The translations under genes were made by a program, and so were the position numbers. Positions 1 through 40,990 of a stretch of 40,990 nucleotides of DNA are shown here, piece by piece. The DNA is from a virus. The notes below the pieces were generated by a model. The model saw only the letters and a program-made list of their open reading frames with translations, searched no databases and was not told the origin of the DNA. Each line of letters starts with the position of its first letter. The first letter of the stretch is position 1. The DNA is taken from IMG/VR virus record IMGVR_UViG_3300045051_000620, positions 1-40,990 of that record; one strand, given 5' to 3'.

Positions 1-111
1 TGGCGCCGTCACGCCCTCGGCCCGCACGGCCACGTCGCCGGGAAAGGCCACCGGGACCAGCGGCCGGCAGTCCAGCATGACCGCGCCCGCCAGCCGGAAG
101 CCGGGGCCGGA
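1..111. other. Left bacterial flank
   Basis: This 111-bp stretch lies outside the phage end. The minus strand is open for all 37 codons with strong GC at third positions and reads like ordinary protein (for example LAGAVMLDCRPLVPVAFPGD). One plus-strand frame is open as well, so the coding strand is not settled. No family was recognised. It does not look like the other half of the RTX gene seen at the right flank. Confidence 0.45.
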
Positions 112-163
112 TGTAGCCGGACACCAGAGTCTGCACGGCGGGACATCAGAGTTGGCATCAGTG
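112..163. other. Phage right end (attR) with transposase sites R1 and R2
   Basis: The terminal TGT is at 112. Two related 17-mers follow in the same orientation: GGACACCAGAGTCTGCA at 119..135 and GGACATCAGAGTTGGCA at 141..157. They are 22 bp apart (two helical turns), the same spacing as R1-R2 of phage Mu. Matching inverted copies sit at the other end of the prophage (40709..40725 and 40838..40854). These are the expected binding sites for the transposase at 34240..36357. The assignment rests on sequence symmetry and spacing, not on a known consensus for this phage. Confidence 0.85.
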
Positions 164-451
164 CGGTTTTCGCTGGGGCGCCCTTGAACCGGCGTTGAAG
201 GCCCGTTTCAACCCCGGCTTCAGACCGACGCCGCGACGGAGGTTTCGCCGGCTGGCCGCCCAGTGTGATCCGGTGTTCTTGAGGTCGACGGTGATCACGG
301 CTATCTCCTTCACCGGGTGGCGACGATGGAAACCGGCTTCCATTACACCGCTCGGGTTCGCCCGACCGCTAGTGCATGAGGGGTACGCCGACCCTCCGTC
401 ACCCGACCGATCCGATCAGCACGTCGCGCAACCCGACGCTTACCGCTTCGG
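164..451. other. Gene-free stretch at the phage right end
   Basis: No convincing gene is seen here. There is a dyad ATGGAA-N6-TTCCAT at 326..343 and an imperfect GAGGGGT/ACCCTC hairpin at 378..396, about 60 bp downstream of the last late gene on the minus strand. Either could end late transcription, but neither is followed by a T run. TTGAA-N7-TTCAA occurs at 195..211. The short open frames here lack ribosome binding sites and recognisable sequence. Confidence 0.5.
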
Positions 452-859
452 TCATTCACCTTTAGCGACACCCTTCCCCGCCCTCTCCTGGTTCAGCCGG
501 AACAGCCGCGCCAGCATCTCGTCGTCGGTCATGCCGCGCCGCCAGTCCTCGCCCCAGCCGTAGGTGTCGGCCACGGCCTGGTCGAGGGAGGCGTGGGCGT
601 GGGTCAGCCAGGCGGGGCGGGTGTTGTAGAGGTTCGTCAGGGTGCGCTTCTTCAGCTCGGCCGCGGCGTGGTCGTCGATGGGCAGCAGGCGGTCGGGGTA
701 GCCGGGGACGACCTCGGGGACGCGGGTGACGAGGTCGGGCGGGTTCAGCCAGGCCTCGCGCAATTCGTTCAGGCGGACGGCGGCGATGACTTTCGCGCGC
801 GGGTCGGCGGCGTAGGCGGCGGCGGGGTGCAGGATCGCGGGATAGAAGGTCGTGGGCAC
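452..859 (-). pseudogene. C-terminal fragment of an MmeI/YeeA-like DNA methyltransferase
   Basis: The 135-residue reading frame begins with GTG at 859, with AGGA a few bases upstream and an in-frame stop 15 bases before it. Its sequence (LNELREAWLNPPDLV at about 29-43, VPGYPDRLLP at about 51-60, ELKKRTLTNLYNTRPAWL at about 68-85, then AHASLDQAVADTYGW) matches my memory of the extreme C-terminus of large type IIG/YeeA-like adenine methyltransferases. Those proteins are several hundred residues longer. No SAM-binding or NPPY catalytic motif is present, so it cannot methylate alone. It is either a decayed remnant left at the phage end or a stand-alone specificity piece. It is the last gene before the right end, where Mu has mom. 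Confidence 0.6.
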
Positions 860-1016
860 GGTCCTGTTCTTTCAGAGCTTGACGCCGGTCTGCGGACGCT
901 TCGGGAATGTCGTCGCCCTTGAAGAGGTCGAACTCAACCATTCCGCAATCCCCAATCTGCCGCGCGCTGCGTGAAGCAGCGCCATCTTCCTTCCTCGCCG
1001 GCCGATTTGCGATGGA

Positions 1017-2837
1017 TTACTTGGCCAGCCGGCCTCTCGGGATAACGTCAATGTCGACAGTCCGGATGGGTCGCGTCTTTGAAGGAGCTTCGTCCCTGGC
1101 GACCTTACCCTCAATTGGCAAGAGCATCTCGGTCTGACCCTCGATGCGCTTGCGACCCCTTCCAGATCGCGCCTGCATTGGAGTTGGTGAGGCTTCCGGC
1201 GGATCAACCGTGCCGGGGAGCTTCAACGGATATTCCGCGAAAAGCCGGGCGACGTCGATTATCTGTAGTTTCGGAGTGCGAAGCTTCGGCGGCCCTATCT
1301 CGCCGGCTGAAAGTGCCTCATTCCGCATGGCCCGCGTCGGCTCACCGAGGCATACAAGGATGCCCGCTTCGGCGCCCTCACGTTCCACCACCGATTTAAG
1401 CTTATGGACTGCATCCACGCCAACATTCGTGCCGCCTTTGACGGACACGATTGCGCGATAAGCCGCTTCACTTCCGGGCCGATGGTACCGGATGACCCCG
1501 TCGATCCCCCTGTCTGCACCTGGCTTGACGTTCGGGACACCCCCAAGCGTGAAGACAGCCCACTTCTGGAACTCCAGCCAGTCGCGAGCGGCAAGCGCTG
1601 TTGCGGATTCGGTGTCCTGCGGCTTGCCGAGCAGTTGATACTGACCGCTGATGGCATCCCCGAACTTCCGCTTCATCCGGGTCTCGATCACGTGGATCGC
1701 CAGATAGGTGATGTCGATCCCGATCCACTTTCGACCGAGCTCCTGGGCAGCCTCAACCGTTGTCCCGCATCCGCAAAACGGGTCAAGAACGACGTCGCCC
1801 GGGTTCGATGACGTTGCGATGATCCGCTTCAGAAGTGCGAGCGGCTTCTGCGTCGAATACCCGAGACGCTCGGCCGCGCCCGCCGTCAGCGGCTGGATAT
1901 CCGTCCAGACGTCCTGCAGCGGGACGCCCTTCATCTCGTCCAGAAACCGCTTGTACTCGGGCATGCCGTCGTATGTGTGCCGCAGGCGGCCTTCCTGCGC
2001 AAACTGCCGCATGTTGGACTTCGAGTAGGCCCAGAAACGATAGGCATACGGGCGGACGGCCCGGTACTCCCAACCCTCACGGGGGGACAGAAACTCATCT
2101 TCCAGGTCCGCTTGCCAGCGGACCTTCTCGCCCGCAGGCTTCTTGACGCGCCAGTCGTATGAGGTGTCTCCACCGCCCTTGGCGGCCGTCAGATCACCGC
2201 GCCGGAACCGCCGTCCGCTGTCATCGTCGACGAGGGCATAATCCCGTCCGGTGTAGCCTTCATTGTACGGGGTGAAGACCTCGTTCCACGTCCAGGTCTT
2301 TCCTTTCGTGTAGAACAGGATCGTATCGTGCACGTGCCCGTGGTTCTTCTTACCCTGTTTGGTGTCGCTGTGCGCGCCCGATCGCTTCCAGATGATCTCG
2401 CTCCGGAAGGCGCTTGGATCGAGGATCGTGTCCAGCAAGACCTTCAGGTAGTGGCTCGCCGCCGGATCGCAGTGCAGGTAGAGCGAGCCCGTTCCCTTCA
2501 GGACCCTGCGCATTTCGACCAGCCTGACGGCCATGATGGCAAGATAGGCCATGACCGCGCTCTCGCGGAAGACCTTGAAGAACGCGTCGAGAAGCTGGCC
2601 AGCCGCGATGTCGCGCTGCGCCACACCCTCCATTGCCCGTCGTGCGTCAGGACCCCAGGTCCACATGTCCTCGAAGGCGTGCGACTGTGCCTGCGAAGGC
2701 CCGGCGCGCTTGGTCCCAAAGATGACGTTGTAGCTGGCCTTCGAGTTGAAGGGCGGATCAAGGTAGATCAGGTCGACAGTCTCGCTGCCGAGCCGCTGAA
2801 GGACGTCAAGGTTGTCGCCGAAGAAAAGCCTGTTCAT
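1017..2837 (-). CDS. DNA methyltransferase fused to a Mrr-like PD-(D/E)XK domain
   Basis: The 606-residue protein starts at ATG 2837, 7-8 bases after GGGAGG; an upstream ATG at 2852 overlaps that ribosome site. It has a Mod-like methylase core: LDPPF (catalytic motif IV, 26-30) precedes LDPFCGCGTT (SAM motif I, 351-360). That permuted order is typical of beta-class N6-adenine or N4-cytosine methylases. After residue 415 comes a Mrr_cat-like nuclease region with GADRGIDG (440-447) and VSVKGG (464-469), giving D446 and K467. A serine occupies the position before VK where Glu or Gln is usual. Base composition is visibly less GC-rich than neighbours, suggesting acquisition as a cargo gene. It probably protects phage DNA from host restriction, or forms a one-polypeptide modification-restriction enzyme; the target site is unknown. 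A 7-bp hairpin at 964..982 lies just downstream. Confidence 0.85.
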   Translation of the reverse strand: MNRLFFGDNLDVLQRLGSETVDLIYLDPPFNSKASYNVIFGTKRAGPSQAQSHAFEDMWTWGPDARRAMEGVAQRDIAAGQLLDAFFKVFRESAVMAYLAIMAVRLVEMRRVLKGTGSLYLHCDPAASHYLKVLLDTILDPSAFRSEIIWKRSGAHSDTKQGKKNHGHVHDTILFYTKGKTWTWNEVFTPYNEGYTGRDYALVDDDSGRRFRRGDLTAAKGGGDTSYDWRVKKPAGEKVRWQADLEDEFLSPREGWEYRAVRPYAYRFWAYSKSNMRQFAQEGRLRHTYDGMPEYKRFLDEMKGVPLQDVWTDIQPLTAGAAERLGYSTQKPLALLKRIIATSSNPGDVVLDPFCGCGTTVEAAQELGRKWIGIDITYLAIHVIETRMKRKFGDAISGQYQLLGKPQDTESATALAARDWLEFQKWAVFTLGGVPNVKPGADRGIDGVIRYHRPGSEAAYRAIVSVKGGTNVGVDAVHKLKSVVEREGAEAGILVCLGEPTRAMRNEALSAGEIGPPKLRTPKLQIIDVARLFAEYPLKLPGTVDPPEASPTPMQARSGRGRKRIEGQTEMLLPIEGKVARDEAPSKTRPIRTVDIDVIPRGRLAK

Positions 2838-2954
2838 CCTTGCCTCCCGCATCCCCCCAGGCGGCGCGTCCTTTTACACCGACTGGCATAAACTCCCTTC
2901 CGAAATCCTAAGGGTCTCCGGGGTTTCCGTCGCGTCGTGGCGAAAACACACCAT

Positions 2955-3764
2955 TCACACCCACCCCCAGTTCCCGATCAGCAGCTCCCCCCGCCTGACC
3001 TTCTCCGTCCCCGTGCCGATCGTGTAGGTCGTCTCGACCTCGACCATCCGGAACCGGCCGAAGACCTCGCGCACCTCGGGCCGGTCGTTCAGGCTCAGCA
3101 GGAACCGGCCCTTCAGCGCCCCCAGCACGTCGGCCATCCGCGCGAAATCCGCCCGCGTGAAGATCGGGCCGTAGTCGCCCTCGCAGCCCCAGTACGGCGG
3201 GTCGAGGTAGAAGAGCGTGCCTGGCCGGTCATAGCGCGGGATGAAGTCGGCCCAGTCCAGGCATTCGATCACCACGCCCGACAGGCGGCTGTGAAGATCC
3301 TCGAGCATCGGCTCGAGCGTCGTCAGGTTGAACCGCGCCGGCCGGTCGGTCGCCACGCCGAAATTGCGGCCCGACACCTTGCCGCCAAAGGCCGTGCGCT
3401 GGAGGTACAGAAACCGCGCCGCGCGCTCGAGGTCGGTCAGCGTGTCGGGGGGCGTCGCGACCAGGCGGTTGAACTCGGCCCGCGTCGTCAGCTGGAACCG
3501 CAGCACGTCCAGGAACTGCGGATAGTGCCGCTGCAGGATCCGGAACAGGTTCGCCACGTCGCGGCCGCGGTCGTTGATCACCTCGCAGGCCGGCCGCGCG
3601 CTGCGGCGCAGGAAGACCCCGCCCATGCCGACGAAGGGCTCGGCATAGGTCGTGCAGGGCGTGGCGTCGAGGATGGCGCAGATGCGCCGGGCGAGGTTGC
3701 GCTTGCCGCCGAGCCAGGGGGCGACGGGCTGCACGGGGGCTGTGGTCGTGAACAATGTCTTCAT
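2955..3764 (-). CDS. dam: Dam-like adenine-specific DNA methylase
   Basis: This 269-residue protein of the D12 class (M.DpnM/Dam family) transfers a methyl group from SAM to adenine N6. Visible motifs are WLGGKR (17-22) and EPFVGMGGVF (42-51) for SAM binding and LDPPYWG (187-193) for catalysis. The order I then IV is the alpha class and differs from the neighbouring methylase. GATC is the usual target of the family, but sites vary. The start at ATG 3764 gives the known N-terminus; no strong ribosome site precedes it. It sits after the tail fiber gene with a 119-bp gap, in the region where Mu carries the mom modification gene, so an anti-restriction role is likely. Confidence 0.9.
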   Translation of the reverse strand: MKTLFTTTAPVQPVAPWLGGKRNLARRICAILDATPCTTYAEPFVGMGGVFLRRSARPACEVINDRGRDVANLFRILQRHYPQFLDVLRFQLTTRAEFNRLVATPPDTLTDLERAARFLYLQRTAFGGKVSGRNFGVATDRPARFNLTTLEPMLEDLHSRLSGVVIECLDWADFIPRYDRPGTLFYLDPPYWGCEGDYGPIFTRADFARMADVLGALKGRFLLSLNDRPEVREVFGRFRMVEVETTYTIGTGTEKVRRGELLIGNWGWV

Positions 3765-3883
3765 CAGTTTCGGTCCAGATAGCCGCGGGATGCGGCCTTG
3801 AACCTGATCGGGTCGGGGGGTGGCCCTGCAACGGTGCCCCTTGCCGGGCGGCGCGGTCCAACGCGCGCCGTCCGGCCATCCTG

Positions 3884-5821
3884 CTACAGCGCGAAGCGCG
3901 CGATGACCTGCGCCGCGCCGGTGCCGCCCGTCGCGCCGGAGGCCGCGCCGCCGGCGGCGCCGCTGACGGGGTCGAGCTTGGACGTGGCGCCGGTCAGCAG
4001 GTTGAAGATCACGACGCGGCCGCCGCCGCCCCGGCCTCCGCCCTGTCCGCCGATGCCGGTGCCGGAACCATTGCCGCCGTTGCCGCCGGCACCGCCGCTC
4101 ACGTCGATGGCATCCGCGATCTCGGTTCCGAGAAGCTCGTTGTGGCAGATGTAGACCATGCCGCCGCCGCCGCCGGAGCCGCCGCCGCCACCCCCCCGGT
4201 TTCCGGCCGCCGGGCTGCCGCCGTTTCCTCCGGGCCCGCCGCGCGCCTGGATGATCGCCGCCGTGGTGTTCGTGCCCCGCTGGATGCGCCTCGCGTAGAT
4301 GGCCATCCCGTTGCCGGGGGCACCGCCGGAACCGCCACCACCGCCCGCCGTTCCGTCGCCACCGCCGCCGCCACCGCTGCAACTCCGGCCGTTGGTGTAG
4401 CAGTTCATGACACCGTTCACGATGCCGATGAAGTCGTGGATATAACGCCGGAAGCTGGTGGTGATTGTCGCGGCGGCGACTTGGGAACTGCCTGGGCCGC
4501 CGCCTCCGCTCGACCCGGCCCCGCCTGACCCGCCAACGCCCATTCCGCCCGAAACCAGAAGCGTGATGCTTCCCAAAGTTGGTCCGGCGGTGCCCGCCGC
4601 CGTTCCACCTGCACCACCGGCATTTCTGGTGGTGATGTTGATGATGCTGCTCTGGGCGCTTGCTGCAGCCCCACCACCGGTCCCAGTTACGCCGCCGTTG
4701 TTGCCGATTGCCCCGTTGCAGTGGATCGCACCAGCCCCTGCCGCCGAGATGTCGAGGGTGTCCTTGACGAAGACCCGAAAGCCCGCCGTGTTCAGGACCC
4801 CAGACCCGCTGATCGTCAGGGTGTTGTAGCTCATGTCCCGCGTCAGCGTGGTCGTGCCCGAGCTGATCGTGACGTCGCCGTCCGAGCCGTCGCTGTAGAG
4901 GCCGAGGGGGAAGCCGTCCCCACCGCCACCGCCCGTCGCCGCAACGGCCAGCGTCCCTGCGCTGTCGTCGTAGGTCAGGCTCACGCCCGCCCCCGCCACC
5001 AGCAGTGCCGCGACGCGGTCGTCCACGGCCTCGCCGAAATCGCTGATCGTGCTGGCGGCTTGTGTGCCCGTGTGCGTCGCCCGGTCGCGCAGGGCGGCGT
5101 CGGCGGCATTGGCGGTGGCGCCCGTGGCGATCCCGTCGAGCTTGGCCTTGTCGGCCGCCGCCATGAAGCCTGCCGCCGCCCCGGTCGCCGCCGCGTGGCC
5201 GTGACCGAGGGCCGCAAAGGCCGCAGTGCCCTCCGCCGTCGTCAGGTACTGCGGATGCGGGTCGGCCGCGCCGAGGTGCGCGGTCAGGTCGGGCGGGAAG
5301 GTCGCGGGCCGGCCCGTCACGTCCGTCCAGGGGATCTGCGCGCCGGGCTGCAGAGCCGTGCCGGCCAACGCGCCCTGCGCGGCCGTGGCGAAGGCCGCGC
5401 TGCCTTCCGCCGCCGTCAGGTACTGCGGATGCGGATCGGCCGCGCCGAGGTGCGCGGTCAGGTCGGGCGGGAAGGTCGCGGGCTTGCCGGTCACGTCCGT
5501 CCAGGGGATCTGCGCGCCGGGCTGCAGCGCGGTTCCGGCCAGCGCGCCCTCGGCGGCCGTGGCGAAGGCCGCGGTCCCTTCGGCGGCCGTCAGGTACTGC
5601 GGATGCGGGTCGGCCGCGCCCAGGTGCGCCGTCAGGTCGGGCGGGAAGGTCGCGGGCTTGCCGGTGATGTCCGGCCAGGCGACCTCGCCGGCCGCGCCGC
5701 CCGTGACCGTGACCCCGCCGCCGACCGCCAGCGCCACCGGCCGCGCCTCGCGCGTCAGGGTGATCTGCGCGCCTGCGACGGTCAGGCGGACGGACCGGCG
5801 CTCGACCGTCAGGGACGTCAC
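3884..5821 (-). CDS. Tail fiber / receptor-binding protein with glycine-rich tip
   Basis: This 645-residue protein is the probable host-binding fiber. Residues about 48-205 contain three near-identical units of 58 residues with GKPATFPPDLTAHLGA and the DPHPQYLT motif common in trimeric phage fibers. A linker with LDGIATGATANAAD follows, another sequence often seen in fibers. From about residue 385 to the end the chain is dominated by glycine runs (GGGGGG, GGAGGNGG, GGQGGGRGGGG) separated by short hydrophobic strands. That resembles the polyglycine-II sandwich adhesins described for T-even gp38-type tips; the link is by composition only. It overlaps the upstream gene by four bases. Confidence 0.85.
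   Translation of the reverse strand: MTSLTVERRSVRLTVAGAQITLTREARPVALAVGGGVTVTGGAAGEVAWPDITGKPATFPPDLTAHLGAADPHPQYLTAAEGTAAFATAAEGALAGTALQPGAQIPWTDVTGKPATFPPDLTAHLGAADPHPQYLTAAEGSAAFATAAQGALAGTALQPGAQIPWTDVTGRPATFPPDLTAHLGAADPHPQYLTTAEGTAAFAALGHGHAAATGAAAGFMAAADKAKLDGIATGATANAADAALRDRATHTGTQAASTISDFGEAVDDRVAALLVAGAGVSLTYDDSAGTLAVAATGGGGGDGFPLGLYSDGSDGDVTISSGTTTLTRDMSYNTLTISGSGVLNTAGFRVFVKDTLDISAAGAGAIHCNGAIGNNGGVTGTGGGAAASAQSSIINITTRNAGGAGGTAAGTAGPTLGSITLLVSGGMGVGGSGGAGSSGGGGPGSSQVAAATITTSFRRYIHDFIGIVNGVMNCYTNGRSCSGGGGGGDGTAGGGGGSGGAPGNGMAIYARRIQRGTNTTAAIIQARGGPGGNGGSPAAGNRGGGGGGSGGGGGMVYICHNELLGTEIADAIDVSGGAGGNGGNGSGTGIGGQGGGRGGGGRVVIFNLLTGATSKLDPVSGAAGGAASGATGGTGAAQVIARFAL
5160..5690 (-). 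repeat. Three tandem 174-bp repeats in the fiber gene
   Basis: The DNA around 5245, 5419 and 5594 repeats with a period of 174 bp, encoding 58-residue units that differ at only a few positions (AAEGS versus AAEGT, TGKP versus TGRP). The last unit degenerates into GTAAFAALGHGH. The strong DNA-level identity implies recent duplication or gene conversion and predicts copy-number variation between related phages. Confidence 0.9.
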
Positions 5822-6105
5822 GGCGTCACCGCCGGCACGACCTCGAAGCGCAGCGTCTCGTCGCTGTAGGAGGTGACGCCGCCCGCGACGGATTTCACGT
5901 CCCAGAGGTAGTGGCCGACCGGCCAGGCGCCCGTCGCGGCCGAGAGCGTGCCGGTCCCCGCGGCCGCGTCGGTGACCGTGAAGGTCAACTCGAAGACCTC
6001 GGCCCCGCAGCGGACGGACGAGCTGACCGTCACGCCCGTCAGCGGCTGCCCGTGGTCGTAGGCGGCAAGGAAGGTCTCGCCCTGCTTGATGCGGAACTGG
6101 CTCAT
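5818..6105 (-). CDS. Small late protein upstream of the tail fiber
   Basis: The 95-residue product (MSQFRIKQGETF...) has the look of a compact all-beta domain with alternating hydrophobic residues, ending in a strand-rich YSDETLRFEVVP segment. No family was recognised with confidence. Similar small beta proteins often sit next to fibers as collar or attachment domains. Start ATG 6105 overlaps the previous stop by four bases and its own end overlaps the fiber start, so the genes are translationally coupled. A structural tail role is inferred only from position. Confidence 0.7.
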   Translation of the reverse strand: MSQFRIKQGETFLAAYDHGQPLTGVTVSSSVRCGAEVFELTFTVTDAAAGTGTLSAATGAWPVGHYLWDVKSVAGGVTSYSDETLRFEVVPAVTP

Positions 6106-6548
6106 GCGCGGACCTCGCGGTTGACGAAAGTCACCCCGTCCCAGAGGTCGCCGGGGCTGATCGTGTGCGGCTTGGGAAAGCCGAGCGCGTAGGCCAGAAG
6201 CTCGCTGCAGAACCACTTCAAGGGGCCGTTGAAGCCCGGCGTGAACCAGGGCGAGAAGACCGCGCCGAGAAGGTCGTAGCGCGCGCCGGCATGGCGGGCG
6301 GCGGTCGCGAAGGCCCCGCGCGGCGCCCAGGCGCCGACCGGCAGGATGTCCCAGTGGCCGGCCCTCAGCCCGATCCGCTTGACCCGCACGCCCCCGTCGC
6401 GCTTCGACGCGCTGACGCAGAGCGCGCCCTCGGCCGTGGTCTCGGCCTCCTCGAACAGCTCGACATGGCTGTAGCGCGACCGCGTGGCGGTGCGGATCAG
6501 CCGGTCGGTCCAGTCGCCGGGGCCGGTGTAGAAGGCGAGTTTCATCAT
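6102..6548 (-). CDS. Permuted NlpC/P60 (YiiX-like) papain-fold protein
   Basis: The 148-residue protein has an early histidine in RYSHVELF (H28) and a late cysteine in KWFCSELLA (C114). This His-then-Cys order is the circularly permuted form of the NlpC/P60 papain-like fold, as in YiiX/YaeF-type enzymes. Members hydrolyse amide or thioester bonds; in phage late operons a peptidoglycan peptidase or host-envelope function is plausible. The gene lies between tail-tip and fiber genes with four-base overlaps on both sides. It has no signal peptide, so it is probably virion-associated or cytoplasmic. It is the second papain-like candidate of the tail region (see 10301..10714). Confidence 0.7.
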   Translation of the reverse strand: MMKLAFYTGPGDWTDRLIRTATRSRYSHVELFEEAETTAEGALCVSASKRDGGVRVKRIGLRAGHWDILPVGAWAPRGAFATAARHAGARYDLLGAVFSPWFTPGFNGPLKWFCSELLAYALGFPKPHTISPGDLWDGVTFVNREVRA

Positions 6549-6979
6549 GGGTTCAAGGCCTCCATCGAAGCGGTCATCCCAGTGACCGCCGCATCGATCG
6601 CGCTTTCCGTGGCGGCCGCATCGACGGCGATCAGCGCCGTCATCCGCGCGCCCTCGATCGCCGCCGCGACCTGCCGCCAGATCGCGCCCATCTGCAGCCA
6701 GAGCTGCGCGAGCTGCCCCGGCGTCGCGGCCGTCAGGCCGACCTCGGCCATCAGCATCGGGTAATCCGCGGGGTCCGGCGCGGGATCGGCCAGATACGCC
6801 CGCGCCTCGGCTTCCTTGCCGAGATAGATCATCTCCTGGCCGGCGATGTCGGTGATGAAGGGGCGCCGGGCCTCGCCGGCCAGCCGGTTGATCCGGTCCC
6901 TGGCGGCAGCCTGCGCCGCAGCGAACCGGGCGGCATCGCGGGCCGCGCGTGCTGCGGGATCGCGGCGGACGGTGATCAT
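6545..6979 (-). CDS. Tail accessory protein, possible fiber-assembly factor
   Basis: The product is 144 residues and nearly all helical in appearance. Its N-terminus is alanine/arginine-rich with an ARDAARFAAAQAAARDRINRL helix, and its C-terminal half has further amphipathic helices and ends MEALNP. An N-terminal helix followed by ARAYLAD resembles helical proteins that accompany phage fibers (DUF4376/Tfa-like), but I cannot confirm the family. It is coupled by four-base overlaps to 6976..7356 and 6102..6548. A role in tail fiber folding or attachment is inferred from location. Confidence 0.6.
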   Translation of the reverse strand: MITVRRDPAARAARDAARFAAAQAAARDRINRLAGEARRPFITDIAGQEMIYLGKEAEARAYLADPAPDPADYPMLMAEVGLTAATPGQLAQLWLQMGAIWRQVAAAIEGARMTALIAVDAAATESAIDAAVTGMTASMEALNP

Positions 6980-7356
6980 CGCACCACCCGCAGCGTCCAG
7001 GGCAGCCAGGGCGCCGGCGCCGTCACCGTGATCTCGTAGGGGCCGGGATCGGGCAGCGCGACGTCCAGGCTGCCGTCCGGCGCGGGCCCGGTCGTGGCCA
7101 GGACCTGGCCGGTCTCGCCGTCCTCGACCGTGACGGTCGCCGAGGCCGGCAGGCCGGCGATCGCCACGCCCTCGGCCGTCAGGGCGTGCGCGGCCACGGT
7201 CGGACGGGCCTGCCAGGCCGTGCCGTCGAACCAGACACCGGGCAGCAGGACGTAGACGGCCGCGTCGACCTCGACCGTCCCCTCGGGCAGGTGTGCCGGG
7301 CGAATGCCCCAGCCGGACGGCAGGCCGCTTGCGTCAAGGCGGACGAAGTACTTCAT
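6976..7356 (-). CDS. Small tail-associated beta protein
   Basis: The product has 126 residues. The N-terminus (MKYFVRLDASGLPSGWG) resembles the start of short proteins downstream of siphovirus tip genes. Residues about 60-126 have an Ig-like strand pattern (ASATVTVEDGETGQVL, GPYEITVTAP, WTLRVVR). Start ATG 7356 overlaps the stop of the tip protein (ATGA). No enzyme motif is present. It is probably a minor tail component; exact function unknown. Confidence 0.65.
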   Translation of the reverse strand: MKYFVRLDASGLPSGWGIRPAHLPEGTVEVDAAVYVLLPGVWFDGTAWQARPTVAAHALTAEGVAIAGLPASATVTVEDGETGQVLATTGPAPDGSLDVALPDPGPYEITVTAPAPWLPWTLRVVR

Positions 7357-10301
7357 CGCGTCACCAGAACGGCTGTAAGGCGGATGTTCCGGATCACCTG
7401 GACGGCAGCATAGGCGCCAACGCCGCCCGTCACCTGCGTACCCAGCCGGTACTCGAAGTCGTCGTAGAAGCCGGCCAAGGTCCCGCTGTCGGCGTAGACC
7501 CCCCACGCCGCAGCGGTGACGTTCCAGGTCTCGATCGTCTCCCAGGCCGTGAAGGCCCCGCCGAGCTCGCGGCTGCGCCGCTGCAGCGTGACGATCAGGG
7601 TCTGGGCCCCGGTGGCGCGGGCCTCGAAGACGACACCGCGCTGGTAGATCGACCCGCGGTCTGTCGCCCCGAGGTCGAGCGTGGCCCGGATCGTGTAGGT
7701 GTCCGGCGCAAAAAACGGCCCGGTCGCCGCCTCCTGAAGGATGTCGCTGACCGCGCCGACCTGCAGCCAGCCGCGCACGATCAGGTTGTTGAACTCGGCG
7801 CTGCCGCCCTTGGCGATCCGCCAGCCGACAGAGCCCGCGACCCAGTTGTCCGACTGGATCGCGCCGCTGATCTTGGTGTTCGTGACGACGCCGTCGTCCA
7901 GTTGCGCCGTCGCGGTGATGATGCCCGAGGCGGCCATCTTGGGGCCCGTCACCTCGCCGTCGACGATCAGGTTGCGCGCCGCGCGCCGGGCCAGCCGCGG
8001 CCCGCCGAAGCGGGCGTTCTCGGTCCCGCCGCCAATCCTGCGCAGGCGGAAGCGGAACCACTTCTCCTCCTTGCCGGTCAGGATGTTCAGCTCGTGCCGG
8101 ACCGTGCTTGCGCTGTCCGTCCGCGAGCCGATCGTCAGGCTGCGGGTCATCGTGATGACGCCCGCGGCATCGGCCTGCCCGAACTCGACCAGGGCGACGG
8201 CCGTCCCGCCCCCGGCCACGCCCGAGGACATCGAGGCCATCACGCTCGCCTCGTAATGCGCGACGGGCTGGCAGCGGAACCAGGTGCTCTGCAGGGCGCC
8301 GGTGCCCGCCTGCGGCAGGATGCGGACAAGCCTGAGGCCGCATTCGTCGATGTCGGTCCCGGCGAACTGGGCCGGCGCGTCCAGGGCGCTTGGCGTCCAG
8401 ATGCCCGCGCGCTGCAGGTCATAGTCGGGAAAGAGGTTCGACGGATCGGCCTCGGCCACCCCCAGCGTCGAGGCGGGCAGCCAGGCCGTCCAGGTCGTGG
8501 CCCAGCGCGCCACCAGCCGCGCCCGGACCTGGTAATCCGCCCAGGGCAGGACGCCCGCGCTGACATTGCGCGCGCCGTCCTCGACCCGGGTGGTCGACCC
8601 GCTCAGCGCGACGGCCGTCTTGCCGGCGATGCGGACCTGCCAGGCGATGCCCTCGACCCCGTCGAGCTCGCTTCCGTCCCAGGTCAGCCGTAGCGCGGGC
8701 TGGCGGCCGTTGTCGTCGGCGTCCTCGATCAGGATGCCGCTGACGGCGAAGGACGGCACCGTCTGCGCCGGCGGCCGCACGCGCCGGGGTCGGCCGACGG
8801 CCGAGGGCAGCTCGTCGGAGGCCGTCCAGTCATAGTCGGACGGGTCGCTCTCGCGCAGCGCCAGCATCGGCAGGAGCGTCCGGACCGGCTCGGTCACCGA
8901 CCCGACCTCGAAGGCCTTGGCGACATAGCCGTTGGCCGGCGAGGTCCAGCTGACGGTGTCGAGCGGCTCGACCACGATCGCGCGCGGTCCCAGCGGCACG
9001 GCGTGGCGGCGGAAGCGGCGCTCGTCGCGGATGTAGGCGCGCATCAGGCGCTGGACCTGCACCTTGTGGGGCACCGCGTCGAACTGCAGGCTCGCGACCA
9101 GCCGCCGGCCGCCGTCCTCGGCCTCCCAGGTGGCGTTGGTGCGGGGCGGCGCCTCCGCCGGCTCCCACAGGCTCTCCGGATCGGGATAGGTGGCCGTGAC
9201 GCCGTTGAAGGTCCGGTCGAAGCCCGGATGCGGGTCGAACTCCGCGCCTTTCGTGACCAGCGTGTCGGCATCGTCGAAGAAGAAGACCGGCAGGCCCGGC
9301 CCGCCGACGCGCAGCTTCAGGACGCCGCCGATGTCCGCGATCGCGCCCGCGCAGCCCTTCAGAAGTTCCTCGATGACCGACGCGGGCTCGTCGCTCGTCA
9401 GCACCTCGAAGGCGGTCCGGTAGCGCGGCTCGCTGCCGCCCGCCTGCAAGGTCACCAGCTGGTCGGCCTTGTTCGCCTCGGCGATCCAGACGGCCGAGGG
9501 CACGTCGGCCGCGGCGTAGCTGCCGCCCCAGACCTGGCCGGGCGCGACCGTGACCCCGCGGGCGATGTTGTAGACCTGCACGACCGGGTTCGACGACGGC
9601 TCCCAGGTGGCGCGGTTCGCCCAGCGGTGCGGCCCCGCCCCGCCGTTCGTGCTGTCCTTCCGCGGGTCGTAGAGCGGGATGCCGCCCAGGACGAAGCGCA
9701 GCTTCGGGAAGCCCTGAAAGAGCTCGCGATTGTAGCGCATCGTGACGATCACGTAGCAGATGCCGGTGCCGACCATGTCCGACGTCCAGGGCCGCTCGGG
9801 GTAGCTGCCGTAGCGCGACAGGAGCATCGGGTCGGCGGCCGTCTGCGTGCCGTCGTAGTACTTGACGAAAAGGTAGTCGGTGAACGGCCCCTGCGCCCGC
9901 ATGCCGTAGTCGGGCTCGGGCGTGCCGCCGAAGGTCACGACCTCGCCGTCGCAGATCACCTCGTCGAGCGTCATGCCGGGGATGTCGCCCAGCTCGATCA
10001 CGTAGGTCAGGTAGGCGTTCGGCGTCTTGCCGACCTTGCCGTGCGACATCGCCGGGCAGACCGCGACGCCGGCCGTCGCGAACCGGCCGAGGATGAAGCT
10101 CGCGGGCTGCGTGCCGCCCGTCAGCGTGTTGCCGACGCGGATGCCGGGCGCGCGCGGCTTCGGTGTCAGCGCCCGCTGCAGGGCCGACAGCGCGACCGAG
10201 ACGAGCAGCCGGCCGAAGAAGTTCTGCGTCAGGAACGTGCCGACGGCGGTCGCGGCGAAGGCGCTGGCGGCGGCAGAGATCGCGGCGGCGATGGCAGGCA
10301 T
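7353..10301 (-). CDS. Tail tip / host-specificity protein (lambda J-like)
   Basis: At 982 residues this is the largest gene. The first 45 residues are a hydrophobic alanine-rich helix (AAAISAAASAFAATAVGTFL), a common start for tip-complex proteins. Residues about 50-480 form the hub-like part (PASFILGRFATAG; LTYVIELGDIPGM; PERPWTSDMVGTGICYVIV). Middle regions (about 510-620) look like fibronectin-III-type strands. The C-terminal part carries the LDDGVVTNTKISGAIQSDN pattern frequent near the ends of J-like proteins. It would close the tail tube and contact the receptor. Start ATG 10301 overlaps the peptidase gene's stop (TGATG). Functionally it matches the last tip gene of the rhodobacterial gene transfer agent. 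Confidence 0.85.
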   Translation of the reverse strand: MPAIAAAISAAASAFAATAVGTFLTQNFFGRLLVSVALSALQRALTPKPRAPGIRVGNTLTGGTQPASFILGRFATAGVAVCPAMSHGKVGKTPNAYLTYVIELGDIPGMTLDEVICDGEVVTFGGTPEPDYGMRAQGPFTDYLFVKYYDGTQTAADPMLLSRYGSYPERPWTSDMVGTGICYVIVTMRYNRELFQGFPKLRFVLGGIPLYDPRKDSTNGGAGPHRWANRATWEPSSNPVVQVYNIARGVTVAPGQVWGGSYAAADVPSAVWIAEANKADQLVTLQAGGSEPRYRTAFEVLTSDEPASVIEELLKGCAGAIADIGGVLKLRVGGPGLPVFFFDDADTLVTKGAEFDPHPGFDRTFNGVTATYPDPESLWEPAEAPPRTNATWEAEDGGRRLVASLQFDAVPHKVQVQRLMRAYIRDERRFRRHAVPLGPRAIVVEPLDTVSWTSPANGYVAKAFEVGSVTEPVRTLLPMLALRESDPSDYDWTASDELPSAVGRPRRVRPPAQTVPSFAVSGILIEDADDNGRQPALRLTWDGSELDGVEGIAWQVRIAGKTAVALSGSTTRVEDGARNVSAGVLPWADYQVRARLVARWATTWTAWLPASTLGVAEADPSNLFPDYDLQRAGIWTPSALDAPAQFAGTDIDECGLRLVRILPQAGTGALQSTWFRCQPVAHYEASVMASMSSGVAGGGTAVALVEFGQADAAGVITMTRSLTIGSRTDSASTVRHELNILTGKEEKWFRFRLRRIGGGTENARFGGPRLARRAARNLIVDGEVTGPKMAASGIITATAQLDDGVVTNTKISGAIQSDNWVAGSVGWRIAKGGSAEFNNLIVRGWLQVGAVSDILQEAATGPFFAPDTYTIRATLDLGATDRGSIYQRGVVFEARATGAQTLIVTLQRRSRELGGAFTAWETIETWNVTAAAWGVYADSGTLAGFYDDFEYRLGTQVTGGVGAYAAVQVIRNIRLTAVLVTR

Positions 10302-10714
10302 CAGGGCACCCGCCAGGCACGAAGCGCGTCGGGCAGCGGCACGAGGCCGAGCCCGTCGGGACGCCGGACATAGACGAAGGCGCCCTGCACGACGCCGAGC
10401 GCGGGGCCCTCGGCCGTCCCGACCGCGGCGAGGTCTCCCGGCAGGGCCGACGCCGGACAGGTCGCGGCGAACAGCGTGGCGACCAGGCTCTCGGGGTGCG
10501 GATGCCCGGCCTTGGCCAGAAGCCGGCTGCCGCCCGCAAGGCTCCGGTACCGCCCGCGCCAGGCCGCCGCCGGATCGACGCCCGTCATGGCCTCGACCGC
10601 GCCTGCCGCGAAGAGCGCGCAGTCCATCCGCCCCGGCGCAAAGCGCGCGCGCGCCGCGGCGGCCAGATAGCCGGTCAGCCTCGCCTGCCAGTCGGGGGTG
10701 CGCGGCGGGATCAT
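10301..10714 (-). CDS. NlpC/P60-like tail tip peptidase
   Basis: The 137-residue protein has GRMDCALFAAGAVEAMTG (28-45) with C32 as probable nucleophile and several later histidines (HPHPESL). Size and position just before the J-like gene match the NlpC/P60-type proteins of siphovirus tips and the gp14 class of gene transfer agents, which locally open peptidoglycan during DNA entry. The second catalytic residue cannot be placed with certainty, so this may be the related DUF6950-type fold. It overlaps both neighbours by one to four bases. Confidence 0.7.
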   Translation of the reverse strand: MIPPRTPDWQARLTGYLAAAARARFAPGRMDCALFAAGAVEAMTGVDPAAAWRGRYRSLAGGSRLLAKAGHPHPESLVATLFAATCPASALPGDLAAVGTAEGPALGVVQGAFVYVRRPDGLGLVPLPDALRAWRVP

Positions 10715-11391
10715 CGGCTGTCCGTCGGGTCGGCCCAGTCGACGTCGGGCGGCCGGTCGCTGCCGCCGCCGCTGCTGCCGCCCGTCCGTCCCGTGCTTTC
10801 GCCCCAGGCGGTGTCGACCGCGCCCGAGACGGTGTTGTACTGCCGGAACCGGTCGCCGGGCGCCCGCGCCCGCAGCGCGGCGTCGGATTTCATCAGGGTC
10901 AGCGTGCGGGTCAGCTCGCGCACCGACGAGGCCATCCTGATCTGCACCGAGGTCGGCCCGCCCTTCACCGGGGTGGCGATCGGCTGCTCCTCGATGCGGC
11001 CGCGGAACAGCCGCTGCGGATCGGCGACGAGCGCACCGGAGCCTGCGTAGAACAGCGCCCGGTGGATTTCGACGGGGGCGAGGCGTGCATCGTAGCCGCG
11101 CAGGAGCTGGTCGACCTCGGGCGTCAGGACCGACAGCCGTGCCGTCTGCATCTGCACCGTCAGGCCCGCCGCGTAGGTCAGGTCGTCGATCTCGACCACC
11201 GTGCCCGCGCCGAAGTAGAGCCGGGGCGAGCCGTCGATGACGAAGGTCGCGTGGTCCTCGCCGGTCCAGAGGCCCATCGTCTCGGGCAGGCCGGTCGACC
11301 GGTTCCGGGCCGTGATCCAGATCAGCGCATGCGCGACGCGGCCGTCGTCGGCCTCGATGTAGGCAAGCTCGGGGGCGGTCAGGCTGCGCAT
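10711..11391 (-). CDS. Tail hub protein, DUF2163-like
   Basis: The 226-residue product includes ALIWITARNR, VEIDDLTYAAGLTVQMQTARLSV and YDARLAPVEIHRALF, which resemble the hub proteins (DUF2163 type) encoded just before the NlpC/P60 gene in siphophages and gene transfer agents. A glycine/serine-rich, low-complexity C-terminus (TGGSSGGGSDRPPD) follows after about residue 200. Start ATG 11391 shares its first base with the previous stop codon. It is the probable ring linking the distal tail protein to the tip. Confidence 0.65.
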   Translation of the reverse strand: MRSLTAPELAYIEADDGRVAHALIWITARNRSTGLPETMGLWTGEDHATFVIDGSPRLYFGAGTVVEIDDLTYAAGLTVQMQTARLSVLTPEVDQLLRGYDARLAPVEIHRALFYAGSGALVADPQRLFRGRIEEQPIATPVKGGPTSVQIRMASSVRELTRTLTLMKSDAALRARAPGDRFRQYNTVSGAVDTAWGESTGRTGGSSGGGSDRPPDVDWADPTDSR

Positions 11392-12053
11392 CAGACCCTC
11401 AGGCTCTGTTTCCAGCGAAAGCCCGCGCCTTCGGCGATGCCGCGCCGGAAGCTGCCCTTGTCGACCGACCCGGGCAGGACCACGGCCTTGCACCAGGCGC
11501 GGCTCAGCTCGACCGCAGCGCCGCTCGCCCAGCCCGGCCGCACCGCCGGGATCACCTCGAAAAGCCCGCTCGCGCCCCCGGCGGTGGCGGTCACGGACTC
11601 CATGATCCGGTGCAGCGCGCGCCGGGCCGGGTTCGATCCGTAGGTGAAGGACAGGTAATCGCCCCGCCGCAGCAGGTAGTTGGCGGGCAGCGCCGTCAGG
11701 CTGATCTCGCGGAAGTCGCCCGAGACGGTGCCGATCACCGGGCTCGCCGCGGCAATGACGCTGCCTGTCGGGTCGGAGGACGGAAAGGGCCGGCGCGTGT
11801 CGAAGCACTGGAAGGACCGGCCGGGTTCGCGCAGAAGGTCGATCATCGGCTCGATCTGCGCCCATTCGGCCGGGCCCATCTTGCCCAGCCGCACCTCGCC
11901 CTCCCAGAGCCGGGTCCCGAGGCTTGCCATCAGCAGCTCGCCGCCGGCGGTCTCGTCGACCTGCATCGCCTCGCCCAGGTCGAAGACCGCCTCGCTGACC
12001 GGCAGGACGCTCATGAACTGCGACCGGAAGAGCGGGAAGGTGAAGACGCTCAT
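11391..12053 (-). CDS. Distal tail protein candidate
   Basis: The product has 220 residues and a mainly beta composition. It includes VFDLGEAMQVDETAGGELL, SLGTRLWEGEVRLGKM and ALPANYLLRRGDYLSFTYG, the type of sequence seen in proteins encoded directly after tape measures in siphophages. No catalytic motif is present. Start ATG 12053 overlaps the tape measure stop by four bases. It most likely forms the ring at the distal end of the tail tube (functional counterpart of gene transfer agent gp12). The assignment rests on order and general appearance. Confidence 0.65.
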   Translation of the reverse strand: MSVFTFPLFRSQFMSVLPVSEAVFDLGEAMQVDETAGGELLMASLGTRLWEGEVRLGKMGPAEWAQIEPMIDLLREPGRSFQCFDTRRPFPSSDPTGSVIAAASPVIGTVSGDFREISLTALPANYLLRRGDYLSFTYGSNPARRALHRIMESVTATAGGASGLFEVIPAVRPGWASGAAVELSRAWCKAVVLPGSVDKGSFRRGIAEGAGFRWKQSLRV

Positions 12054-14275
12054 CCGACCCGCCTCCCGTCGCGCGACACGCGGCCGACCGACTGCGGCAG
12101 GACGGTCGCGTCGTAGCGGCGCAGCGCCTGCTGGACGATCTCCACGGTCTGCTGCGCGGCCTCCTCGAGCAGGCGCGCGCGTAGCCCCTCGGACAGTTCG
12201 ACCCGCAGGACCGACGCAGCCCCGCCGGCGACCTTTCCGTCAGCGGCGGTGCCCGCGGCGAAGGCCGGGACCTTCGCGCCCGCGTCGATCATCGCGCGCA
12301 AGGCCCCGGCCGGGGCGCGCTTGCCGAAGGGCGCGGGCAGGCCGAGCGAACCGGTTCCCCCGCCGCCGCCTGCCGCACCGCCGCCGCTGAAGAGACCGCC
12401 CGAGATGTTCAGGATGCCGGCCAGCGGCCCCTGGCCCATCACGAAGGCCTGCTGCGCGGCCTGGATCAGCGTCTGCAGCATCGATCGCAGGACGTCGCTC
12501 GCCTTGGTGCCGCGGTCGGCCAGCATGCCGAGCCAGTTCATCGTCGACTGGTTCAGCCAGTCGGTCATCTGCTTGTTGGCGGCCAGCTGGCGCTCCTCGC
12601 GCATCCGGGTCTCGATCAGCGCCTCGATCTGCGCCCGCTCGGCCTCGCTCGCCCCGGCCAGCGTCTCGCGCTGGCGGATCAGCTCGGCCTTCAGGGGATC
12701 GGTCTCGCGCAGAAGCTCCAGCTCCCGCTCCTGGGCGGTGATCAGCCGCTGGATCGCCCCCGCCTCGGCATCCGCCGCCGAGGCACCGCCCCCGCCGCCG
12801 CCCCCGCCGCCGCCGTCGGAGGACGAGACCCGGACGCCGGCCGCCCCGCTGCCAGGCCGGCCGAAAGGCGACGGGCGATCGTTCATGACCCCGCGCCGCG
12901 CCGCGTCCATTCCGCCGTCCTGAAAGGTGCCTTGGGCAAAGACGCCGGCATCGCCAACCAGGACGTTGCCACGGCCAACCTGCTGCGCCATCCGGGCGAC
13001 CTGCTGCATCCGTCCGACCAGCCGATCGGCAATACCGAAAAGGCCGGCGGCCGAGCCTTGGGCCCGCGCGAAGACGCCGGCCAGATCGACGCCGGCTGCG
13101 CGTGCAATGGTCTCAGCGATCGACGCTGACGTCTGCTGCAATTGCCGCGCCGATGTCGTTGCACCGTTGACCTTGGCCTCGAACAGCGCGGCGTTGTCGC
13201 GCATCTTGGTGATCTCGTCGTAGGCTGCGGCAAGTGGGGCCGGCAGGAACCCGGCCGTGTCGGTCAGGCCGTCCAGGACGGCGAGTGCGCTCGTGGCATT
13301 GACGGCAATCTCCTCCATCGTCTTCGCGGCCGAAAGACTGGCAAAGGCTGCGTCGAGGGCACGGACCTGCGCGATCGTGAGGCCTAGCTCTTCGGCGGCG
13401 GCCCGGGCCATCTGTGAAAAGATGACGGCCTGTTCCTCAGCCGCCTGCGCGGCTGCGCTGTCTTGCCCGGCACCGGCTCGCAGCGCCGACGCCTGCCCCA
13501 ACCGCTGGCTGGCGATCTCCGCATCCCGGACGATCCCCGTGATCGTGGCCCGCATGTCGCCCGCGACCGCGTCAAGATCGGCCCTCGCGCGCTGGATCGC
13601 GTTCCGGGCAACTTGCTCCGCCGCCCGCTGCACCTCGTCCGCCAGGGCACCGTACTTCGCGCGCAACTCGTCGATGTCGGCGCCGAGGATGTCCGCAGCC
13701 GCGCCATAATCCCGCATGGCCTCCGACAGCCGCTCCATCGCCTCTTCGGCGCTGTCGCCCGCCTCGGCCGCGCCCATCAGCCACTGCACGGCCGCCGCCC
13801 CGAAGGCGATGACGCCGATGGTGATCAGGTTCACCGGGCTGATCAGGGACAAGAAGCCCTGCTTCAGGAGGTTGACCGCCCCCGCCGCTCCTTGCCCGCC
13901 GAGGACCTGGCTGATCTGCGTGCCCTGTTGGATCGCCAGCTGCAGCGGGTTCTGCCCGGCGGCCAGCATCACGCCGATGTCGTTGAACTGCGCGGCCATG
14001 TTGCCGATCGACCCGGCCGCGATGTTGTTCCCGGCCGCGGCCGCCCGCGCCGCCGCCGCCTGCGCGCCCTGCGCCGAGGTGACGCCGCGCAGCTGCGCCT
14101 CGACCCGGGCGAGGTTCGCGTCATAGCCCGCCAGCTGCGTGCCCGCGCGGGTCGCCTCGGACCCGGCCTCGCTCGTGGCCGCCGCCAGCCCCCTGGTCTC
14201 GGTCGTGGCCGCGCGGATGTCCTGGCGGGCTTTCGCACCGTCGAAGGTCATCCGTGCGGCCAGTGTCAGCGACAT
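12050..14275 (-). CDS. Tail tape measure protein
   Basis: At 741 residues this alanine-rich helical protein sits between the tail chaperones and distal tail genes, the standard place for the tape measure. The N-terminal 130 residues are coiled-coil-like. A hydrophobic stretch follows at about 140-170 (SLISPVNLITIGVIAFGAAAVQWLM) and is probably membrane-active during DNA injection. A glycine run occurs at about 490-500. At the usual 1.5 angstrom per residue of helix the tail would be around 110 nm. The DNA for the middle third (about 12900-13700) is less GC-rich than either end, suggesting mosaic exchange. Confidence 0.9.
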   Translation of the reverse strand: MSLTLAARMTFDGAKARQDIRAATTETRGLAAATSEAGSEATRAGTQLAGYDANLARVEAQLRGVTSAQGAQAAAARAAAAGNNIAAGSIGNMAAQFNDIGVMLAAGQNPLQLAIQQGTQISQVLGGQGAAGAVNLLKQGFLSLISPVNLITIGVIAFGAAAVQWLMGAAEAGDSAEEAMERLSEAMRDYGAAADILGADIDELRAKYGALADEVQRAAEQVARNAIQRARADLDAVAGDMRATITGIVRDAEIASQRLGQASALRAGAGQDSAAAQAAEEQAVIFSQMARAAAEELGLTIAQVRALDAAFASLSAAKTMEEIAVNATSALAVLDGLTDTAGFLPAPLAAAYDEITKMRDNAALFEAKVNGATTSARQLQQTSASIAETIARAAGVDLAGVFARAQGSAAGLFGIADRLVGRMQQVARMAQQVGRGNVLVGDAGVFAQGTFQDGGMDAARRGVMNDRPSPFGRPGSGAAGVRVSSSDGGGGGGGGGGASAADAEAGAIQRLITAQERELELLRETDPLKAELIRQRETLAGASEAERAQIEALIETRMREERQLAANKQMTDWLNQSTMNWLGMLADRGTKASDVLRSMLQTLIQAAQQAFVMGQGPLAGILNISGGLFSGGGAAGGGGGTGSLGLPAPFGKRAPAGALRAMIDAGAKVPAFAAGTAADGKVAGGAASVLRVELSEGLRARLLEEAAQQTVEIVQQALRRYDATVLPQSVGRVSRDGRRVG

Positions 14276-14276
14276 C

Positions 14277-14947
14277 TCATTTCCCGTTCAACGCGGCCAG
14301 TGCGCCGCTTTCGATCAGCTGCAGGTCGCCCCACAGCCCCGCCGTGACCGCGATGCCGAGCGCGTCGAGCGCCGCCCGCACGCCCCCGTAGTCAAGGCCG
14401 GTCGTCTGGACCGACCCGTCCGGCAGCCCGACCCGCCGCCACTGTGTCGCGCCGGCGAGGAAGGCCTCCACCGCCGCGACGTTCTCGGGCCAGACACCCT
14501 CTTCCTCGGGCGGCGGGGCGAGCATCGCGGGGTCGATCCCCCAGACCTCGGCGTCCTCGGCCAGCGCGTCGCGGGTGCCGGGCCTGACGAAGAGCGTGCC
14601 CGTGGCCCAGGCGCGCCCGGCCCAGATCAGTTTCCCGCGCGCACCCCCACGATCGCCTCGAAGTACGCCTTCAGGAGCGCCAGCCGCACCCAGGGCAGTG
14701 CGAAGGCCGCGTCGCGCGCCGCGTCCGACCAGGGCACCTCGGCGCCGCCTTCGTCGGTCAGGTCGTGCAGCTCGACCACGATGTCGCGCAGGAAGGCCTC
14801 CTTCATCGCGTCGGAGGCGAGGTCGGCCTCGGCGTTCGCGGCCAGCTGGAAGGTCGCGCGGAACTCCTCGCGGACGAAACCGCCGTCGACGGGAACCTGG
14901 GCCGTGACCTTGTGGGTGAAGCGGGGGCGGGGGGTGATCTTCAGCAT
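14277..14947 (-). CDS. Tail assembly chaperone, long form made by -1 frameshift
   Basis: The reading frame after the short chaperone ORF is open directly from its stop region but lacks a good start until ATG 14525. The residues before that ATG (IWAGRAWATGTLFVRPGT, then ALAEDAEVWGIDPAM) look coding. The two frames meet at GGGAAAC (14636 down to 14630 on the minus strand). Slippage there would give a 223-residue G-T type fusion: 106 residues from the first frame, then 117 beginning LIWAGRAW. This arrangement before the tape measure is classical for lambda G/GT-type chaperones, which bind the tape measure and recruit tail tube subunits. Confidence 0.75.
14627..14947 (-). CDS. Tail assembly chaperone, short form (G-like)
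   Basis: The 106-residue protein (MLKITPRPRFTHKVTAQVPV...) lies between tail tube and tape measure. It has the typical chaperone N-terminus, with paired strands TAQVPVDG and EEFRATFQL followed by helices containing AMKEAFLRDIVVELHDL and ALLKAYFEAIV. It ends RAGN-stop, with the stop immediately after the GGGAAAC slippery site. It should be made in excess of the frameshifted form. Start ATG 14947 follows the tail tube stop by seven bases. Confidence 0.8.
   Translation of the reverse strand: MLKITPRPRFTHKVTAQVPVDGGFVREEFRATFQLAANAEADLASDAMKEAFLRDIVVELHDLTDEGGAEVPWSDAARDAAFALPWVRLALLKAYFEAIVGVRAGN
14630..14636 (-). promoter_or_regulatory. Programmed -1 ribosomal frameshift site GGGAAAC
   Basis: On the minus strand the zero frame reads gcG GGA AAC TGA, a canonical X-XXY-YYZ heptamer directly followed by the zero-frame stop. 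After -1 slippage translation continues CTG ATC TGG in the open second frame. The position, immediately before the overlapping frame of a tail chaperone gene, is as in lambda G-T. No downstream pseudoknot was modelled. Confidence 0.8.
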
Positions 14948-14954
14948 CTGGTCC

Positions 14955-15887
14955 TCAGGTCAGGGCAAGCGTCCACTGGTTCGCGCCGGTCGTGCCGAGC
15001 GCGACGCCCCGCAGCGGCCATTCCACGACGCCCTGCTGCTGTTCGAGGCCCGCGGGCCGCATCAGCTGCAAGGTCGGGATCGACAGCGTGGCGATCCGCC
15101 CCGCGCCGGTGCCGTGCACGAGGCTCGCGGCGACGCCGGTCGAGGCCTCGGCCAGCGCGAAGGGGTTGAGCGTGGTCAGCGGCACGGCCTCGATCGTCGT
15201 CTCGACCATGTCCTTGCGGTCGGTGATGATGATCTCCTCGAGGTTCACGAGGAACCGCGGCTCCACCTGGTTGCCGACGTCGAGCGCGAAGGACCGCATC
15301 GGCACCGACACGGCGTTCAGCGTGAAGGTCGGCGTGTTGGCCCGGCTGACCACGCGGGGCGTGCGGAAGCCGGTCAGCGTGGGCGTGATCGACGTCGCCT
15401 CGGCCGGGGTGATGTAGAGGCCCGTGAACTCGAACTCGAGATACGGGATCCCGCTCGCGCTGAAGCGCATCACGACCGTGCCGCGCGCGCCGGCGAACCG
15501 GTAGCGCGTCAGCCCGACCTGGAACCAGATCGTCAGGCTGTCGACCGGCAGCGCGACCGGCGCGTAGGTCACCGAGGTGACGGCGACGACGGTCTGGCTG
15601 ATCCCGCAGCCGCGCATCAGAACGCCCCAGGCGGGGGCCGTGCCGGCGGTGCCCGATGGCTCGAGCTCGACCTTGAACCTGATCTTGCGGAACAGGCCCG
15701 CCGGGATCGTCGGCTGGCCGCCGATGAAGTTGGTGTCGAGGTCGCGGCTGACGTCCTCGCCTTCCATCGGCATGATGGTGAAGTCGGTGGCAAGGATCGC
15801 GTCGGTCGTGCCGACCGGGGTGCTGTCGGTGCCGTAGGTGGCCTCGATCTTGGCCAGCAGGACCTTGTTGCGCCAGTAGAGCGGCAT
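14955..15887 (-). CDS. Major tail tube protein (siphovirus type)
   Basis: The 310-residue protein begins MPLYWRNKVLLAKIEATYGTD and includes SRDLDTNFIGGQPTIPAG, matching the general pattern of siphovirus tail tube subunits (an N-terminal strand/loop with a Thr-Asp pair, then repeated strands). C-terminal LVNLEEIIITDRKDMVETTIEAVPL is also typical. Its place after the gp37-type gene and before the chaperones supports this. No sheath protein was found, so the tail is non-contractile, unlike phage Mu itself. The C-terminal third may be an added Ig-like domain. Confidence 0.85.
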   Translation of the reverse strand: MPLYWRNKVLLAKIEATYGTDSTPVGTTDAILATDFTIMPMEGEDVSRDLDTNFIGGQPTIPAGLFRKIRFKVELEPSGTAGTAPAWGVLMRGCGISQTVVAVTSVTYAPVALPVDSLTIWFQVGLTRYRFAGARGTVVMRFSASGIPYLEFEFTGLYITPAEATSITPTLTGFRTPRVVSRANTPTFTLNAVSVPMRSFALDVGNQVEPRFLVNLEEIIITDRKDMVETTIEAVPLTTLNPFALAEASTGVAASLVHGTGAGRIATLSIPTLQLMRPAGLEQQQGVVEWPLRGVALGTTGANQWTLALT

Positions 15888-15890
15888 GGA

Positions 15891-16070
15891 TCAGACCTCC
15901 TCTGCGCCGGGCAGCGGCGCGGGTTTCGTGGGCGGGTCCTCGAGGACGAGCTTGCCGTCCTCGATCCGCCAGGCGCCGGCCGTGGTCGGCAGCGGGTTCG
16001 CGGCAGCGGGTTCGCCGGCCGGGGCGGTCGCGTCAGGGGGCGCGGATGGGGGGGCGGGCTTGCGCGTCAT
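15891..16070 (-). CDS. Small proline/alanine-rich protein
   Basis: The 59-residue product (MTRKPAPPSAPPDATAPAGEP...) is low-complexity in its first half and has a short motif WRIEDGKLVLEDPP in the second. It sits between the gp37-like and tail tube genes, where Mu has gp38 (DUF2635), also a very short protein. Sequence similarity to gp38 is not evident. Start ATG 16070 overlaps the previous stop (ATGA). Confidence 0.6.
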   Translation of the reverse strand: MTRKPAPPSAPPDATAPAGEPAAANPLPTTAGAWRIEDGKLVLEDPPTKPAPLPGAEEV

Positions 16071-16501
16071 GCGACGATCCTCAGCTGGTCGGCCAGGCCG
16101 AACTCGGTGGCGGTGACGATCAGGCCGGGCTCGGCCCGCTGGATGCCCGACCGCAGCAGGCGGAAGACCCCGACCGTGTCGCCGGGCGCCCAGCCGGCGA
16201 GCGACGCGATCACCGCCTCGACCGTGGCACCCACGGTGTCGGCCGACCGGGCGCCGCTGCGGTCGCCGGGGGCCACGAAGGTCAGGATCACGCTGACCAC
16301 GTGGTCGACGTCCTGGATGAAGGCGCTGCCCGACACGTCCGCCGCCCCGCCGCGCTGGCCCGAGGGGATGACGTGGGCGATCACGCCGGCCTGCACCTGC
16401 GGCTTCGACGCCATCAGCGCGGCCAGCTCCACCGCGCCCTCGACGGACCGCAGGGCCGGGACCGTCGCGCGCAGGCGGGCGATGACCGGGGTCACGTCCA
16501 T
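16067..16501 (-). CDS. Mu gp37-like tail terminator candidate
   Basis: The 144-residue protein has an N-terminal helix (MDVTPVIARLRATVPALRSVEGAVELAAL, about residues 1-29), followed by strands around VQAGVIAHVIPSG and HVVSVILTFVAPG, and a helix with VGATVEAVIASLAGW. This is the layout of gp37/tail-completion proteins that cap the tail tube at the head junction. It overlaps the gp36-like gene by one base (TGATG). The name follows from order (gp35, gp36, gp37) and general pattern. Confidence 0.7.
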   Translation of the reverse strand: MDVTPVIARLRATVPALRSVEGAVELAALMASKPQVQAGVIAHVIPSGQRGGAADVSGSAFIQDVDHVVSVILTFVAPGDRSGARSADTVGATVEAVIASLAGWAPGDTVGVFRLLRSGIQRAEPGLIVTATEFGLADQLRIVA

Positions 16502-16935
16502 CAGACGAAGCCCCGCAGGTTCTCGTTGGTGAAGGGCCGGTCGCGGTCGGCGGTCTGGACGCCCGAGCCGTCCGTCGCGGCAGGCTCTGCCCCCGCGGCA
16601 TCGGTCAGGACCAGCGTCCGCGCCGCGATCTCGCGCAGCTGCTTCATCGCGTCCTGGTAGTCGGCCTTCACCTTCGCCTCGGGTTCGGTGACGTGCAGCT
16701 TGTAGACGGTCAGGGCCAGCGCGATGTCGGTGACGATCGGCGAGGCCACGGCCAGCGGCACCTCGTAGCCGCCCGCCCGCAGGTAGCCGTCGATCACCGC
16801 GTCGGCATCCGCCTGCGCCCGCGCCAGCACCGCCGCGCCGACCTGTCCCGTCGGCTCCGCGCCGCGGTCGGTCAGCAGGATCAGCATCGGCAGGCTGATC
16901 CGGTCCTGGACGGCTTGGGCGGTGGTGTAGGGCAT
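16501..16935 (-). CDS. Mu gp36-like protein (DUF1320)
   Basis: The 144-residue protein starts MPYTTAQAVQDRI, with RAQADADAVIDGYLRAGGYEVPLA (about 39-62) and VTDIALALTVYKLH, closely fitting the DUF1320/gp36 head-tail connector family. It probably forms a ring between portal and tail. A GAGGA ribosome site precedes ATG 16935. The 193-bp gap upstream (16936..17128) has a GCCGG-N6-CCGGC hairpin near 16950 and a TTCAA-N7-TTGAA dyad at 17103..17119, but no gene. Confidence 0.85.
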   Translation of the reverse strand: MPYTTAQAVQDRISLPMLILLTDRGAEPTGQVGAAVLARAQADADAVIDGYLRAGGYEVPLAVASPIVTDIALALTVYKLHVTEPEAKVKADYQDAMKQLREIAARTLVLTDAAGAEPAATDGSGVQTADRDRPFTNENLRGFV

Positions 16936-17128
16936 CTCGTCCTCGACAGGGGTGCCGGTCTCTCCCGGCTGTCACGCCCGTCCTCCGACGTTCAGTCCGC
17001 CTGGCGCCGGGCGGATCGGCCTACTTGGGTCTTCACCGGGTGGGCGGATTGCCCGATGCGGGTGTGCGGCCCGGCTTACGCGATCGACCCGTTCGCCTGG
17101 CATTCAACGGGGCTTTGAAGGTCCCTTC

Positions 17129-17359
17129 TCAGCCCACCGACACCAGCAGCATCGGGTCGTTCTTCAGCGCGGCGATCTCGTCCTCGGTCAGTTCGGCCGC
17201 GGCGATCTCGACCGCCTCGGGGCCGAACTTGCGGCCGATCCGCCAGCGGCCGGCGGCCGGGCCGACGACGCGGATCATCCTCGCCGCCTTCGCCTTGGCG
17301 GCGGGCTTGGCGTCGGCCTTCACGGGATCGGTCTTCGTGGTGTCGTCGGTCTCGCTCAT
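17129..17359 (-). CDS. Mu gp35-like small head protein
   Basis: The 76-residue protein has a lysine/alanine-rich, probably disordered N-terminus (DPVKADAKPAAKAKAA). A compact domain follows: MIRVVGPAAGRWRIGRKFGPE, then AAAELTEDEIAALKNDPMLLV. This is the pattern of gp35-type proteins encoded after the Mu-like major capsid gene. The C-terminal part is the recognisable portion. Function is unknown. It follows the capsid gene with a 67-bp gap that includes a ribosome site. Confidence 0.75.
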   Translation of the reverse strand: MSETDDTTKTDPVKADAKPAAKAKAARMIRVVGPAAGRWRIGRKFGPEAVEIAAAELTEDEIAALKNDPMLLVSVG

Positions 17360-17426
17360 CGCGGGCTCCTGTCTGCTTATCGCGGGGGGCGGACCTGCCG
17401 CCCCCCTTGGAAACAGACCGCTCCGG

Positions 17427-18323
17427 TCAGTTCGGCAGCCACGGCACCACGAGCAGCTCGGCCGTGCCCTTCCACTCGTTGGTCACGCCGCCGGTGCCGT
17501 ACTCGCTGTTCAGCAGCTGCCGGCCCTGGCTTTCCAGGCTCGGCGGCACGACGAGCAGGTTCGGCATCAGGCCAAGAGGCCGGCCACCGTCGCCCTTCAT
17601 GTTCTGGATGGCGGCGCGGGCGATCGCGTAGTTGGCCGCGTTCAGGGTCTGCCGGCTGCCCCAGGCCATCTGCGGCAGGCCGTAGCCCACGTTGCAGCGC
17701 ATATCGACGCCGTAGACGAACATCCGCTGGTCGAAGACGTTGTCGTCCTCGAGCCGGTCCTTGCTGACGAACTCCGGCGCCTTCCGTTCCTGGTAGATGA
17801 TCGGCTTGATCGGACCGTTGGTGCACAGCAGGTACCAGGGCGTGCCCGCGCCGCCGTCGGTGTTGGCGAACACGGTGTCGTTGCCGTTCTCGTCCTGGAT
17901 CGGGTGATCGGTGTCGAAGAAGAACTGGCCGTCGAAGCAGTTGGTCGTGAAGCCGTTGCGCAGGAGCGCCCAGACCAGCTGCTCGGGCAGCGCCGCTGCG
18001 GTGCGGCCGAGCATCTGGAAGCGCGTGCTGTACTGGCCGAGGTTGTCGTCCTCGATGTCGTTTCGGTCCACGCCGACGGTGTTCTCGAAGTGCCGGTTGA
18101 CGATCGAATAGGCGTTCTCGGCCATGTTGTTCACGACACGGGGGCCAAGCCACTCGCGCATGCCGGGCAGCTCCTTCATCCAGCCGTAGCGGCTCTCGAA
18201 GGTGGTCGATCGCACCGTCATCGCGACCCGGTCGCGCATCGACGGCGTCTGGCCGTAGCCGTTCTGGAACTCGGTCTTGAAGCCGACGCGGAGGTTGTCG
18301 AGCGAGGCGGCGGAAATGATCAT
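17427..18323 (-). CDS. Major capsid protein (Mu gpT-like)
   Basis: The 298-residue protein is clearly of the gpT family: LDNLRVGFKTEFQNGYG near the N-terminus, SRYGWMKELPGMREWLGPR at about 45-63, NRHFENTVGVDRNDIEDD at about 76-93, and FFFDTDHP at about 134-141. The C-terminus includes PNLLVVPPSLE and NEWKGTAELLVVPWL. It forms the icosahedral shell. The start ATG 18323 lies ten bases after the decoration gene with a GGAGACACCG ribosome site. Length is normal for the family. Confidence 0.95.
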   Translation of the reverse strand: MIISAASLDNLRVGFKTEFQNGYGQTPSMRDRVAMTVRSTTFESRYGWMKELPGMREWLGPRVVNNMAENAYSIVNRHFENTVGVDRNDIEDDNLGQYSTRFQMLGRTAAALPEQLVWALLRNGFTTNCFDGQFFFDTDHPIQDENGNDTVFANTDGGAGTPWYLLCTNGPIKPIIYQERKAPEFVSKDRLEDDNVFDQRMFVYGVDMRCNVGYGLPQMAWGSRQTLNAANYAIARAAIQNMKGDGGRPLGLMPNLLVVPPSLESQGRQLLNSEYGTGGVTNEWKGTAELLVVPWLPN

Positions 18324-18333
18324 CGGTGTCTCC

Positions 18334-18768
18334 TCAGGTGGCGCGCGTCAGGTGCTCGTCGAAGCGGACCCAGACGCCTTGCGCGTCGACCGCCTCGATG
18401 ATCCCGGCCGGGCTGCGGGTGTTGGTGCCGTTGGTCTTCGCCACCTGGTCGTCATCGACGATCCAGGCGCGCAGGCCCACGTCGGCCTGGACGATCAGGT
18501 CGCCCGCGGTGGAGTTGCGGAACCTCGCCGTGACGCCGTGGCGATAGCGGACCGTCTGCGCGCCGTTCGCGCCAGCGGTGTTGTCGACGGGCTGTTCGGC
18601 CACGCCGACGCCGACGCAGCCGGTGGCGGTCGCGCCCTTGACGATGAAGCCCGCGGCGTTGCGCATCAGAAGCGCCCCGGCGAAGATGCGGGTGCCCGCG
18701 CCGAGCGGCTGCTCGCGCATCTCGCCCTGCCAGGCGGCGGTGTTCCGGTCTGCGGTCAGGACGGTCAT
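18334..18768 (-). CDS. Head decoration/stabilisation protein candidate
   Basis: The 144-residue protein lies between protease/scaffold and major capsid genes, where decoration proteins (or Mu gp33) are found. It has GAGTRIFAGALLMRNAAGFIV and RFRNSTAGDLIVQADVGLRAWIVDDDQVA, with the beta-rich pattern of DUF2190/gpD-like capsid-stabilising proteins. Start ATG 18768 overlaps the protease stop (ATGA). The exact family is uncertain; the virion role is likely from position. Confidence 0.75.
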   Translation of the reverse strand: MTVLTADRNTAAWQGEMREQPLGAGTRIFAGALLMRNAAGFIVKGATATGCVGVGVAEQPVDNTAGANGAQTVRYRHGVTARFRNSTAGDLIVQADVGLRAWIVDDDQVAKTNGTNTRSPAGIIEAVDAQGVWVRFDEHLTRAT

Positions 18769-19799
18769 GCGAGGACCCCTTTCTCGGCGTTGAGGGTTTT
18801 CAGGTAGTCGGCCTGCGAGATGCCGAGCGCGGCCGCGACCTGCGCCTGCTCGGCGTTCAGCGACAGGATCGCGCCGTCCGCGCCGACCTTTGCGGGGGCC
18901 GGCAGCGCGCCGGGGGCGATGACCGGCATCGCGCCGATCTCCTTCTCGACCGCGGCAGCATCGGCCATGTGGCGCGCGATGTAGTGGTCGCGCAGGGGCT
19001 TGACTCCGACGTGGCCGCGCTTGATCGCGCCGTCGACGAAGGCCGCGGCACGATCGCGCGCGCCCTCGGTCTGCAGCGCCACGAGCTTGGCGCTGACGTC
19101 CTTGAGTTCTGCCTGCAGCGCGGTCATCGCCGTGTCGCCGGCCTTCGCGGCCTTTGCCGCGGCGACGATCGCCGCGCTGTCGCCGTTCGCGACGCCGAGC
19201 GCGGTCCCGACTTCGGCCAGCGCCGATTGCGCGGCCGTCGCGGTCGCCATCTTGCCGATCGCGGTCAGGATGTCCTCCTCGCCCGCGCCGTCCGCCAGGC
19301 CGAGGGCCTTGGCAATCTTGTCCCAGCTCATGCCGGCATTCTCCGTGTTGAGGGCAGTGATCCCGACCAGGTTCGGGCGGTTCGTCAGACTGGCGCCGAT
19401 GATCTGGATGATCTTCTTGTCGGCCAGGTGCCGGATGACCGGCGACAGCCGCCGGTAGGCACGCTCGGCCAGGAGCGCCCGGCCGGCGGCGTTCCATTCG
19501 ACGCGGCCCCAGATGCCGTCGGCGCGCGCCTGCATTTCCTTGATCCACCCGCGCGCCGGCGCCTCGCGGCCCTGGTTGCCCGGCGCGTCGGTGACATGGT
19601 TCTCGTCGATCAGCAGGCCCTCGGCTTCGGCCATCGACGCCGCGATCACGGCATCGACATCCGGCACGGTGTAGGGCCCGCGCGGATCACGGGTCAGGAC
19701 CTTCCCGCCCTGGATCGGCAGGAGGTGCACCCATTCGGGCGCGTCCGCGTCGGGCAGGCCCTGCGAGGCAAGGGCGATGATGGCGGGGGTGCTCGTCAT
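18765..19799 (-). CDS. Prohead protease / scaffold (Mu I-like)
   Basis: The 344-residue protein follows Mu gpI: an N-terminal protease half (EWVHLLPIQGG at about 21-31, IDENHVTDAPG at about 64-74, with H67) and an alanine-rich helical C-terminal half that would act as internal scaffold (Z-like). Conserved gpI-type features are IKEMQARADGIWGRVEWNAAG and YRRLSPVIRH. The C-terminus is degraded or cleaved during head maturation in this family. Start ATG 19799 was chosen because homology-like sequence begins there. No ribosome site precedes it, and the predicted transcription start is almost at the ATG, so the message may be leaderless. Confidence 0.9.
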   Translation of the reverse strand: MTSTPAIIALASQGLPDADAPEWVHLLPIQGGKVLTRDPRGPYTVPDVDAVIAASMAEAEGLLIDENHVTDAPGNQGREAPARGWIKEMQARADGIWGRVEWNAAGRALLAERAYRRLSPVIRHLADKKIIQIIGASLTNRPNLVGITALNTENAGMSWDKIAKALGLADGAGEEDILTAIGKMATATAAQSALAEVGTALGVANGDSAAIVAAAKAAKAGDTAMTALQAELKDVSAKLVALQTEGARDRAAAFVDGAIKRGHVGVKPLRDHYIARHMADAAAVEKEIGAMPVIAPGALPAPAKVGADGAILSLNAEQAQVAAALGISQADYLKTLNAEKGVLA

Positions 19800-19802
19800 G
19801 CC

Positions 19803-19853
19803 GGCAGAATGGCCGACAGCGCGGGGCCGGTCGCCCCTGACACCTGTCAGGGG
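19803..19853 (-). promoter_or_regulatory. Predicted late promoter PI with 20-bp activator palindrome
   Basis: A perfect palindrome except for its two central bases, CCCCTGACACCTGTCAGGGG, lies at 19834..19853. Reading on the minus strand, CGCTGTCGGCCAT at 19821..19809 follows with an extended -10-like CATTCT. The same block with identical spacing stands before the lysis genes at 28378..28425. If the start is seven bases after the -10, the palindrome is centred at about -43, as known for Mu Mor/C sites. The rest of the gap up to 20051 shows no gene. Confidence 0.7.
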
Positions 19854-20051
19854 TGGTTTCGGGCAGGAAGGGCGGTTTCGGGGAAGGCCGCGCCAGCGCG
19901 CACCAGCGGGCCGCTGGCGGGCGCTTCGCCTGAAAGCCTGTCTTGCCCGTCCCGATCCGTCAAGCCGGTCCAACCCCCTTCAATTTTAGCGCACGGGGCA
20001 TCCGCGTGGCGTGGGTCGGGATCAGGGGGCCGGAACAGACGTCGGCGACGG

Positions 20052-20528
20052 TCAGCCGGGCGCGAAAGCAGCGCCGATCCCGTCTGCGAGGAGCTGCAGG
20101 ATTGCCGTCTCGTCCTCGTCCGAGAAGCCGAGGAAGGGCCGCGCCGGGATGTTGCCCCAGAGATGCGGGAAGGCAGCCTTCGTGCCGCCGAACTGCATCA
20201 TCGCGGCGTAGACGCGGTTCGATCCGACCGCGGCGAAGTCCGGCCCGCTCTCGGGGAAGATCTGGCTGTTGAGCTGGCCCGAGGGACCGAAGAGCGGACG
20301 GTTGTCGACACGGTTCGACTTTCGCGCGCCGTAGCTTGCCAGCGTCACCGGCGACTTCGGCGCCCAGGGCGCGCCCGTCGGCCCCTTGCCTGTCGGAAAG
20401 CGGCGCTTGGTCGAGACGACCAGGTACTCGGCGATCTGCGCCATCAAGGGCGCCGTCTCGTCCAGTGCCTCGGCCACCCGCTGAAGCGCCGGGCCGACAC
20501 TGTCCGAGGTGAGTTCGATCGTGATCAT
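20052..20528 (-). CDS. Virion morphogenesis protein (Mu gpG-like)
   Basis: The 158-residue protein matches the phage virion morphogenesis family (gpG/gpS type): LTSDSVGPALQRVAEALDETAPL near the start, then KRRFPTGKGPTGAPWAPKSP at about 41-60, PLFGPSGQLNSQI at about 78-90, AMMQFGGT and IPARPFLGFSDED. It acts at head completion or tail attachment. A 10-bp gap separates it from 20539..20880. It is the last gene of the first late block, before the PI control gap. Confidence 0.9.
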   Translation of the reverse strand: MITIELTSDSVGPALQRVAEALDETAPLMAQIAEYLVVSTKRRFPTGKGPTGAPWAPKSPVTLASYGARKSNRVDNRPLFGPSGQLNSQIFPESGPDFAAVGSNRVYAAMMQFGGTKAAFPHLWGNIPARPFLGFSDEDETAILQLLADGIGAAFAPG

Positions 20529-20538
20529 GGCGGCGCCT

Positions 20539-20880
20539 TCAGTTGAAGGTGCCGGGCTCGGTCGGATCAGGCCTGGGCGCGTCGTAACGTCCGAGCTCGC
20601 CCTCCAGCCGGTAGTTCCGGCTGAGCAGTAGCCAGGCGAGCGACTGCGGGTCGTTCAGGGGCGGCTTGGCGGGGTAGGACTGCTGCCAGGGAAAGAAGAT
20701 GCGTCCGCTGAAGCGCGCCTGTGCCTGCTGCAGGCCGCGCACGAAGGACGATGCCTGTTCCGGGCCTTCGATCTCGACGTTGTCGATGGCGCCCGTCGCG
20801 AAGTCGATGTCGAAGGCCACACGCTCCCGAAGGCGCGGGTTCCTGTTGATCGCAATGACATGCGTTGTCGACATCATCAT
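20539..20880 (-). CDS. Unknown small protein paired with the F-like head protein
   Basis: The product is up to 113 residues; three successive ATGs (20880, 20877, 20874) follow a GGAAGAGAGG ribosome site, so the exact start is open. No family is recognised. It has VAFDIDFATGAIDNVEIEGP and a C-terminal LAWLLLSRNYRLEGELGRYDAP. It is inserted between the F-like and G-like genes, which are adjacent in Mu, and directly follows the part of F that carries a metallopeptidase motif. Its DNA is less GC-rich than neighbours. A cognate partner or immunity protein for that domain is possible but unproven. Confidence 0.7.
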   Translation of the reverse strand: MMMSTTHVIAINRNPRLRERVAFDIDFATGAIDNVEIEGPEQASSFVRGLQQAQARFSGRIFFPWQQSYPAKPPLNDPQSLAWLLLSRNYRLEGELGRYDAPRPDPTEPGTFN

Positions 20881-22391
20881 CCTCTCTTCCAGTAGAAAAG
20901 GACGCCGAGCACGAATTCAAGCATCTCCCGGTCCTCCGTCAGCATCTTTCTGAAGGCGTGGGGGTGCTCCTCGTCCATCCCGAGCAGGGGATCGAAGCCC
21001 ATGGTCATGACTTCCATCGCGCCATACCCGCGATACTCACGGCCCTGGTAGGGGTTGTAGTACCCGTCCGGACGGGCGACCTCATCCGACTCGCTGATCA
21101 GGACAAGCGGATCGCCGCGGGTCCGGCTCTCGTGGAGGTCGAGGAACAATCGGTTCAGATCGGGCAGCGCGAACTGCAGGTGGTGCACGTACTCGTGCAA
21201 CGCAGAGCCCCTGTCGACACGCATCTCCGGCGGTCGGCCGTCGCCGCCGGGCCGATAACTGCCTCGCCGCTCCGAGACGATCACCCTGACAGGCATCTCG
21301 TTGCCGGCCCGGACCCAGTCTGCCGGCAGCAGGCGCGCCACATCCGCCATCAAAGCCCGCCCGTCCGGGCGCGTCTCGACCGTCCGGATGCCCAGCGTTC
21401 CGACCTCCCGTGCACGACCGAGCGCCGCGCGGGATCGGTCTCTCAGGATCGCCGCGACCTCTTCGACGTATCCTTGCGCCAGAACCTCGCCAAGGCTGAG
21501 GCCGCGAAACAGTGGCAGTTCGCCGACCGGCGTCGGGAAGTCCTGCCGCAGCAGCCGGTCGAGGACCGCCTTGCCCGTCGTCGCGACCGACCGCCAGGAG
21601 GTCAGGTCTTCGGGCGGAGGAGGCAGGACGGACAGATCGGCTGTCCGGACCAGTGCGGCCGCCACGGGCTCGGGCAGCTTCTCCGCCTTCTCCCGCGCAA
21701 GCCGCGCGATCTCGTCGGCCGCGCTCGCGCCGGGCGCATAGGCCCAGCCCCGGTCGATCCCCTTCGGCGCGCCGGTGCGTCCGTCGATCGCCTGCCAGCC
21801 GTCGGGAAGCGCCTTGTCCGGATCCCCGCCCAGGATGCGCGCCGCCGTCAGCGACCGCGCGCCGCTCACATAGCAGCTGCAGCCCCATCCGTTCGGCGGG
21901 GCATGCGTCGCCCAGAACGGATGGTCGGCCGGCAGCACGAGCCCGTCCCAGGCAAGGTGCTGCAGGCGTGGCTCGCGGCTGTTGCCGTGGAAGTAGATGA
22001 CGTACGGAAACTTCGCGTCCGTGATCTGGGCCCAGCGGCCCGCGGCATAGGACGTCGCCATGTTAGTGCGGTAGATGACCCGCGTCCGCCAGGCTTCCCC
22101 GGCCTTCGTGCCCTCGCCCGTCCAGCCGTGCCAGCCGTGCTTCGCGACGATCGACCGGAAGTCGGCGCGGAATTGCTCCAGCGTGCCGCCGGCGGCGATT
22201 GCCTTCTCGACGGCCGCGGCGAGGTCGGCAAGCAGGTCGGCCTTCATCGCGCCGGCGACCATGAACGCGCGGTCGTGCTCGGCCTGCCAGAGGTCGGTCC
22301 ACTTCGCTGTCCCGACGAGGTTGCGCAGCCGCAGCCGGAAGGCCGCGACCTGGGCCGCGAAGGGCATGTTGAAGACCCCTTCAAGGGTCAC
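20877..22391 (-). CDS. Head morphogenesis protein (Mu gpF-like) with C-terminal zincin-like domain
   Basis: The protein has 504 residues. Residues 1 to about 240 are the SPP1 gp7/Mu F minor head domain, with VIYRTNMATSYAAGRW (105-120) and the family signature PNGWGCSCYV (166-175). Residues about 280-504 are an addition not found in Mu F. It contains SALHEYVHHLQ with HEYVH at 399-403, an HExxH zinc-peptidase motif, and a downstream GYGAMEVMTMG that could supply a third ligand. Toxin-type C-terminal domains on F-like proteins are known in other phages, so this may be a virion-delivered effector. DNA for this part is less GC-rich than the first half. It overlaps the portal gene by four bases. 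Confidence 0.85.
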   Translation of the reverse strand: MTLEGVFNMPFAAQVAAFRLRLRNLVGTAKWTDLWQAEHDRAFMVAGAMKADLLADLAAAVEKAIAAGGTLEQFRADFRSIVAKHGWHGWTGEGTKAGEAWRTRVIYRTNMATSYAAGRWAQITDAKFPYVIYFHGNSREPRLQHLAWDGLVLPADHPFWATHAPPNGWGCSCYVSGARSLTAARILGGDPDKALPDGWQAIDGRTGAPKGIDRGWAYAPGASAADEIARLAREKAEKLPEPVAAALVRTADLSVLPPPPEDLTSWRSVATTGKAVLDRLLRQDFPTPVGELPLFRGLSLGEVLAQGYVEEVAAILRDRSRAALGRAREVGTLGIRTVETRPDGRALMADVARLLPADWVRAGNEMPVRVIVSERRGSYRPGGDGRPPEMRVDRGSALHEYVHHLQFALPDLNRLFLDLHESRTRGDPLVLISESDEVARPDGYYNPYQGREYRGYGAMEVMTMGFDPLLGMDEEHPHAFRKMLTEDREMLEFVLGVLFYWKRG

Positions 22392-23998
22392 TTCGCATCC
22401 TCGTCGGCGGCGACCCGTCCCCCGGCATGGGCGGCCACAAGGCCCATGCCGATGATCGCGGCCAGGTCATCGACAGACAGGTCGGGGAACGCCGCCAGCA
22501 GCATCTCGCGGAACTCGGGCAGCGAGCCTGCGCGTCCGAGCATCGCCTCGACCGTTGCGACCAGCGCCTCCATCGCGGGCGCGGCCTCGTTCGCCAGGCG
22601 GTCCGCCAGGATGTCCTCGGGCGCACGGGGGCCGGGTCGCTCCTCGGATTGCAGCGCAGGGTCCCGGCGATCGTCTGGCCGACCATCATCCGCTTCCTCG
22701 CCTTCTTGCGGCCTGTCGTCGGGCGGCGGATCGCCTGGCAAGCCCGACGGTGCCGCTCGCTGCGGACGCAGGAGCTTTGCCCCCGCCTTCGCCTGCGGCA
22801 GGCCAAACTTCGCCAGCATCGCGTCGTGCGACACCTCGAGGCCCCGATCGATCAGCGGGGCCAGCGCGGCCGACAGCTGTGCCAGATCCTCCTGCTCCGG
22901 CCGGGCGATGCGCAGCCGTGGATAAGCCTTCTGCGGCCCGTGGTTCAGCTGCACCCAGGGATAGATCAGGTCGCGGTTCAGGACAGCCGCCAGGGCGCGG
23001 GCGTCGGACCGCTCGAGGTCCTCCTGGACCTCGCGATGCTCCTTGCCGGAGCCAAGCCCGCCGGTCAGCGCGTCGGTGGTGCCGGTCTGGCCGAGGACCG
23101 CCTTCGACAGCTGCTGGTCCAGCCAGTCCGCCCGCTCCTTGTAGAGCTGGTGCGACGACCCGACGTTCGCGGCCTCGACGAACTCGATCATCATGCTCTC
23201 GGGCACGATCGCCGCCATGTCGCCGGCGATGTTGGTCACCGCCCGCAGAAGCGTCCGCTTGTCCTGTTCCGATGCGCCGGGCTGGAACTTGCCGACCCTC
23301 AGGGGATGCCCGTAGGTCTGCGTGAAGATCGCCCAGTCGCGCTCGGTGAACTTCTTGAAGAGATAGGTCCAGGCTGCCACCCGGCTCAGGCCCGACCGCA
23401 GCGGCAGGCCCGACTTGGCGCTGATCTGCGCCCAGATGAACTTGCCTGGCTCCAGCGGCACTTCCTGCCCCGCGTCGTCCAGTCTCAGCGGCGTCCGCAG
23501 GTCGTGGCGGGCGAACCGGAACCAGCGCGGGTCGCGCAGCTCGAGACGCGCCGGCTGGTGCTGGCCCATGCTGGTGTCCCAGATGATCTCGGTGGCCGAA
23601 TAGCCCTTGGGGATGCAGTCGAGGATATGGAACAACTCGGCCGTCAGCTCGTCCCGGGTCAGCCAGGCCCGGATTTCTTCGGCGATGGCCTCGTCCGCCG
23701 GGGCCTCGGACGCCGCCTCGACCGTCACCTCGATCTGGCTGACCGCGCGCCGGCGCGTGCCGATCACCGACAAGTAATGCGGGTCGCGCTCCTCGATCGT
23801 CTCGGCCAGTTCCATGTAGGAGATCGGATCGCCCGCATCCGCGCCCTTCAGGATGCTGCCCAGCCGCGCCGGCGTCAGACCGTCGGCCGGGTAGCCGGTG
23901 GTCGGGCTGCGCACGCCGCTGACCGAAGCGGCCGAGACCTCCTGCACCAGCACCTTGCGTTCGATCGGCCGCCCCATGTGGTCGAGGATTTTCGTCAC
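22388..23998 (-). CDS. Portal protein (Mu gp29-like, DUF935)
   Basis: The 536-residue protein shows clear DUF935 features: ILDHMGRPIER at the start, LAETIEERDPHYLSVIGTRRRAV at about 64-86, IPKGYSATEIIWD, YGHPLRVGKF and LLRAVTNIAGDMAAIVPESM. It forms the dodecameric DNA entry channel. An acidic, proline-rich linker (PPPDDRPQEGEEADD) near residue 430 precedes a helical C-terminal domain. It overlaps both terminase and F-like genes by four bases. Confidence 0.93.
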   Translation of the reverse strand: MTKILDHMGRPIERKVLVQEVSAASVSGVRSPTTGYPADGLTPARLGSILKGADAGDPISYMELAETIEERDPHYLSVIGTRRRAVSQIEVTVEAASEAPADEAIAEEIRAWLTRDELTAELFHILDCIPKGYSATEIIWDTSMGQHQPARLELRDPRWFRFARHDLRTPLRLDDAGQEVPLEPGKFIWAQISAKSGLPLRSGLSRVAAWTYLFKKFTERDWAIFTQTYGHPLRVGKFQPGASEQDKRTLLRAVTNIAGDMAAIVPESMMIEFVEAANVGSSHQLYKERADWLDQQLSKAVLGQTGTTDALTGGLGSGKEHREVQEDLERSDARALAAVLNRDLIYPWVQLNHGPQKAYPRLRIARPEQEDLAQLSAALAPLIDRGLEVSHDAMLAKFGLPQAKAGAKLLRPQRAAPSGLPGDPPPDDRPQEGEEADDGRPDDRRDPALQSEERPGPRAPEDILADRLANEAAPAMEALVATVEAMLGRAGSLPEFREMLLAAFPDLSVDDLAAIIGMGLVAAHAGGRVAADEDAK

Positions 23999-25488
23999 CA
24001 GAGGCCCCCCTTCATCCCGAAGTCGTCGGTCAGCGCGAAATCCTCGCGCACCGGCGCGTCGTCATCCTGCGGCCGCATCGACAGCCTTCCTGCTTCCCGC
24101 CCCGTCGGCGGGGGGACGGCACGATACTCATAGGGCTGATACCCGCTTGCCGCCGCACTCACCGCCAGGGCCAATGCCCAGAACCGGTCGGCGTGGCCGT
24201 CCGTGTCGCCGTCGGCGACCAGCCGCGGGATGCCCGTCGCGCCGACGACCTTGCGGATCGCGTGCAGGTCAGACCGCAGCACCACGTCGCCGGCGGGCAG
24301 CCGCAGCTTGCGGTCCTCCATCGCCTGCTTCAGCGCGGTCGCGAGGTCGAGCTTGGCCGGTGCGCTGAAGATCACGCCCTCGACGGCATAGGTCCCGTGC
24401 CGGGCGCGCGCGTCCTCGACCACCTTCTCGCCCATGCCCGTCTGGTCGATCCGGTTGCGGATGATGCGGTACTTGCGGTGCATCTCGGCGCGCACCTGGT
24501 CCTGCTCGGCGAAGGTGATCCGCCGTCGCGCCACGATCTCGCGCACCCAGAGGACGTCGCCGACCTCCTCGACCACGACCGCGACATAGAGGTCCTTCCG
24601 CGCCGCGATATCCTCGCCCAGGTAGCACGGCCCCCCCTGGTAGGCGCCGGGCCGGCCGGCCAGCGGGTGCTCGCAGGCGGCGATCAGGTCGTAGTCGAGC
24701 CAGGCGCTGGCGGCATCGAGCCAGGCGAGTTCGAACTCCTGCGCCCAGGCGTCCTCGTCCTGCAGCCCCGCGCGCAGCTCGGCCACGTTGACGTCCAGGC
24801 CCTCGCGCACCGCCTGGTGGATGTCGACGACGTGCTTCGACCAGACGCCGCTCTCGTCGGTCATCAGCTCGTAGAACTTGTTGCCCTTGCCGTTGGGCGT
24901 CGAGATCACCCTGATCTTGTGCCCGCCGCGCGCGGCGACCGGATAGGCGCTGCCCCAGATGCGCCGGCTGTCGGCGTGGAAGGCGAACTCGTCCAGGATC
25001 AGGTTGCCGCCGAAGCCCCGCGCGGCGTCGGGGCTGGCCGACAGGGCGACGACGCGGCTGCCGCCCGGGAAGCGGACCTCCTGCGTCTTGTAGGTCGCCT
25101 CCGGCACATGGATGACCTGCGTCAGCCCGCCCGCCGAGATCTCGCGCTCGTGCGCCGCGACCCGGAACTCGCCTTCCTCGAAGACGGGTTGCGGCCGCCG
25201 CTGAAGGCCCTTCAGCACGGCGTAGAAGGCCTTGATCATCGGCTTCAGCGCATCGTCCATGGCCTCCTTCGCGGTCGCCTCGGACCGCGACAGGATCGTC
25301 CATCGGGCGCGCCGCCCCTCGATCTCGGCCTGGATGCAGTCGTCGGCCGCCTCGCCGTTGGTGGCGAAGGTCTTGCCGCCGCGCCGGGTCATCATCCCGA
25401 TCTTGAAGCGCGCCTTGTCCTCGATCCACCGCCGCTGGTACGGCAGGAACCGGATGATCGGGTTGCCGTCAGCGTCAGAAGGGGCCAT
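23995..25488 (-). CDS. Terminase large subunit (Mu gp28-like)
   Basis: The 497-residue protein has the adenine-binding/Walker A region FKIGMMTRRGGKTFAT (28-43, deviant P-loop RRGGKT) and Walker B LILDEFAF (163-170) of the packaging ATPase. ISTPNGKGNKFYEL is the coupling motif. The C-terminal RNase-H-like nuclease part includes YLGEDIAARKDLYVAVVVEE. It powers headful packaging from the phage left end. Start ATG 25488 lies inside the end of 25475..25690 (14-base overlap). Confidence 0.93.
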   Translation of the reverse strand: MAPSDADGNPIIRFLPYQRRWIEDKARFKIGMMTRRGGKTFATNGEAADDCIQAEIEGRRARWTILSRSEATAKEAMDDALKPMIKAFYAVLKGLQRRPQPVFEEGEFRVAAHEREISAGGLTQVIHVPEATYKTQEVRFPGGSRVVALSASPDAARGFGGNLILDEFAFHADSRRIWGSAYPVAARGGHKIRVISTPNGKGNKFYELMTDESGVWSKHVVDIHQAVREGLDVNVAELRAGLQDEDAWAQEFELAWLDAASAWLDYDLIAACEHPLAGRPGAYQGGPCYLGEDIAARKDLYVAVVVEEVGDVLWVREIVARRRITFAEQDQVRAEMHRKYRIIRNRIDQTGMGEKVVEDARARHGTYAVEGVIFSAPAKLDLATALKQAMEDRKLRLPAGDVVLRSDLHAIRKVVGATGIPRLVADGDTDGHADRFWALALAVSAAASGYQPYEYRAVPPPTGREAGRLSMRPQDDDAPVREDFALTDDFGMKGGLW

Positions 25489-25690
25489 GGCGATGCCGCT
25501 CCGCGAATACGCGCGGGGCCTCGGCGCCCGCCTCCAGCGCGGCGAGCCGCCCGACCAGCTCCTCGATCGTGCGGGCGCCGCGCTCGAGCGATCGGACCAG
25601 CGGGTCGCACGTCTCGCCCTGGATGTGCCGGCCGCGGTGCGCCTTTGCCATGGCGCGCAGGTCATTCGCGATCTGCAGCGGCGTGGCCAT
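25475..25690 (-). CDS. Small helical packaging-region protein
   Basis: The 71-residue product (MATPLQIANDLRAMAKAH...) has two probable helices, the second being RTIEELVGRLAALEAG. It lies between the two terminase subunit genes and overlaps both (TGATG upstream, 14 bases downstream). No family was recognised. An accessory packaging or structural role is possible from position only. Confidence 0.7.
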   Translation of the reverse strand: MATPLQIANDLRAMAKAHRGRHIQGETCDPLVRSLERGARTIEELVGRLAALEAGAEAPRVFAERHRHGPF

Positions 25691-26229
25691 CACGCGAACC
25701 CCATGATCCGCCGCGCCTCGGCGCGGAAGTCCTCGGGCACTTCGCCCGCCTCGACCGCCTGGTCGACCTTGGCCGCCAGCTCCTTCCGGTAGGTCTTGAC
25801 GATCGCATCCCGCAGCGCGGCCGACCGGATCAGGTTGTTCAGCGCGGTCGTCAGGTCCTTCATGCCCTTCGGGTCGGGCAGCTGGCCCTCGTCCTGGTGC
25901 ATCTGCTTCTGCAGCTGCCACTGGATCGACACCAGCTGCTGGAACAGCCCCTTCGTGACCTTCGCCTCGTCGTCCAGATCGGCCTCGTGCATGAAGGCCC
26001 GGATTTCCGACTGGATCGCCCGCTCGCGTTCGGCATAGGCCTTGAAGTCCTGACCGAAGGCATGCAGCGCCGACTTCTGGATGCGCAGCTCGGTCCCCAT
26101 CTCCGCGAGCTTCCAGTTCAGCTCCTCGGCGATCTCGTCATAGCCGGCAAAGCCGCGCGCCTTCAGCGCGGCCTCGAGCCAGCGCCGGACCTCCCCGGGC
26201 AGAAGGTCGACCTTGCGGGGCGCGGGCAT
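25690..26229 (-). CDS. Terminase small subunit candidate (Mu gp27-like, DUF3486)
   Basis: The 179-residue protein starts MPAPRKVDLLPGEVRRWLEAALKARGF (about residues 1-27), with YDEIAEELNWKLAEMGTELRIQKSALH forming a helix-turn-helix-like segment. This is the DUF3486/gp27 pattern, and the family is placed as terminase small subunit in Mu-like phages. Later parts are long amphipathic helices (FQQLVSIQWQLQKQMHQDEG). It would recognise phage DNA and present it to the large subunit. Confidence 0.88.
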   Translation of the reverse strand: MPAPRKVDLLPGEVRRWLEAALKARGFAGYDEIAEELNWKLAEMGTELRIQKSALHAFGQDFKAYAERERAIQSEIRAFMHEADLDDEAKVTKGLFQQLVSIQWQLQKQMHQDEGQLPDPKGMKDLTTALNNLIRSAALRDAIVKTYRKELAAKVDQAVEAGEVPEDFRAEARRIMGFA

Positions 26230-26528
26230 CAGTCCAGCGGTCCCGGGCGCCTGATCTGCGGATGCCGCGCGAGACCACGGGCGATCTCGACCCCGGCCTG
26301 CGTGGCCGTCACCAGGACAAGGTCGTCATGCTCGCGGAGCTTCACGAAGCCCTGCTCTTCAAGCCATGCAAGGTCGGTCAGAACCTGCGACCGCGTCGAC
26401 GTGATCTTTAGGCCGTTCAGCACGTCCTGAAGGATCGAGGCATTGCCGGAATACTCCGGGATCGCCTCCAGGTGCCGCAGGATCGCCAGCCGCCGGTGCT
26501 CGCGCAGGGTGGTCTCCGCGTAGCTCAT
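26229..26528 (-). CDS. Mu gp26-like winged-helix protein
   Basis: The 99-residue protein starts MSYAETTLREHRRLAILRHLE, then has STRSQVLTDLAWLEEQGFVKL (44-64) and a wing DDLVLVTATQAGVEIARG. This ArsR-like winged-helix pattern is typical of the gp26-type protein found between gp25 and gp27 in Mu-like phages. DNA binding is likely; its target is unknown. It overlaps neighbours by one and four bases. Confidence 0.8.
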   Translation of the reverse strand: MSYAETTLREHRRLAILRHLEAIPEYSGNASILQDVLNGLKITSTRSQVLTDLAWLEEQGFVKLREHDDLVLVTATQAGVEIARGLARHPQIRRPGPLD

Positions 26529-26872
26529 TTGCGATCATCCATCAGGTGCTCCTCGTGGCGGCTGACCATGGCCTCGATCCGCTTCATGATCTCGGACTGG
26601 CCTTCGAGCTTCGCCATCAGCGCCCGCATGTCGCCGCGCATCTCGGACATGCCGAGGTCGAGCTGGTGAAAGTCCTGGCGGGCGGGCAGGCTCTGGATGG
26701 TCATTTCCAGCACCGCAAGCCGCCGGTCGAGGGACGTCATCCGTTCGGCGCCCGCCTTGAACAGGTTGTCGACACCGGCGTCCCGCGTCCGCCACCAGGT
26801 GAAGAGCAGCGCGAGCCCGGTCAGCAGGAACGGCAGCGTGACCGTGAAGTCGAAGACGAACGGCTTGATCAC
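26525..26872 (-). CDS. Mu gp25-like membrane protein (DUF2730)
   Basis: The 115-residue product begins with GTG at 26872, overlapping the previous stop as GTGA. It has one N-terminal membrane segment (about residues 7-25, VTLPFLLTGLALLFTWW). A coiled coil follows (TSLDRRLAVLEMTIQSL and later MRALMAKLEGQSEIMKRIEAMV). This is the DUF2730 layout. In Mu-like phages it neighbours lysis genes and may act in lysis or DNA packaging; function is not established. Confidence 0.8.
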   Translation of the reverse strand: MIKPFVFDFTVTLPFLLTGLALLFTWWRTRDAGVDNLFKAGAERMTSLDRRLAVLEMTIQSLPARQDFHQLDLGMSEMRGDMRALMAKLEGQSEIMKRIEAMVSRHEEHLMDDRK

Positions 26873-27462
26873 GTCGGATCGCCCTCCGCGGGCAGGTTCT
26901 CGGCCAGCGCCTGGAAGCCCTCGCCGCTCGCGACAAGGCAGGTCAGGCCGCCCGCGTCCGACACCGTGATCGTCCAGGTGCCGGTCGCGGCCGAGGCCCA
27001 GACCTCCATCACCGTGTGGTTCGCACCTACCCCCAAGCCCTGGCGCGTCTCGCCGTAGCGGTCGGCCAGAAGCTTCGTCACCTGGTCGCGCGGCCCGCAT
27101 TGCGCCGCCTGGGCGGGATCGGGCGGCAGAAGGAAGAGCCCGGCCGCCAGGACGACCGCCGTGCCGGACGCACGGTGCCAGGGCCACATCAGGCGGTAGC
27201 GCGGCGCGCGCCGCTCTGCCCAGGCCCAGATGCCAAGGACGAAGGGCAGCACCATCTGCCAGGCGGCGACCACGCTGTCGCCGGTGGCCTGCACGGCCGC
27301 GGCGTCGCAGCCAAGGCCCATCTCGCAGGTCACGGCATAGAGGTCGATGCCGACCACGTTCAGCGCAACTGCGGCCAGCGCCAGAAGCTGGACCCAGAAG
27401 CTGCGCGCCTGCCAGACGGGCAGTTCCGGCAGGGCGGTGTTGTTCGGGGGCGCGATGCGCAT
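26869..27462 (-). CDS. Holin-like membrane protein fused to a secreted-type domain
   Basis: The 197-residue product has AGGAGAAG before ATG 27462. Two membrane segments (about 23-40 and 66-82) resemble a small holin of Mu-like phages. Residues 92-120 read like a complete Sec signal peptide, with MWPWHR, a hydrophobic core and PAQAA before QCGPRD. A periplasmic domain follows with two cysteines and the segments GANHTVMEVWASAATGTWTI and AGGLTCLVASGEGF. An internal start at M92 (27189) would give a 106-residue secreted protein, but no clear ribosome site is seen there. It lies directly after the endolysin. Confidence 0.7.
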   Translation of the reverse strand: MRIAPPNNTALPELPVWQARSFWVQLLALAAVALNVVGIDLYAVTCEMGLGCDAAAVQATGDSVVAAWQMVLPFVLGIWAWAERRAPRYRLMWPWHRASGTAVVLAAGLFLLPPDPAQAAQCGPRDQVTKLLADRYGETRQGLGVGANHTVMEVWASAATGTWTITVSDAGGLTCLVASGEGFQALAENLPAEGDPT

Positions 27463-27472
27463 CGGCTTCTCC

Positions 27473-28351
27473 TCAGGTAACGGATTGCGTGTAGCGGCCG
27501 ACGATCCAGCCCTCGCGGCCATCGAAGATGACCTTCAGCCAGTCCCGGCCGTCGAAGGTGCCGCCCCGCAGCACCGGCACCTCGGCGCCGTTCGGGATGG
27601 TTGCGATCACGTTGGGATTGAACGACGGCCAGCGCCGCATGTTCAGGCTCGAACCGGGTGCGGCGATCCGGACATAGGCATGTTCGCCGACGCCGACGCC
27701 GGGCGGCAACTTCGGAACAAGCTCCGCGATTGGCGCGGACAGCGCGTCGGCCTCCCCGTCCGACGGATCGTCGCGCCCAAGGATGCGGGCGCGGATCGCC
27801 TCCATCCGGAACAGCGGGTTCGTGTCGGCCTTGCGGCCGGGGCTGACGTACCAGTGCCCGCGAATGTCCTTCAGGGTCCGGATGCTGTCGAAGAGGCAGC
27901 GGAGCAGTTTCTCCACGGCGTCGATCTGCGCCTCGGGGTAGGGCATCCAGGCGCCGGCCCCGTGTTCGGGCGTCGTGATCTCGACCACGCCGTGGAAGGT
28001 CTTGCCGAACCAGGCCTGGCCAACGCCGCTTCCGACCGGCACCAGCCGGCCGGGGTTCTCGATCTCGATGCCGATCGAGAAGTCGTTGACGCCGGACCGG
28101 CCATGGTAGGCCGACTCCCCCGCATGCCCGGCCCGGCGGTTCGTGGGCACGAGCTGCGTGATGAACCCGTCGATCGCCACCACGAAATGCGCGCTCGCGC
28201 CCTTGCCCGTGGCCAGCCACTCCACGGACGACCCGTTGCCCAGATGACCGGCGGTGTCGTGCAGGATCACGACCTCGGGGACGATCACCCCGCCGGTCAG
28301 GCGCGCGGCGCGGAAGGGCGCGCCGATCAGGCGGTGGTTCTTCAGCTGCAT
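27473..28351 (-). CDS. Endolysin: N-acetylmuramoyl-L-alanine amidase with SH3 domain
   Basis: The 292-residue protein cleaves the amide between muramic acid and the peptide stem. The Amidase_2 fold shows VVILHDTAG (H31), AHFVVAIDG (H55), FSIGIEIENPG (91-101) and GHWYVSPGRKADTNP (H166, D176), giving the zinc ligands. Residues about 225-292 are a bacterial SH3 domain (YVRIAAPGSSLNMRRWPSFN, then WLKVIFDGREGWIVGRY) for wall binding. No signal peptide is present, so release needs a holin. GGGAG precedes ATG 28351. It is the first gene after the predicted lysis promoter. Confidence 0.93.
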   Translation of the reverse strand: MQLKNHRLIGAPFRAARLTGGVIVPEVVILHDTAGHLGNGSSVEWLATGKGASAHFVVAIDGFITQLVPTNRRAGHAGESAYHGRSGVNDFSIGIEIENPGRLVPVGSGVGQAWFGKTFHGVVEITTPEHGAGAWMPYPEAQIDAVEKLLRCLFDSIRTLKDIRGHWYVSPGRKADTNPLFRMEAIRARILGRDDPSDGEADALSAPIAELVPKLPPGVGVGEHAYVRIAAPGSSLNMRRWPSFNPNVIATIPNGAEVPVLRGGTFDGRDWLKVIFDGREGWIVGRYTQSVT

Positions 28352-28377
28352 GCGCTGCGCTCCCGGCTCACGTCCGG

Positions 28378-28425
28378 AATATGGCCGACAGCGGCGGCCG
28401 CATCGCCCCTGACAGGCGTCAGGGG
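28378..28425 (-). promoter_or_regulatory. Predicted lysis promoter (Plys) with 20-bp activator palindrome
   Basis: CCCCTGACAGGCGTCAGGGG at 28406..28425 has 8-bp arms around four bases. Twenty-five bases away is ATGGCCGACAGCG (28381..28393), identical to the copy at 19809..19821. On the minus strand this gives an extended -10-like CATATT at 28383..28378 and a start near 28371, about 20 bases before the endolysin ATG. The site is directly downstream of the Mor/C-like gene, as Plys follows C in Mu. Confidence 0.75.
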
Positions 28426-28475
28426 TGCAGCCCGCGCGGCGATCAACGATCCTGAAAGGTGGTCTTCAACGGGTC

Positions 28476-28871
28476 CTAGAAGGGCATCCGCAGTTGGGGC
28501 GACCGGGCCTCGGCCTCGATCTCGGCGCGCCAGCGGCTGACGGTGCGCTCGTCGACCTCGCAGGCCAGCGCCACCTCCGACAATGAGGCGCCCGCCTGCA
28601 GCATGTCAAAGCCGAGCCTCCGCCGCGCCCCGATCCCGCGGGCGCCCGACAGGGGCAGCTTCAGTCGCCCTGCCCCGAAGTGCGCGATCATCGCTGCCGC
28701 GGCAGGCAATCCGACGATCGCGGCGAGCGTGCTGTTGTCGGGCCGAACGGGGATCGTGATCTCGGTCCCGCCGCGCTGGCGCAACAGGGCCTGCGCCTTG
28801 TCGCTGCCGATCACGGCCTCGATCTCGCCGGCGAGACCGGCCATCGGAACGGTCGGAAGCGGCGCGGTCAT
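28476..28871 (-). CDS. mor: Mor/C-family late transcription activator
   Basis: The 131-residue protein has GGTEITIPVRPDNSTLAAIVG (34-54), GAGRLKLPLSGARGIGARRR (66-85) and a C-terminal helix-turn-helix, GASLSEVALACEVDERTVSRW (94-114). This is the Mor family layout: an N-terminal dimerisation strand region plus DNA-binding domain. Mor and C recruit RNA polymerase to Mu middle and late promoters. Only one such protein is seen here, so it may combine both roles. The two long palindromes at 19834 and 28406 are its probable sites. It overlaps the upstream gene by four bases. Confidence 0.9.
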   Translation of the reverse strand: MTAPLPTVPMAGLAGEIEAVIGSDKAQALLRQRGGTEITIPVRPDNSTLAAIVGLPAAAAMIAHFGAGRLKLPLSGARGIGARRRLGFDMLQAGASLSEVALACEVDERTVSRWRAEIEAEARSPQLRMPF

Positions 28872-29137
28872 TCCGCTTGCCCCCGGTCCTCGCCCCGCCG
28901 CCGGCCGGCGCCATGCCCCTCGGCCCGGATCAGGACCGTGGCGATCACCGGCCCGGTCGGGTCCTGGACGACGCAGTAGGTGAACCCCTCGATCGTGATC
29001 GCGCTTGCCCCGGCCTGCGCCGCCGGCTCCAGCCGCCGCGCGATGTCCAGCCGCAGTCCCTCGATGTCGAACCCGCCGACGCGCTCGAGGTACCGCAGCA
29101 CGGCATGGTCGGTCACGCGGAGGCGGGGCTTCTTCAT
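28868..29137 (-). CDS. Small conserved-looking early protein
   Basis: The 89-residue product has VTDHAVLRYLERVGGFDIEGLRLDIARRL (8-36), then ASAITIEGFTYCVVQDPTGPVIATVLIRAEG. This DHAvlRYLER pattern is familiar from small phage proteins next to gemA/mor in rhodobacterial Mu-like phages, possibly with a RelE/BrnT-like compact fold. No function is known to me. It follows GemA by four bases and overlaps mor. Confidence 0.75.
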   Translation of the reverse strand: MKKPRLRVTDHAVLRYLERVGGFDIEGLRLDIARRLEPAAQAGASAITIEGFTYCVVQDPTGPVIATVLIRAEGHGAGRRRGEDRGQAE

Positions 29138-29141
29138 GCCC

Positions 29142-29600
29142 TCACGCCTTCGGTCGGGTCGCAGGGACTTTCGTGACGGAGATCCCGGCGCGCTTGCACA
29201 TGGCTTTCAGCGCCTCGGTCACGTCGCGGATGCGTTCAAAGTCCGACAGGGTGTCGATGTCGATCGGCACCGCGCCCCAGTGCGCGCCGAACCGCTCGCG
29301 GACGAAGGCGTTCAGCCCGGCCGCACCCGCGACCTTCACCGCGCCCTGTTCATGCAGAAGGCGCCACAGGACATGGGCAAAGCGGACATCCGCCCGCGCC
29401 GCAGGCTTTCGCCGGCCCTTTGACGACAGCTTGAAACCCTGCTTCTTCAGCGCGTCGACCACCGCCTGCTGCTCGCGCGGGTCCATGTCCTTCAGGGACG
29501 CCTTGCCCACGACCCGCAGCTGCAGGGCGCGCCGGGCGTCCTCGTCCAGACCCAGCTCGCGGCAGGCCACGTGGATCGTCCGGATCAGGCTTGCGCTCAT
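29142..29600 (-). CDS. gemA: GemA regulator (Mu gp16-like)
   Basis: The 152-residue protein fits the gp16/GemA family: SLIRTIHVACRELGLDEDARR at the N-terminus, SLKDMDPREQQAVVDALKKQGFK at about 35-57, then a C-terminal region with VLWRLLHEQGAVK. In Mu, GemA affects host gene expression and DNA supercoiling. It precedes the Mor activator as in Mu. It overlaps the upstream gene by four bases. Confidence 0.9.
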   Translation of the reverse strand: MSASLIRTIHVACRELGLDEDARRALQLRVVGKASLKDMDPREQQAVVDALKKQGFKLSSKGRRKPAARADVRFAHVLWRLLHEQGAVKVAGAAGLNAFVRERFGAHWGAVPIDIDTLSDFERIRDVTEALKAMCKRAGISVTKVPATRPKA

Positions 29601-29812
29601 GGGCCACCCTCCAGGTCCGCCGCGATCGCGGTCATCGCGCCCTCGGTCAGCGCCTTCAGGTCGACGGCATAGGACGGCCCGCCCTTCACCCGGAAATGCA
29701 GCTGGTGCTCGGTCAGGGTCACCACGAAAGGCCGGTCCCCGATGCGCCCCTCGGCCTCGGCCAGCGTCTGGCCGAGCGGCGTGTCGGCCGTGCGGTGCAG
29801 GCGGGGGGTCAA
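29597..29812 (-). CDS. Small early protein with TTG start
   Basis: The 71-residue product begins with TTG at 29812, overlapping the preceding stop as TTGA; no ATG or GTG is available in frame before a large part of the protein is lost. It has VVTLTEHQLHFRVKGGPSYAVDLKAL, a small beta-sheet pattern followed by a helix. Family not recognised. Its conservation as a gene is inferred from tight coupling to the ASCH and gemA genes on either side. Confidence 0.65.
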   Translation of the reverse strand: MTPRLHRTADTPLGQTLAEAEGRIGDRPFVVTLTEHQLHFRVKGGPSYAVDLKALTEGAMTAIAADLEGGP

Positions 29813-30210
29813 GCCGCCACCCCCATCAGTTCCCGCGGCGGGGCCCACTCGATCAGGACGCCATCGAAGCGGAACAGCATCCCGTGCTGCGCGCGCCAGA
29901 AGGCTGCCATCTCGTCGGCGTCCCGGAACCCGTCGCGCAGGGCGAAGGCATCCAGGTCGAGGGCCGGGTGCCCGCCGGCCATGATCCGCTCGATCGCCCC
30001 GTCGGGCCGGAAGGCGATGCTGACGGGCATCACCTCCAGGCAGTGGGGGTCGGCCATGATCTTCGCCGCCCGGGCCGTCCGCAGCCCGGAGTAGAGCTGG
30101 ATCAGCTCGCCCGGCCGCGCATGCCGCAGGCGCGGTCCCCGGATCGTCTGGCACTTGTAGCCCTGCCGGATCGGCTCGACGAACCTCGGATGGAAGGAGT
30201 AGGCGACCAT
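29809..30210 (-). CDS. ASCH-domain-like protein
   Basis: The product has 133 residues from ATG 30210; a GTG at 30213 closer to GGAGG is an alternative. The sequence AYSFHPRFVEPIRQGYKCQTIRG, then ARPGELIQLYSGLRTARAAKI, is the ASCH/PUA-like pattern (RQG.K.QTIR; PG..IQLY.G.R). ASCH proteins bind RNA or nucleotides and occur in many phages as early genes. Its specific ligand here is unknown. It shares one base with the ParB-like gene's stop. Confidence 0.8.
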   Translation of the reverse strand: MVAYSFHPRFVEPIRQGYKCQTIRGPRLRHARPGELIQLYSGLRTARAAKIMADPHCLEVMPVSIAFRPDGAIERIMAGGHPALDLDAFALRDGFRDADEMAAFWRAQHGMLFRFDGVLIEWAPPRELMGVAA

Positions 30211-31067
30211 CACGCGGCCCTCCGCAGCGGGTGTTCATTCAGCGCAAGGAACATCGTCACCCCCCCCCCCGCCTGCTTCAGCAGCCGCACGAAGATCGCG
30301 CGGGGTGGCATCGGGTTCGGGCGCTCGGGCGTCTTTCGCCCAGCCTCGACAACCTTCCACGGGTCGGTCCGCGTCAGGAACGCCGGCAGGTCCATGTCCA
30401 GCGCAGCCGGCCATTCGCACAGCGCACCGATCCACGGTCGCAGGATCGCGTCGTGGTAGAGGGTCACCCGCGTTCCGCCGTCGACCGCCACGACCGCGGC
30501 CAGCCCGGCAGTGACAGCGCGGTCATGGCCGCGGTCGATGAAGTCCTTGATCAGGAGCGGGGCCCAGACCTGCCGGACCCGCTTGGCGCTGGCAGTCGGC
30601 TGGTAGTCCTTGAGCTCGCAGCCGGCGGCGGCGACGGCATCCCGCGACCGGATCGCCCAGTCCTCGCGCGCGGTCAGTGCCGCGCGGTAGATGTGATGGC
30701 CGCTGATCCGGATCGCGGCGGTATTGACCCCGACGAATGCCCGTGCCTGCGCCTCACGCGGGATGTGCACGACCACGGCGGGAACCGTCTCGATCCCGCA
30801 GATCGCTGCCGCATGGGCCCGGTGCTGCCCGTCGATCACCGCGAACCTGCCGCCCGGCACCGGTGACACCAAGAGCGGGCTAAACCGCGCCCATTCGAAA
30901 GCCGTCGCGATCCGGCGGATCGCCGCCCAGTTGGCCGGGCCCAGCGGGCGCTGGTAATCCTCGTCGATCACCAGGTCGGCGATGGCGATCCATTGCATGC
31001 TTGGCGCCGCCTGGTCGGCCGGGGCTACTGATGGTTCGTTGCTGACGTCGATCGTGCGGTATGCCAT
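30210..31067 (-). CDS. ParB-like nuclease/partition-domain protein
   Basis: The 285-residue protein has an N-terminal ParB/sulfiredoxin-like domain: MQWIAIADLVIDEDYQRPL (24-42) and GGRFAVIDGQHRAHAAA (72-88), the DGQHR box being the nucleotide-binding signature. A helical region then carries LIKDFIDRGHDRAVTAGL. Such DUF6551-type proteins are common in phages and may bind DNA or have CTPase or nuclease activity. Near the C-terminus the gene contains an 11-base G run, so the reading frame there is prone to slippage. GAGG precedes ATG 31067. Confidence 0.8.
   Translation of the reverse strand: MAYRTIDVSNEPSVAPADQAAPSMQWIAIADLVIDEDYQRPLGPANWAAIRRIATAFEWARFSPLLVSPVPGGRFAVIDGQHRAHAAAICGIETVPAVVVHIPREAQARAFVGVNTAAIRISGHHIYRAALTAREDWAIRSRDAVAAAGCELKDYQPTASAKRVRQVWAPLLIKDFIDRGHDRAVTAGLAAVVAVDGGTRVTLYHDAILRPWIGALCEWPAALDMDLPAFLTRTDPWKVVEAGRKTPERPNPMPPRAIFVRLLKQAGGGVTMFLALNEHPLRRAA
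30260..30270 (-). repeat. Eleven-base homopolymer (G11 on the coding strand)
   Basis: The plus strand has eleven consecutive C bases inside the 3' end of the ParB-like gene, coding AGGGV. It is far longer than other mononucleotide runs in the window and leaves only about 15 codons downstream. Slippage would alter the C-terminus. A sequencing length error is also possible. Confidence 0.85.
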
Positions 31068-31071
31068 CGCC

Positions 31072-31749
31072 TCACGCCTTCGCCAGGTCGATCGTGACCG
31101 GCTCCCAGGCGCCGTCCGCCGTCGCGCGCTGGTAGAAGCGGACGTAGGACTTCGACCCCACCACCCGCATCGCGTCGCGGATCGCCTGCATGGCCCGCTG
31201 CCAGCGGTCATCGGCGATCTCGAGACGGAGGAGCGAGTAGAGCGCCGCCCGGTTGATCTGGCCCTCCTTGTCCGTGTTGAAGGCCCGCGTGATGATCGCG
31301 CGCAGCTCCTCCCGCGCCCCCGATGCCCAGTCGTTCAGGCATTCGTCCACCAGGCTCTTCGCGACCTGCAGCTCCGGCCCGAAGACGATTGCGTCGGCAA
31401 TCTGGACGGTGATCTTGAACCGCCCGTCATAGGTCATCAGCGTCTTGTTGCCCTTCGGCCCGCCGACCTTCGCACCATACTTCTCGAACAGCAGCGCCTC
31501 GTGCGCCTCGATATTCTCGGTCACATGGCCCATGAACCGCGCGATCTGCTCGGACAGCGCCACCGCATGGCCCATCTCGTCGCGGACGAGCTCGTCCTCC
31601 AGCAGGACCTGCGGCTTCACGATCCGCGCGGGGATCAGCTCGCCCTTCGGCCCGATGACATGCTCGACCCCGTCGATCGAGACGCGCCCCGAGGGGATCT
31701 TCGCGGGCGGGTAGGCGGTCGGCCGATCGTGTTCAACCTCGGGTGTCAT
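31072..31749 (-). CDS. DUF3164-like early protein
   Basis: The 225-residue protein has MGHVTENIEAHEALLFEKYGAK at about 74-95, followed by KGNKTLMTYDGRFKITVQIAD (98-119), then ALYSLLRLEIADDRW and a C-terminal YVRFYQRATADGAWEPV. This is the DUF3164 pattern, found in the early region of many Mu-like phages and sometimes called Sth-like. Function is not established. It overlaps 31746..31991 (ATGA) and is followed by the second ParB-like gene after four bases. Confidence 0.85.
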   Translation of the reverse strand: MTPEVEHDRPTAYPPAKIPSGRVSIDGVEHVIGPKGELIPARIVKPQVLLEDELVRDEMGHAVALSEQIARFMGHVTENIEAHEALLFEKYGAKVGGPKGNKTLMTYDGRFKITVQIADAIVFGPELQVAKSLVDECLNDWASGAREELRAIITRAFNTDKEGQINRAALYSLLRLEIADDRWQRAMQAIRDAMRVVGSKSYVRFYQRATADGAWEPVTIDLAKA

Positions 31750-31991
31750 GCCCGGTCTCCTTCTGGCAGGGGGTGGACCAGCCGGGCGGGCGTGGCCTCG
31801 CCCGGCAGGGTGGCGACCAGGCCAAGGGCGATCAGCGCCCCGGCCATGGCCATGATCTCGTCGACCGACAGCAGGGTCGCGCCGCGCACGTCGTCGCGCA
31901 CAACGCGGCCAAGACCTCGGCTGGCGATGGCCAGCATTTCGGCCTCGGTCCAGGGGGCGACGTCGCGGGTCAGGGCGATGGGGCGGATCAT
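31746..31991 (-). CDS. Small early protein
   Basis: The 81-residue product (MIRPIALTRDVAPWTEAEMLAIASRG...) has a central segment TLLSVDEIMAMAGALIALGLVATL, probably one hydrophobic helix pair. No family was recognised. It is coupled to neighbours by four-base overlaps on each side, between the DnaA-like and DUF3164-like genes. Confidence 0.7.
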   Translation of the reverse strand: MIRPIALTRDVAPWTEAEMLAIASRGLGRVVRDDVRGATLLSVDEIMAMAGALIALGLVATLPGEATPARLVHPLPEGDRA

Positions 31992-32488
31992 GCCGCGGCC
32001 TCCCCGCCCACGTCTCTGTCCATGACGCTCCGCAGGCCGGCCAGCCGCGCCCCATCGCTCAGCCCCGGCGCGGACAGGAGCGCGTCGACCGACACGAGCG
32101 TGGCGACCAGCTGGTCCCACTCGTCGCCGGTGGGCCTGCCGCGCGCGGTGGCCTGCCGGACCAGCCGCAGGGCGCCCCGCGGATCGGCCGCGCGCAGCCG
32201 CTGTTCCACCCGCAGGCGCCAGTCGCGCAGCTCCAGGGCGGCATGCTCCAGCACCTCGGCCTCGGCCCGCATGGCCGTCACCTGGTCGCTGACCGTGCTG
32301 GCATCCCGGCCGCCGAAGGCCGCGCCGATCTGGCCGTTGGTGGCGGCCGTCATGTCCCGCAGCACGACCCACAGCACCTTGCGCAGCCGCCGCAGGGCGG
32401 GCGTGCCGTAGTGGCCCGTCAGGTCCGCAACGTCGACCTGCGCGGACTCGGCAAAGGCCGTGATGATCGCCTCCATGCGCACGGTCAT
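31988..32488 (-). CDS. DnaA domain IV-like DNA-binding protein
   Basis: The 166-residue protein has LTGHYGTPALRRLRKVLWVVL (23-43), then TNGQIGAAFGGRDASTVSDQV (50-70). FGGRDASTV closely matches the DnaA-box recognition signature of DnaA domain IV (GGRDHTTV). The AAA+ part of DnaA is absent. The rest is helical with arginine-rich segments. It could bind DnaA-box-like DNA to steer host replication proteins to phage ends, or act as a repressor; both are inference. It overlaps neighbours by four bases. Confidence 0.75.
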   Translation of the reverse strand: MTVRMEAIITAFAESAQVDVADLTGHYGTPALRRLRKVLWVVLRDMTAATNGQIGAAFGGRDASTVSDQVTAMRAEAEVLEHAALELRDWRLRVEQRLRAADPRGALRLVRQATARGRPTGDEWDQLVATLVSVDALLSAPGLSDGARLAGLRSVMDRDVGGEAAA

Positions 32489-32877
32489 TCCTCGGCCTCC
32501 TTGGGCTGCGCAAAGCGCGGGCAGCGCCGGCAGGCGCGGTACATCGTCACCCGCTGGCTGTTGGTGTTGCCGAACGTCCGTGCCTTCTCGCGCCAGGACC
32601 GGCAGGTCATCGCGCTGATGTCGCCGAGGGCGGGGCAGGCGATGCTGTGTCCCGCGAAGGCCGACCTGAAGGCCTCCTCGACGCCGGTCGGCTTGCCCAG
32701 GTACTTCCGCCCGATCACCTGGCTGACCGTCCCTGCCGAGTAGCCGATCCGCTCGGCAACCAGCGCCTGGCTCGATCCGTCGCATTCCTCTGCCATCGCC
32801 AGGACCCAGGCGGGCAGTTCCTCGCCCCAGGCCATGCGTGCCTTCTCGACATGGCTCGTGGTCAATGGCCGGCTCAT
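32485..32877 (-). CDS. HTH regulator with C-terminal cysteine cluster
   Basis: The 130-residue product carries an HTH-like segment, SQALVAERIGYSAGTVSQVIGRKY (about 36-59). Four cysteines follow the HTH (ACPALG, MTCRSW, ACRRCPRF), suggesting a small zinc-binding domain. It resembles transcriptional regulators in the early regions of rhodobacterial phages. Start ATG 32877 overlaps the previous stop. Target unknown. Confidence 0.75.
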   Translation of the reverse strand: MSRPLTTSHVEKARMAWGEELPAWVLAMAEECDGSSQALVAERIGYSAGTVSQVIGRKYLGKPTGVEEAFRSAFAGHSIACPALGDISAMTCRSWREKARTFGNTNSQRVTMYRACRRCPRFAQPKEAEE

Positions 32878-33440
32878 GCCACGCCTCCGATCGGCGTGAT
32901 CGTGCCCTTGTTCGGGTCATGGATCGCAGGCACCCGGCGAAGCCGCGGCGCGGCGGGTCCGGTGTTCATGACCAGCCGGTAGCGCGCCTCGATCCCCTTG
33001 GCAGGCTCGGCCTTGCGCATCACCCTGAGGTAGCCGCCACGCGTCAGCATCTGGCAGTAAGCCCGCGCGGCCTCCACCGAGACCCGGACCGTGTCCGTGT
33101 CGGCGAGGGAGGCCAGATCGACCGGCGACACGGCACCCTGGTTCCGCAGGGCGGTCCACATGTTCTGCTCTGGCGTCCGCTCGATCCGCAGCGTCACAGC
33201 TACTCCGGGGAAAACCCGGAACAGATGCCGCCCGCGCTCCTCCGGCGCCGTGACCAGTTCCACCAGTCCGGCTTCGCGCCACTTGCGCACCAGCTTCACG
33301 GCCCGTTCGTAGGAAATCTGCGCTGCGGCGGACAACTCTGCATAGCCGAGCGTCTTCCCGCCGCCGCCCAGCCGGCGCGCTGCCGACCAGGCGATCTCGT
33401 CCGGCGTGACGGCCGGTTGCTGAGCAGGGACATTGATCAT
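32874..33440 (-). CDS. Winged-helix DNA-binding protein after B
   Basis: The 188-residue protein has TLGYAELSAAAQISYERAVKLVRKWREAGLVELV (about 29-62), a MarR/GntR-like winged helix with a following wing ERGRHLFRVFPGV. A second possible wHTH lies at about 95-145 (NMWTALRNQGAVSPVDLASLAD and ARAYCQMLTRGGYLRV). It shares the TGATCAT overlap with the B gene. It may regulate early transcription; no specific family is assigned. Confidence 0.75.
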   Translation of the reverse strand: MINVPAQQPAVTPDEIAWSAARRLGGGGKTLGYAELSAAAQISYERAVKLVRKWREAGLVELVTAPEERGRHLFRVFPGVAVTLRIERTPEQNMWTALRNQGAVSPVDLASLADTDTVRVSVEAARAYCQMLTRGGYLRVMRKAEPAKGIEARYRLVMNTGPAAPRLRRVPAIHDPNKGTITPIGGVA

Positions 33441-34180
33441 GCCGACACCCGCCGCGCTTCCGGTGCAATGCCGCTGAAGAAGGTCTTCTTGCCCCAGCTC
33501 TCGACCGTGACCCGGTCCGTGCCCATGGTCAGGGCATGCTCGCGGACCAGCGACAGGTTCACGCAGATGCGGCGGACCGATCCGCGGCTGAACTTCGCGA
33601 TCGCGTCCTTCAGCTCGGCGTCGATCTCGATGCCGCGCGCATAGAGGTTCGCCAGCAGGTCGACGTCCGACCGCGTGCCCTCCTTTGCCTGCACCCAGTC
33701 GTACATCCGGCCATGCACCCGCTCCCAGCGCTGCAGGACCTGCGGCAAGAGCTCCTCGCCGATCAGGATCACCGGGACCTGACAGCCCTCGTAGATGTCG
33801 CGTACGTGCTCGATCATCCCGTGCCTGGCCAGGTGGTCGGCCTCGTCGATGATCAGGGGCGAGTTCAGGACGCCCAGGCGCTCGCTGATCGCGTCGATCA
33901 TGTCGGCAATCGATCCGCGCGGCTTCACGCCCATCTCCAGCAGGATCGCCTCGCAGAGCTTCCGGCTGGTCCAGGACGACTTCACCTGCACCAGGCGGGC
34001 GTCGAACCGGTTCGCACACCAGGTGGCGGCGATCGACTTGCCGTAGCCGGATGGGCCATAGAAGCAGGCCATCCCGGGCAGCCCGTAGTCACGTCCTGCC
34101 ACCCGCTCGATCAGTGCCGACAAGGCGCTGACGTTGCGCAGGGGCGCCACGTTGTTGATCGTCGTCGTTCCGTCTGCCAT
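33437..34180 (-). CDS. B: Transposition target protein B (AAA+ ATPase)
   Basis: The 247-residue protein is the MuB-type ATPase that binds target DNA, stimulates the transposase and gives target immunity. It has Walker A CFYGPSGYGKSIAATW (39-54), Walker B SPLIIDEADHLARH (107-120) and sensor-like VPVILIGEELLP. The N-terminal HTH of full-length Mu B is absent; it is shorter than Mu B (312 residues) and close to B-like proteins of other transposable phages. AGGAGA precedes ATG 34180. It lies 59 bp after A. Confidence 0.92.
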   Translation of the reverse strand: MADGTTTINNVAPLRNVSALSALIERVAGRDYGLPGMACFYGPSGYGKSIAATWCANRFDARLVQVKSSWTSRKLCEAILLEMGVKPRGSIADMIDAISERLGVLNSPLIIDEADHLARHGMIEHVRDIYEGCQVPVILIGEELLPQVLQRWERVHGRMYDWVQAKEGTRSDVDLLANLYARGIEIDAELKDAIAKFSRGSVRRICVNLSLVREHALTMGTDRVTVESWGKKTFFSGIAPEARRVSA

Positions 34181-34239
34181 GGTCTCTCCTGTTGCCCCTA
34201 CCCGCCGCCGTGGGCCTGCCAGCCCCGGCGGCATTCCCT

Positions 34240-36357
34240 TCACCCGAACATCGCGTCGCCGAAGTCCTCGTAGAGCTTGCGCTCCCCGAGGTAGCCGGCG
34301 CTGCGCTGGAACATTGTCAGCCACTGGCGCTGCTCGTCCGTGACCGGCTGGCCCTCTGCAATCCGCAGCTCCAACTGCAGCGCGCGGCGGAACTTCGACC
34401 GCACATCCTCCTCGACCGGTGGCTGCCGTCGTGCCGTCAGGTCGGTGACCTCGGCATGTACGCGTTCTTCCTGCGCGGTCATTTCGCGCTGCGCTGGCCG
34501 TGCCGGCGTGACAAGCGTCCTGACAACTGGCCGTGCGACGCGCGCCGGCGGCGGCGTCTCGGGCAGTAGGCCTGCGACCTCGTCCTGCATCAGCCCCAGC
34601 TCGTGGGTGGTGAATTTGCGGTGCTGCGCGAGGAAGGCCTTTTCGGTTCGCCGCAGCTTCAGCCGCTCCTTGGCGATCAGCGCTGCGTCCTCTTCCGACA
34701 GGAAGCCCGTCTTCACCCGGCAGGGCGCATCGCCAAGATAGCGGCCGTCCATCGCGAACACGTGGATCCCTGCATGCAGGTCCGACGGCTCGAAGCGGAT
34801 GACCAGCTTCTCTCCGGCATGCTCGCGCATCCAAGGTGCCCAATACTCGTTGCCCATGAACATCACCCGGCCGGTGGGCTTCTTCGCGCTGACACCCTCG
34901 GCCCCCAGCAGCCACAGGCGCCGCTGCGCCTCGTTCGGCATGCGGACCCCCGCCGTGGCATAGGCGGCGTGGAAAACCTCGGCGAAGGACCGTCCCCAGG
35001 CGACCTCCGACCGGCGCCCCTGCCGCATGTTGTGCTCGGCGATGGCCTCGCCTGTCACCCGCAGGAAGACGTCGAGCGGAACGGCCTTGGACCCGTAGTT
35101 TTCCGGCTTCGCGTCGGGACGGTTGCCAGTCCAGGCGCCGGCGAACCGGGGGTCCTTCGCTAGCGTGTCGCACAGGTCACGGAAGGCGCGCTCGATCGGC
35201 TTGGACTGTCCGCTGTAGGGCGTCGTGAAATGGACCTCGCATCCCAGAAGCTTGAAGAGGCCCGGCACATCGTCTTCGCGCATCTTGTAGCGGAACCGCT
35301 TCTCGGTCCCGCCGGTCAGGGCCTTGTTGGCGAACTCCTTGCCATTGTCGAACAGCACATGCTCCGGGATGCCCCAGCACTGCATCATGTCGCCGGCGGC
35401 CAGCTGCACCGCCCGGCGGTTCAGCGTCATGTCGACGATCCATGACAGGATTTGGCCCGAAAACACGTCCTGGAAGGCGATCAGATGCGGCCTGATCGGG
35501 TCCGGCAGCGGCTGTCCCGGAAGGGCCGGCCATTGCACGAAGACGTCGACGATATGGCCGTCGGCGTTGACCACCTCCATCGGCCGAAGCGCCGTCTTGT
35601 CCCGCCGCTGCGGCGGGGTCAGCGCCTTCAGCGCGTCCACGCCCTTCCGCGCCAGGTCTTTCGTGGTGTCGCTGACCTCGCGCGCGAAGGCCCGCCGCGC
35701 GGTCTTCTCGTTCAGGATATCCCAGCCCCGTGCCGCCGCCTGCGTCAGCGCACGCCGGTAGGTCGACGAAAAGCTCGGCCGCTCCGACCTCAGGTAGTCC
35801 GACTTGATCCAGGCCATGAACTCGGTCGCGACCTTTCGCGGCTTTTCCTGTGCCGTCGCGCGGTTGCGCGGCGCGAGGTAGGGTAGCCTGTCGGAGCGAT
35901 CGATCCCCTCGATCATCCCCAGCCAAGACCAAACGGTCCGCGCGCCGAGCTTCTCCGCCCGCGCGACCATATGGACCGCCAGGTGCTTGCCGTGCAGCGG
36001 CTCCATCGCCTCGATCGCCTGGATGACCCGCAGCCGCAGTGCGGCCCTGGCCTTCACGCTGTCCGGCAGGCCTTCGAACCACGTCCAGGCCTCGTCTCGC
36101 GCGACGCTTGCCGCCGGGACCGTCGGCGTCGGCTGCGACAAAGCCTTCAGCAGCTTCTGCTGCGCGCGGATCGGGAAGAGCGACCAGTGATACTCCCAGC
36201 CGCCACCCTTGCCTGACCTGCGTCGGGCCAGCGACGTGCTGCGCCAGTCCTTTGTCTGGAACTCCACGCCTTGGCGCGTGCCGGCCATGCAAGGCAGGCC
36301 AGCCGCGGCGATCTCGGCCGAGGTCCACCACTCCTGCGCGGGGGCCGGGCCGGTCAT
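34240..36357 (-). CDS. A: DDE transposase A (MuA-like)
   Basis: The 705-residue protein catalyses strand transfer of the phage ends. An N-terminal Mu-type DNA-binding domain (WWTSAEIAAAGLPCM, 10-24) is followed by helix-turn-helix parts for end binding. The catalytic triad fits D266 (VVNADGHIVDVF), D337 (HVLFDNGKEFAN) and E389 (SKPIERAFRDL), close to D269, D336 and E392 of MuA. The C-terminal region contains FMGNEYWAPWM and a helical tail ending YEDFGDAMFG that should contact B. Start ATG 36357 overlaps the ParB-like stop (ATGA). It should act on the sites at 119..157 and 40709..40854. Confidence 0.97.
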   Translation of the reverse strand: MTGPAPAQEWWTSAEIAAAGLPCMAGTRQGVEFQTKDWRSTSLARRRSGKGGGWEYHWSLFPIRAQQKLLKALSQPTPTVPAASVARDEAWTWFEGLPDSVKARAALRLRVIQAIEAMEPLHGKHLAVHMVARAEKLGARTVWSWLGMIEGIDRSDRLPYLAPRNRATAQEKPRKVATEFMAWIKSDYLRSERPSFSSTYRRALTQAAARGWDILNEKTARRAFAREVSDTTKDLARKGVDALKALTPPQRRDKTALRPMEVVNADGHIVDVFVQWPALPGQPLPDPIRPHLIAFQDVFSGQILSWIVDMTLNRRAVQLAAGDMMQCWGIPEHVLFDNGKEFANKALTGGTEKRFRYKMREDDVPGLFKLLGCEVHFTTPYSGQSKPIERAFRDLCDTLAKDPRFAGAWTGNRPDAKPENYGSKAVPLDVFLRVTGEAIAEHNMRQGRRSEVAWGRSFAEVFHAAYATAGVRMPNEAQRRLWLLGAEGVSAKKPTGRVMFMGNEYWAPWMREHAGEKLVIRFEPSDLHAGIHVFAMDGRYLGDAPCRVKTGFLSEEDAALIAKERLKLRRTEKAFLAQHRKFTTHELGLMQDEVAGLLPETPPPARVARPVVRTLVTPARPAQREMTAQEERVHAEVTDLTARRQPPVEEDVRSKFRRALQLELRIAEGQPVTDEQRQWLTMFQRSAGYLGERKLYEDFGDAMFG

Positions 36358-37214
36358 TCGTCCGCCCCGCCGCCGTCGACATCGCCGATCAGGTCCAGAA
36401 GGGCGTCGCGGTGGGCTGCCACGAACTGACGCCGCGCCTTCTGCGGAATACGGCCCCACAGCTTCGACAGCGCCTTGAAGCCCTCTTCCACATCGTCTTT
36501 CGGGGTCTTCACCGGCCCTGCTTCGCCGTTCTCGACCTTGATCTGCCGCCGCGCGACAGCGACCGCCTTCGCGTTGCCGCTCGCCAGGATCGACACGACG
36601 CGCGCCCGCTCCTCGGGATCAGCGACCTTGGCCAGATCGGCCAGATGCTTCGGCCCGATGGGCTGGTCGGCCCTGTCCAGGGTCCGCGCCTCCTCGGGCG
36701 TCAGCCGCTCGCCGATGGCCAGCATCTTCGCTGCCCAGCGCTCGCTTACGCCCATCACGGCAGCCATCGACTTGGTGAGTGAACTCAGTTCAGTCACCAC
36801 TTTTCCGGTGTGCTGGTTGCCCTTGAAGACGCCGCGCGCGCGGTCCGGATGGGCAGCGTAGTAGTCCCGCTTCCAGCTCGCCGCGAAGACGGCGCGCTGC
36901 ACCGGTGACATACTGGCCGCGCCAAGATTGTTGCCCGCCTCCATCTGCCGCGCCTCGTCCTGGCGGCACTCGACGACCAGACAGGCGATGTCCGCATCGC
37001 CACGCCGCCGGGCCGTCTCGACCCGGTGTGCGCCGTCGATCAGCTCATGTCCTTTGGGCACCTTGCGCACATGGATCGGGGTCGTCAGGCCGCTGTCCTC
37101 GGCCATCAGCAGCAAGGCCGCGACATGCGCCTCGGACACCTGCCGCAGCCGGTCGCCGATCGTGATCGCATCAAGGGGAAGGCGGACCACCTGGCCCGAA
37201 TGCAGGAACTTCAT
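36354..37214 (-). CDS. ParB-like protein upstream of the transposase
   Basis: The 286-residue protein has an N-terminal ParB domain with RLPLDAITIGDRLRQV (11-26) and GHELIDGAHRVETARRRGD (55-73). The KorB-like middle part includes MSPVQRAVFAASWKRDYY and VMGVSERWAAKMLAIGERLTPEEA, the latter a helix-turn-helix. This domain order is that of ParB/Noc-type DNA binders. Its place directly before A suggests a role in regulation or in phage DNA maintenance, not proven. It overlaps both neighbours by four bases. Confidence 0.85.
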   Translation of the reverse strand: MKFLHSGQVVRLPLDAITIGDRLRQVSEAHVAALLLMAEDSGLTTPIHVRKVPKGHELIDGAHRVETARRRGDADIACLVVECRQDEARQMEAGNNLGAASMSPVQRAVFAASWKRDYYAAHPDRARGVFKGNQHTGKVVTELSSLTKSMAAVMGVSERWAAKMLAIGERLTPEEARTLDRADQPIGPKHLADLAKVADPEERARVVSILASGNAKAVAVARRQIKVENGEAGPVKTPKDDVEEGFKALSKLWGRIPQKARRQFVAAHRDALLDLIGDVDGGGADE

Positions 37215-37483
37215 GTCTCGTCTGGCGCTTTCTCGATTGGGGGTTGCAGCATCTGGTAGAACCAGACCCGCCCCCGCCCCCGCGGGTTGGGTTCCTGGAC
37301 ACAGGTGATCACCGCGCCATGGTGGCGCAGCTCCGTCATCACGGCATTCACGGCCATGACCTTCGCGCCGCGCACGATCGACCGGGTCGATCGCCGCTTG
37401 CCGTCCGCCATCAGCTGCAGCACCCGCTGCAGCCGGGGCGAGGACAGCCGCGCCGCGTGGATATGGCCCATGGCCCTTGCCAT
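37211..37483 (-). CDS. Small winged-helix-like early protein
   Basis: The 90-residue protein starts at ATG 37483, which shares one base with the previous stop. It has LSSPRLQRVLQLMADGKRRST, then IVRGAKVMAVNAVMTELRHHGAVITCVQ, a helix-helix-strand pattern expected for a wHTH. C-terminal RGRVWFYQML is strand-like. It may bind DNA. No family name can be given. Confidence 0.7.
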   Translation of the reverse strand: MARAMGHIHAARLSSPRLQRVLQLMADGKRRSTRSIVRGAKVMAVNAVMTELRHHGAVITCVQEPNPRGRGRVWFYQMLQPPIEKAPDET

Positions 37484-37896
37484 CAGGCGCGCCGCCGCAG
37501 GCCGCTGGCCGTGCCCGTGCTGTAGGGGTTGGCCTGGACGTCCTCGCCCAGCCGGCGGCAGAAGTTGCACATGCGGTTGTGCGCGCCCTGGCTCTCGAAG
37601 GTGGTTCCGCAGGTCATGCACGGCCGCATGCGGGTGACGACCTTCGGCTTGGCGTGGTCGCGCCGGCCATGCCGCTCTGGTGGAGGGTCCGCCTCCGCTT
37701 GCGCGATCACCGGGGCCGGCGAAGGTGTCGCGGGATGGTTCGGGACAGGCGTGACCGGCCCCGCGACCATCTTCGCGCGGCGCGCATAGGCCGACGACCT
37801 CGGCAAGGCATCAGTAATCCGCGCGCCGCCATGTTGGTCGCAGCGATAGACCGCGTAGCCCTGAAGGTAGGGAAGGATGATGTAGTGGTCAGCCAC
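37483..37896 (-). CDS. Zinc-ribbon-like early protein
   Basis: The 137-residue product has an N-terminal fold MADHYIILPYLQGYAVYRCDQHGG, a proline/alanine-rich linker at about 45-75, and a C-terminal zinc finger RPCMTCGTTFESQGAHNRMCNFCRR with CxxC...CxxC spacing. It probably binds nucleic acid. Its start overlaps the end of 37889..38206 by eight bases. Confidence 0.75.
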   Translation of the reverse strand: MADHYIILPYLQGYAVYRCDQHGGARITDALPRSSAYARRAKMVAGPVTPVPNHPATPSPAPVIAQAEADPPPERHGRRDHAKPKVVTRMRPCMTCGTTFESQGAHNRMCNFCRRLGEDVQANPYSTGTASGLRRRA

Positions 37897-38206
37897 GGCC
37901 GGCCTCGTGGAGGTCCGTCGCTGCGTCGAGGACGGCCCCCAGAGCGTCGAGGGTCGTCGCCCCGGACAGCATCGAAACGAGGGGCGCGCTGTCGAGCAGG
38001 ATCATCGTGTGCGCGATCGCCTCGGCATGCCGGTGGAACGCCACCCGGGCCGCGTCGCGCTCCGCCCGCGTGGCCGACGCGCTCTCAATGGTGGCCAGGC
38101 ACCCGCCGGCCTTCCTGATCTGCAGGCGCAGCTCGCGCAGATGGCCGGCGGCGCGCAGCGGCAGCATGCCCGCGACCCGCTTGTGGGGCGCATGATGGTG
38201 CATCAT
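37889..38206 (-). CDS. Unknown helical early protein
   Basis: The 105-residue product is histidine-rich at its N-terminus (MMHHHAPHKR) and otherwise helical (AAGHLRELRLQIRKAGGCLATIE; ARVAFHRHAEAIAHTMILLD). No family was recognised. Its start ATG 38206 overlaps the stop of the 29-residue membrane peptide by three to four bases. The early location suggests a host-takeover or regulatory role, unproven. Confidence 0.65.
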   Translation of the reverse strand: MMHHHAPHKRVAGMLPLRAAGHLRELRLQIRKAGGCLATIESASATRAERDAARVAFHRHAEAIAHTMILLDSAPLVSMLSGATTLDALGAVLDAATDLHEAGRG

Positions 38207-38292
38207 TCCCCGCGCCCTCCCGCCAGCATGAACCAGAGCAGGACCGCGGCCGACAGGGCGGCAAGGAAGGCGATCAGGACCCACAGGCTCAT
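38203..38292 (-). CDS. 29-residue membrane peptide
   Basis: The ORF encodes MSLWVLIAFLAALSAAVLLW followed by FMLAGGRGE: a single membrane helix with a short polar tail. ATG 38292 overlaps the stop of the preceding gene (38289..38291), and its own stop overlaps the next ATG. This tight two-sided coupling is the main evidence that it is real. Function unknown. Confidence 0.6.
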   Translation of the reverse strand: MSLWVLIAFLAALSAAVLLWFMLAGGRGE

Positions 38293-38441
38293 GACAGCCC
38301 CGCCCCGATCAGCAGCAGCGCGCCCAGCCAGGCGAACAGCGCCAGCGCGCCGAGCGCGTCGCCCAGACGGCTGTCGTCCAGCCGTCGCAGGGCTGCCCGC
38401 CAGCCGACCTGCGGCTGGCGGTCCGCATGTGCCCCCGCCAT
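38289..38441 (-). CDS. 50-residue single-helix membrane protein
   Basis: From ATG 38441 the product has a polar, arginine-rich N-terminus (ADRQPQVGWRAALRRLDDSR) and a C-terminal membrane helix (LGALALFAWLGALLLIGAGL). It is followed by another membrane peptide with an ATGA overlap. Such small membrane proteins are common in phage early regions; a role like Mu Kil is conceivable but there is no sequence support. Confidence 0.6.
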   Translation of the reverse strand: MAGAHADRQPQVGWRAALRRLDDSRLGDALGALALFAWLGALLLIGAGLS

Positions 38442-38446
38442 GCGCG

Positions 38447-38605
38447 TCAGCCCTCGGGGCCGATGCAGGTCAGCGACCGGGTGCCGTCCTCCAGTGCCTC
38501 GGCCAGCGCCTCGCACTGCGCCTCCGACAGGTCGTCCCTGATCTCGTAGGCGTCCGTCGCAGACCCGGTGTGGTTCAGAAAGACGATCAGCAGGATCCAA
38601 TCCAT
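38447..38605 (-). CDS. 52-residue early protein
   Basis: The start ATG 38605 follows a strong AAGGAGA ribosome site. The product, MDWILLIVFLNHTGSATDAY then EIRDDLSEAQCEALAEALEDG, has a short hydrophobic N-terminus and an acidic helical remainder ending SLTCIGPEG. The pattern resembles small secreted or periplasm-exposed phage proteins, but no clear cleavage site is present. Function unknown. Confidence 0.65.
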   Translation of the reverse strand: MDWILLIVFLNHTGSATDAYEIRDDLSEAQCEALAEALEDGTRSLTCIGPEG

Positions 38606-38703
38606 GGCTGTCTCCTTGGGGGTGAAGGGTGCGCATCTGTCCCGCCGCACCCGGCGCGGGTTCGCCGCCGGCCTGGGGCCAGCGAGGATCAGGGAATGAC
38701 GAA

Positions 38704-38758
38704 GCCCCGGCGCCGGAAGGTCCGACAGGGAGGAAGGCCGCTTCCACCGCGCCGGGGC
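38704..38758. promoter_or_regulatory. Long perfect inverted repeat in the early leader
   Basis: GCCCCGGCGC at 38704..38713 and GCGCCGGGGC at 38749..38758 are perfect 10-bp inverted copies. Inside them GGAAG (38715..38719) can also pair with CTTCC (38741..38745). It sits in the 222-bp gene-free gap (38606..38827) after the first early gene. As RNA it would form a strong stem with no following T run, so an attenuator, RNA stability element or protein site is more likely than a simple terminator. Confidence 0.6.
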
Positions 38759-38827
38759 GACCCCTACCATCGGCAGCGCCAGCAACCGGATGGAGGGATG
38801 GGATGGATGGGCCGAACGACGGGACCA

Positions 38828-39070
38828 TCACGCGGCCTCCTTCTTCGGGGTGGGGCGGGGGATGTCTGCCGGCCAGGCGAGGTCGGCCGGCCAGTTGTCG
38901 GAGAACCACCGGAGCAAAGCGTTGTAGCGGCGGATCGTGCAGCCCCGCCCCTTCTTGAGGCCGTCGAAGTACTTCCCGTCGCGCGCCGCGTAGCTCGACA
39001 CAGTGATGAGGGTCAGCTTGCGATGAGCGCGGTAGCACTCTGCGAGGTTGACTAGGTGTGCTGTGTCCAT
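38828..39070 (-). CDS. Ner/Cro-like early regulator candidate
   Basis: The 80-residue protein is the first gene of the early operon and is divergent from the repressor, the position of Mu ner. It has LVNLAECYRAHRKLTLITVSSYAARDGKYF (6-35), then LKKGRGCTIRRYNALLRWFSDNWP, a helical basic pattern consistent with a small HTH DNA binder. It is not clearly similar to Mu Ner in sequence. Only a weak ribosome site (cGAGa) precedes ATG 39070. By analogy it would turn down early and repressor transcription. Confidence 0.7.
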   Translation of the reverse strand: MDTAHLVNLAECYRAHRKLTLITVSSYAARDGKYFDGLKKGRGCTIRRYNALLRWFSDNWPADLAWPADIPRPTPKKEAA

Positions 39071-39082
39071 TCTCGCGCCAGT

Positions 39083-39155
39083 CGGTTTCTTAACCGCTAC
39101 GATAGACGGTTCACTAACCGATGGTCAAGCAGTTTCCTGATCGGTAAGTTCACCG
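39083..39155. promoter_or_regulatory. Three 14-bp operators between repressor and early operon
   Basis: Three related boxes follow the pattern CGGT(T/A)-N4-(A/C)ACCG: CGGTTTCTTAACCG at 39083..39096, CGGTTCACTAACCG at 39107..39120 and CGGTAAGTTCACCG at 39142..39155. The first two are near-perfect dyads with 5-bp arms. Start-to-start spacings are 24 and 35 bp. The second box fills the spacer of the early promoter and the third ends four bases before the repressor ATG, so repression and autoregulation are both possible. Confidence 0.75.
39099..39128 (-). promoter_or_regulatory. Early promoter Pe
   Basis: On the minus strand TTGACC (39128..39123) and TATCGT (39104..39099) are separated by 18 bp, a reasonable sigma70-type promoter reading toward the early operon. 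Operator box two lies entirely between the two hexamers, and box one covers the predicted start region. No other promoter-like pair is as good in this gap. Confidence 0.65.
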
Positions 39156-39159
39156 ACTC

Positions 39160-39819
39160 ATGGAAAGTGCGAAAAATTCCTTCGAACAGGTCGTGAAGAG
39201 GCGTCTTGAGGCCCTGGGAACGACCGTCTTTGCGGTAGAGCAGCGGGCGGGACTTCCACCGGACAGCCTTCGGAACGTGTTGCGTGGCTCGCAGACGCAC
39301 GGTCCGACACTCAACCGGGTTCAGGAGATTTGCGACGCCCTCGACCTTGAGCTTTACTTCGGCCCCCGTCGCATCGCATCAAGCCAAAGCGGCCTCGCCG
39401 AAGACGGTAATGTCGTCAGCCTCCGCCCGCGCAAGGGATGGCCGACAATCCCGTGGCACGACGACGACCCTCACCCAGGCGCGCCTCCTGTGGCGTTCGA
39501 TCCTGTCTGGATCGCGCATCACCAGCTGACCGTCGAACGCCTTGCGATGGTCGTGCCGGTCCGCGGCGGCGACACCGGCCAGCGCGACCCGCGCGAGACC
39601 CTCGCGATGGTCGACCGGATTGCCGCCCACCAGGGCGGCCCGCACCTCTGGGCGCTCCTCGATCGCAAGTCGGTCACCCTGCGTCTGGTGCAGTTCTCCG
39701 ACCCGGATATCCTCATCTTCGCGCCCCGGCCCGGTGGCGCGACGATCATCCACCGCCCGGGTGCGCCGGACCTCCCGAAACTCCTCGGCCGCGTCCTCTG
39801 GACCGGCAACCTGCTGTGA
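39160..39819 (+). CDS. Phage repressor (c-type) with degenerate S24-like domain
   Basis: The 219-residue protein is transcribed away from the early operon. The N-terminal HTH (FEQVVKRRLEALGTTVFAVEQRAGLPPDSLRNVL, 8-41) precedes a linker and a C-terminal LexA/cI-like fold: PVRGGDTGQRDPRETLAMVDR (133-153) and LWALLDRKSVTLRLVQF (163-179), then SDPDILIFAP. In active S24 proteins the first segment is GDSM with a catalytic Ser and the second has a Lys; here GDTG and Arg occupy those places. Self-cleavage is therefore doubtful. No clear ribosome site is seen; operator three sits where one would be. Confidence 0.85.
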   Translation: MESAKNSFEQVVKRRLEALGTTVFAVEQRAGLPPDSLRNVLRGSQTHGPTLNRVQEICDALDLELYFGPRRIASSQSGLAEDGNVVSLRPRKGWPTIPWHDDDPHPGAPPVAFDPVWIAHHQLTVERLAMVVPVRGGDTGQRDPRETLAMVDRIAAHQGGPHLWALLDRKSVTLRLVQFSDPDILIFAPRPGGATIIHRPGAPDLPKLLGRVLWTGNLL

Positions 39820-39830
39820 AAGGACCCCCG

Positions 39831-40079
39831 ATGCGGGCTGCACTCATCCTCCTCTTTCTGACCGTTTCGGCCTGCGTTCCCTCTGAACCGATCGTGACGG
39901 CCTACAACGGCGACAGTGTCACCATCTCGCAGGTCAATCTCGCGGGCGAAGGCAACCGCAGCGCCGTCTCCGACGCGGCAGGGACAACGATCTGTGTCGA
40001 TGGAGGCAAGAGGGAGGCGGTCTACGCATCCAGCAGATACGAGGGCGGGATGCTGCACCACCTCTACCTCTGCAGGTAG
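39831..40079 (+). CDS. Small lipoprotein co-transcribed with the repressor
   Basis: The 82-residue protein has an N-terminal signal, MRAALILLFLTVSAC, with lipobox VSAC (C15). AAAGGA precedes ATG 39831, 11 bases after the repressor stop. The mature part has NGDSVTISQVNLAGEGNRSA and two further cysteines. Being on the repressor transcript it should be made in lysogens, which suggests a conversion function such as superinfection exclusion at the envelope. Family not identified. Confidence 0.8.
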   Translation: MRAALILLFLTVSACVPSEPIVTAYNGDSVTISQVNLAGEGNRSAVSDAAGTTICVDGGKREAVYASSRYEGGMLHHLYLCR

Positions 40080-40080
40080 A

Positions 40081-40401
40081 TCAGCTGCCCCTTGCTGCCT
40101 GTCCGGCAGCAGTCGCTTGCGCCTGCCGGGCCGCGTCGATCTTCCGCTGCAGTTCGTCCGGCGTCATTTTGGTATCCGGCAACGGCGGCTCCGGTTCAGG
40201 CGCAGTCGCCTGCGGGGGCAGCCGGTCGCGTATCTCGGTCAACAGGACAATGATCCGGTCGATGGCGAGGAACACGACCCCCGCAACGGCCGCTGCAAAG
40301 CCCATCGCGACAAGCCCGAACGTTTCTTCCCCCGCCCCGGCCACGACGGCGAGCGCCGCGACGGCCAGGTAAATCCAGGCGACGACTCGAACCAGTGTCA
40401 T
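40081..40401 (-). CDS. Two-helix membrane protein at the phage left end
   Basis: The 106-residue product has two membrane segments (about 6-22 and 27-48) and a charged, proline-rich tail with PDELQRKIDAARQAQATA forming a helix. It converges with the lipoprotein gene, whose stop is two bases away. No family recognised. It reads inward from the left end under an upstream cluster of TTGCATGTTCG boxes, so it may have its own control. A membrane exclusion or accessory role is possible. Confidence 0.7.
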   Translation of the reverse strand: MTLVRVVAWIYLAVAALAVVAGAGEETFGLVAMGFAAAVAGVVFLAIDRIIVLLTEIRDRLPPQATAPEPEPPLPDTKMTPDELQRKIDAARQAQATAAGQAARGS

Positions 40402-40479
40402 CTTCTCCGCCTCCCGTGCCGGATGGCCCTTACCGGCTCTTTGAACAGGGCTTCACAGCGCCCTTCAAGGCAGAATCTC

Positions 40480-40597
40480 TTGCATGTTCGAGGCATCGTT
40501 CTCGGCAGTGCCGATGACAGCCTTCCGGCGCGATTTCAATAACTTAGCCCTAACATGCAAGCGCCGCGCCGAACATGCAACCCAACTTGCATGTTCG
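40480..40597. promoter_or_regulatory. Cluster of four TTGCATGTTCG boxes
   Basis: TTGCATGTTCG occurs at 40480..40490 and 40587..40597, inverted at 40570..40580, and as a 9-bp inverted part at 40552..40560. The copies at 40570 and 40587 form a perfect 28-bp inverted repeat with 11-bp arms and six central bases. The stretch 40402..40708 is otherwise gene-free. These are probably operator sites, placed upstream of the membrane protein gene and close to the phage end. Confidence 0.7.
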
Positions 40598-40708
40598 CCG
40601 GCGAAGTCTCCGCACCGAAAGAGCCCTAAGTGCCTGCAAACGCGCGGTTTTCCGGCGGAGGCCCCGAAATGCCCACGAGGCCACGCGGCCCGCGACAACG
40701 CGCCAAAC

Positions 40709-40861
40709 TGCCAACTCTGGTGTCCCAAGCCGCACCGCGCCCAGACCCGGCCCACCGCTTCCTAACCCTCTGTTTTTCGGCGCTGTTCCCCCACCCGATC
40801 CGCCCAAGCCCGGCCACCTCCGCCCTCTTCCGCCTACTGCAGGATCTGGTGTCCGCGCACA
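40709..40861. other. Phage left end (attL) with transposase sites L1 and L2
   Basis: TGCAGGATCTGGTGTCC at 40838..40854 and TGCCAACTCTGGTGTCC at 40709..40725 are the inverted counterparts of the right-end sites. They are 129 bp apart, comparable to the wide L1-L2 spacing of Mu. The end is set at ACA 40861 because the nine bases outside the GGACACCAGA-type core match the other end in length and in TGT. A third site was not found with confidence. Confidence 0.8.
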
Positions 40862-40990
40862 ACGGGCGGCTGGCCGATGCGGGCGGCTACATCCTCGGCA
40901 ATGCGGGCAACGACCGACTGGTGGGCGGGGCGTTCGACGATTCGCTTTATGGCGGCGATGACAACGACCGCGTGTTCGGCGGGGCGGGGG
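40862..40990 (+). CDS. Host RTX calcium-binding repeat protein, partial
   Basis: The right flank is open in one plus-strand frame to the window edge, reading GRLADAGGYILGNAGNDRLV and continuing with GGAFDDSLYGGDDNDRVFGG. These are glycine/aspartate-rich nonapeptide (GGxGxDxUx) repeats that bind calcium in secreted RTX proteins. Only about 42 codons are visible. The prophage lies immediately upstream and probably interrupts the gene. Confidence 0.75.

Follow-up and report, generated by a model that had tools for sequence, protein, structure and literature searches.

A predicted programmed −1 ribosomal frameshift joins a tail assembly chaperone to a DUF1799 extension in a transposable phage

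Introduction

The G/GT frameshift of the lambda tail assembly chaperone was reportedly described by Levin in 1993, and Xu, Hendrix and Duda are said to have established, in 2004, tail-gene frameshifting for long-tailed phages in general. In lambda, a −1 slip on a heptamer of the form X_XXY_YYZ occurs near the end of the first gene, the site sits between the tail tube gene and the tape measure gene, and the long protein extends the short one; the system is recounted in passages of PMC5009743 and PMC2628397. Phage Mu, which is transposable, likewise has frameshifted tail chaperone genes but uses a −2 shift (PMC5009743, PMC2628397). The layouts closest to the one described here are those of Burkholderia phage KL1 gp18/gp19, with GGGAAAC directly 5′ of TGA (PMC3483164), and Acinetobacter phage Loki gp12/gp13, with AAAAAAC adjoining the stop (PMC5313236); both sites are predictions in other, apparently non-transposable siphophages, and the likeness lies in the arrangement of heptamer and stop.

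Here, we analyzed a 40,990-base viral contig (the window), in which the structural genes lie on the minus strand. Comparison with relatives makes it highly probable that programmed −1 ribosomal frameshifting joins a 106-aa tail assembly chaperone to a DUF1799 extension, with the lambda-like features listed above and the KL1-like order of heptamer and stop.

Materials and Methods

Viral contigs were searched with a profile that started 11 residues past the slip point; the slip region was left out because circularity was to be avoided. Bacterial genomes were searched with the Pfam DUF1799 model, which gave 55 genome loci, and a further scan of genome contigs gave 7 loci. Clustering of the loci at 75% identity resulted in 98 distinct clusters. 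In the folding analysis, synonymous codon resampling was used to control for protein sequence and codon usage because the extension opens with a conserved GC-rich motif.

Results

A preliminary description of this DNA had proposed a GGGAAAC frameshift site read in the zero frame as G-GGA-AAC-TGA, with a fusion of 106 + 117 residues as its product. The heptamer is indeed present, running from 14636 to 14630 on the minus strand, and the codons read off the sequence show that the 106-aa ORF closes with ...CGC GCG GGA AAC TGA (Table 1). Following a −1 slip, the reading becomes GGG AAA CTG ATC TGG... and remains open for 117 further residues, for a fusion that would be 223 aa long. The −1 frame is also open for 106 codons 5′ of the slip. 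The gene order is tail tube, chaperone/DUF1799 pair, tape measure. GGGAAAC occurs once in the window versus 3.3 copies expected by chance, and the heptamer alone is not rare; the case against chance lies in its phase, in its position abutting the stop, and in the fact that all relatives conserve it.

Table 1. Positions in the window of the predicted frameshift cassette and the genes next to it
Feature	Positions	Strand	Basis or remark
Zero-frame gene, gpG-like tail assembly chaperone (candidate), 106 aa	14627..14947	-	ORF; PHROG 569; Pfam matches of homologues
Slippery heptamer G_GGA_AAC	14630..14636	-	Sequence; in-phase heptamer in relatives
Zero-frame UGA ("intercodon")	14627..14629	-	Abuts the 3′ side of the heptamer
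T-like DUF1799 extension in the −1 frame, 117 residues past the slip	14277..14636	-	PF08809; PHROG 680
Predicted downstream stem-loop	14580..14623	-	First paired base 6 nt past the heptamer
GGGGGTG, Shine-Dalgarno-like	14642..14648	-	5 nt upstream of the heptamer
Short ORF, spurious	14277..14525	-	Opens with the ATG at 14525
Tail tube protein gene, upstream neighbor	14955..15887	-	Pfam Phage_tube_2, E 1.4e-7
Tape measure protein gene, downstream neighbor	12050..14275	-	Pfam TMP_2, E 3e-11; PHROG tape measure, E 7e-62

An in-phase slippery heptamer was found in all viral loci read and in 54 of the 55 genome loci, the sole remaining locus having A_AAA_AAT_TGA. All 98 clusters contain such a heptamer, with GGGAAAC in 57, AAAAAAC in 39 and AAAAAAG in 2. 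Conservation in relatives had been suggested as a check in the preliminary description, and across this sample the site is never lost, only swapped for another slippery heptamer. Judged from a single sequence, the pattern might also be produced by an indel introduced in sequencing or assembly, or by gene decay, either of which could leave a lone frame break separating two homologous segments. However, the break recurs at the same base in about 100 distinct clusters, with isolates, prophages and metagenomes among their sources, and both segments are under purifying constraint; an indel or decay is vanishingly improbable and is already refuted by the relatives.

The coding frame switches at the heptamer. 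In 146 moderately diverged pairs, divergence at the three codon positions is 0.12, 0.05 and 0.35 before the heptamer, corresponding to the zero frame, and 0.12, 0.06 and 0.26 after it, corresponding to the −1 frame, and none of these pairs has a heptamer mismatch. The heptamer opens on the third position of a codon whose amino acid varies (A, E, Q, L, R, S, T, P, V and others), yet this base covaries with the codon that follows: all 57 clusters in which GGA follows have G there, and all 41 in which AAA follows have A (Fisher p 1.4e-28, a nominal value since the clusters share ancestry). Mixed forms are absent from the 98 clusters. In addition, GGA accounts for 7 of 204 glycine codons in the upstream genes, yet it is used at every GGGAAAC site. 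Taken together, these patterns indicate that the constraint on the heptamer acts on slipping and not on the protein. Depletion of the heptamer elsewhere in these genomes was also looked for, and none that was consistent was found.

A change of frame could in principle arise from transcriptional rather than ribosomal slippage, and the relatives with AAAAAAC do offer a run of at least six A residues. However, the runs at the window's site are only three bases long, in a form common to 57 of the 98 clusters, and known polymerase slippage sites are longer homopolymers, with A runs of more than 7 and T runs of more than 8 (PMC3711429). Transcriptional slippage is therefore extremely unlikely here.

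The part of the −1 frame that follows the slip point encodes a conserved domain. It matches DUF1799 (PF08809) with an E value of 4e-12 (46.5 bits versus a gathering cutoff of 26) and PHROG 680 with an E value of 2e-19, and, in relatives, second-frame homology starts at the slip point, which bears out the earlier remark that coding-like residues directly follow it. An AlphaFold model of the extension has a pLDDT of 91.5, with a confident helix at residues 2 to 12 and values of about 96 over the first ten residues. Foldseek searches with this model yielded no significant match, and in a second fold comparison with solved structures the best Z score was 3.1, within the uninformative range of the tool. 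In a PDB sequence search, the DUF1799 profile showed a weak resemblance, at E 2e-4, to ribosomal protein L20 in the C-terminal part of the latter; the fold search gave no echo of this resemblance.

We also considered whether the second frame is translated independently, with initiation at the ATG at 14525 or through termination-reinitiation on the overlapping CUG(A). That ATG does exist, and it is the first ATG, GTG or TTG of the −1 frame, as expected from the earlier statements that this frame lacks a good start and that a gene caller would mis-start the second part there. Deposited relatives are annotated in a similar way; for instance, a late start is given for both Thiobacimonas phage P1 and S-CBS1, and the CTG serves as the annotated start in RC1. 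However, the methionine at 14525 is not conserved in relatives and lies 37 codons into the conserved domain, past its top-conserved motif GKLIWAGRAWA, and a product starting there would lack the predicted helix at residues 2 to 12. A search for a conserved independent start, the finding that had been named as counting against frameshifting, came up empty: 68 of the 98 clusters have no ATG, GTG or TTG between the opening of the −1 frame and the slip, 95 of 98 have no ATG or GTG within 60 nt, and the −1 frame of several relatives opens just 1 to 5 codons 5′ of the heptamer. With regard to reinitiation, the stop varies between TGA, TAA, TAG and none, and hence the start would read CTG, CTA or CTC. 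Either form of independent translation would leave the GGG/AAA covariation unexplained, and we consider it very unlikely.

The identity of the 106-aa protein as a tail assembly chaperone is supported by synteny, by its match to PHROG 569 (class "tail", E 3e-13) and by Phage_TAC_4, a Pfam family matched by 16 of 51 homologues of the upstream gene (best E 8e-5). The window's own protein has no Pfam match. Its AlphaFold model is confident (pLDDT 88.8), and Foldseek searches with it gave no significant match; in the second fold comparison, the best hit was 3fgx, an uncharacterized Bacillus protein (Z 4.5, rmsd 4.0, 80 aligned residues), also in the uninformative range of the tool. PHROG 569 and 680, the families matched by the gene pair, are both labeled "tail length tape measure protein." This looks like a mislabel, with the two families corresponding to the chaperone and its frameshift extension.

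A zero-frame stop immediately follows the heptamer in 88 of the 98 clusters, versus 8.6 expected from the codon usage of the −1 extension. The residue that is encoded across the stop varies (K, T, I, R, A, S or M) while the stop is kept, and this pattern indicates that the abutting stop is itself under selection. Both AAAAAAG clusters belong to the ten without an immediate stop. In four loci (L189, L203, L205 and L232), the zero frame continues for 54 to 105 nt beyond the kept heptamer before stopping, which gives the short chaperone of these loci a longer tail.

The folding energy of 50-nt segments is close to the shuffled expectation everywhere but at and just after the heptamer, where the mean z scores are −1.46 and −1.40. 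With synonymous resampling, the family mean z is −1.34 ± 0.13 at +12 to +60 and about 0 for segments starting at +24 to +30. The family thus seems to be under selection for a stem about 5 to 10 nt past the heptamer, beyond what the protein requires. The window's own stem has a predicted energy of −25.5 kcal/mol and is, taken alone, not significant (synonymous z −1.0, p 0.19). RNAalifold consensus folding, used to look for a common pairing register in the family, returned an empty structure.

Upstream of the heptamer, the window's GGGGGTG is the strongest anti-Shine-Dalgarno match among 113 relatives (−12 kcal/mol), and it is possible that it serves as an accessory element. Shine-Dalgarno stimulators of −1 sites typically lie 10 to 14 nt upstream, and the GGGGGTG is closer. 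A Shine-Dalgarno stimulator as a family feature was dropped, as the signal across the family is weak (−0.52 ± 0.15) and the spacing in the window is short.

The phage had been described as transposable, and this was borne out by Mu-like head genes and by an ORF at 34240-36459 that encodes a MuA-like DDE transposase (DDE_2, E 6e-41; HTH_Tnp_Mu_2, E 1e-19). Two separate ParB-like proteins are encoded on either side of the transposase region (30210-31211 and 36354-37214, both minus strand), and the early region also encodes a DUF3164 protein (31072-32055, minus strand, E 4e-67). At the late end of the phage, a 611-aa ORF (1017-2852, minus strand) combines an N6/N4 DNA methylase domain (E 6e-42) with an Mrr-type restriction endonuclease domain (E 3e-9); based on these domains, it is possibly a single-chain restriction-modification protein.

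Discussion

In the mechanism that we propose, most ribosomes would read G GGA AAC UGA and release the 106-aa gpG-like chaperone. A minority would slip one base back on GGGAAAC as tRNA-Gly and tRNA-Asn re-pair with GGG AAA, and these ribosomes would bypass the UGA and append the DUF1799 domain, giving a gpGT-like protein. If the two proteins work as in lambda, the domain present in both would coat the tape measure protein, the extension would recruit the tail tube protein, and the ratio of short to long protein, set by the slip rate, would matter for assembly. The occurrence and rate of slippage and what each protein would do are thus modeled on lambda (PMC5009743), and the stop and the stem may both influence the rate.

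The annotation of this gene pair can now be regarded as settled: DUF1799 "genes" represent the frameshifted C-terminal half of a tail chaperone in essentially every sampled case. Deposited annotations of Thiobacimonas phage P1, RC1, S-CBS1 and Variovorax phage VarioGold are without the frameshift. It is not mentioned for Thiobacimonas phage P1, and in VarioGold, AAAAAAC TAA lies precisely where the chaperone gene ends (974-983 of that locus) and the region was published as two genes.

The heptamers G_GG.A_AA.C and A_AA.A_AA.C have low efficiency in E. coli and are also used by insertion sequences (PMC4066793); the host here is not E. coli. AAAAAAG is among the most slip-prone heptamers in E. 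coli. A stop right behind a slippery site lowers bacterial −1 slippage in an RF2-dependent manner (PMC4373837). A heptamer that is weak in E. coli combined with a selected stop suggests tuning for low output, possibly sensitive to release factor, and we infer that this arrangement keeps the fusion rare. A simpler reading is that selection may merely favor a short chaperone that ends at that stop. To return to low-output tuning, it is conceivable, although rather doubtful at present, that tail phages carrying a DUF1799 extension have in common a fixed cassette consisting of an E. coli-weak heptamer ending in AAC, an abutting stop and a stem-loop about 5 to 10 nt downstream, in which the stop would act as a release-factor brake while the heptamer occupies the E and P sites, and the ratio of short to long protein would follow the release-factor level of the host. 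In either case, the conserved abutting stop provides a natural and widespread test case for termination versus −1 slippage in bacteria.

The pair had initially been likened to the lambda G-T solution. As to type, this comparison holds up: gene order, the heptamer and the missing conserved start strongly support a tail-chaperone frameshift of the lambda G/GT type. It does not extend to the details, as the lambda heptamer is GGGAAAG and the zero-frame stop comes 15 nt later, whereas the window has GGGAAAC with a stop that abuts the heptamer without overlapping it. The protein families also differ, since the window combines a DUF1799 extension with a Phage_TAC_4-like chaperone. In the part of HK97 examined, a simple scan for XXXYYYZ found no in-phase heptamer.

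According to passages of PMC3556154, the same two heptamers are found before the tape measure gene in the Caulobacter (alphaproteobacterial) phages phiCbK (AAAAAAC) and Colossus (GGGAAAC), which, unlike the window phage, are large siphophages of another lineage. A −1 frameshift in the tail genes of a transposable phage, as predicted here, was proposed previously for PaMx73, a Mu-like siphophage of the D3112 group, although its T_TTT_TTC site lies 43 codons before the stop (PMC4378225). Taken together, this kind of frameshift is already established, and the window offers an ordinary example of it; the present comparison adds the uniformity of the cassette across the family, along with a selected immediate stop and a downstream stem that likewise seems to be selected.

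Follow-up and report, generated by a model that had tools for sequence, protein, structure and literature searches.

The window analysed here (the whole 40,990-nt stretch, IMG/VR virus record IMGVR_UViG_3300045051_000620) contains two matching palindromic modules, which we interpret, with a probability of about 0.85, as activator-read late promoters, the one before the protease gene giving a leaderless mRNA, in a Mu-like siphophage with relatives among rhodobacterial phages. In relatives the same two places carry palindromes whose letters change along with the recognition helix of a Mor/C-like activator.

Two matching modules in the window

The 45-bp modules at 28381-28425 and 19809-19853 share 36 of 45 bases in a pairwise comparison, in agreement with the original prediction, which had given these positions and nine variable bases. 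Over the whole window the pattern CCCCTGACN4GTCAGGGGN12CGCTGTCGGCCAT has just these two matches, both on the minus strand and without mismatches, and none of 100 shuffled sequences contained the full module. The palindrome CCCCTGAC-N4-GTCAGGGG, searched with up to 3 mismatches, was found only at 19834-19853 and 28406-28425, but it should be noted that the palindrome alone is not rare, as at least two copies occurred in 13 of the 100 shuffles when 3 mismatches were allowed. The window scored 24.5 in the shared-stretch test, against a maximum of 13.0 among 40 control windows, and 31.0 in the joint palindrome test, against 24.8 among 30 control windows. A sequence search of viral_contigs did not return the exact module.

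On the minus strand each module runs from palindrome through spacer and -10 box to the gene (Table 1). One operator sits right after the activator gene and one ahead of the protease gene, a promoter placement as in Mor/C systems, and the genes that follow are those expected originally, lysis genes (endolysin ATG 28351) and protease (ATG 19799). The reading as late promoters is supported by the relatives described below, while the -10-like box had to be corrected to CATATT and CATTCT, with the modules read on the minus strand.

Table 1. Features of the two modules and the neighbouring genes (window coordinates).
Feature	Position	Strand	Remarks
Mor/C-like late activator, 131 aa	28476..28871	-	HTH ...DERTVSRWRAE; proposed reader of both operators
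Palindromic operator, lysis promoter (Plys-like)	28406..28425	-	CCCCTGAC-GCCT-GTCAGGGG; centre between 28415/28416
13-mer CGCTGTCGGCCAT, copy 1	28381..28393	-	overlaps -10; same in both modules, no family feature
Predicted -10 box CATATT, lysis promoter	28378..28383	-	+33 to +38 from operator centre; family consensus C33 A34 T38
Predicted 20-nt leader, endolysin mRNA	28352..28371	-	start at +45 by position, inferred
Endolysin (amidase) gene behind lysis promoter	27473..28351	-	phrog_1794, E=8e-39; ATG 28351
Palindromic operator, protease promoter (PI-like)	19834..19853	-	CCCCTGAC-AGGT-GTCAGGGG; centre between 19843/19844
13-mer CGCTGTCGGCCAT, copy 2	19809..19821	-	same in both modules, no family feature
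Predicted -10 box CATTCT, protease promoter	19806..19811	-	-12 to -7 of protease ATG
Head maturation protease gene (Mu I-like)	18765..19799	-	phrog_328, E=1.3e-61 (match obtained with the longer frame 18765-19973); ATG 19799 = +45 from operator centre

The Mor/C-like activator

Residues 15-126 of the activator match the PHROG 836 'late transcriptional activator' family (phrog_836, E=1.8e-18), and its profile aligns with Mu C/Mor over 79 columns (hhalign probability 96.9, E=1.8e-10) that take in its middle part and C-terminal HTH. With the same profile, 1rr7 (E=0.0017) and 9l0x (E=0.03) are found, ranked below several unrelated HTH proteins. As the protein stays below the gathering score of Pfam PF08765 Mor (11.7 versus 24.9 bits), we call it a remote relative and not a Pfam Mor member; the RcapMu homologue passes with 38.7 bits, and the RC1 homologue is not listed for Mor. 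The predicted model (pLDDT 89.7) had no Foldseek match at E<=0.001, and in VIA-align the rows mainly cover the HTH, with no whole-fold match and without Mor (1rr7) among the matches listed. Sequence comparison thus makes the window activator a remote Mor/C relative.

Twin palindromes in related phages

The window activator used alone as query found no relative in viral_contigs or phages, hence the protease was taken as anchor for finding loci. This gave 61 loci in which a Mor/C-like gene precedes a protease gene, some of them near-duplicates, each compared with 21-30 control windows of its own. In 46 of them the stretches after the activator and before the protease share a palindrome that beats every control, and in most of the 61 the first palindrome lies close behind the activator stop codon. 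RC1/RS1, ThpS-P1 and PeaS-P1 each have their own palindrome pair at the two places. The remaining 15 did not beat all controls; among these are L062 and L094, with the activators closest to that of the window (48 and 47%), and RhkS_P1, which has a shared stretch in the twin test yet failed the joint palindrome test.

The original prediction had proposed a search of rhodobacterial Mu-like phages for the same palindrome. There the position and geometry are conserved and the letters are not: the palindrome varies between phages, with an even spacer and a -10 'CAnnnT' starting 33 bp from the centre being kept. Profiles were made from 41 loci, leaving out the 15 above (with L089 and L095 as duplicates among them), four near-duplicates (L036, L040, L068 and L119) and one with an odd spacer (L029); the centre is doubtful in four of the 41 (L084, L085, L087 and L101). 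Identity between twins is 0.85-1.0 at -8 to -3 and +3 to +11, arm values that are inflated by the selection on twin identity, and near background outside; it is asymmetric, being raised to +14 downstream and upstream only to -11. Over the 82 sites the -10 consensus is C33 (.66), A34 (.77) and T38 (.65), and the 41 lysis sites taken by themselves give an identical one. The 13-bp run CGCTGTCGGCCAT is peculiar to the window phage, the next longest identical run among the 41 pairs being 5, and of its letters only those of the -10 are conserved in relatives. Conservation between the modules had been equated with function, which for this 13-mer the present evidence does not justify.

Further operator copies with at most 1 mismatch in the 14 arm positions were absent from all 41 loci, which are mostly stretches of about 20 kb or shorter and not whole phages; copies with 2 mismatches are scattered. 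For a hold-out sample 21 genomes were searched, in which 12 activator loci overlapped a protease locus; L066, without an activator in the orientation tried, was dropped and read separately. Eight of the 11 remaining phages beat all 36 of their own controls (L045, L082 and L099 failed), and all eight have ATG or GTG at +45/46, counted irrespective of frame.

The operator follows the activator helix

Similarity of the activator HTH correlates with similarity of the operator (r=0.423, p=0.0005, the lowest value attainable with 2000 permutations), and r rises to 0.540 without the four misregistered sites. The correlation is 0.390 given the protease and 0.232 given the protease and the activator N-terminus. 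Given the HTH, the protease has no significant effect (0.067, p=0.21), and with HTH and protease both accounted for, the activator N-terminus retains a small correlation (r=0.115, p=0.0085). It should be noted that the activator (HTH and N-terminal part) and the protease were the only proteins compared with the operator. Most likely, both switches are bound by the phage's own late-gene activator, and we propose that lineages have changed the recognition helix and both operators together.

The specificity was originally expected to be new. Relative to Mu this expectation is correct, but POA1180 and the loci L059, L066, L071, L073 and L077 have the half-site GTCAGG as well.

The protease start codon and a predicted leaderless mRNA

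A point absent from the earlier note is that the protease start codon falls where the transcript is predicted to begin. An in-frame ATG or GTG lies 44-48 bp from the palindrome centre in 78 of 103 protease loci, and in 39 of the 41 profile loci. Counting ATG only, 74 of 101 fall at +44 to +48, versus 4-18 in 17 control distance bins. In the other 25 of the 103 there is no palindrome of 5/6 pairs at the expected distance, several weaker ones being seen by eye.

The Shine-Dalgarno core was found in none of the 78 proteases with a start at the expected distance; in the smaller set it precedes 0 of 39 proteases versus 38 of 40 next genes. Since the start codon lies at the expected transcript start and the core is lacking, we predict that the protease mRNA is leaderless and begins with its start codon, with RcapMu, whose annotated ATG lies at +62 behind AAGGA, as an exception. 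In the +45 group A stands at -11 in 13 of 13 phages. The -10 register is less clear in the +46 group of 20 phages, with A at -12 in.75 and at -11 in.40. ThpS-P1 (vB_ThpS-P1), a phage of Thiobacimonas profunda JLT2016 that mitomycin C induces (PMC5488378), likewise has its protease ATG at +46.

A missing Shine-Dalgarno core is in itself not rare in these genomes. The core precedes 17 of 40 first ORFs on the lysis side and, by a noisy count, 165 of 383 other long ATG ORFs.

Alternative explanations

The protease mRNA might instead carry a leader, with transcription starting farther upstream or translation at a downstream codon. In a number of phages another ATG follows in frame some 10 codons on, and RcapMu has both a Shine-Dalgarno site and a later ATG. 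Among the 40 phages whose start codon is where it is expected (RcapMu had none to examine), however, the alternative starts within 33 codons carry a Shine-Dalgarno core in just 4, and 6 have no alternative start in that range; the one alternative in the window is a GTG at +114 without the core. The invariant A at -11 in the +45 group also speaks against a leader, hence we regard this explanation as unlikely. It is considerably less probable still that the palindromes are read by some regulator other than the Mor/C-like protein, be it a repressor, a different phage protein or a factor of the host. Such phages do have further annotated DNA-binding proteins, and before correction the operator likewise correlates with the N-terminal part of the activator (r=0.379) and with the protease (r=0.189), but the co-variation with the HTH survives correction for both, and operator and activator classes agree by eye in the hold-out phages.

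The location of the first site closely behind the activator stop codon in most loci would also suit an RNA hairpin, and the palindromes could then terminate transcription behind the activator gene and ahead of the protease gene. Some have T-rich tails, as in RcapMu (GGGGGTTTT), and at least four T are present in offsets 9-18 at 14 of 41 lysis and 20 of 41 protease sites, hence some may also terminate, and a double role as promoter site and terminator is possible in some phages. Against terminators as the general explanation, which we consider very improbable, TTTT is found in these offsets at just 9 of 41 lysis and 12 of 41 protease sites, no terminator-like site was found at either window module, and terminators need neither equal arms at two places nor a fixed -10 distance nor co-variation with an activator. 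The 13-bp identical run beyond the palindrome does suggest that in the window phage part of the module was recently copied or converted. That the second module is nothing but a recent duplicate without function is nevertheless hardly credible, as paired sites occur at the same two genes in distant phages, and in relatives it is the arms that the two sites have in common, the flanks, and often the loops, being different.

Proposed mechanism and implications

The activator-read promoter model builds on sites, geometry, co-variation, start-codon distance and Shine-Dalgarno absence, all of them properties of sequence. The activator, encoded just upstream of the lysis gene, would bind the palindrome as a dimer, covering the -35 position at each promoter, and would let the host polymerase start at the weak CAnnnT -10 box. 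The lysis promoter would drive an endolysin-first unit, with a short leader, that presumably continues to terminase and portal, and the second promoter a unit of protease and major capsid genes. With the protease start codon at the transcript start, the mRNA would be translated as a leaderless message without a Shine-Dalgarno site. On transcripts reading through from the lysis promoter, protease translation would then start inefficiently, and with the start codon set by an activator-dependent promoter, protease translation would be tied to initiation there. Leaderless mRNAs are reportedly translated about as efficiently as leadered ones in Caulobacter, itself an alphaproteobacterium (PMC4117421), which makes the leaderless claim plausible.

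Further, we think it somewhat more probable than the opposite that Mu-like phages of Alphaproteobacteria, and perhaps of Pseudomonas, in general make their capsid operon from a leaderless mRNA with a promoter-set start codon and have a readable activator code. As examples of such a code we propose xRTVxR with GTCAGG/GTCCGG, SDVxVR with TTGCGGG, and TExGVxxLF with GCGGGCAT or GCGGCCAT; the window activator is of the xRTVxR type, and SDVSVR is the form in RC1. If true, the code would let new late-gene specificities be predicted, and a single pair of sites would grow into a set of naturally occurring activator/operator pairs, all of one fixed geometry, usable for working out how Mor/C-type proteins choose their DNA. 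It would also mean that phages routinely express a structural operon from leaderless mRNA.

Comparison with known phages

In Mu, with C acting at Plys and PI and Mor at Pm, the activator gene adjoins lys and promoters precede lys and the protease gene I, as in the window. The Mor dyad is centred at -43.5 and overlaps the -35 (PMC4287176); the dyad in the window lies at about -44.5 if the -10 is placed at -12 to -7, which fits. A dyad over the -35 at about -44 together with a weak -10 is what a Mor/C-activated promoter should have, and both are present here, given the predicted transcript start. The -10-like place of Mu lys and I is occupied, as judged by eye, by CATCAG and CATGAT, likewise weak. 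Mu lys and I share mainly TCCCGCACCT, whereas the window palindromes are long. In Mu the ATG of I follows 12 nt after the -10, so that a short leader is expected, unlike in the window, with its start codon at the predicted transcript start. Mu has four late promoters (PMC4461284), the C-dependent ones being lys, I, P and mom; a set of four was not found here, the whole window having two sites. On the late-gene strand searched we found one activator per locus and no Mor-then-C cascade, L038 alone having a second, weak match.

A twin search in Mu, D3112, B3, MuM16-2, martha and POA1180, run without control windows, returned just one clear twin of palindromic form, that of POA1180. In MuM16-2 the two stretches agree at 19 of 22 bases and are weakly palindromic, and nothing strong was seen in Mu, B3 and martha. 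In D3112 both places contain GTTGAACCCCTTCC, and a CACCAT box precedes an ATG, the palindrome being weak (3-base arms by eye); this phage was rejected as support, as the frame from this ATG fails to read into the annotated protease of the deposited record. Pseudomonas phage B3 resembles the window in having a CACTCT box and no Shine-Dalgarno core, with a 7/8-pair palindrome centred 43.5 bp before an ATG that is in frame with the annotated protease; the annotated start lies 30 bases upstream of this ATG, and no twin was present in the one stretch tested before the lysis genes.

RcapMu and RcWaterboi have the twin palindrome CCCCCGGAC-N4-GTCCGGGGG at both places, RcWaterboi differing by one loop base, and their half-site GTCCGG is related to GTCAGG of the window. 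Unlike in the window, their annotated protease ATG stands behind a Shine-Dalgarno site, hence their protease mRNAs are probably not leaderless. Ochrobactrum phage POA1180 differs from the window in its annotated tail sheath and baseplate genes and in arms that are one base closer (3-base spacer), but it has the half-site CCTGAC/GTCAGG before both endolysin and protease, and its protease ATG lies 45.0 bp from the centre without a Shine-Dalgarno core, just as in the window.

Probable twin late promoters in the window

The window spans the entire virus record of 40,990 bases, and all genes under discussion lie on its minus strand. The virus is a Mu-like phage; apart from the genes tabulated below, the PHROGs names found in it are major head protein, portal, terminase, minor head protein and transposase. 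The original prediction held that a module of palindrome, spacer and -10-like box occurs exactly twice, ahead of the lysis genes and ahead of the protease gene. Both parts were borne out: the full module has 2 occurrences in the window and no match in any of 100 shuffles, and the genes that follow carry the expected names. The lysis-side palindrome is separated from the gene of the Mor/C-like activator by 50 bases, and the second palindrome lies 8.5 kb further along the minus strand.

Features of the two probable late promoters in the window
Feature	Position	Strand	Remark
Activator gene	28871-28476	-	PHROGs late transcriptional activator
Lysis-side palindrome	28425-28406	-	followed by spacer
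-10-like box CATATT	28383-28378	-	before endolysin
Endolysin ATG	28351	-	PHROGs endolysin/amidase
Protease-side palindrome	19853-19834	-	followed by spacer
-10-like box CATTCT	19811-19806	-	before protease
Protease ATG	19799	-	PHROGs head maturation protease

Twin palindromes in related phages

The stretches ahead of endolysin and protease were compared in the seven annotated relatives found (RC1, RS1, ThpS-P1, PeaS-P1, RhkS_P1, RcapMu and RcWaterboi), and protease scans covered 31 viral loci and the best 80 of 226 genome loci. Keeping those with an activator-like ORF upstream of the protease gave 61 loci, the window and some near-duplicates included. For most loci, aligning the two stretches without gaps gave a palindrome as best match; it sits a little after the activator stop codon and a short way ahead of the protease, and its letters vary widely between phages. 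In 46 of the 61 loci, twin identity and palindromy scored jointly came out above all of the locus's own control windows (21 to 30 per locus). The 15 loci that failed to beat all their controls include RhkS_P1, L062 and L094, the latter two being the loci with activators most similar to that of the window. The best centre had an even spacer in 58/61 loci, against a proportion of 0.69 in controls, which the real palindrome itself biases.

Promoter geometry was derived from 41 non-redundant pairs (82 sites) that passed the joint test, with positions counted in bp from the palindrome centre. Twin identity was at least 0.85 at -8 to -3 and +3 to +11 and was still raised upstream to -11 (0.71-0.76), values inflated by the choice of pairs on identity from -11 to +11. 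Outside this selected range identity stayed raised downstream to +14 (0.59-0.68) and was near background elsewhere, and a downstream box was found with C at +33 (.66), A at +34 (.77) and T at +38 (.65). At the 41 lysis sites taken alone, where a nearby start codon is uncommon, the same letters gave.68,.78 and.71.

One run is special to the window: CGCTGTCGGCCAT is identical over 13 bases in both modules (19809-19821 and 28381-28393) and absent from the other 40 pairs, where the longest identical run in that stretch is 5. No further copy without mismatch exists elsewhere in the window; a one-mismatch copy lies at 10180-10192. Recent copying from one promoter to the other could account for the identity, as could an additional element private to this phage.

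A predicted leaderless protease start

An in-frame protease start codon falls at +44 to +48 in 39/41 pairs, and exactly at +45 or +46 in 33, two GTG included. Counted independently of the twin search, a palindrome (at least 5 of 6 pairs) is followed by an in-frame ATG at +44 to +48 in 74 of the 101 loci left after deduplication, against 4 to 18 loci in each of 17 other 5-base distance bins. With GTG allowed, 78 of all 103 loci have a start at the expected distance (40 at +45, 35 at +46), and so do 48 of the 62 loci outside the 41-pair set. With positions numbered from the A of the start codon (+1), A stands at -11 in 13/13 of the +45 group and T at -7 in 77%; the register of the +46 group is less sharp.

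No Shine-Dalgarno core was found upstream of these protease starts (0/39 in the 41-pair set, 0/78 in the 103-locus set), compared with 38/40 for the next gene in the same phages and 165/383 for other long ATG ORFs, a noisy count. First ORFs on the lysis side begin at +69.5 in the median, with 5/40 at +44 to +48, and 17/40 have the core. Because of this start codon distance without a Shine-Dalgarno core across the comparison loci, a leaderless protease start is a strong positional prediction. RcapMu differs from the pattern, its protease ATG being at +62 with AAGGA before it. A natural contrast is L033, the most distant protease among the 31 viral loci (28% identity), with no palindrome at the expected distance upstream of the gene and CAGGAG before an ATG. 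In two further phages, MuM16-2 of Shewanella and martha of Vibrio, AGGAGGTTGnTATGTAA lies upstream of the gene, shortly ahead of the protease ATG; it forms a strong ribosome site directly joined to a start-stop pair.

Activator helix-turn-helix and operator

Operator similarity followed helix-turn-helix identity among the 41 phages (r=0.423, p=0.0005, the floor of 2000 permutations), where p-values serve as guides, shared ancestry being not fully removed by permutation. The correlation was 0.390 given protease identity and 0.232 (p=0.0005) given protease and the activator N-terminal part; the uncorrected r was 0.540 without four sites of doubtful centre (37 phages). Protease identity, with 0.189 (p=0.0075) uncorrected, showed no correlation given the helix-turn-helix (0.067, p=0.21), and the activator N-terminal part retained a small one (0.115, p=0.0085). 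Nearest helix-turn-helix neighbours, pairs above 80% excluded, had an operator similarity of 0.646 against a mean of 0.429, and exceeded their own median in 30/37. A hold-out comprised 11 phages whose activators came from outside the first set of loci; 8 of them scored above all 36 own controls, and the operators of these 8 agree with helix class as judged by eye.

Two loci (L110 and L108) have both TENGVGKLF and GCCCGCTTCGGCGGGC in common. The window's class combines helix DERTVSRWR with GTCAGGGG; L071/L077 (SERTVRRHR) belong to it by the protease site only, the lysis site being TTCATGG, L066 (TQRTVHRHR) as read on the lysis side, and Ochrobactrum phage POA1180 with its helix HERSAYRAR. L130, which overlaps L066, has two tandem CTGAC/GTCAG-type palindromes about 57 bases apart downstream of the activator gene. 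A Rhodopseudomonas MAG contig (L059) carries the window's half-site at both late sites, and its genome has an activator of the window's class, putatively linked to them. There a different ORF (1234-1998) occupies the usual activator place, and the activator gene is some 10 kb off on the opposite strand, if contig numbers match.

Comparison with known systems

Among the matches listed, with subscription journals mostly outside the scope, neither operator diversity of Mor/C proteins nor leaderless late mRNA of Mu-like phages was the subject of any title or abstract opening. Promoter, palindrom- and terminator are all absent from the main text of PMC8601537, as are promoter and terminator from that of PMC5488378. 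For Pseudomonas Mu-like phages, promoters were predicted by general programs, according to PMC4378225. PDB sequences include solved chains named for Mu Mor (1rr7, 9l0y) and C (9l0x, 9vw8), and the literature matches listed included no paper on these structures.

With the sites and distances as observed, and by analogy to Mu C/Mor (PMC4287176, PMC4461284), an activator dimer would bind the palindrome at each promoter and host polymerase would initiate at the weak -10, giving two transcription units, one of them leaderless. Given such a start, we infer that read-through mRNA from the lysis promoter would serve protease synthesis poorly.

Outside Alphaproteobacteria, phage B3 has a palindrome 43.5 bp ahead of a protease ATG without Shine-Dalgarno core. 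The annotation of B3 places the protease start 30 bases before this ATG, which is in frame and shows the palindrome/-10 geometry (about 11858-11888); the annotated start may be misplaced. Mu does not fit the leaderless pattern, having 12 nt between its -10 and the ATG. Taking the box as a -10 hexamer that spans -12 to -7 would put the centre of the palindrome here at about -44.5; the Mor dyad of Mu Pm (PMC4287176) is centred at -43.5 and overlaps the -35, and it is mainly because of this match that we call these Mor/C-type promoters.
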